DNA of 33,759 nucleotides from Spirochaetales bacterium (GTDB lineage Bacteria > Spirochaetota > Spirochaetia > SZUA-6 > JAFGRV01). Below the pieces are notes generated by a model. The model had not been told where the DNA came from, did not search any database, and saw only the letters and a program-made list of their open reading frames with translations. The DNA is taken from NCBI GenBank assembly GCA_016934975.1, contig JAFGRV010000060.1, positions 1 to 33,759 on the forward strand, in the 5' to 3' direction. Below are positions 1 through 33,759 of this stretch, in pieces (positions within the stretch are counted from its first letter, which is position 1; the number at the start of each line of letters is the position of its first letter). The position numbers and the translations under genes were made by a program.

Positions 1-124
1 GTAAATTATTTCAAAAGAATAATATGGGAATAAAAATAGTACTTGCCAGAATAAAAATAGTCTTATAAACTGGGATTCTGTATAATAAGATGTTGTGTGC
101 TGATAATAAAAAGAGAATTTTTCA

Positions 125-826
125 ATGAAATATAAATGGTTACTCTTTGATGCTGATGATACTTTGTTCGACTACAATAAAGCGGAATTTGCAGCACTAA
201 GAAAAACATTCAAAGAAGAAGGTCTCGATTGTTCTGACGTCTGCCATATGCGTTATAGAAAAATTAATTTTGGATTGTTTAAGGAACTTGAAAAAGGTTT
301 AGTATCATCCAATGTCTTGAGAACAAAAAGATTCGAGTTGCTATTTCAGGAGTTTGGTATTCAACTTTCTGTTCAGGAATTTTCAAAAAAATATCTCTAT
401 AATTTAGCTCATAACTCAATGTTAATAGCAGAAGTTCCGGAAGTAATTCGTAAATTGTCACCATTCTATAAAATGCTTTTAGTGACTAACGGAATAGCTG
501 ATGTTCAGAGACCTCGCTTAGAACAATCTGAAATAATAAAATATTTTGAGGGTATAATCATATCCGAGGAAGTAGGTGTCGCAAAACCTGCCGCTGAATT
601 CTTTGATATTGCATTTCATCAAATGGGATATCCCTCAAAAAAGGATGTAATGATAATAGGGGATAGTTTAACATCCGATATGGCAGGTGGAATAAATTAT
701 GGAATTGACACCTGTTGGTATAATCGAAACAACATAAAAAATGAAAATAAATTAAACATTACATATGAAATCAATGAACTCAGCAACTTATTAAAAATCG
801 TTGACTTCACACAACAAACCAATTAA
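125..826 (+). CDS. HAD-superfamily hydrolase, YjjG-like noncanonical pyrimidine nucleotidase
   Basis: N-terminal FDADDTLFDY HAD motif I, LLVTNG motif II, VGVAKPA and IIGDSLTSDMAGG motifs III/IV. Confidence 0.85.
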   Translation: MKYKWLLFDADDTLFDYNKAEFAALRKTFKEEGLDCSDVCHMRYRKINFGLFKELEKGLVSSNVLRTKRFELLFQEFGIQLSVQEFSKKYLYNLAHNSMLIAEVPEVIRKLSPFYKMLLVTNGIADVQRPRLEQSEIIKYFEGIIISEEVGVAKPAAEFFDIAFHQMGYPSKKDVMIIGDSLTSDMAGGINYGIDTCWYNRNNIKNENKLNITYEINELSNLLKIVDFTQQTN

Positions 827-902
827 CCTATGCCCGGTAACAAGCTCGCCGGGCTGGTTATCGGCACGTTAAGCAGACGATTCGACGCGGAAGAGGTTTT
901 TA

Positions 903-1753
903 TGAAAATAACAAATATTGATGTGTATGAACTCATTGCCGAAGGAGGGCAGTCAAGAATTTATAATTTTGATGAGACTAAAATCATTAGAGTGCCAAAA
1001 AGAGAAAGTGATTATGAACGTATTAAATACGAATATGATGTATATAAATCTTTAGAAGATATGGTTAACGTACCAAAAGTATATGAAATTGTTGACTATA
1101 AAGATATTCCATGTTTAATAATGGAAAAAATAACAGGTAATGATCTTTTTTTTAACCTTAAAAAAAATTTATTTAATATATTTACCTTACCCAAAATACT
1201 CGCTACCTTGCATTCAGAATTGTTTCAAATATCCATAAATAATACTTTTGAAAATAATCACAATAAAGCTATCTATTGTATATCAAAATCAACATCTTTA
1301 TCTTCAGAAATAAAAAGTATATTATTGGAACGTCTAAATACATTAGAATTTGGTTCGGTATTATGTCACGGTGACTTTCATCCTGGAAATATTATTGAAG
1401 CAAATAATCATAATTATATTATAGATTGGTCATCAGCAACGATTGGCTCACCGCTTTTTGATATTGCACATACATTTTTGTTATTAATGAACATACCAAA
1501 GTTGAATAATGTTTCAGATACAGAGCATAATATACAGAAAAAATTCACAAGATATTTAGGTAAAAAATACTTACGATTAGTTTGTAAACAGAACAATATA
1601 TCAATAAATTCTCTTTTTCCATATATTTTAATTAAAGCAGGAGAAAGAAGCTATTATGGAATAGATAATGAAAAAAATTGGTTGGTTAAATTTATTGAAA
1701 ATACTATTCATGAGAAAAGTATTAATGTACTTAAACTGGAAAAATATGCCTAA
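903..1753 (+). CDS. Aminoglycoside phosphotransferase-fold (APH/choline kinase-like) phosphotransferase; substrate unknown
   Basis: Brenner motif LCHGDFHPGNII followed by YIIDWSSA; start set at ATG 903 (MKITNIDVYEL) after gaagagg rather than ATG 830. Confidence 0.8.
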
Positions 1754-1835
1754 CAACTGCTTCAACCTGATATTTTCTTTGTCACGATTTGTGCTGTCGC
1801 TGCGCTCCTGACGCACAAATCATCTTTGTATTTCC
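1748..1835 (+). other. attC-like (integron cassette recombination site) left half
   Basis: GCCTAAC at 1748-1754 matches R'' consensus RYYYAAC and contains the stop codon of the upstream ORF; followed by AACTGCTTCAACCTGA (L''-like) and a dyad GATTTGTGC (1786-1794)/GCACAAATC (1813-1821). No GTTRRRY R' box found to the right. Confidence 0.45.
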
Positions 1836-1985
1836 ATCGTATTCCACTCAGATCCATTTGTCAAAATACCACCTGTGGATAAAAAAAGAATAGGAGTGTC
1901 TACGACAATCCTCTTGATTTGACTAATTAAAGTTTATCCAAAAAATGTTCACCTAGATCCATGATACGGTCAAGATGAAATTTGC

Positions 1986-3284
1986 TTACGGATAAAAACG
2001 GTTCAGCATCCTCGGGAATGGAATGGTTTCACGGATATGTTCAACCCCGGCGATCCAGGTGATGAGACGTTCCAGTCCGTAGCCGAATCCGCTGTGAGGG
2101 ACGGAGCCGTATTTCCGGGTATCGACATACCACTGAAACTTATCCACCGGCATATTTTCTTGGTTCATCCGTTCCAGGAGCAGATCCAGGTTGTCTTCCC
2201 TTTGTGATCCCCCGATAAGCTCACCGAATCCTTCGGGTGCCATGAGGTCGCTTGCCTGGACATAGTTGGGATCATCCTCACAGCGCTTCATGTAGAATGC
2301 TTTGATTTTTGCGGGCCACCGGTCGATGAACAGGGGTTTGTCAAAAATATCGGCGAGGAGGGTTTCATCATTTGCCCCGAGGTCAAGGTCTTCCGTAATC
2401 TCCGAGCCTTTGTCCCGGAGAATCTTTACCACTTCTTTGTGGGTTATCCGTTCAAAAGGGGCTTTAATTGATTCGAGTTTTGAAATGTCTCTCCCTAAAA
2501 TCTCAAGCTCTTTGATATTCTTATTTAATACATCCTGAACGATATAACAGATAAGGCGTTCCTGTATCGCCATATTATCTTTGTGTTCAAAAAATGCCAT
2601 TTCGGCGTCCATCATCCAGAACTCGATAAGATGTTTCCGGGTTTTGGATTTTTCCGCCCTGAATACAGGCCCGAAGTCGTAGACCCGCCCGTGGGCCGAG
2701 ATAAGGGCTTCCAGATAGAGCTGGCCGCTCTGGGAAAGATAGGCTTTCCCCAGGTCAAAGTAATCCAGCTCGAAAAGTGTTGTCGTCCCCTCGCATGAGT
2801 TCGCGGTGATAATCGGCGTATCTATTTTAATGAAATCTTCCTTATTAAAGAAATCGTATGTTGCATAGATGATAGTATTTCTGATCCGCTGAATTGCCCA
2901 CTGTTTTTTGGAACGAAGCCAAAGATGCCTGTTCTGAAGAAGGAAATCCGGGCCATGCTCTTTTTTTTCAATGGGATAAGGTTCACTTTTGGAAATAATC
3001 CGGACATCCTCTGCCTGAAGCTCAAAGACACCTTCTTTCTTGGGATGCTCGCTCACAGACCCCTGAACCATGACAGCGCTTTCCCGGGTTATTTCATTTA
3101 TTGTATTCCATTGTTCTTCTGTCATATCCGGTTTGCTGGCAACCGCCTGAATATAGCCGCTCCCGTCTCTTATCTGAAGAAAAGCGATTTTACCGGAACA
3201 CCGTGAGTTATGAACCCAGCCCTTTAACGAGACTGATTTTCCCACATAGTCTTTAATTTTGTTTATAAGCACGTACTCCGCCAT
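1986..3284 (-). CDS. asnS: Asparaginyl-tRNA synthetase
   Basis: Class II AsxRS motifs: FGPVFRAEKSKTRKHLIEFWMMDAEM, SGFGYGLERLITWIAGVEHIRETIPFPR; OB-fold N-terminus. Start set at ATG 3284 (MAEYVLI) preceded by GGAGG; the ORF-track start is a TTG. Confidence 0.95.
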   Translation of the reverse strand: MAEYVLINKIKDYVGKSVSLKGWVHNSRCSGKIAFLQIRDGSGYIQAVASKPDMTEEQWNTINEITRESAVMVQGSVSEHPKKEGVFELQAEDVRIISKSEPYPIEKKEHGPDFLLQNRHLWLRSKKQWAIQRIRNTIIYATYDFFNKEDFIKIDTPIITANSCEGTTTLFELDYFDLGKAYLSQSGQLYLEALISAHGRVYDFGPVFRAEKSKTRKHLIEFWMMDAEMAFFEHKDNMAIQERLICYIVQDVLNKNIKELEILGRDISKLESIKAPFERITHKEVVKILRDKGSEITEDLDLGANDETLLADIFDKPLFIDRWPAKIKAFYMKRCEDDPNYVQASDLMAPEGFGELIGGSQREDNLDLLLERMNQENMPVDKFQWYVDTRKYGSVPHSGFGYGLERLITWIAGVEHIRETIPFPRMLNRFYP

Positions 3285-3349
3285 AGTATCCTCCAATACG
3301 ATTTATTTTATCATGTTTGATGAATGCAGTATAATATTACGCACGTTTC

Positions 3350-3399
3350 GCTATTATTCCACCATCCTTGTTTTTAAGTAAGGATGGTGGAATAATAGC
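3350..3399. repeat. 20-bp perfect inverted repeat with 10-nt loop upstream of asnS
   Basis: GCTATTATTCCACCATCCTT (3350-3369) / AAGGATGGTGGAATAATAGC (3380-3399); no U-tract on either side. Confidence 0.9.
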
Positions 3400-3571
3400 A
3401 CAAGGAAGCGAGCCTTTACAAGTGGAGAAATTCAAAAACATCGTTACCCCGATAATATCGATGATTCAGAGTATTGAAAAACCATCAAGGAGTAGAAAAT
3501 AAAAGAATATAAATCACTTTTCTTTCAGGCATATTGCTATACAAAAGAAGATCCTTTACTCTATAAATAGA

Positions 3572-4420
3572 ATGGGAATCATTATAAACAAGAAAAAGAT
3601 ATTTACTTACATTGATGACAACCGGATAATAAAATTAAAAAAAGTTCTTAAATCAATCAACCTTAATACATTTATTAATAAAGAAGGGAATACACTCCTT
3701 CTCCATGGAGTGCTGAAAAACAATAAAGATATGGTAACATTATTATTGGAGTCAGGCGCTCTTCCGGACATCAGTAATAAAATTTTACAGAATAATAATT
3801 ATACATATCCCCTTCATATTGCCGCTTCCCGGAATTATCCGGAGATTGTGAAATTACTCCTTGCGTATGGCGCAAACCCGGAGGTAAAGGATATAAAAGA
3901 CCTGACACCCCTCCATCACGCTTGTAAATACGGTTCTTATCTCTGTGCCGGGGAGCTCGTAAAGGGTGGAGCAAGGGTAGATGCAACGACGATATTCAAT
4001 ACCCAGCCGTTACACTATGCTGCCGAAAAAGGATATACGACAATTGTCGAATTATTGCTTGAACATGGTGCCCCGATAAATGGCATCCCGAATGATGAGA
4101 AACCGCCTCTTTACTGGGCAATGAAAGGTCTTTGGATAGAAACAGCAAGGGTATTGATAAATCATGGAGCCATTTCGGATTTTTTAAACCTCTCCGGATT
4201 ACAAAAAGACTTTCTCTGCGGAAAAGAACCGGACTTACGGAATGAGAACCTTGATGAGATTGATGTATTCGGGCGGACTATTTTATTTTACGCAATTGCT
4301 TCGAAGGATTCCGGGTTAACCGAAAGATTGATAGAATTGGGTTGCGATAAGGAGCTTAAGGATATCTTTGAGTTCAGAGCAGAGGATTACTCTCCGTATA
4401 ATCAGTTGACTCATTTTTAA
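3572..4420 (+). CDS. Ankyrin-repeat protein
   Basis: Multiple ANK repeats: YPLHIAASRNYPEIVKLLLAYGANPEVKD, TPLHHACKYGSYLCAGELVKGGARVDA, QPLHYAAEKGYTTIVELLLEHGAPI. Confidence 0.92.
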   Translation: MGIIINKKKIFTYIDDNRIIKLKKVLKSINLNTFINKEGNTLLLHGVLKNNKDMVTLLLESGALPDISNKILQNNNYTYPLHIAASRNYPEIVKLLLAYGANPEVKDIKDLTPLHHACKYGSYLCAGELVKGGARVDATTIFNTQPLHYAAEKGYTTIVELLLEHGAPINGIPNDEKPPLYWAMKGLWIETARVLINHGAISDFLNLSGLQKDFLCGKEPDLRNENLDEIDVFGRTILFYAIASKDSGLTERLIELGCDKELKDIFEFRAEDYSPYNQLTHF

Positions 4421-4507
4421 TGATGCCCTACTATCATATAAATAATATCTCATTCTCTGTGGCTTACATACAGAGAGATTTATTTTTATTTATAAAGGAG
4501 ATTTCTT

Positions 4508-7500
4508 ATGCCACAACAAAGTGAGAATAAAAATCCAAACTATCCTGAAACAGATACTATCAAACAAATAAAAAGTGCTATTACCAGTAATTGGAAAACC
4601 GACAGGGAGCATGCCTTTTCACTCTATGAAAAACTCCTTGAACTTGAAAAAGAAAATAAAAAAGATAAACAATCCGAACATACCGAACATACTGATAAAG
4701 AATATATTATCAAATTGGCTGAAAAATACTTTGATTCCGAATCTATCGGTCCGGAACTATTGGAAACCGCTTTATCGGAAAAAGTAATTACCTATATTAA
4801 AAAACAGATTGATGCATTCCGCTGGCAGGACAATACGAAAGCTATCGCTTACGCGCAAGAAATCATCCGGATAGGAGAATACCGGGGGGATTCAAATCAG
4901 AAAGCTTTCGGACTCATGTGCCTGGGAGACAGTATGGTATTCACCGGGGACCAGCTCAAAGAAGCCTGGAAAATACAACATCAAGGCGCGAAATTGTATC
5001 TACAAACCGGGAATCTAATGGGATGGGCCTTGACAACTATCGGAAGAGTCGGCATTTGCATCGAACTTGAATGTGTTGATGAAACTCTCAAAGAGGCAAA
5101 GACGGCCCTTGAATTCTTTAAGAGATATAATCACCAGGATTATTTTGTACGCCTGTCTATAAATATAATGCGGTTATTAAATGAAATAGGACAATATGAT
5201 GAGGCACTCTCCCTATTCAATAATGCCTTTACAGTGACCACGAATCTTAAAGAAAACAAAGAAATGCATCTTTTAATCCTCTACAATAACGCGGGAATCA
5301 CCTACTGGCAAAAAGGCGAGTTTAACCGGGCCTTTGATTGCTTACTCAATGCGAAAGATTTGGCAGCTAAACTTAATAAAACAGAGAGTGTCACCGTAAT
5401 CCTGACTAATATTGCTTATATTGAGAATATGCGCGGTAATTATAACGAAGCCTTGCGGCTTACCGACTCGATTCTCTCCGGCGCTAAAACAGAAAACACT
5501 CTTTACATATTACGAACAAAAAGGATCATGGCAGATTGTTATCTAAACCTTAACAGGGATCAGGAAGCATTCGAACTGGCAAGGACGATCATCAGCGACC
5601 TGTCTTTACCCGGTAAAAAAAACCTTATCGATCTTGCCCATGCTTTCCATCTATTGGGCACAATCGAAGCAAAGAAGGGAATGTTTAAAAGTTCGGAACA
5701 GAGTTTTAAAAAAGCAAAAGATAATTTTCTCGCGTTACAATGCGACACATGGGCCTGGTATACGGAACTATTACGGGGGAAGATTTTATTAATGAGGGGA
5801 GAATATAAAAAAGCGTTAGACATCGCAGATGATTCCATCACTTTTTTTAAAAAATCAAACCAGAATATCAATCTATCCAGGGCATATCTCTTTAAAGCTG
5901 AATGTTTGATCGGGCTGCAACAATATGATGAAGCCCTGTCCACAGGCAAAACCCTTCTTAAAACTGATAAGCCGGGCAATATCTTTAGTATATATTATAA
6001 TACATATATCATGATGGGCCGGGCAGAAGAGGTGCGGGGAAATGACGAGAGCAGCAAAAGATTTTATAATAAAGCCATAGAAAAAATCGAAGGGCTCCAG
6101 CAAAATCTGACCATTACGATCCGTCCGGAATTTCTGGAAGATAAATGCGATGGAATCCATTCACTTATAAGGCTCCTCCTTGCTCATGATAACCTCACAG
6201 AAGCATATGAAACGGTTGAACGGCTAAAATCGATGACTATTCTGGGATACCTTGCCAACCGTAAAAGGCTTTACTGGTCGGAAAAAGACCCGGAATCCCG
6301 GGAGCTTATCCGGGAGCTCCGGCTTTTACGTAATGATTATAATTGTCTTTACAGATTATATCAGGAGAAACCGTCGTTACAGGATGATGATCCTGCTTTA
6401 GAAACAAAGGTAATAGAAACCAGGATTAATCATTATGAAACGAGAATGCGCGCTATTATTGAAAAACTCTATTTACTGAACGCGAAAAAAAATCGTTACA
6501 TTCCCATAGAAAAACACAGCTTAAAGGATACTCAACTCCATCTTCCCGAAAACTCTTTTTTAATTCAATACTATAGTAATGGCGAAGCTATGTGGGCATT
6601 TATTATTGAAGAAAAAACAGAGTTTGTGTACAAATTCCCCGTGACAATCAGCCATATCGGAGAACTCCTGGAAAAATATTATGATAATATTAATTACGCC
6701 CTCCAGGAAGGAATACATTCACCGATCCTCCCAAACCTTACACGACTTGCCCGCCGGTTGGGCCGGGAACTCTATAATGCACTTATACAGCCTTTTGAAC
6801 ACCTTCTCCGGGAGAATAAACAATTACTCATCGTCCCCTTTGGATTGCTTCACTATATCCCCTTTAACATACTTTATAATGGGAAAAGCTTTTTAGTCGA
6901 ACAGACCAATCTATCCATTCTTCCCTCTGCCGGGATTCTCTTTCGCCCTCATTTCTCAAAAAAACCGGGTATGGTGATACTCGCCCACGCAGGTGAAGGC
7001 GAAATCACAAATACAATCGCGGAAGCAAAAGAAATCAGCACCTTTACGGAAAGTGAACTCTATTGTAACAAAGAGGCAACCCCGGGCTGTCTTGAATCAA
7101 CACCAAAGCAAATACTTCATATCGTAGCCCACGGTAAACACAGAATCGATTACCCCGAACTTTCATACATACAGCTCGAAGACGGTTATCTCTATGCCGA
7201 TGATCTGCTGCAAAAAGAGCTTGATTATGAACTCGTCACCTTAAGCGCCTGTGAGACCGGAAAAACTATGGTGAAAAAAAGCGAAGAAATGATCGGCTTA
7301 ATCCGTGGAGTTCTTTTTGCAGGAGCACAATCAATTGTCGTAAGTATGTGGCGTATTGATGATAATATGACAGTTCAACTCATGAAATCTTTCTACCGGG
7401 CACTATTCTCAGGCAAATCAAAGGTCCTTTCTTTATGTACTGCCCAGCGGGAAATTATAGAAACCTATCCCAATCTGCATCCTGCATTCTGGGGGGCATT

Positions 7501-7549
7501 TCAGCTCATAGGACATTCGGGCCCGTTATCTCATCAACCTCTCTCATAA
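4508..7549 (+). CDS. TPR-CHAT domain protein (caspase-like HetF-associated-with-TPR protease)
   Basis: Many TPR-like helices; C-terminal CHAT with LLIVPFGLLHYIPFNIL, His motif QILHIVAHGKH and Cys motif VTLSACETGK, then VLFAGAQSIVVSMWRIDD. Confidence 0.92.
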   Translation: MPQQSENKNPNYPETDTIKQIKSAITSNWKTDREHAFSLYEKLLELEKENKKDKQSEHTEHTDKEYIIKLAEKYFDSESIGPELLETALSEKVITYIKKQIDAFRWQDNTKAIAYAQEIIRIGEYRGDSNQKAFGLMCLGDSMVFTGDQLKEAWKIQHQGAKLYLQTGNLMGWALTTIGRVGICIELECVDETLKEAKTALEFFKRYNHQDYFVRLSINIMRLLNEIGQYDEALSLFNNAFTVTTNLKENKEMHLLILYNNAGITYWQKGEFNRAFDCLLNAKDLAAKLNKTESVTVILTNIAYIENMRGNYNEALRLTDSILSGAKTENTLYILRTKRIMADCYLNLNRDQEAFELARTIISDLSLPGKKNLIDLAHAFHLLGTIEAKKGMFKSSEQSFKKAKDNFLALQCDTWAWYTELLRGKILLMRGEYKKALDIADDSITFFKKSNQNINLSRAYLFKAECLIGLQQYDEALSTGKTLLKTDKPGNIFSIYYNTYIMMGRAEEVRGNDESSKRFYNKAIEKIEGLQQNLTITIRPEFLEDKCDGIHSLIRLLLAHDNLTEAYETVERLKSMTILGYLANRKRLYWSEKDPESRELIRELRLLRNDYNCLYRLYQEKPSLQDDDPALETKVIETRINHYETRMRAIIEKLYLLNAKKNRYIPIEKHSLKDTQLHLPENSFLIQYYSNGEAMWAFIIEEKTEFVYKFPVTISHIGELLEKYYDNINYALQEGIHSPILPNLTRLARRLGRELYNALIQPFEHLLRENKQLLIVPFGLLHYIPFNILYNGKSFLVEQTNLSILPSAGILFRPHFSKKPGMVILAHAGEGEITNTIAEAKEISTFTESELYCNKEATPGCLESTPKQILHIVAHGKHRIDYPELSYIQLEDGYLYADDLLQKELDYELVTLSACETGKTMVKKSEEMIGLIRGVLFAGAQSIVVSMWRIDDNMTVQLMKSFYRALFSGKSKVLSLCTAQREIIETYPNLHPAFWGAFQLIGHSGPLSHQPLS

Positions 7550-7697
7550 TTTTTTTTACATCTCCTCTTTTTTTGTGACAAAACAATAAAAAAACAATTC
7601 ATCCTAGATGAGGAGGATTGCCTATGGAATAAACTTTATAGCGTAATATGAACATAAGGTTCATTACAAAAATTTATTAATTAAAAGGAGATGTAAT

Positions 7698-8930
7698 ATG
7701 AAAGGAATAAATATTTCGAGAATGAATGTCCTGATAGCCATGGTTTTTATTTTGTCCATGGGGATGGGATACGGACAGGTTCATATCGATCTGGGAATTC
7801 CCAATTCAATTCCCTGCTATTGCCAGGAAACTGGGTTTTGGTGCGGAGCTGCTGTGGGACAGATGATACTTCAGGGGTATCCGGGGGGCCTTGAATTCCC
7901 TAATACTCAAGCTGATGTCTGGAGCACTATCCAGCTTTATAAAAATGATCCGGGAGTTCCCTGGTTTACCGATCCCGATGGCCTTCGAGGGGCGCTCATG
8001 GATCTGGGAAGCTCCCCCGGTGTCAATTGGGTGGTCTATGCAAAACCGGACAAAACAAAACTGATGTATAGTGTGGCTTATTGGATGAATAAAAGAGAAT
8101 ATCCCGTGGCGATCCTGATAAACGATTGGGCACATTGGGTGAATATAGTTGCCATAGAGACTGATGTTGATCCCCTTACCAATACCACAGTCAACTTGCA
8201 GTGGATTAAGATATACGACCCTGCTTCACCTTGGGGTTGTCCGTCGGCTGTAAGCGGGGGTGTGACAACATCCATGACCGGGGCAGCCTGGTATAATCCG
8301 GTGAATAACTATTTAGATAATCCCGGAAATTATCCCGCGAGTAAATGGAATGGTAATTTCATCGCGGTTATTGAACCTCCGAAACAAGACGGGATTGTTC
8401 TCGCCCCTAAAATAGAAGTCGTTCAGAAGGGAAGAATCCTTCCGCCGGAAGTAATAATGGAATACACATATAAATGGATTAAAAAGTATAATTTATTCGA
8501 AGACAGAACGTATAGCAGTTTCAGGAACCTTAATCCCCTTGAACCTATTCTTGTAAACAAGTCATTCGGGGCATACTATATCGTACCTTTTGGCTTTCCC
8601 GAAGATAATATCGCCCAAGGGTCACTGATCCTCAATGCATATACCGGTGATTTCGAACAAATCGGGGCTTATAAAAAGCCGGGAACATATCTTTCCGAGA
8701 AAGAGGCTGTACGAAAGGCTTTGAATTATCTGAAGTGTGGATGTAATGCTTATGTTGAAAAAGCAGAATTGAAATACATCTATAGTTCACAATCGGCAAA
8801 TCGCTTTTCACCAGTGTGGGAAGTACAGATTTATGCTGATGATCTAATAAACGAGAATACAGACATTCTTTATGTTACCAACTTGGGAGATGTATTGGAA
8901 CATCTTACCTTCCGGACTTTTGGTGATTAA
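7698..8930 (+). CDS. Secreted C39-like (papain-fold) cysteine peptidase
   Basis: Signal peptide MNVLIAMVFILSMGMGYGQ; Q/C motif CQETGFWCGAAVGQMIL, His motif NDWAHWVNIVAI, IYDPASPWG. Confidence 0.75.
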   Translation: MKGINISRMNVLIAMVFILSMGMGYGQVHIDLGIPNSIPCYCQETGFWCGAAVGQMILQGYPGGLEFPNTQADVWSTIQLYKNDPGVPWFTDPDGLRGALMDLGSSPGVNWVVYAKPDKTKLMYSVAYWMNKREYPVAILINDWAHWVNIVAIETDVDPLTNTTVNLQWIKIYDPASPWGCPSAVSGGVTTSMTGAAWYNPVNNYLDNPGNYPASKWNGNFIAVIEPPKQDGIVLAPKIEVVQKGRILPPEVIMEYTYKWIKKYNLFEDRTYSSFRNLNPLEPILVNKSFGAYYIVPFGFPEDNIAQGSLILNAYTGDFEQIGAYKKPGTYLSEKEAVRKALNYLKCGCNAYVEKAELKYIYSSQSANRFSPVWEVQIYADDLINENTDILYVTNLGDVLEHLTFRTFGD

Positions 8931-8999
8931 ACTTTTCATTTTATATACTGACAATTTTATAAATCCCTGATTACTATCAGGACAGTATAATCCCTTAAA

Positions 9000-9040
9000 T
9001 CAGCCTGTTATATTTTTCATAACAGGCTGAACTTTTGTTT
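9000..9040 (+). terminator. Intrinsic terminator after the C39-like gene
   Basis: TCAGCCTGTTAT (9000-9011) / ATAACAGGCTGA (9019-9030) followed by ACTTTTGTTTT. Confidence 0.85.
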
Positions 9041-9173
9041 TACTATTGCTATCCCGGACTTAATTCGGATACTGCAATTTTTATTGCCACAACCGCATAG
9101 AGAACAAAGTTATGTCCGGGGTAATAATGGAATAATTTATTTTTATTTTTAAATGTGCCGGTTGGATAGGGGA

Positions 9174-9812
9174 TTATTCATCAACCTTGCATTGAAATGA
9201 GAGAAAAGTCCCGGTCTTATTCGAGAGGCGTATAATGACGGGGACGAGTTCTTTAATAGTACTCCGGAATGAACAGAGGGTATCGATTTGTTGTGTTGTG
9301 ATAAGTTTATTGCTCTGCCAGATTTCAAGCAAAGAATTAATCATCATTTCCTCGTGGGATTCATCCGGAATAAATTGGCCCTTAAACGTAAAACCATCAT
9401 CTTTCTGAATAATGCTGTAATACATATCAATATATTCATTTTCTTTATACTTTATTTTTAATTTTCTATTTTTCTCTTTTGTTCCTCCGGTACCACGGAC
9501 TGCTGTTTTTAATTCCGGGGCAATATATTGAACGTCATTACGGGGAAACGGAATTATTTTTTTTAAAACTTCCGAGGTTTGGAGATTGGATTTAGTGTTG
9601 GTGATATCACCTTCCACGAATTCTTTCAGATCTTCCAGTTCTTCCCTGCACCAAGGGCAGGTCTTCAGATGGCTTTCTATCTCTTCTTTTAGATTATCGG
9701 GAAGGAGATTAAAATGGAAATCTCCCAAGTCCGAAGAAGTGGGACAATCAAAACGGTATAACTGTGACGTTAATCTTTTTTCGAAGTCATCTATTTCGTC
9801 TGATCCCGGCAT
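9174..9812 (-). CDS. Zinc-binding anti-sigma-like protein (zf-HC2/ZAS), apparently soluble
   Basis: HLKTCPWC matches HX3CX2C; adjacent to sigma-like gene; no obvious hydrophobic transmembrane segment in the translation. Confidence 0.75.
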   Translation of the reverse strand: MPGSDEIDDFEKRLTSQLYRFDCPTSSDLGDFHFNLLPDNLKEEIESHLKTCPWCREELEDLKEFVEGDITNTKSNLQTSEVLKKIIPFPRNDVQYIAPELKTAVRGTGGTKEKNRKLKIKYKENEYIDMYYSIIQKDDGFTFKGQFIPDESHEEMMINSLLEIWQSNKLITTQQIDTLCSFRSTIKELVPVIIRLSNKTGTFLSFQCKVDE

Positions 9813-9853
9813 ATGCTTTTATTCCTTTCCTATAATATACAGCGTTTTAACAG

Positions 9854-9892
9854 CATAGTATAGCCTTTGTTTTCAAAGAAGGCTGCACTATG
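9854..9892. promoter_or_regulatory. Long hairpin in the sigma/anti-sigma intergenic gap
   Basis: CATAGT-at-AGCC...GGCT-gc-ACTATG, with an inner TTTG/CAAA pairing; 42 bp upstream of the anti-sigma ATG. Confidence 0.5.
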
Positions 9893-9956
9893 ACCTTAAC
9901 GTAACTGTCACTATAATAAATGCATTACATACCCAATTCGTCACAACTTTTACTAG

Positions 9957-10631
9957 TTAAGTAACGATTTCCTTTAAGAGATCCAGAAGTTTTTCATCTT
10001 TTCTTAAAATCCGCTTTATTTTTTGTTGATTTACACGGACATCATTCGTTTCCTTCCAGATTTCCGGAAATTCCTTTACAATAGTCCTTGGTTTCATATC
10101 ACTGACAAAGAGCAGCCGTGATAAAAGCAGATCTTTGGATTCGGGTAAAATTACTTTCATATGATTCCATAATTCCTTTACGATAATCTGCTTCTCGTAA
10201 TTCGGCTCACATGCAAGATCGGAGACATCCTCCAAATCAATCATTTTTCGTTCATTTTTTCGCCTTTCCGTAAGCAGAACAGTGTGGACACATTTACGCC
10301 AATACGCCAGAAGTGCACCTAGTGAACTAAAATTTGAAAAGGGGTACCGCCGCAAAGCAAAAATGAACTGACTCATGCTGTCCATCACTATTCCATCCAC
10401 CTCCAGGTTAAGTTCGTTGAAATATGAATGATTTTTTACCCAATATAATACAAGGGGCTTATAAATATTATAAATAATTCCAACGGAAATATCACATTTT
10501 TCCTCAAAGGCCCTGCGAAACAACTCATAACAATACCTGGTTGTATGCTCCTCACCCTTGTGGAAATTCTGTGTCTGTTCCCGGCATTTTTCTTTTAATT
10601 CTTTTAGACTTAATTCTTTTAGGGGATCCAT
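9957..10631 (-). CDS. Divergent ECF-like sigma factor
   Basis: Sigma-70 region 2-like segment IYKPLVLYWVKNHSYF...DGIVMDSMSQFIFALRRYPFSNFSSLGALLAYWRKCVHTVLLTERRKNER; paired with an HX3CX2C protein. Confidence 0.65.
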   Translation of the reverse strand: MDPLKELSLKELKEKCREQTQNFHKGEEHTTRYCYELFRRAFEEKCDISVGIIYNIYKPLVLYWVKNHSYFNELNLEVDGIVMDSMSQFIFALRRYPFSNFSSLGALLAYWRKCVHTVLLTERRKNERKMIDLEDVSDLACEPNYEKQIIVKELWNHMKVILPESKDLLLSRLLFVSDMKPRTIVKEFPEIWKETNDVRVNQQKIKRILRKDEKLLDLLKEIVT

Positions 10632-10990
10632 ATAGTATTGAACCTAACAATTTATTTACTCCCAATTAATTGGTTTTCCCTGTCCAACGAACCATCAGTT
10701 TTGATTTTTTCCTTCAGATATAAAGAAATTGAAAACCACTTTTATCAGGAAATACCGAAAAAACAAATGTTTTCCGGTATAGTTATTGTTTACTGGTCTG
10801 CCTTACCGTTAGAAACTCCATATATTTTTATTTCTTAGCAAAAAAAAACACAGCAAACCATTATAATCGGAAATACTGACAATACATCATTTGTCAGTTT
10901 TAAATAGCGTACAGTATATGAAAACCATATTTTCTTAATTTTGTCAACATATAAAGTTTATCTGTTATTATACTCACCTGTTAAAAAGGA

Positions 10991-11085
10991 ATTGTCCGGA
11001 AAGATGGCCAAAAGATCACCTGCAAAGTCCGTTCATTGAACGGCGGTGGCTTTCTTTTGCTCATAATTTAAACTTTCCGGACAAT
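10991..11085 (-). terminator. Probable terminator of the subtilase gene, its loop expanded by an inserted repeat
   Basis: 13-bp perfect arms ATTGTCCGGAAAG (10991-11003) / CTTTCCGGACAAT (11073-11085); on the minus strand the distal arm is followed by TCCTTTTTAA. Confidence 0.6.
11010..11059 (+). repeat. 50-nt dispersed dyad repeat, copy 1
   Basis: AAAAGATCACCTGCAAAGTCCGTTCATTGAACGGCGGTGGCTTTCTTTTG; 48/50 identical to the reverse complement of 33701-33750. Confidence 0.9.
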
Positions 11086-11122
11086 CCGTTAATTAAATAT
11101 GCTTGTTTTAAAGTAAATTTTG

Positions 11123-12829
11123 TTATAGTCCCTGCTTAACCGGAAGAACATCAAATCCCCCGGATGCTGTAGACGAAGACCTTAAGGTGAGTATTGCCCC
11201 GGGAATACTTTCACCTTGGGATAAAAGTGCTGCCACGGCTCCGGAAACCATACCGGTCGCAAAGGAACTTCCGGACCATATACCCCAACCGGATGTATTG
11301 GCATCCGTTGAATCGGTATAGGGACTGCTTAAATAAATACTCAAGATACCGTCGGTTGTTATTTTACTTGAATTAACTTCGCCCCCAAAGGCCAGGAATC
11401 CACCGGTACCTGGTTCGTTGGAAAAACTGGATATCTTTCCATTCCGCTGAGTGGATCCCACACCAATAACGTCCTTAAACCGGGCAGGGTATCCCGCATC
11501 ATGGTGGTCCCGGATTTTACTATCATTTCCGGCTGCTGCAATCACGACGCCATTATGATTCTTTATCAATTCTACGGCATCAAAGAGGAGTGTAAGAAAA
11601 AGTTCCGGCTTTTGCAGACCGTATATCATTTTTATTCTTATATCGGTTATTTCTTCGTTATATTTATTCTCTTTGTCGGGGAACCTGAGTTTCGTAGTGA
11701 GACTTGTGTTAACCACAAAGGGATTGTCATTATCAACCTGATCTAAAACCTCCTGAAAACCCCATAAGAGTGAATCCAGAGTTCCTGCGGCATAGTGGTT
11801 CATGACTTCGATAAGATGCAGACGCGAATCAGGGGAAAGAAGGTTAATTATTCCGGCGATAAAAGTACCATGGTCCGAAAGATTTCGATTTCCATAGTTT
11901 TCATTCAGATAGGTGTTAAAATCGGGATCAAGGCATCCATTGTATTGAATGGAATGCTCGGTACCTATTAATGAAAATATATTCTTAATAACTTTGTTTT
12001 TATTATAAAAGACATATCCTTCAAATAAGGCTGTTATTTCAGGTAACGTATCCAGAATATAAACATCTATTTTTTCTTTAGACGGTAACCGTGTCTTAAT
12101 AATTTCCTTTGGAAACTCGAATGCCGGTAAAATCGGAGAAGCCAAACCGGAAATCCCCGAAGCATCGATAGCATAATCTGCTTCTGTAACCGGATCCTTC
12201 GGTTTTATGGGCAATCCAGCGGGAGCTCCGGTAGTCATACCACTCATGAACTGGCCCACCATCATCCAGTTAACCGATACACCCTTTAATGTATATTCTT
12301 TATCCTTCAGATAAAACGGACCTTCCGCTGTCATCCCGAGGGAAAATACCATGAGCATAAAGTCTGTTTCTTCGGCAGTTAAATTAAGTCCCGATCTATT
12401 TACGGATATCGTTGCAAAAGAATTATTTTCTTTTGCCTTAATCTCATAATACTGCTCAGGATTAATTTGAATAGAACCGAATAATTTATCTTTATTTCTG
12501 TCCAACCATTGGACAGCCCTGTCGATATCCTGGGTCAACTTATACCTGTCACCATCCAGGAGTAATCCCTGTAATGTATGAGATAAAATTCCGTATTTGA
12601 AATTCGAGAAGAAGACGGCGAGTTCATTCGAAAGCGCTCTTAATTCTTCTTTGGTGATGTCACTGTCCCTCCCGGCATAAGTGAACTCGACAACAATATC
12701 CCGGGTAAAAATACGGATATCCTCGCCATCCTGATACGCCTGTTGCCCGTAAGCCGGACAAAAGCCTATACACAAAAATAGTATGATTCCTAATAAAAAA
12801 AGCCGTGTTTTAATTACTTCCCCTATCAT
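11123..12829 (-). CDS. Secreted S8 (subtilisin-like) serine protease
   Basis: Signal peptide; Asp motif VYILDTLPE, His motif DHGTFIAGII, oxyanion AAAGND, Ser motif SGSSFATGMVSGAVAALL. Confidence 0.9.
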   Translation of the reverse strand: MIGEVIKTRLFLLGIILFLCIGFCPAYGQQAYQDGEDIRIFTRDIVVEFTYAGRDSDITKEELRALSNELAVFFSNFKYGILSHTLQGLLLDGDRYKLTQDIDRAVQWLDRNKDKLFGSIQINPEQYYEIKAKENNSFATISVNRSGLNLTAEETDFMLMVFSLGMTAEGPFYLKDKEYTLKGVSVNWMMVGQFMSGMTTGAPAGLPIKPKDPVTEADYAIDASGISGLASPILPAFEFPKEIIKTRLPSKEKIDVYILDTLPEITALFEGYVFYNKNKVIKNIFSLIGTEHSIQYNGCLDPDFNTYLNENYGNRNLSDHGTFIAGIINLLSPDSRLHLIEVMNHYAAGTLDSLLWGFQEVLDQVDNDNPFVVNTSLTTKLRFPDKENKYNEEITDIRIKMIYGLQKPELFLTLLFDAVELIKNHNGVVIAAAGNDSKIRDHHDAGYPARFKDVIGVGSTQRNGKISSFSNEPGTGGFLAFGGEVNSSKITTDGILSIYLSSPYTDSTDANTSGWGIWSGSSFATGMVSGAVAALLSQGESIPGAILTLRSSSTASGGFDVLPVKQGL

Positions 12830-12906
12830 ATTTTCCTCCTATAAACTATTAAATTCTAAACCTGTTTAATTCTTTCTTCTTCTATAAAGATTATTAAAAG
12901 AATAAA

Positions 12907-12968
12907 GGTGACTACTGTCACCAACTTAAGGTGACTACTGTCACCAACTTAAGGTGACTACAGTCACC
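12907..12968. promoter_or_regulatory. Three tandem palindromic operator-like repeats
   Basis: GGTGACTACTGTCACC (12907-12922, 12930-12945) and GGTGACTACAGTCACC (12953-12968), 23-bp period with AACTTAA spacer, 78-139 bp upstream of the subtilase start. Confidence 0.85.
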
Positions 12969-13418
12969 AATTGGCCGCAAAAACAATACACCCCTCCTTT
13001 TGAAATAAATGATATGCAAACCTTTATTGTCACAGATTTTTCTTTATTATTGATATGTTTGACAACCCTCATCGGGAATTACGCATAACAGACTGGTGAC
13101 GCTATTCCTGGTGAGATTGTTAATCAATTTCATTATTGTTACCGGAAAACCCTAAGATTCTTTTTTTATTCTGCCTTTAACCGCTCTAAACAAGCATGTT
13201 CTATTGTATTATATACAGCACTTATGTTAATTAATCCAATATATCATTCATTTTTTTAAATATTTTTTTATAAACCCGGTTCTGCTGTTTTTTTATTCAC
13301 CTTCATTCACACTATGGAAAAAACAGGGATCCGGATATGTCGTCCGAAGCTTTTCAAGCTGACTCGTTAAATACCCCTTAAAAATCATCCGCCTTTTATA
13401 CGAAAATCACCGGAAGTC

Positions 13419-15740
13419 TCAACTTATCCCTGTCTGTTTCAAGCTTTCTTTTTCCGCGAACACATAGGTGAGACAATTCCGGACAATCACCTTGAACCGA
13501 GTATTTCCCTGCCGGAGAACATCCTCAAAATATCCCGGGCAATCGGGGCACTCCAGGGAGAACTCCTTGGAGAACTCCGCGGAACAGGCATGTTTCATAA
13601 AACAAATCCTGCTCACAAACAATGGGGGATTAAACCCGGGTCCCGTCCTTTTCAGAATGCTGTCGGATATCCCGGGCAGCCCGGAAACTGCTTTATACGC
13701 TTCATTATCCCCTTCTATCCAAAAATAGGAAAAAAGAATTTTCCGGCTATTTTGAAACGAGTTGCGGAGTAATACATGAGAACGCAACAAAAAGGCGAGG
13801 GAAACGCGGTTCCCGCAGTAAAGAAAAAAATCGGTAAAGAAGAAAAGATTGGGAAGATGCTCCAGGGACGAAAGAAGAGCAAGATGAGAGATATTGTTAA
13901 GCCCAAGAACAAAACGATTTTCCCGGTATAAAGAAAAGAATTTAAGAAGCTTTTCACATAGATTTTCATTCTTCATGATGACAGGTGCAAGGGCGCCAAA
14001 CCATGTTCCCTCATAATGATAAAAATCCGAAATATCTATTTCATCACTCTCATTGATAAAAGGGACAATTGTCGTACTCCCTTTTATGAGTGCCCGACGT
14101 GGTACTCTCAGATCCGGCTCCGGGGGTCCGGATAATTGGGAAAGCAAGGTATCAATCCAAAGAGAGATACGATGACAAAAAGCCTCTTTCGTTTCCGCAT
14201 AGTTTTTACCGATTATTTCCAGAACCTCCCGTCTTGTTTTTTTTATCAATGACGGGGGAATAAAAAGACGCGTGTCCGGGTATGCTGTTTTGTTCGTAAT
14301 GGTGAGTTGTTCCACCCAAAAAAGTGATTCCCCGGGCCGGTTGAATTCCCCGGCTATTTTTTCAAAAGCAGGAAACTCTTTATCTGCTCTTTCCACATGA
14401 AATGGCAGGGTCACTTCAAACAGGTGAGCGTTATTGATACTGATAGTCACATCAACCTTATGGTCATACAAGAAAAGAGTGATACGGCAGGGGATCCTGT
14501 AGAGGGGAATCTCCCCTTCCGGTAATTCCGGCTGCTGCGTTTTTTTTGATGATACCTGGAAAATGGCACTGCCGGTTTCAGGGAGGATATGATGACAAAT
14601 CAGGACATATTCTCCTTTTTTTGCACTATAGACTGATTTCCCATTCTTTATCATCTTCTGTATTCCGAAAAGCACATGGTCATTAATCGAAGACCCTGAA
14701 AAAAACAACAATCCGTCGTGAAGCTCAATGTCCCTGTTTAATAGAAGGGAAAATCCCTCTTTTGAAACCTTTTCCACCTCTCCCAGTTTTATTCCCATAT
14801 GGGAGGGATAGGTTGTGTTGATGATATCCCCTGGCTTTGGAGATGAAAAAAAGCCGTTGGTGGGATTTCTTGAAAAAATCAAGGTTGATGAGGTAAGCTC
14901 CTGGTCCGCACTTTGCTTCTGCTTTGTAAGGAGGGATTTGTAATATCTGCACAGATGAGAGACATATGAAGGCGATTTCATCCTGCCTTCGATCTTAAAA
15001 GCATCAATCCCCATATCAAGAAGTTTTGAAACATTTTCCCTGAACATAAGATCATTACAGGAAAAATAATAGCCTTTGTCCGGTCCTTTTTCGAACCAGG
15101 TCCTGCATATCTGGGCGCATTCGCCCCTGTTCCCCGATCTGTTTAAGAGCATTCCCGAGGCGAGACAGAGCCCGGAATAACTGTAGCAGAGGGCCCCGTG
15201 AATAAAAACCTCCAGTTCCATATCAGGGTGGGCGTCCCGGATCTCTCTGATCTCATTCATAGTGAGTTCCCTGGCAAGGACTACCCGTTTTACTCCGAGT
15301 TCCTTTAACACAGCGACCCCTTCTTTATTGTAGACGCACAGTTGGGTAGATGCGTGGATACGAAGTCCGGGGAAATGCGTGCGGATGATGTCGAGCAATC
15401 CTAAATCCTGGAGAATAATCCCGTCCACACCCAGGGCAGAGAGATCATAAAGAAGACTGATGATTTCCCGGATTTCATTTTCTTTAATAATCGTGTTAAG
15501 GGCTATAAATACTTTTTTATCATGGTCATGAGCGAATCGGATCACACGGCGTAATTCATGAAGGGAAAGATTTTTGGCATATTTCCGGGCGGAAAACGAC
15601 TCCAATCCGGCATACACGGCATCCGCACCGTTTTCCAGGGCAATGATCGCCGTGGTAAAACTTCCGGCCGGTGCCACAAGTTCACAGGGTTTTTTATCAA
15701 ACGTCATGCCGCCCTTTTTCTCCTTATTGTTGACATACAT
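13419..15740 (-). CDS. Peptidase U32 family protein (long form with C-terminal extension)
   Basis: CELVAPAGSFTTAIIALENGADAVYAGLESFSARKYAKNLS, ELEVFIHGALCYSYSGLCLASGMLLNRSGNRGECAQICR, DAFKIEGRMKSPSYV. Confidence 0.92.
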   Translation of the reverse strand: MYVNNKEKKGGMTFDKKPCELVAPAGSFTTAIIALENGADAVYAGLESFSARKYAKNLSLHELRRVIRFAHDHDKKVFIALNTIIKENEIREIISLLYDLSALGVDGIILQDLGLLDIIRTHFPGLRIHASTQLCVYNKEGVAVLKELGVKRVVLARELTMNEIREIRDAHPDMELEVFIHGALCYSYSGLCLASGMLLNRSGNRGECAQICRTWFEKGPDKGYYFSCNDLMFRENVSKLLDMGIDAFKIEGRMKSPSYVSHLCRYYKSLLTKQKQSADQELTSSTLIFSRNPTNGFFSSPKPGDIINTTYPSHMGIKLGEVEKVSKEGFSLLLNRDIELHDGLLFFSGSSINDHVLFGIQKMIKNGKSVYSAKKGEYVLICHHILPETGSAIFQVSSKKTQQPELPEGEIPLYRIPCRITLFLYDHKVDVTISINNAHLFEVTLPFHVERADKEFPAFEKIAGEFNRPGESLFWVEQLTITNKTAYPDTRLFIPPSLIKKTRREVLEIIGKNYAETKEAFCHRISLWIDTLLSQLSGPPEPDLRVPRRALIKGSTTIVPFINESDEIDISDFYHYEGTWFGALAPVIMKNENLCEKLLKFFSLYRENRFVLGLNNISHLALLSSLEHLPNLFFFTDFFLYCGNRVSLAFLLRSHVLLRNSFQNSRKILFSYFWIEGDNEAYKAVSGLPGISDSILKRTGPGFNPPLFVSRICFMKHACSAEFSKEFSLECPDCPGYFEDVLRQGNTRFKVIVRNCLTYVFAEKESLKQTGIS

Positions 15741-15895
15741 TATATCCTTTTTGGATTATTTAAAGAAGAGTTTGAGATAGAAAAGAGATTGGCTTAGGTG
15801 TTCTTTTACACGGAGTATTGTTATTTGTGAGAGGAAAGATAGGACCCGGACAATTTCACCTTCACTTTTACATCATAACATTGTATAATTATTAT

Positions 15896-16780
15896 ATGGG
15901 TAAATATGATAATGCCTATAAATACATTTTCTCGAATAAACGTATTTTTTATCAACTGGTAACATCCTTTGTAAAAGAAGATTTTGTGAAAGAGATTATT
16001 CTTGAAAATATGGAGCATCTGGATAAAAGTTTTATATCTGATGAATTTCTGGCAAGAGAATCTGATATTATATACAGAATAGAACTCAAAGATACGGAAG
16101 TGTATATCTATATTTTATTAGAGTTCCAGTCCACAGTAGATAAAACGATTCCCATACGTATGTTACTTTACATCCTACAATTTTATGATTTGTTATTAAG
16201 GAATTCACAAAGTGGACTATTGCCTGCTGTTTTTCCATTACTTTTATATAATGGACAGGCTGATTGGACAATTCCCGGTAATGTCCGTGAATTAATCGAT
16301 AAACGAATATCCGAGAGATATATTCCGAGTTTTGAGTATTATAAAATTATAGAAAAAGATATTCCCGATGAAACACTGGAAAAACTTAATAATCTAGTCT
16401 CTGCAATTATTTATCTTGAAAAACGAAAAGACCAAAAAGGACTCAGAGATACTATCGATAAAGTAGTAGAAATGATAAAGCAGGAAAATATTATTGATGT
16501 GAGAATGTTCACAATCTGGTTTAAACGTATGTTTCGTCAGAAGGCGGATTTTGAACAAGTTGATAAAATTAATGATGTGATGGAGGTTAAAAATATGTTA
16601 ACAACAATAGCAGATCAAATAAAATTAGAAGGCAAGATAGAAGGCAAAATGGAAGGCAAAATGGAAGGCAAAATGGAAGGTACTCTTGAATTCGCCAAAA
16701 AAATGAAGGATAAAGGGTATCCTCTTGAAGAAATTACGGAAATCACAGGTTTATCAAAAGAAGTGATAGAAAAATTATAA
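15896..16780 (+). CDS. Rpn/PD-(D/E)XK nuclease family transposase-like protein
   Basis: MGKYDNAYKYIFSNKRIFYQLVTSFV N-terminus, SDIIYRIELKDTEVYIYILLEFQS core, KxExKMEGKMEGKMEG C-terminal repeats; start set at ATG 15896. Confidence 0.85.
   Translation: MGKYDNAYKYIFSNKRIFYQLVTSFVKEDFVKEIILENMEHLDKSFISDEFLARESDIIYRIELKDTEVYIYILLEFQSTVDKTIPIRMLLYILQFYDLLLRNSQSGLLPAVFPLLLYNGQADWTIPGNVRELIDKRISERYIPSFEYYKIIEKDIPDETLEKLNNLVSAIIYLEKRKDQKGLRDTIDKVVEMIKQENIIDVRMFTIWFKRMFRQKADFEQVDKINDVMEVKNMLTTIADQIKLEGKIEGKMEGKMEGKMEGTLEFAKKMKDKGYPLEEITEITGLSKEVIEKL
16627..16682 (+). repeat. In-frame 12-bp tandem repeat (GAAGGCAAAATG units)
   Basis: Encodes EGKIEGKMEGKMEGKMEG. Confidence 0.9.
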
Positions 16781-16968
16781 CGACTGTTCCTTTTTATACC
16801 AGCTTTGTAGCTGAAATAATCCGCCTTATCTATTTCATGTAATTTTCCGGGAATGTAATGTAAATGTCCTCATTACCCTTTATTTTTTTTCATGAATGTA
16901 CAATAATATGATGTAGGAACTCTTTACTATTGTCTACTGAATAGTAATAGTCATGAAATGAGGCCGGT

Positions 16969-18588
16969 ATGAGTAAATTTTTCAATTATTTCCTATCACA
17001 CTACACATCATTGGAAAAGCAGAAAAAAGCAAAGCTCGTTCTCATAGCCTGTATGATCCTTATTATTACTGATATTTTCACAATTCCATCTTATTTTATC
17101 GGGGCATTTAACCTGCCCGTTTTTATCGGATTAAGTATTGGATTGATTATCTATTTATTCATACTCCTGCTTCTGAAAAGAGGAAAGTACAATTATGCCT
17201 CGGGTATTCTCATCGGTATTCTATTCAGTTTAATGATTTTACCTTCATTAACATCAGAATATATTCACTTTTATCAAATAGCATTCTATGGTTTCCTCTT
17301 TTGTTTTGTTCTTGGACTCACACTTCTCTTTACTTTTTCGGTTATCCCGATTGTCCTTGTAACCGGAGGTGGAATTATTATTCTTATACTCAGCTATTTT
17401 ATAACAATTTCACCGAATATTATTTCCGCCGATGTGCAGTCTTCTCTAATCATATTCATAGCCGTGATAATAATATATGGAATTATTGGTTTTTTTTCTA
17501 CTCTTACATTCAGTATGACAAAAGAAGTGATTACCCTGGCAGAATCGCAATCTGCTGAGAATAAAATCCGTCTTAAAAATATACAAACAATACTTGAATC
17601 GTCCCGGGAGGGAATGGCGATCGGGGAAAAACTAAAGCAATCCACGGAAAATTCATTATCATCATCGGAAAAAATAAAGGAAAACGTCAAAGAGATTACC
17701 GGGGCAATTTCATCACTTGACCATGAAATAAAAACATCACAAAAGATGAATGAAACTGTCCGGAATCAATCTCACGCAGTGATGGAGCTTGTTCACCAGA
17801 ACGGGGCATCAACGATAGAAACATCAGCCTCGATAGAAGAAATTTCCGCATCCATGAATATGATTACTGCCTCTGCCACAGAACGACAAAAATCCATAGA
17901 AGTACTTGTCAATACAACAGCCCTCGGAGAAAAAGATATGGAACAGGCTCTGGCAGCTATCCAGGCTGTGGAAAAATCCTCGGATGATATACTTGGAATT
18001 ACAAAAGTTATCGCAAAAATATCAAGTCAAACCAATTTACTTGCAATGAATGCCGCCATCGAAGCGGCCCATGCCGGGGATAAAGGAAGAGGTTTCTCCG
18101 TGGTCGCCGAAGAAATAAGGAAACTGGCGGAAGATACGAATAAGAACTCAAATAAAATAAAAGTCACCCTGAAAGAAAATCTGGAAAAAGTCGCCCAGGC
18201 AGCCGGGTATAATACAAAAGTCAGCTTATATTTTTCCAAAATGAGAGAGAACATAACACAGATATCGAACCTTATGGAAGAAATTATCAGCGGCATGCAG
18301 GAAATATCAAGGGGTACCGTAGATATCCGTGATGCGATTACGGATATTGTATCCTCCTCGGAAGAAATAAAAACCTCCATGGGAAATGTCGAAAACGCAA
18401 TTACTGCAAATGCAGCGAGTGTTGATGAGATATCGAATTTATCACAACATGTCCAGGAGAGAATTTCTTTAATTACGACAAATCTTAGTACAATTGTCGA
18501 TGATATCCGGAAGGTCCATGAAATCGGACTAGTGAACATCGACCATGTGGAAAAAACAAATAAAAAGATAGAAAGTCTGAATCAGTAA
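16969..18588 (+). CDS. Methyl-accepting chemotaxis protein with multi-TM N-terminus
   Basis: Hairpin tip [40 protein letters not shown]; about six hydrophobic segments before residue ~190. Confidence 0.92.
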
Positions 18589-18602
18589 ATTCACTCCTCA
18601 GC

Positions 18603-18640
18603 GCCCGGTATTTTGCCGGACTTATTGCGGGCTTTTGTTT
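18603..18640 (+). terminator. Probable terminator after the MCP gene
   Basis: GCCCG (18603-18607) / CGGGC (18628-18632) with inner CCGG-TATTTTG-CCGG alternative, then TTTTGTTT. Confidence 0.5.
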
Positions 18641-18672
18641 ATAAGGATGCGAGTTATCTATTAGGAGATTAT

Positions 18673-18716
18673 GGGAAGCAGATTGATTATGTTTTGATCT
18701 GCTTCCCGTATTTTAT
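18673..18716. terminator. Hairpin in the convergent gap, overlapping the 3' end of the sigma-54 regulator CDS
   Basis: GGGAAGCAGAT (18673-18683) / ATCTGCTTCCC (18697-18707), then GTATTTTATT on +. Confidence 0.55.
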
Positions 18717-20222
18717 TCCCAATTTGTTCATTTTATGCCTTAATGTACTGGCATTTATTCCCAACAATTCGGCGGCACCCCCCGGGCCATGTATTTTGCC
18801 CTTTGTTTGCGCTACAATTTTCGTAATATGATGCTTAAGCACATCATCCAATGTTACCGGGTTCTCCGGATTCGGTTGGAGACTATTTTCCTTCGTCTTT
18901 CCCGTGATTAAGGTCTCAAAGGATAATGGCTGGTCATCATGTACTATGAGCGCCCTCTCAATAATATTTTCCAGTTCCCGGACATTTCCGGGCCAGTCAT
19001 AATTCATCAACCTTGAAATAGCTCCGGGGGCAAGTTCCGGAATGCCTGAAAGTTTTAATTGCTTTGTTTTTTTTGCCATAAAATGCTGAACAAAAGCGGG
19101 GATGTCTTCCTTTCGATGCCTTAATGGAGGAACCTGAATAGGGAAAACATGTAAACGAAACCATAAATCTTCCCGGAATTTTTTCTCTTCTATAAGTTTT
19201 TCCAGGTTTTGATTTGTAGCCGCAACAATCCTGACATTAAGAGAAATCTGCGCAGATCCCCCGACCCGCTCAAACTCTTTATTTTGGAGCACCCGGAGCA
19301 ATCTCACCTGGATATTCAAGGGAAGCTCTCCTATTTCATCGAGAAAAATTGTTCCGTCTTGCGCCCTCTCAAAGCGTCCCCTTCTCTGTGCCAGAGCACC
19401 TGTAAAAGCTCCTTTTTCATGGCCGAATAATTCACTATCAATAAGTGTTTCCGGAATCGCCCCGCAATTAACAGTGATAAACGGACCGTTTCTTCTTTCC
19501 GAGGAATAATGAATAGCCTTTGCGATAAGATCTTTACCGACACCAGTTTCACCAAGTAGGAGAACCGGCGTATCCCGGATCGAGACCTGCCGCACATGTT
19601 CCATAACATGTTTTAATCCGAAATTCGCCCCGACAATTGTATCACCGGACAGTAGATTCAGCTCATGTTTTAAAAACCGGTTATCATCGGCAAGGATTTC
19701 TTTTAATGCAAGGATTTCTCTATGTTTCAGGGTATTTGACATGGCAATCACAAAAGGCTCCATGAGTAAAGCTATGAGATTCTTATGGTCGTCTGTAAAT
19801 CGTTCTTCCGATTCCGATATGAGCACCAGACTCCCAAGAGGTTTTTTATGAGCAGACAAGGACAGGATGATAAGAGATGATGCTTTCACCTTATGAAAAG
19901 AGAGCATCTCTTTACTTATCGGATAGTTATCCGGATCATTTAAAATAAACGCAGAAGGAAAATCCGAGTGGGCTGCCCGTTCCATAGAAGCTTGTGCCTC
20001 CCCCGACAGGGGAGTCAATAAATCCATTGCTTCTCCTTTTTCCAAATTTGCTTGTGCAATAGTGCGCATGGCGGAAAATCCGGGATCATAAATTTGTAAG
20101 AATATTATGTCTGCGGGCATGAGTGTATGAAAAAATCGCAGACAGTCATAGAGTGAATTTTCAATCTCAAGATTTTTGCAGAGTAAAATAACTGCTTTTT
20201 TAAAAAAATCATATTCATTCAT
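18687..20222 (-). CDS. Sigma-54-dependent transcriptional regulator (GAF-like, AAA+, Fis-type HTH)
   Basis: GETGVGKDLIAKAIH Walker A, SELFGHEKGAFTGA, DGTIFLDEIGELP, C-terminal HTH AAELLGINASTLRHKMNKLGI; start set at MNEYDFF, 20222. Confidence 0.93.
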   Translation of the reverse strand: MNEYDFFKKAVILLCKNLEIENSLYDCLRFFHTLMPADIIFLQIYDPGFSAMRTIAQANLEKGEAMDLLTPLSGEAQASMERAAHSDFPSAFILNDPDNYPISKEMLSFHKVKASSLIILSLSAHKKPLGSLVLISESEERFTDDHKNLIALLMEPFVIAMSNTLKHREILALKEILADDNRFLKHELNLLSGDTIVGANFGLKHVMEHVRQVSIRDTPVLLLGETGVGKDLIAKAIHYSSERRNGPFITVNCGAIPETLIDSELFGHEKGAFTGALAQRRGRFERAQDGTIFLDEIGELPLNIQVRLLRVLQNKEFERVGGSAQISLNVRIVAATNQNLEKLIEEKKFREDLWFRLHVFPIQVPPLRHRKEDIPAFVQHFMAKKTKQLKLSGIPELAPGAISRLMNYDWPGNVRELENIIERALIVHDDQPLSFETLITGKTKENSLQPNPENPVTLDDVLKHHITKIVAQTKGKIHGPGGAAELLGINASTLRHKMNKLGIKYGKQIKT

Positions 20223-20277
20223 GCTGATTCTCCGGACTACATTGTCATATAAGGCAACACAGTAACACATTCTGCGG

Positions 20278-20302
20278 TATATGGCAATAATATTGTCATA
20301 TA
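20278..20302. promoter_or_regulatory. Candidate enhancer/UAS palindrome for the sigma-54 regulator
   Basis: TATATGGCAATA-A-TATTGTCATATA, 11 of 12 positions symmetric; further half-site TTGTCATATAAGGCA at 20242-20256 similar to TTGTCATATACGGCA at 20293-20307. Confidence 0.6.
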
Positions 20303-20381
20303 CGGCACATGATAATGGTCCCTCTTATCATCATATCAACTAACTCTTCATACTATAAGTAATTAGAGTTCATTATATATA

Positions 20382-20397
20382 TGGCATGATTATTGCA
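20382..20397 (+). promoter_or_regulatory. Sigma-54 (-24/-12) promoter
   Basis: TGGCATGATTATTGCA, GG at 20383-20384 and GC at 20395-20396 with 10 nt between. Confidence 0.8.
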
Positions 20398-20419
20398 ATT
20401 ATAACGATGAGGAACACGA

Positions 20420-20731
20420 ATGAATATAGTGGAAATAATTGAACTAAGAACCATGGAACGTGATAAAATACTAAGGACACTCAACTTTCATAGTCTCATG
20501 AAGGGATTTACAACCGGGAATCCGGATAAGGTTCATCCGGATTCACTTTTTTTGTTTCGACATATGTCTATTGATACTGATATCAGTCTTCATGTCTTTT
20601 ATAAAGATCTAAAAGAAAAACAACCAAAACTCTATTTTGGATTGATGCTAAAGAATTTGTTAACAGATTGGGGTCTGGTTAATTACTCTATCTGGGAACA
20701 AGAAAATGTTTCAGGAGGATATTATGAATAA
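20420..20731 (+). CDS. Hypothetical protein, first gene of the sigma-54 operon
   Basis: Intact ORF 37 bp after the GC of the -12 element; overlaps the next gene by 8 nt. Confidence 0.65.
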   Translation: MNIVEIIELRTMERDKILRTLNFHSLMKGFTTGNPDKVHPDSLFLFRHMSIDTDISLHVFYKDLKEKQPKLYFGLMLKNLLTDWGLVNYSIWEQENVSGGYYE

Positions 20732-21635
20732 GAAAACCACAATACTCACAATTTTAGGAAGCCCCCATAACGCAAAATCGAATACAAAGGCTTTTGTTGA
20801 TGATTTTGTAGAAGAAATTGCGAAGGCCGGCCTTGCCCTTGAGCACACGGTTATTCCGTTAAGTCAAAAAAAGGTGAGCCCATGCAAAGGTTGCTGGAAT
20901 TGCACACAAGAAAAACCATGCCCTCTTGCAAATGACTCACTGGAAGAGATTAAACTGGCCATGATTGAATGCGACATGCTTATTATGGCGAGCCCGGTCT
21001 ACACGAATCAGATTACCTCACAAATGAAGGCGTTGTTTGACAGGCTTTTTACCTGGTGTCATATTTTCCCTCTCCTGGGAAAATACAGCCTTTCCGCATG
21101 TACAACGGGAAATGACGGCATGAAACCCGTGGGAGATTTTCTTCAGATGATGCTTGCAACCTACGGTACCTTTTCCTTCGGACATATCCAAAGCATGGGG
21201 GGGTTTACACCGGGATTTTTTCCGTTCAGAGATAAAGCAAGAGAAAAGAATAAAAAACTCGCAAAAATAATTGCAGATACGATAAATCATTGCAAAGAAC
21301 TCCCCATATCTTCGCTTCAGAAAAAGATGTTCGGTATCATGTCAAAAAAAATGAACGGCTCACATATATTCAGATATTTAGCCGGCAGCGAAGATAAGGC
21401 TGATGCAAAACCCTCCGCGTTTAAATTAAAATTAATAAAAAAGATTTTAACCCGTTCGAATATGACAAACGACCAGATACACAGGATCTCAAAAATGATG
21501 GCATTTGAATATACCTGGTGGAAAGAAAGAGGCTGGTTCAAAGCAAAATCCTTCAGACAATTAGTACAGATGCCGGTCCCTGAAAACTTTAATGTAAAAA
21601 AGCGGCTTCTTGCCCGTAACATCCCTGCGGTCTGA
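20724..21635 (+). CDS. Flavodoxin-fold NAD(P)H/FMN reductase, iron-sulfur flavoprotein (Isf)-like
   Basis: LGSPHNAKSNTKAF FMN-binding loop; compact Cys motif CKGCWNCTQEKPC (CX2CX2CX5C); RBS AGGAGG before ATG 20724. Confidence 0.85.
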   Translation: MNKKTTILTILGSPHNAKSNTKAFVDDFVEEIAKAGLALEHTVIPLSQKKVSPCKGCWNCTQEKPCPLANDSLEEIKLAMIECDMLIMASPVYTNQITSQMKALFDRLFTWCHIFPLLGKYSLSACTTGNDGMKPVGDFLQMMLATYGTFSFGHIQSMGGFTPGFFPFRDKAREKNKKLAKIIADTINHCKELPISSLQKKMFGIMSKKMNGSHIFRYLAGSEDKADAKPSAFKLKLIKKILTRSNMTNDQIHRISKMMAFEYTWWKERGWFKAKSFRQLVQMPVPENFNVKKRLLARNIPAV

Positions 21636-21661
21636 ATGATGTAAAAGAATCTGCCATGTAA

Positions 21662-21698
21662 AGCCGGTCTTATCCGAATAATAAGACTGGCTCTTTTT
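21662..21698 (+). terminator. Intrinsic terminator after the flavoprotein gene
   Basis: AGCCGGTCTTAT (21662-21673) / ATAAGACTGGCT (21681-21692), then CTTTTT. Confidence 0.85.
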
Positions 21699-21788
21699 CG
21701 ATCATCTGCCGACAATAAGGTTGATGAAAAGATATCTGCGATGCCGATAATCTTGACGATAAAGGTTTACAGGATGAGGGTGTGATAC

Positions 21789-22343
21789 ATGAAACGAATA
21801 ATCTATCTGCTTTTGCCGTTGCTCTTATTTGCAAATTGCGCCGGTTTTAAAACCAATCCAAACACGCCGGAAACAATAATACATAATAAATTTTCCCAGG
21901 CACATAATTATTTACATGCCGGGAAACTGGAAAAGGCACTAACCCTCTATAATCAAATCATTAAAATCGATCCGGATCATAGTGACTCCTATATCAACAG
22001 GGCCTTTGTTTGGGAAATTTACAAAAAATATGATAAAGCCCGTGAGGATTTACAAAAAGCTTTGGAGATTGATCCCGGCAATTATATTGCCCATTTTAAT
22101 CTCGGAAATATTTATTATGTTTCTACAGAATATGCTTTGGCCATCGAAGAGTACTCTTCTGCCATTCACATCAATACGAGTACCGCCGCACCCTATCTGA
22201 ACCGGGGAAATACCTATTTAAAACTCCGGGAGTACGACAAAGCCCTGTCAGATTATGAAATCTATATCACCCTTTCGGATAATCAGAAAGAAAAAATTAC
22301 GGAACTTATCGGGAAACTGAAAAAAAGAAGAAATGTTCTTTAA
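21789..22343 (+). CDS. TPR-repeat lipoprotein
   Basis: Signal peptide with lipobox LLFANC; TPR units ALTLYNQIIKIDPDHSDSYINRAFVWE, AREDLQKALEIDPGNYIAHFNLGNIY. Confidence 0.88.
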   Translation: MKRIIYLLLPLLLFANCAGFKTNPNTPETIIHNKFSQAHNYLHAGKLEKALTLYNQIIKIDPDHSDSYINRAFVWEIYKKYDKAREDLQKALEIDPGNYIAHFNLGNIYYVSTEYALAIEEYSSAIHINTSTAAPYLNRGNTYLKLREYDKALSDYEIYITLSDNQKEKITELIGKLKKRRNVL

Positions 22344-22415
22344 AATAAAAATTGAATAGAAGATAAAAAACCTCCGGTTCATGGTGAAGCGAATTTATTC
22401 CTGCACAAAATATTT

Positions 22416-22901
22416 TTATGTATTCTTTAAATAGTATTCATGCTGGATTTCAATAAGCTTATTTATTTCATTTATATGATTGCTATCTATACCAAATAAT
22501 TCAATCAATTCATGGCCACAACGGAAAAAAGTTCTTCCATCTTCATAATTAATTGTATACCCTTGCGGCGTATTCTTACATTTACCGCATTCATAGCATC
22601 CGGTATACTTAAAATCGAATTCTTCTATTGTTTTTCTTAAAGCTTCGGTAAAAAATTCCGAATACTTCTTTGCAGCAAAAAATTTGAGTTTAAGAAATGG
22701 GACTCCATGTTCACTGCTGAATTTTAAAATACTTTTCTTGACAACCTTATGAACAAAGTTATAGCTGACAGATTTCTTTTTCTCTTTTTTCGGCCTATAG
22801 CCAAGTTTCACCACATGACCATAAATTTTGTTATAAATTATTTTTTCTTCATCGGAAAGGAGATCCCAATAATCTCCTATTCTTTCACTCATCTCGTCCA
22901 T
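22416..22901 (-). CDS. Hypothetical protein with CX2C cysteine pairs
   Basis: Intact ORF; CYECGKC and FFRCGHELIEL. Confidence 0.65.
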   Translation of the reverse strand: MDEMSERIGDYWDLLSDEEKIIYNKIYGHVVKLGYRPKKEKKKSVSYNFVHKVVKKSILKFSSEHGVPFLKLKFFAAKKYSEFFTEALRKTIEEFDFKYTGCYECGKCKNTPQGYTINYEDGRTFFRCGHELIELFGIDSNHINEINKLIEIQHEYYLKNT

Positions 22902-23052
22902 TTCTTTTTATTCCTCCGGTTGTGAAATCATTTTTCTCTTTTAGGGTGGTCCTCATTTTATCCACTCCTTGTTGTACAGGATCACCCCATCTTGTTAAAC
23001 TCATATGAAGAAATGTTGAAACCATATCAACCGGCACTCCCGTACTGTCCAT
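22885..23052 (-). CDS. Small ORF (55 aa), overlapping and possibly translationally coupled to 22416-22901
   Basis: ATG 23052 preceded by AAAAAGGAGTGTTTCT; 17-nt overlap with the next ORF. Confidence 0.5.
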   Translation of the reverse strand: MDSTGVPVDMVSTFLHMSLTRWGDPVQQGVDKMRTTLKEKNDFTTGGIKRNGRDE

Positions 23053-23457
23053 AGAAACACTCCTTTTTATCAAATTAATATTCGAAAAAAATGATACTCA
23101 TCATAATCTCAATTATCATACAATTGCAAGACATAAAATTTATGAGTCCATTCCAATGATTTTTCCGAACCTCCCTATACGTAACTGATGAGACACTCAT
23201 ATAATATGAGTCTCATTATTTTTCCCGGGAACCTCCGGAATTTTTATAGCCACAATTGTCGCATCAATATATAATCCCCTAAAGAATAAATTTCCAGGGG
23301 AACAATCTAAAATCTATCTGAAGATAGTAGCTCATGTCCTGAATAGTAAGACGAAAAAACTGGAAGAAAACATAAAGTGGCATGAAAATTATATGCGATG
23401 GTATGACGGAGACCCGGATTACCGGGTTTTGGAAAAGGATGAGCGGGGAGGCAGATT

Positions 23458-24441
23458 ATGGTCATTCAAAACTTTAAAGGCTTTAAAGGTCAGCATTGTG
23501 AATCGACGGCAACCTTGAGTCTTCTGGCCCACCAGGGACTCGATATGAGCGAACCGATGTTTTTCGGGCTGGGAGAGGGACTCGGGTTTATTTACTGGAA
23601 AATGAAGATCATGAACCTCCCCTTTCTCGGAGGCCGCTCCAAATCCTTCGACCTTACCCGGCGATTTTGCGAAAACATGGCGATTACTCTCGATTCCCGG
23701 GAGACCGGATCGAGAAAAACAGCATGGTCGAATGTAGCGGAATTCATCGACAACAATATACCCGTCGGGCTTCAGGTTGATTGTTATTACCTCGATTATT
23801 TTTCCCGCCCCTTTCATTTTGCCGGGCATTTTTTAACAGTGTACGGGTATGACAACGAGTACGCCTCTGTCGTGGATACTGCGCAGCAGGGAACCTTTCA
23901 AAAAACGACCCTGGAAAGTCTCGAAAAAGCCCGGTTCGAAAAAGGACCCATGTCCGCGAAGGCGAGATCATGGACACTAAAAATGCCTGAAAAAATACCG
24001 GCGATAAAAACGATCATACCGAAGGCGGTGAAGGCCGTGGCCGCAGAGTTTCTTCATCCCCCAATTAAAAATTTCGGGTATTCAGGTATCCTGAAATTAA
24101 GCAAAGAAATTGTGAAATGGATTGATATGGCACCGGACCCGGCAAAAGATCTCGCTGAATCTGCGGAAGTCATGGAAAAGGGAGGCACCGGGGGAGCGCT
24201 TTTCCGTAACTTTTACAGAGATTTTTTAAAAGAGTCGTTGGAATATATTCCCGGTAACAATTGTATTACTCAAAGTCATGAACTCTACAAAAAGGCTGCC
24301 GCCAATTGGACGGAAACAGCCGCCTTAATCCGGAAAGCAGGAATCACCGGCGAACACACTCACCTTGAAAAGGCGGCTGCCCTGTGTAAAGAAACCGCGG
24401 ATGTGGAAAAAAAGGCTATGGAGATTTTGGGGGGGATGTAA
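23458..24441 (+). CDS. BtrH N-terminal domain/DUF4872-like protein
   Basis: GQHCESTATLSLLAHQGLDMSEPMFFGLGEGLGFIYW and HFAGHFLTVYGYDNEYASVVDTAQQG. Confidence 0.75.
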   Translation: MVIQNFKGFKGQHCESTATLSLLAHQGLDMSEPMFFGLGEGLGFIYWKMKIMNLPFLGGRSKSFDLTRRFCENMAITLDSRETGSRKTAWSNVAEFIDNNIPVGLQVDCYYLDYFSRPFHFAGHFLTVYGYDNEYASVVDTAQQGTFQKTTLESLEKARFEKGPMSAKARSWTLKMPEKIPAIKTIIPKAVKAVAAEFLHPPIKNFGYSGILKLSKEIVKWIDMAPDPAKDLAESAEVMEKGGTGGALFRNFYRDFLKESLEYIPGNNCITQSHELYKKAAANWTETAALIRKAGITGEHTHLEKAAALCKETADVEKKAMEILGGM

Positions 24442-24702
24442 GTTTAAGGGTTTCCTTCCTTCCCGCTCTTTCTTAATATAATCTTCCACATTGATCTTAT
24501 TCCAGAGTTCTGCTCCAAGACCTTCTGCCTTACGAAAGTCCAGTTTACCTGTTTTCTTACTCCGGGATTCGGGTGTATCAATTCTTGTTAATTTGGCAAC
24601 TTTTTTTCCCGCCCGTTCAATAATGATCTCTTCATCTGTCAGAAGCACCCGGTTTAATAGTTCTCCAAATCTCTTCCTTGCTTCCATTGCCGATACAATC
24701 AT
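24325..24702 (-). CDS. Phd/YefM-type antitoxin with an abnormal C-terminal extension, no toxin partner visible
   Basis: MIVSAMEARKRFGELLNRVLLTDEEIIIERAGKKVAKLTRID; the 3' end runs antisense into the BtrH-like gene. Confidence 0.75.
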   Translation of the reverse strand: MIVSAMEARKRFGELLNRVLLTDEEIIIERAGKKVAKLTRIDTPESRSKKTGKLDFRKAEGLGAELWNKINVEDYIKKEREGRKPLNLHPPQNLHSLFFHIRGFFTQGSRLFKVSVFAGDSCFPD

Positions 24703-25015
24703 TATCTTTCTCCTTCATCATACTAATCATTATAACTATACCAATGAGTATGATGAAAGTCAAAAAAAACAGGTCTACAAAATAGACAGCTTAAGCTTTT
24801 AAGCTATGTTAACCCTCTGCTATAAACAAAATCCTCATTTTCATACAATTCCCCCTTTCATCTCCCATTTTCTCACAATCCGGAAAAAATGAAAAAAACT
24901 CTTAGGAAGAGTATGAAAATCCTTTTAAAATACTCAAAAATATGGTAAAATTTATAATGAAGTGAAAATGAAACTTCACTTCGTCCAATTCCATTTATGG
25001 ATTTTTGAGGTGTTT

Positions 25016-25255
25016 ATGCAGAATATTGTATTTGAAGATAAGTATAGAATAGAAGTAAATGAAAGCCCGGAAAGTTTTGAAAGTGGTGTAAAAACAGGGG
25101 CAGCGCTCTTATTTTTTATACAGGAAAAGCTTACCCTTGGTCAGGCAGCAGAAATGGCAGGTATGAGCCAGCACGATTTTATGAAATATGCCAGCAGCCT
25201 TGGTATCCCGGTTATCAGGTATCCGGCTTCGGAATTGAAACAAGAAATAGTATAA
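25016..25255 (+). CDS. UPF0175-like antitoxin/HTH-like protein
   Basis: EKLTLGQAAEMAGMSQHDFMKYASSLGIPVIRYPASELKQEI; start set at ATG 25016. Confidence 0.7.
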   Translation: MQNIVFEDKYRIEVNESPESFESGVKTGAALLFFIQEKLTLGQAAEMAGMSQHDFMKYASSLGIPVIRYPASELKQEIV

Positions 25256-25355
25256 AAAAAATCAAGTTCTCCAATCCCCACCAATATTTATTTGTAAACC
25301 ATATTATCATTCCTGTTTATTCATGATAGCATGAAATAACAATAAGGAGCCTGCT

Positions 25356-25708
25356 ATGTCCAAACTGATTGCAAATCCCTTTACCAACAGGAAAATGATA
25401 ACGAAAGAAAATGAGTTTGTGGGCAGGGAAAGAGAAATCGGAAACATACTTCCCCTTTCCGGAATATCTTTTCCATGGTACCTTTGAAAGAATTTACCAT
25501 TGATGATAAAATAAATGAGGTTGCTGATTTTTTACGGCATTTCTGGGATGCCCTGAAACCGGCTGAAGATGAAATCAAGTTTTTACTTACCTATCCAAGC
25601 ACCCATCCCTTGATTTTACAGGTTGTGTCATATCATCTTTTTATGAACAGGCAGCTGGGTCTGGATAAAAAGAAGCTTAAAAAAAATTTCCTTGTACCTG
25701 CACATTAA
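25356..25708 (+). pseudogene. Internally deleted AAA/STAND-like ATPase remnant
   Basis: Reads MSKLIANPFTNRKMITKENEFVGREREIGNILPLSGISFPWYL* from 25356, then in another frame VPLKEFTIDD...THPLILQVVSYHLFMNRQ; no Walker A/B in between. Confidence 0.6.
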
Positions 25709-25728
25709 ATGTGTTATAAAAAACCATT

Positions 25729-26220
25729 ATGACTGAAAAAGAACAAATACAAAAACATTATTCCTCTCTGCCGGATTCACAAATAATCAGGCTGATTATG
25801 TCTGAAATTTCAGAATTACGGGAAGAAGTATATCCCGTATTACTTGCAGAGGCACAACGAAGAACACTATCTCAAGATATTATTGATATAGTCAGGAGCC
25901 ATTCCAGACATCTTTCTGAGTATCAATTCACTGAACTTGTTACTGCATACAGGCAACGCCCATGCCCGGTCTGCGGGAAATCTGAGTTCCTGATAAACGC
26001 CCTGCACCTGATTATAAAAAACTGGTATATCCTTTTTTCTGTAAAAAAAGAAAAATTTATTCTTGCATGTAAAAAATGTATTCTGCAACAACTTCCCCAA
26101 ACCCTGGAATTCCGGACCCAAATTATAAAAATTGAGAAAGATGAACCAACACCGGAACTGCTTGATTATATCCGCCAAAACAGGGGTAAAATTGAAAAGC
26201 AGTTACAATCACTATCATAG
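25729..26220 (+). CDS. Hypothetical protein with zinc-ribbon-like cysteines
   Basis: CPVCGKSEFL and CKKC pairs. Confidence 0.6.
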   Translation: MTEKEQIQKHYSSLPDSQIIRLIMSEISELREEVYPVLLAEAQRRTLSQDIIDIVRSHSRHLSEYQFTELVTAYRQRPCPVCGKSEFLINALHLIIKNWYILFSVKKEKFILACKKCILQQLPQTLEFRTQIIKIEKDEPTPELLDYIRQNRGKIEKQLQSLS

Positions 26221-26262
26221 CGGCTTATTTCTAAGAGTATTCAAGTCTATGTCTAATTCTCC

Positions 26263-26291
26263 TTGACACATTTCTATCTAAGGAATACAAT
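26263..26291 (+). promoter_or_regulatory. Sigma-70-type promoter
   Basis: TTGACA (26263-26268), 17-nt spacer, TACAAT (26286-26291). Confidence 0.75.
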
Positions 26292-26322
26292 CATCTTCAT
26301 ATCAAATCAAGGGAGGCAGTAT

Positions 26323-26376
26323 ATGAAATTATACGGTTTTTTCTTTGATTTAAGATTCGGGCGTGAGCCCTTATAA
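26323..26376 (+). CDS. 17-aa micro-ORF MKLYGFFFDLRFGREPL
   Basis: RBS GGGAGG 6 nt before ATG; promoter upstream and terminator directly downstream. Confidence 0.45.
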   Translation: MKLYGFFFDLRFGREPL

Positions 26377-26385
26377 TATAAAACG

Positions 26386-26412
26386 AACCGGCATCTTCGT
26401 GCCGGTTTTTTT
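26386..26412. terminator. Intrinsic, possibly bidirectional terminator
   Basis: AACCGGCA (26386-26393) / TGCCGGTT (26400-26407), then TTTTT. Confidence 0.85.
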
Positions 26413-26424
26413 ATGCAACCGGGT

Positions 26425-26775
26425 TCACACAAAATCCCAGGCCACATTAATTATCTTCCATCCTGCGTCTATTTTAGCAAGATGTATATAATCGACAAAT
26501 TTATTGGAAATAACCTTAACACTCGCCAAATTCCCTGAAATATCCAGAATCTTTATATCCTTACGGCCTTGTTCCGGATTCTCTATTTTCCCCTGTCCTT
26601 TTTTTGTTAATTCAATCATTCCCGGCTTTGCTATATCCCAGATTTCATCTGCCGAGACTACCCGCCTTTTTACAAGCCTGGAATCCAAAGCCTTTTCCAT
26701 TCTGCCGGAATTTCCTTCATACCAGCCTTCAATATAATTCAGTACTGTCTCTTTAATTTTTGCTTCATCCGACAT
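26425..26775 (-). CDS. NTF2/SnoaL-like (putative lumazine-binding-like) protein
   Basis: ETVLNYIEGWYEGNSGRMEKALDSRLVKR ... YIHLAKIDAGWKIINVAWDFV. Confidence 0.8.
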   Translation of the reverse strand: MSDEAKIKETVLNYIEGWYEGNSGRMEKALDSRLVKRRVVSADEIWDIAKPGMIELTKKGQGKIENPEQGRKDIKILDISGNLASVKVISNKFVDYIHLAKIDAGWKIINVAWDFV

Positions 26776-27102
26776 ATATTGACTCCTTGGTAAATTATTT
26801 GTTTATAAAACCGATAACTGTTTTAATTAATCAATCTTTTAGAATTTCCAATTATACATGACATGACGCAATTCTTCTACATAATTTTACAGTTTTTTAT
26901 TTATTACCTGAAATCATTGGTAACTATCGTATGACCACTCATAATTTATTAAAATCAAATAATAATGAGCATCATTACGTACCCTCATTAAACTTTTTCG
27001 CACCGGGGCGAAAATTGGTATATCTTTCCCCGGTTCTGCTTTAATCCCATTGGAAAAATACAACCGGATTACTTAAAATTCAGACTATATAAGGAGAGCA
27101 TT

Positions 27103-29085
27103 ATGGTGTATAGGCGAATGCATTTTTCATTCTTCATTATATTTTTATTTTCACTACACTTCCTCACATTTGCCGAATCGCCTGTAGACAGTCTTCCGGA
27201 ATCTTTTCCCGTAAAAACTGTGGAAAACATCACCGTCTCCCCGGACGGAAAGTTCATCCTCTGCTCCGGGTCAAAACTTGCATTATATGATTTCGCAGGA
27301 AAGGAGCTGTGGTATGAAGACTTCCCACTGGGCAGTTACTGTCTTGCAGCTTTTACACCTTCGGAAATCATCTGTGCTCTTTCGGGATCCCGGGAAATAC
27401 AAATGAGAACCCTGGAAGGAAAGCAGCTTCCCGGCTTTAAAACTCCACAGGATATCATAAGCCTTGCAGTTTCCCGGGATGGGACAATGATTGCAGCGGG
27501 AGGTAAAGAATACGGATTACATCTTTGGGACCGGAAAGGGAACTTAATCCTCGGCTTTACCGGGCTTACGGATTGGGCCGGATCCCTGGCCATAAGCCCG
27601 GACAATAAAACCCTTGCAAGCGGCGGATCCTGGTGGTCCAAAACCGAAGCGGAGATCATCCTCTGGGCAATAGACGGCAGCGGGCGTAAAGTCCTGGATG
27701 AAAAACAAAAGGCGGGTATTCACCTGGAATATTCACCAATGGGAGACTATTTACTGAGCGGGAGTTTCCAAAGAAACAAGCTGATTCTCTGGGATACGTC
27801 GGGAAAGGAGATTCAGTCCTACAGCCGGGATCTGGAATTCGGGAACCGGTTTACCTTCTGCGGAGATTATATCATCAGCATAAAAAGAGAGGATTCCTAT
27901 AACGTGAATCCCGGGGTTCTCCAGATCTGGAGCATAGACGGGACCTTCCTCGATACAATCGCCTTTCCCGGAAAAGACTGTGCTTCAGTTGCCGCAATTC
28001 CGGGAACTTCTTGGATTGTCATCGGGCAGCTTTATACCGCTGATAATCCATTTATCCTGGAATTTCTTGACATCGGAACGTACAAACACACACTTCCACA
28101 TGATAAAACAGGGAAGATAATCTTTAATACAAAAGATGTCATTCCTTCTAAAATCTTTGAACCCCAGCCCCCAATCATCGTAAAATCAGGTGTACCTCTT
28201 GATAGTTTTTCATCAATAGCTTTTTCCGGGGATGAAAAGCAGATGATAATGACCGGATATAATGATGGCCCGAAACTGCAATTCTGGGATCTATCCGGTG
28301 AATCCATCGGCACCTTCACAATTAAAAGCAGTTTTATTGATAATGCAATTTATGCACCCTCGGGACAGGCTCTCCTTGTTTTAGGTGAACCCTTGAGTCT
28401 CATGAGTACGAAAGGAGAATCACTCACAACATTCCCGGCAGACATACCTTATATGGGCGGAGCATTTCTTGCAGGGGATGCAATTATAGCAGGATCATTT
28501 GAAAGGAAAAATGAAGAAGAAATAATCGGAATTGTGTATCTTTTTGATAAGGAAGGCAGGTTGATAAAAGAACTGGCCAGAACAACTGACTATTTCCGGG
28601 GACTCAGCACAAACCCCCCGGGAGATAAATTCCTTTGTTATGGAGAAAAAAAGGTATTCCTCTTTCAGGGAGATGGCACACCCCTCTCCACCATCAAAAA
28701 TGAATCCTGGGAGATCAGGAGCTCCGCATTCCTCGGCACCAGGGAGGAAATTCTGATTTTGTATAATCCCAAATCGAAAGATTCAATCGATGCCACATGG
28801 TGCGGGATATATGATTTTACCGGAAAATTCCTGCGCCGGTTCAAGATAGCGGACAATGGATCATCTTCCTCCCCCGCTGTTTCTCCCGATGGCAATTATA
28901 TTGCCTGCCGTTTTTTCGAGGCAATTAAGGTCTTTTCGCCCTTCGGCACCCTGCTTGAAGAAAATCTCGATAGCACCCAATCCATGGATTGGTTTATACG
29001 TTTTTCACCGGGAGGAAACTATCTGGTCTGCAATTTTCCCGGTGAAAAAGGTGCTCTTCCCCTTAAACTATGGAAGGTGAAATAA
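27103..29085 (+). CDS. Secreted WD40/beta-propeller-like protein
   Basis: Signal peptide; repeated VSPDGKFILCSG, DGTMIAAGGKEYGLHLWDRKGNLI, AISPDNKTLASGG units. Confidence 0.88.
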   Translation: MVYRRMHFSFFIIFLFSLHFLTFAESPVDSLPESFPVKTVENITVSPDGKFILCSGSKLALYDFAGKELWYEDFPLGSYCLAAFTPSEIICALSGSREIQMRTLEGKQLPGFKTPQDIISLAVSRDGTMIAAGGKEYGLHLWDRKGNLILGFTGLTDWAGSLAISPDNKTLASGGSWWSKTEAEIILWAIDGSGRKVLDEKQKAGIHLEYSPMGDYLLSGSFQRNKLILWDTSGKEIQSYSRDLEFGNRFTFCGDYIISIKREDSYNVNPGVLQIWSIDGTFLDTIAFPGKDCASVAAIPGTSWIVIGQLYTADNPFILEFLDIGTYKHTLPHDKTGKIIFNTKDVIPSKIFEPQPPIIVKSGVPLDSFSSIAFSGDEKQMIMTGYNDGPKLQFWDLSGESIGTFTIKSSFIDNAIYAPSGQALLVLGEPLSLMSTKGESLTTFPADIPYMGGAFLAGDAIIAGSFERKNEEEIIGIVYLFDKEGRLIKELARTTDYFRGLSTNPPGDKFLCYGEKKVFLFQGDGTPLSTIKNESWEIRSSAFLGTREEILILYNPKSKDSIDATWCGIYDFTGKFLRRFKIADNGSSSSPAVSPDGNYIACRFFEAIKVFSPFGTLLEENLDSTQSMDWFIRFSPGGNYLVCNFPGEKGALPLKLWKVK

Positions 29086-29156
29086 AAAGAACACACCTTG
29101 ACAGGATTATTGCGTCTGTGGAAAAAACTTTAGATTCACTCACAGGAGGAAAACGA

Positions 29157-29588
29157 ATGAGCAAAAAAGAGATGTTTCAGGCATTTGATATGACCGAGAT
29201 AAAGAATCATCAAAAAAAATATGCTGATGAAGTAAAACAGAAATACGGCCATACCCGGGAATACGAAGAAAGCCTGAAAAAAACATCGGGGTATACAAAA
29301 AAAGAATGGGCAGCAATTATGGCGAGAGGAAACGAGATATATTCCGGACTCGCGGCACTCACGGACAGAGAACCTTGCGACCCTGAAGTGCAGAAAATAA
29401 TTGGCGAGTGGAGACAGCATATCACGGAGAGTTTTTATACATGCACCCTTGAGATCTGCCGCGGGTTAGCGGATATGTATGTTAATGACAGCCGGTTCAC
29501 AAAAAATATCAACAAGCACAAACCGGGACTTACAAACTTTATGCGGGACGTGATACATTATTACTATAATAATCATAAAGAAGAATAA
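29157..29588 (+). CDS. TipAS antibiotic-recognition domain protein lacking the MerR HTH
   Basis: MSKKEMFQAFDMTEIKNHQKKYADEVKQKYGHTREYEESLKKTSGYTKKEW; strong RBS GGAGG before ATG 29157. The ORF is open from 29070, overlapping the WD40 gene. Confidence 0.75.
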   Translation: MSKKEMFQAFDMTEIKNHQKKYADEVKQKYGHTREYEESLKKTSGYTKKEWAAIMARGNEIYSGLAALTDREPCDPEVQKIIGEWRQHITESFYTCTLEICRGLADMYVNDSRFTKNINKHKPGLTNFMRDVIHYYYNNHKEE

Positions 29589-29596
29589 ACCATTAG

Positions 29597-29648
29597 GAGA
29601 TTGTTTTTACGGAATTTCTTACCGGTAAAAACAATCTCCCCTTTTTAT
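29597..29648 (+). terminator. Intrinsic terminator
   Basis: GGAGATTGTTTTTAC (29597-29611) / GTAAAAACAATCTCC (29626-29640), then CCTTTTTA. Confidence 0.85.
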
Positions 29649-29673
29649 ACTGTTTCAGGCTGATAGAATGAAT

Positions 29674-30615
29674 CTACTCAAAATCATTAAAATAGCCTTG
29701 CCAGTAAATATTTGCATCCGGTCCGTCCTTGGGGATATAATTGTCGGTATTTACCATAGTAATTAATTCATCGCTGTAGGAGACACCATTACCGGATAAA
29801 CTATTGCGTACAATATAATTATAATCGTTCTCCACAAAAATTCCCATCTCGGAATTAAACCGTACATTATTGTTTTCAATTCTATTATTATAGAAGCAAT
29901 GTATACCTGTTCCTTTATTTTTTATTATATTACAATTCCTGATAATAGAATCAAAAGCACGGATTCCGTTATTAGTATTATACTGAAATATGCATTTCTC
30001 CACCTGGGACTCTTCAAGATCCGCAGCATTCTTATTTCTTTGTGAAATACAATCAAAGGCAGAGGAATTCACAAGATAAAATCCATTATTCCCATTCCCG
30101 GTGCTTATACAGTTTGATAATACCGAACTCCCCGCCCGGAAGCCGTGCGAGCCTGCATTGGATGATGCAGTACATTTTATAACAACAGCGCCGGAAACAT
30201 TAAATCCCATCTGCCCATTACAGGAGGAATCCACATTCTCAAGCAGAATACTCTCGCCCCATAAAAAAATTCCGTCACCTTTGCAATCCCTCACTTTACC
30301 GTTCACAACCGAGATTGATGCACCCTTTCCGCTAATTCCGGACTTAAGACTCGAACTCTTCCGTGAACCCATAATGGTAAAACCATTAAGGTCAATATGG
30401 ACATTATTTGCGATAATATAAATCACATGCTCATTCGGGGACCCGATAAGATTTGACCCGAGAATATAACTACCGCTCTTGTCGATGGTTATGGGAAATG
30501 TCGTTGATGCGGTTTGCTCAATAACGATCTCTCCGTCGGCAAAAACAACACCCAACCCCCCGATTAACAGAAAGACTGCTGTTAAACAAATTCCTTTTAT
30601 TGTGCTACATTTCAT
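29674..30615 (-). CDS. Secreted right-handed parallel beta-helix (NosD-like) repeat protein
   Basis: Signal peptide; IDLNGFTIMGS, repeated N-rich coils (NNGFYLVNSSAFDCISQRNKNAADL, NRIENNNVRFNSEMGIFVENDYNYIVRNSL). Confidence 0.85.
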   Translation of the reverse strand: MKCSTIKGICLTAVFLLIGGLGVVFADGEIVIEQTASTTFPITIDKSGSYILGSNLIGSPNEHVIYIIANNVHIDLNGFTIMGSRKSSSLKSGISGKGASISVVNGKVRDCKGDGIFLWGESILLENVDSSCNGQMGFNVSGAVVIKCTASSNAGSHGFRAGSSVLSNCISTGNGNNGFYLVNSSAFDCISQRNKNAADLEESQVEKCIFQYNTNNGIRAFDSIIRNCNIIKNKGTGIHCFYNNRIENNNVRFNSEMGIFVENDYNYIVRNSLSGNGVSYSDELITMVNTDNYIPKDGPDANIYWQGYFNDFE

Positions 30616-30699
30616 ATTTTCCTCCGTTTTAATTTAAGATACTTCTCTCTACATACGGAGCCGGATACGAAAAGTAACATGTTATTAATTATTTTTTCG

Positions 30700-33630
30700 T
30701 TAATCTGTCGTTTTAAAACGTGTTAATAATTCAAATCTATCACCAACACCGCATTTTTTGTAGATATTGGTAATATGAAATTCCACTGTCCGCCGGGTGA
30801 TATTCAGCGCCGCCGCGATTTCCTTATTAGCGAGTCCTTTCAGAATACAAGCGAGAATATCTTTTTCCCTGTGAGTTATCCTGAAGGCAAGACAATCCTT
30901 TTCAAATTTATGGTATTTACTATCGATCTTAGTCTGCTCATAATCCCCGAATAACGAGTCTATTTTCATCTTCATTTTTGCTGCTTCCCGTTTCCGCTGT
31001 TTCTTTCCCAGACTGATGATCGACTCTATTTTATTCTTAAGGGCTTTCACGGAAAAAGGTTTTTCTATAAAATCGATGGCACCGGCGGATAATCCTCTCA
31101 GTCTTTCCTCCTCCGTATGCTTTGCCGTAAGAAAAATAAAGGGGATATCCGAAAACTCCTTAACTGCCGTAAGAGATGTTAGAAATTCATAGCCATCCAT
31201 TCCATCCATCATGATATCCGAAACAATAATCTCCGGTTTGGGAATTTTTTCCAGCTTAATGAGAGCTTCCTTAACATTAGATGCCATAAAAACATTATAC
31301 TTTTCTTTTAATGCCGATTGCAAAAAAGAGAGCATAGCATGGTTATCATCAACAATAAGAAGCGTACTTTTATCCGGGGATATAAGTTCTTCCTTAAGGG
31401 GCTTTATTACACTCATTTTACCAGGCAAAGTTGCGGATGAAAGGTATGATTGTTCCCACTCTCTATTTTTAAGTATACTATCTGTTTCATTCCCCGCACT
31501 CTCTTTTAAAGAAATGACAAAACACGTGCCTTTTTCTTTTTTGCTCTTTACTGTTATCGACCCCTTAAGTTCATCTATAATTTTCTTAACAATATACAGC
31601 CCCATCCCTATTCCCTGACTGCTTTTTATTTCTCCGGAAAGCTGATAATAGGGTTGATAAATATGATTTATTTTATCCTGTTCGATGCCGGGACCATTAT
31701 CATCAACAGAAAGCAATACATGACCCGCATTTCTTACCAGTGTTACATTAATTCTACCGGACACCTGGGTGTACTTAATCGCGTTATCCATAAGATTATT
31801 AAGGATTCTATCTACAGCCCATGGATCTGCCCGGATAAATATTCTTTCTTCGACAGCACTTGTAATGCGAATATTCTTTTTCTTTGCTATTTCACGAAAC
31901 ATAATCACTTTATTCTCTATCATCAAGGAAAGCTGTATTAATTGTTGATGATTATAGAGTATTTTCCCCTTCTCTATTTTTTCCACGTCCAGGAAATTGA
32001 CCATATTCTCCAAAAGGATCTCTATATTATTTTTTATAATGAAGAGATCGTCATTCGGCCCACACTCCTGCATATATTTTTCCAAATAATTCTTTATAAG
32101 AGTCAGGGGTGTTTTGGTCTCATGGGCGATATTTATAAAAAAATTGGTCTTCTGTTTATCCGCCTGCTTTAACTCCATATTCGCTTTTTCCAGTTCCTTA
32201 TTTATTTTCTGTATTTCGTTTATAAGAAAAATGTTTTTAAGACTGGCGGAGACCTGGCTTCGGAGAGTTTCATAAGCTATCCATGATTTTATATTTACTC
32301 CCAAAAGTAAAAAACCGAATTGATTTTCTCTAAATAAAACCGGCAGCAGACAATGGGATGATTGGTATTCGGAAAGCAATAAAGTACCGAATAATGTTGC
32401 GTCTGTATAATTTATTTTTTCTGATGTCGATATTTTACCTTTTCTATTATATCCGGCAACAAGGGAATACTCCCCGGGTATTTTCAGCGTAGAATTATAA
32501 AGAAATAAATAACATTCATGTAAACCAAGACTTACAAAACCTTCATGCATCCACGACTCAAGCTCATCGAGGGTTCTCACTTGTTTTAAGGCATCACTTA
32601 CATAAATAAGTTGATACATATAGAATTCCGAGATCTTTTCTCCGGAACCGAAATCCATTTCTCTTTCGTTGGATATGACAGAGGAAATGTCCGGCTCATC
32701 ATAAAGCATCTTTCTTTTATCAGTATACATGGATTTCCTTGTATGAATTCTGCAACCGCATGAATTCCTTATAACCAACTCCGTATCAAAATATGTTTCT
32801 TGCTTCGCGGATGAATAATCAATTAAGCTGTCTATTGCCTTTTTCCCGATACTAAAAACAGGTTGTCGTACTGTTGTGAGAGAATAGGAAGTAACACCCG
32901 CATCAAGAGAATCATCAAATCCGGTAACCGCGATATCCTCCGGGACTTTTATACCAAGGAGCGATAATTCATCCATAGCTCCCAAAGCCATTAAATCATT
33001 TGAAGCGACAATCGCATCAATATCAGTCCCGGGCTTTAATCCTTTTTCAATACATAGAGTATTTACAGCCTTTCTTCCGGATAGATAAGAGAAATCCCCC
33101 GGAATGATGAGTTCCTGATGAACCGGAAGATTACAGGAAGTCAGAGTGTTTTTATAAATCATAAGCCGTTGTTGTGCATCCAGGTTCCCGGTACTGCCGC
33201 AGATAAAAGCGATTTTTCCATATCCATGATCTTTCACCAGATGAGTTAAAAGTTTCATAAGCCCCTGTTCATTATGAAGCAGAATTCCCGGAATACCCGG
33301 GATTTTGTAATCGATGGTAATGACAGGAAGCGCCGAATATCTATGGATAAAATCACGCATCTGATTATCCGTACAATAATTAGCGAGCAACCCGGTTATA
33401 ATGAGGCCATCTAATGATTGAATCGGAATAATATCATACACGATATTCTGAAAAGCATCATACGGGTCCGGTGAATGGAGACATCTGCCGGCGAAATATA
33501 ATACCCGCGCCCCCTTTCTTTTTGCTTCATATTCAATACCGGATACCAATGCATGTTGATACTGTCCTCTGAACCACGAACTTACCACACCAAATACCGG
33601 ATAATGGCTTTTTTTTCCCTTTTTTTTCAT
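30700..33630 (-). CDS. LacI-type ligand-binding domain / histidine kinase / REC / LuxR-HTH hybrid regulator
   Basis: LacI-like sensor (AVTGFDDSLDAGVTSYSLTTVRQP), H-box FFINIAHETKTPLTLI, N-box NNLMDNAIKYTQ, REC LLIVDDNHAMLSFL...VSDIMMDGMDG, LuxR THREKDILACILKGLANKEIAAALNITRRTVEFHITNIYKKCGV. Confidence 0.93.
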   Translation of the reverse strand: MKKKGKKSHYPVFGVVSSWFRGQYQHALVSGIEYEAKRKGARVLYFAGRCLHSPDPYDAFQNIVYDIIPIQSLDGLIITGLLANYCTDNQMRDFIHRYSALPVITIDYKIPGIPGILLHNEQGLMKLLTHLVKDHGYGKIAFICGSTGNLDAQQRLMIYKNTLTSCNLPVHQELIIPGDFSYLSGRKAVNTLCIEKGLKPGTDIDAIVASNDLMALGAMDELSLLGIKVPEDIAVTGFDDSLDAGVTSYSLTTVRQPVFSIGKKAIDSLIDYSSAKQETYFDTELVIRNSCGCRIHTRKSMYTDKRKMLYDEPDISSVISNEREMDFGSGEKISEFYMYQLIYVSDALKQVRTLDELESWMHEGFVSLGLHECYLFLYNSTLKIPGEYSLVAGYNRKGKISTSEKINYTDATLFGTLLLSEYQSSHCLLPVLFRENQFGFLLLGVNIKSWIAYETLRSQVSASLKNIFLINEIQKINKELEKANMELKQADKQKTNFFINIAHETKTPLTLIKNYLEKYMQECGPNDDLFIIKNNIEILLENMVNFLDVEKIEKGKILYNHQQLIQLSLMIENKVIMFREIAKKKNIRITSAVEERIFIRADPWAVDRILNNLMDNAIKYTQVSGRINVTLVRNAGHVLLSVDDNGPGIEQDKINHIYQPYYQLSGEIKSSQGIGMGLYIVKKIIDELKGSITVKSKKEKGTCFVISLKESAGNETDSILKNREWEQSYLSSATLPGKMSVIKPLKEELISPDKSTLLIVDDNHAMLSFLQSALKEKYNVFMASNVKEALIKLEKIPKPEIIVSDIMMDGMDGYEFLTSLTAVKEFSDIPFIFLTAKHTEEERLRGLSAGAIDFIEKPFSVKALKNKIESIISLGKKQRKREAAKMKMKIDSLFGDYEQTKIDSKYHKFEKDCLAFRITHREKDILACILKGLANKEIAAALNITRRTVEFHITNIYKKCGVGDRFELLTRFKTTD

Positions 33631-33700
33631 ATTATCCTTAATTATTTACATGATACCTTCTTATTTTAAAAGAGTATTATTTTAAAATCAAGTTTACTAT

Positions 33701-33750
33701 CAAAAGAAAGCCACCGCCGTTCACGGAACGGACTTTGCAGGTGATCTTTT
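33701..33750 (-). repeat. 50-nt dispersed dyad repeat, copy 2 (inverted orientation)
   Basis: Reverse complement AAAAGATCACCTGCAAAGTCCGTTCCGTGAACGGCGGTGGCTTTCTTTTG; differs from copy 1 only in the hairpin loop (CGT vs ATT). Confidence 0.9.
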
Positions 33751-33759
33751 ACTGTAGCA

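Follow-up and report, generated by a model that had tools for sequence, protein, structure and literature searches.

A sigma factor-like protein, a soluble zinc anti-sigma, a TPR-CHAT protease and an S8 subtilase form a recurrent gene cassette in a spirochaete family and in Chloroflexota: a candidate CRISPR-free proteolytic switch

In the type III-E CRISPR system Craspase/CASP, the protease Csx29 cleaves Csx30, the inhibitor of the ECF-like factor CASP-sigma (PMC10028731). Craspase orthologues cut at non-conserved sites, namely between L and D, M and K, or A and S (PMC11106740). The gene cassette described here bears on the origin of the sigma-switching TPR-CHAT arm of Craspase. Among the anti-sigma factors relevant for comparison, RsiW, RseA and RslA are membrane proteins.

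The window, i.e., the whole stretch of DNA that was analysed, spans one entire contig of 33.8 kb from a 6.8-Mb spirochaete assembly, whose closest named relatives are Spirochaetales MAGs. An earlier note on this DNA had described a 9-kb block of genes as a candidate protease/regulator module. The open reading frames on which it relied were found in place (Table 1) and the named genes are all present, but the module is only part of the block. Its conserved core consists of four genes, which code for a sigma-like protein, a soluble zinc anti-sigma, a TPR-CHAT protein and an S8 subtilase. The block was correctly described as two opposite-strand halves meeting tail to tail, and a terminator-like hairpin was found between them. 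The search of Rfam gave no match in the window. A gene for a YhgA-like transposase/nuclease (PF04754) is located at 15818-16780, two genes from the S8 gene.

Table 1. Positions of the genes and DNA elements in the window
Feature	Position	Strand	Basis
Ankyrin-repeat protein, neighbour outside the conserved module	3572..4420	+	PF12796, E=1e-38
TPR-CHAT caspase-like protease (predicted), 1013 aa	4508..7549	+	Pfam CHAT, TPR_12
Secreted neighbour outside the module, with papain-like (C39-like) Cys/His motifs	7698..8930	+	
Terminator-like hairpin, 12-bp stem	9000..9030	.	Between the convergent halves
Soluble ZAS-type (zf-HC2) anti-sigma, 212 aa	9174..9812	-	zf-HC2, AlphaFold model, KD scan
Candidate cleavage site Arg106-Gly107 (AVRG) in the anti-sigma linker	9492..9497	-	Invariant, 16/16
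Sigma factor (predicted), ECF-like Pfam-negative family, 224 aa	9957..10631	-	AlphaFold fold matches; 16-member family
S8 subtilase, 568 aa, signal peptide	11123..12829	-	Pfam S8; hydrophobic N-terminus
Three direct repeats of 23 bp, with a 16-bp palindrome in each, GGTGACTAC(T/A)GTCACC	12905..12973	.	

The Pfam search of the TPR-CHAT protein of the window identified the CHAT domain (PF12770, E=1.5e-50) and TPR_12 (E=7.5e-19). The His/Cys motif seen previously corresponds to the predicted catalytic dyad, His875 (7130-7132) and Cys915 (7250-7252), both invariant across 17 relatives, and its presence in a CHAT domain indicates membership of clan CD. The KD scan revealed no signal peptide or transmembrane segment, which points to a cytosolic protein. 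Csx29 was one of the two NCBIfam families matching most TPR-CHAT members (13/17) and gave the best E-value of all the families (3e-18), with scores far below the cut-off of 300 bits set for that family. The window protein itself had no match to the Csx29 family. Csx29 chains from the PDB matched the CHAT domain with an E-value of about 5e-8. These matches suggest that the TPR-CHAT protein is remotely akin to the Csx29 of Craspase.

The sigma-like protein gave no Pfam match above the threshold and no PDB sequence match. The AlphaFold model built from the 16-member alignment (mean pLDDT 86) was compared with the PDB using Foldseek. The fold matches were almost all sigma factors, including those of the sigmaE/RseA and SigW/RsiW complexes, with modest single E-values (0.03-0.5), so that the assignment as a sigma factor, already made in the earlier note, rests on the consistency of the predicted-fold matches.

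The other half of the pair, the anti-sigma, matched zf-HC2 with E=2.5e-4, just under the curated cut-off, and 13 of the 16 members of its family matched this domain as well. The residues C23, H48, C52 and C55 are invariant in the 16-member alignment, and the family profile reaches RsiW at E=0.0023; the HX3CX2C motif noted before thus belongs to a predicted zinc site, C...HX3CX2C, adjoining the sigma gene, as in ZAS proteins. The KD scan detected no membrane segment, indicating a soluble protein. The AlphaFold model consists of a zinc domain (26-67), a disordered linker predicted with low confidence and a C-terminal beta-sandwich (115-208). Residues 102-110 of the linker have a pLDDT <50, and R106-G107 are the sole invariant linker residues in the alignment.

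The linker Arg was found in all 30 anti-sigmas adjoining a CHAT gene, mostly in an LRG-like context; one Chloroflexota subgroup has QR or VRD instead. Linker RG is also present in certain anti-sigmas without a visible CHAT gene (L104, L106, L108 and probably more), and for this reason the idea that Arg-Gly marks CHAT-linked anti-sigmas exclusively was rejected. Several anti-sigmas at CHAT-less loci are short and lack both the linker and the sandwich. The link between the linker Arg and CHAT is thus a tendency and not a rule. The cut sites of the known Craspases are not conserved (PMC11106740), so that enzymes of this type do not need an invariant site, and the Arg-Gly pair could also be a docking motif rather than a cut site. 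At one further locus (L118:8815-10281), sigma and anti-sigma are encoded as one 488-aa ORF adjoining the CHAT gene.

The subtilase of the window matched PF00082 (E=1.7e-20). The Asp/His/Ser motif recognised earlier corresponds to Asp260 (12050-12052), His320 (11870-11872) and Ser522 (11264-11266), which together with Asn435 are invariant in 13 S8 relatives, giving a predicted S8 triad with its oxyanion Asn. The operator-like array reported earlier is indeed present, 76-144 bp upstream of the S8 start, and is probably a local regulator-binding array. With up to one mismatch allowed, its palindrome has only one further site (C646) in the whole 6.8-Mb assembly. No clustered copies were found in the four family relatives, and a single-mismatch site was seen once, in G002. 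The array is private to the window genome and was rejected as a conserved signature of the sigma factor or the module. The search for a shared bipartite promoter upstream of the S8, sigma and CHAT genes in the spirochaetes revealed none above shuffles. Between the S8 and sigma genes there is also a 13-bp inverted repeat (ATTGTCCGGAAAG; 10991-11003 and 11073-11085, ~70 bp apart), which may be an attenuator, a terminator or a small mobile element.

The orthologues of the sigma factor and of the full-length TPR-CHAT occurred in the same 4 of 61 genomes, those of the window organism and of three relatives. As all four belong to one family, this co-distribution does not represent four independent events. 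The tail-to-tail order is kept in two of the three relatives. In a relative from another genus (G002), S8, sigma and anti-sigma lie tail to tail with CHAT and all four genes are linked, as in the window. In G001, the sigma/anti-sigma pair and CHAT meet tail to tail where a contig begins, and the S8 gene lies on another contig, stopping about 320 bp short of its end; an end overlap between these two contigs was sought and not found. In the third relative (G004), CHAT, sigma/anti-sigma and S8 are scattered over three contigs, yet all are present. The fifth family member (G003) has neither the sigma nor the CHAT orthologue.

With the CHAT alignment as query, 84,980 species genomes were scanned and yielded 20 loci, 16 of which encode long TPR-CHAT relatives. 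These come nearly all from Chloroflexota-type MAGs and show 26-36% identity. All four cassette genes lie side by side in 11 of the 16 full-length loci, in three orientations. As for the remaining five, the S8 gene is cut by a contig end in one, two are truncated by contig ends, and two have no sigma/anti-sigma pair. Gene content of the cassette is constant while gene order differs, and pairwise distances correlate between the cassette families (rho 0.67-0.88).

The sigma family was then used as bait and matched 74 of 301 Chloroflexota genomes. For the neighbourhood analysis, 40 Chloroflexota sigma loci were sampled across the score range, and 20 stretches served as controls. TPR-CHAT adjoined sigma at 15 of the 40 loci, with S8 present too in three, and neither CHAT nor S8 was seen in any control (0/20). 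Sigma, anti-sigma and TPR-CHAT therefore make up the wider core, and S8 marks certain branches. In one Chloroflexota subgroup (L125, L126, L132, L133 and L139), S8 is missing and an amidohydrolase-like gene follows CHAT; a tricorn-like beta-propeller gene is nearby in four of these five loci.

No gRAMP/Cas7-11 gene or CRISPR array was recognised beside the spirochaete or Chloroflexota loci, and array-like repeats were found at no CHAT-positive locus. Near one CHAT-less sigma locus (L140, about 2394), at least 11 repeat copies are set at array-like spacing and may be a CRISPR array or another repeat. On plasmids, neither a full-length CHAT gene nor a match to sigma was found, and no viral contig turned up. 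The search of PADLOC for a known defence family gave nothing informative beyond generic models of TPR and subtilase, and neither PADLOC nor NCBIfam has a family covering the four-gene set.

The earlier note had raised the idea that the CHAT protease cleaves a partner such as the anti-sigma. This is the best-supported mechanism, although the cleavage itself is inferred, and we lean towards it: the cassette would be a cytosolic proteolytic switch for transcription in which TPR-CHAT cuts the anti-sigma and frees sigma independently of CRISPR. The soluble zinc anti-sigma would keep the sigma factor inactive. TPR-CHAT would be sensor and protease in one, its TPR part binding a trigger or partner and thereby activating the caspase-like domain. 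The cut would most likely fall at the invariant Arg-Gly pair of the disordered linker and part the zinc domain from the beta-sandwich, with the loss of the sigma-binding piece. The freed sigma would then drive its regulon, to which its own operon and the S8 subtilase within it probably belong; the earlier note had supposed that sigma drives the secreted proteases. Because the anti-sigma has no membrane segment, a cytosolic CHAT protease can reach it. Csx29 cuts the CASP-sigma inhibitor (PMC10028731), and the cassette is most simply read as following this logic without CRISPR genes.

The direction of control may also be reversed, with CHAT and S8 as the outputs. The ECF/ZAS pair would sense a cytosolic signal through the beta-sandwich or the zinc site, and sigma would induce both proteases as effectors, which might serve, for instance, in cell death or protein turnover. 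Direct sensing is common among ZAS anti-sigmas, as in the RsrA-type factors. Furthermore, CHAT and S8 often form one transcription unit downstream of sigma/anti-sigma, and related sigma genes have no visible CHAT at 25 of the 40 loci. However, this explanation leaves the invariant Arg-Gly of the disordered linker unaccounted for, and in Craspase a like protease acts on a sigma inhibitor. We regard it as possible, if doubtful.

It is unlikely that the S8 subtilase cleaves the anti-sigma or activates CHAT, with CHAT having another substrate. S8 is adjacent at most of the close loci, and the KD scan found no export signal in most Chloroflexota S8 proteins, which would allow such a role there; yet all four spirochaete S8 proteins carry one, as opposed to a cytosolic anti-sigma, and many Chloroflexota sigma/anti-sigma/CHAT loci have no S8 at all. 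Because of its export signal, S8 of the window organism is a poor candidate for the anti-sigma protease and a plausible output of the switch.

A chance or hitch-hiking neighbourhood with no joint function would agree with the opposite strands of the two halves of the window and with the unlinked genes of G004. We consider it very improbable, as the adjacency recurs in two phyla and three gene orders but not in the controls, and the genes are present together even where they are unlinked.

When co-localisation was followed across distant taxa, as the earlier note had suggested, it held for CHAT, sigma, anti-sigma and S8 and failed for the two other genes of the proposed module. The ankyrin gene is present as described. 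In the C39-like protein, only the Cys/His motif and a signal peptide can be made out, and its label has no profile support, with no match in Pfam, NCBIfam or the PDB. Although the ankyrin, CHAT and C39-like genes are co-directional with short gaps, a functional unit of the whole 9-kb block is scarcely credible, as neither the ankyrin nor the C39-like gene occurs at any of the related loci examined and the C39-like protein has no homologue among 20 relatives; both were rejected as module parts as unconserved.

Within Spirochaetota, the sigma family was seen only in the window's own family, and none was found in 339 cyanobacterial and 398 Pseudomonadota genomes, sets that had no internal positive control. 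In the tree, the spirochaete sequences form one starred clade beside a Chloroflexota sequence. The restriction to one spirochaete family and this single clade are consistent with transfer between phyla in one direction or the other. One possibility, though not the likelier one, is that a stand-alone pathway of caspase-like protease, anti-sigma and sigma is widespread in Chloroflexota and entered one spirochaete family. It would be a CRISPR-free relative of the transcriptional arm that type III-E CRISPR later combined with an RNA-guided complex, and might even be the source of that arm. Such a cassette, with its candidate cleavage site, would give CHAT proteases outside CRISPR systems a definite substrate and provide a possible ancestor of the transcriptional arm of Craspase. 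It is small enough to be rebuilt in E. coli with a reporter.

In our incomplete coverage of the literature, we found no description of the cassette, and CHAT appeared with sigma/anti-sigma only in CRISPR-linked systems. The cassette resembles SAVED-CHAT of type III-B CRISPR and CBASS (PMC11229360) in having a CHAT protease that could start a proteolytic cascade; the SAVED sensor and cyclic-nucleotide trigger of that system are replaced here by TPR and a ZAS/ECF pair. The type III CRISPR system CalpL-CalpT-CalpS (PMC11229360) shares the proposed logic, as an anti-sigma cut by a protease frees sigma, but it uses a Lon-family protease with a SAVED sensor and has no CHAT, TPR or S8. With SigW-RsiW, sigmaE-RseA and RslA, the cassette shares the zinc anti-sigma domain and, as predicted, the ECF-like sigma fold; unlike theirs, its anti-sigma is soluble and adjoins a cytosolic caspase-like protease. 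Craspase/CASP likewise has genes for a TPR-CHAT protease, an inhibitor of sigma and an ECF-like sigma factor together, and the CHAT domain with its flank remotely matches Csx29. In contrast to Craspase, no gRAMP/Cas7-11, Csx31 or CRISPR array was found at the cassette loci, and the predicted inhibitor differs from Csx30 in being a zinc protein of the ZAS type (about 190-400 aa) that has a beta-sandwich. The cassette also adds S8 and carries an invariant linker Arg-Gly, as opposed to the variable cut sites of Craspase.
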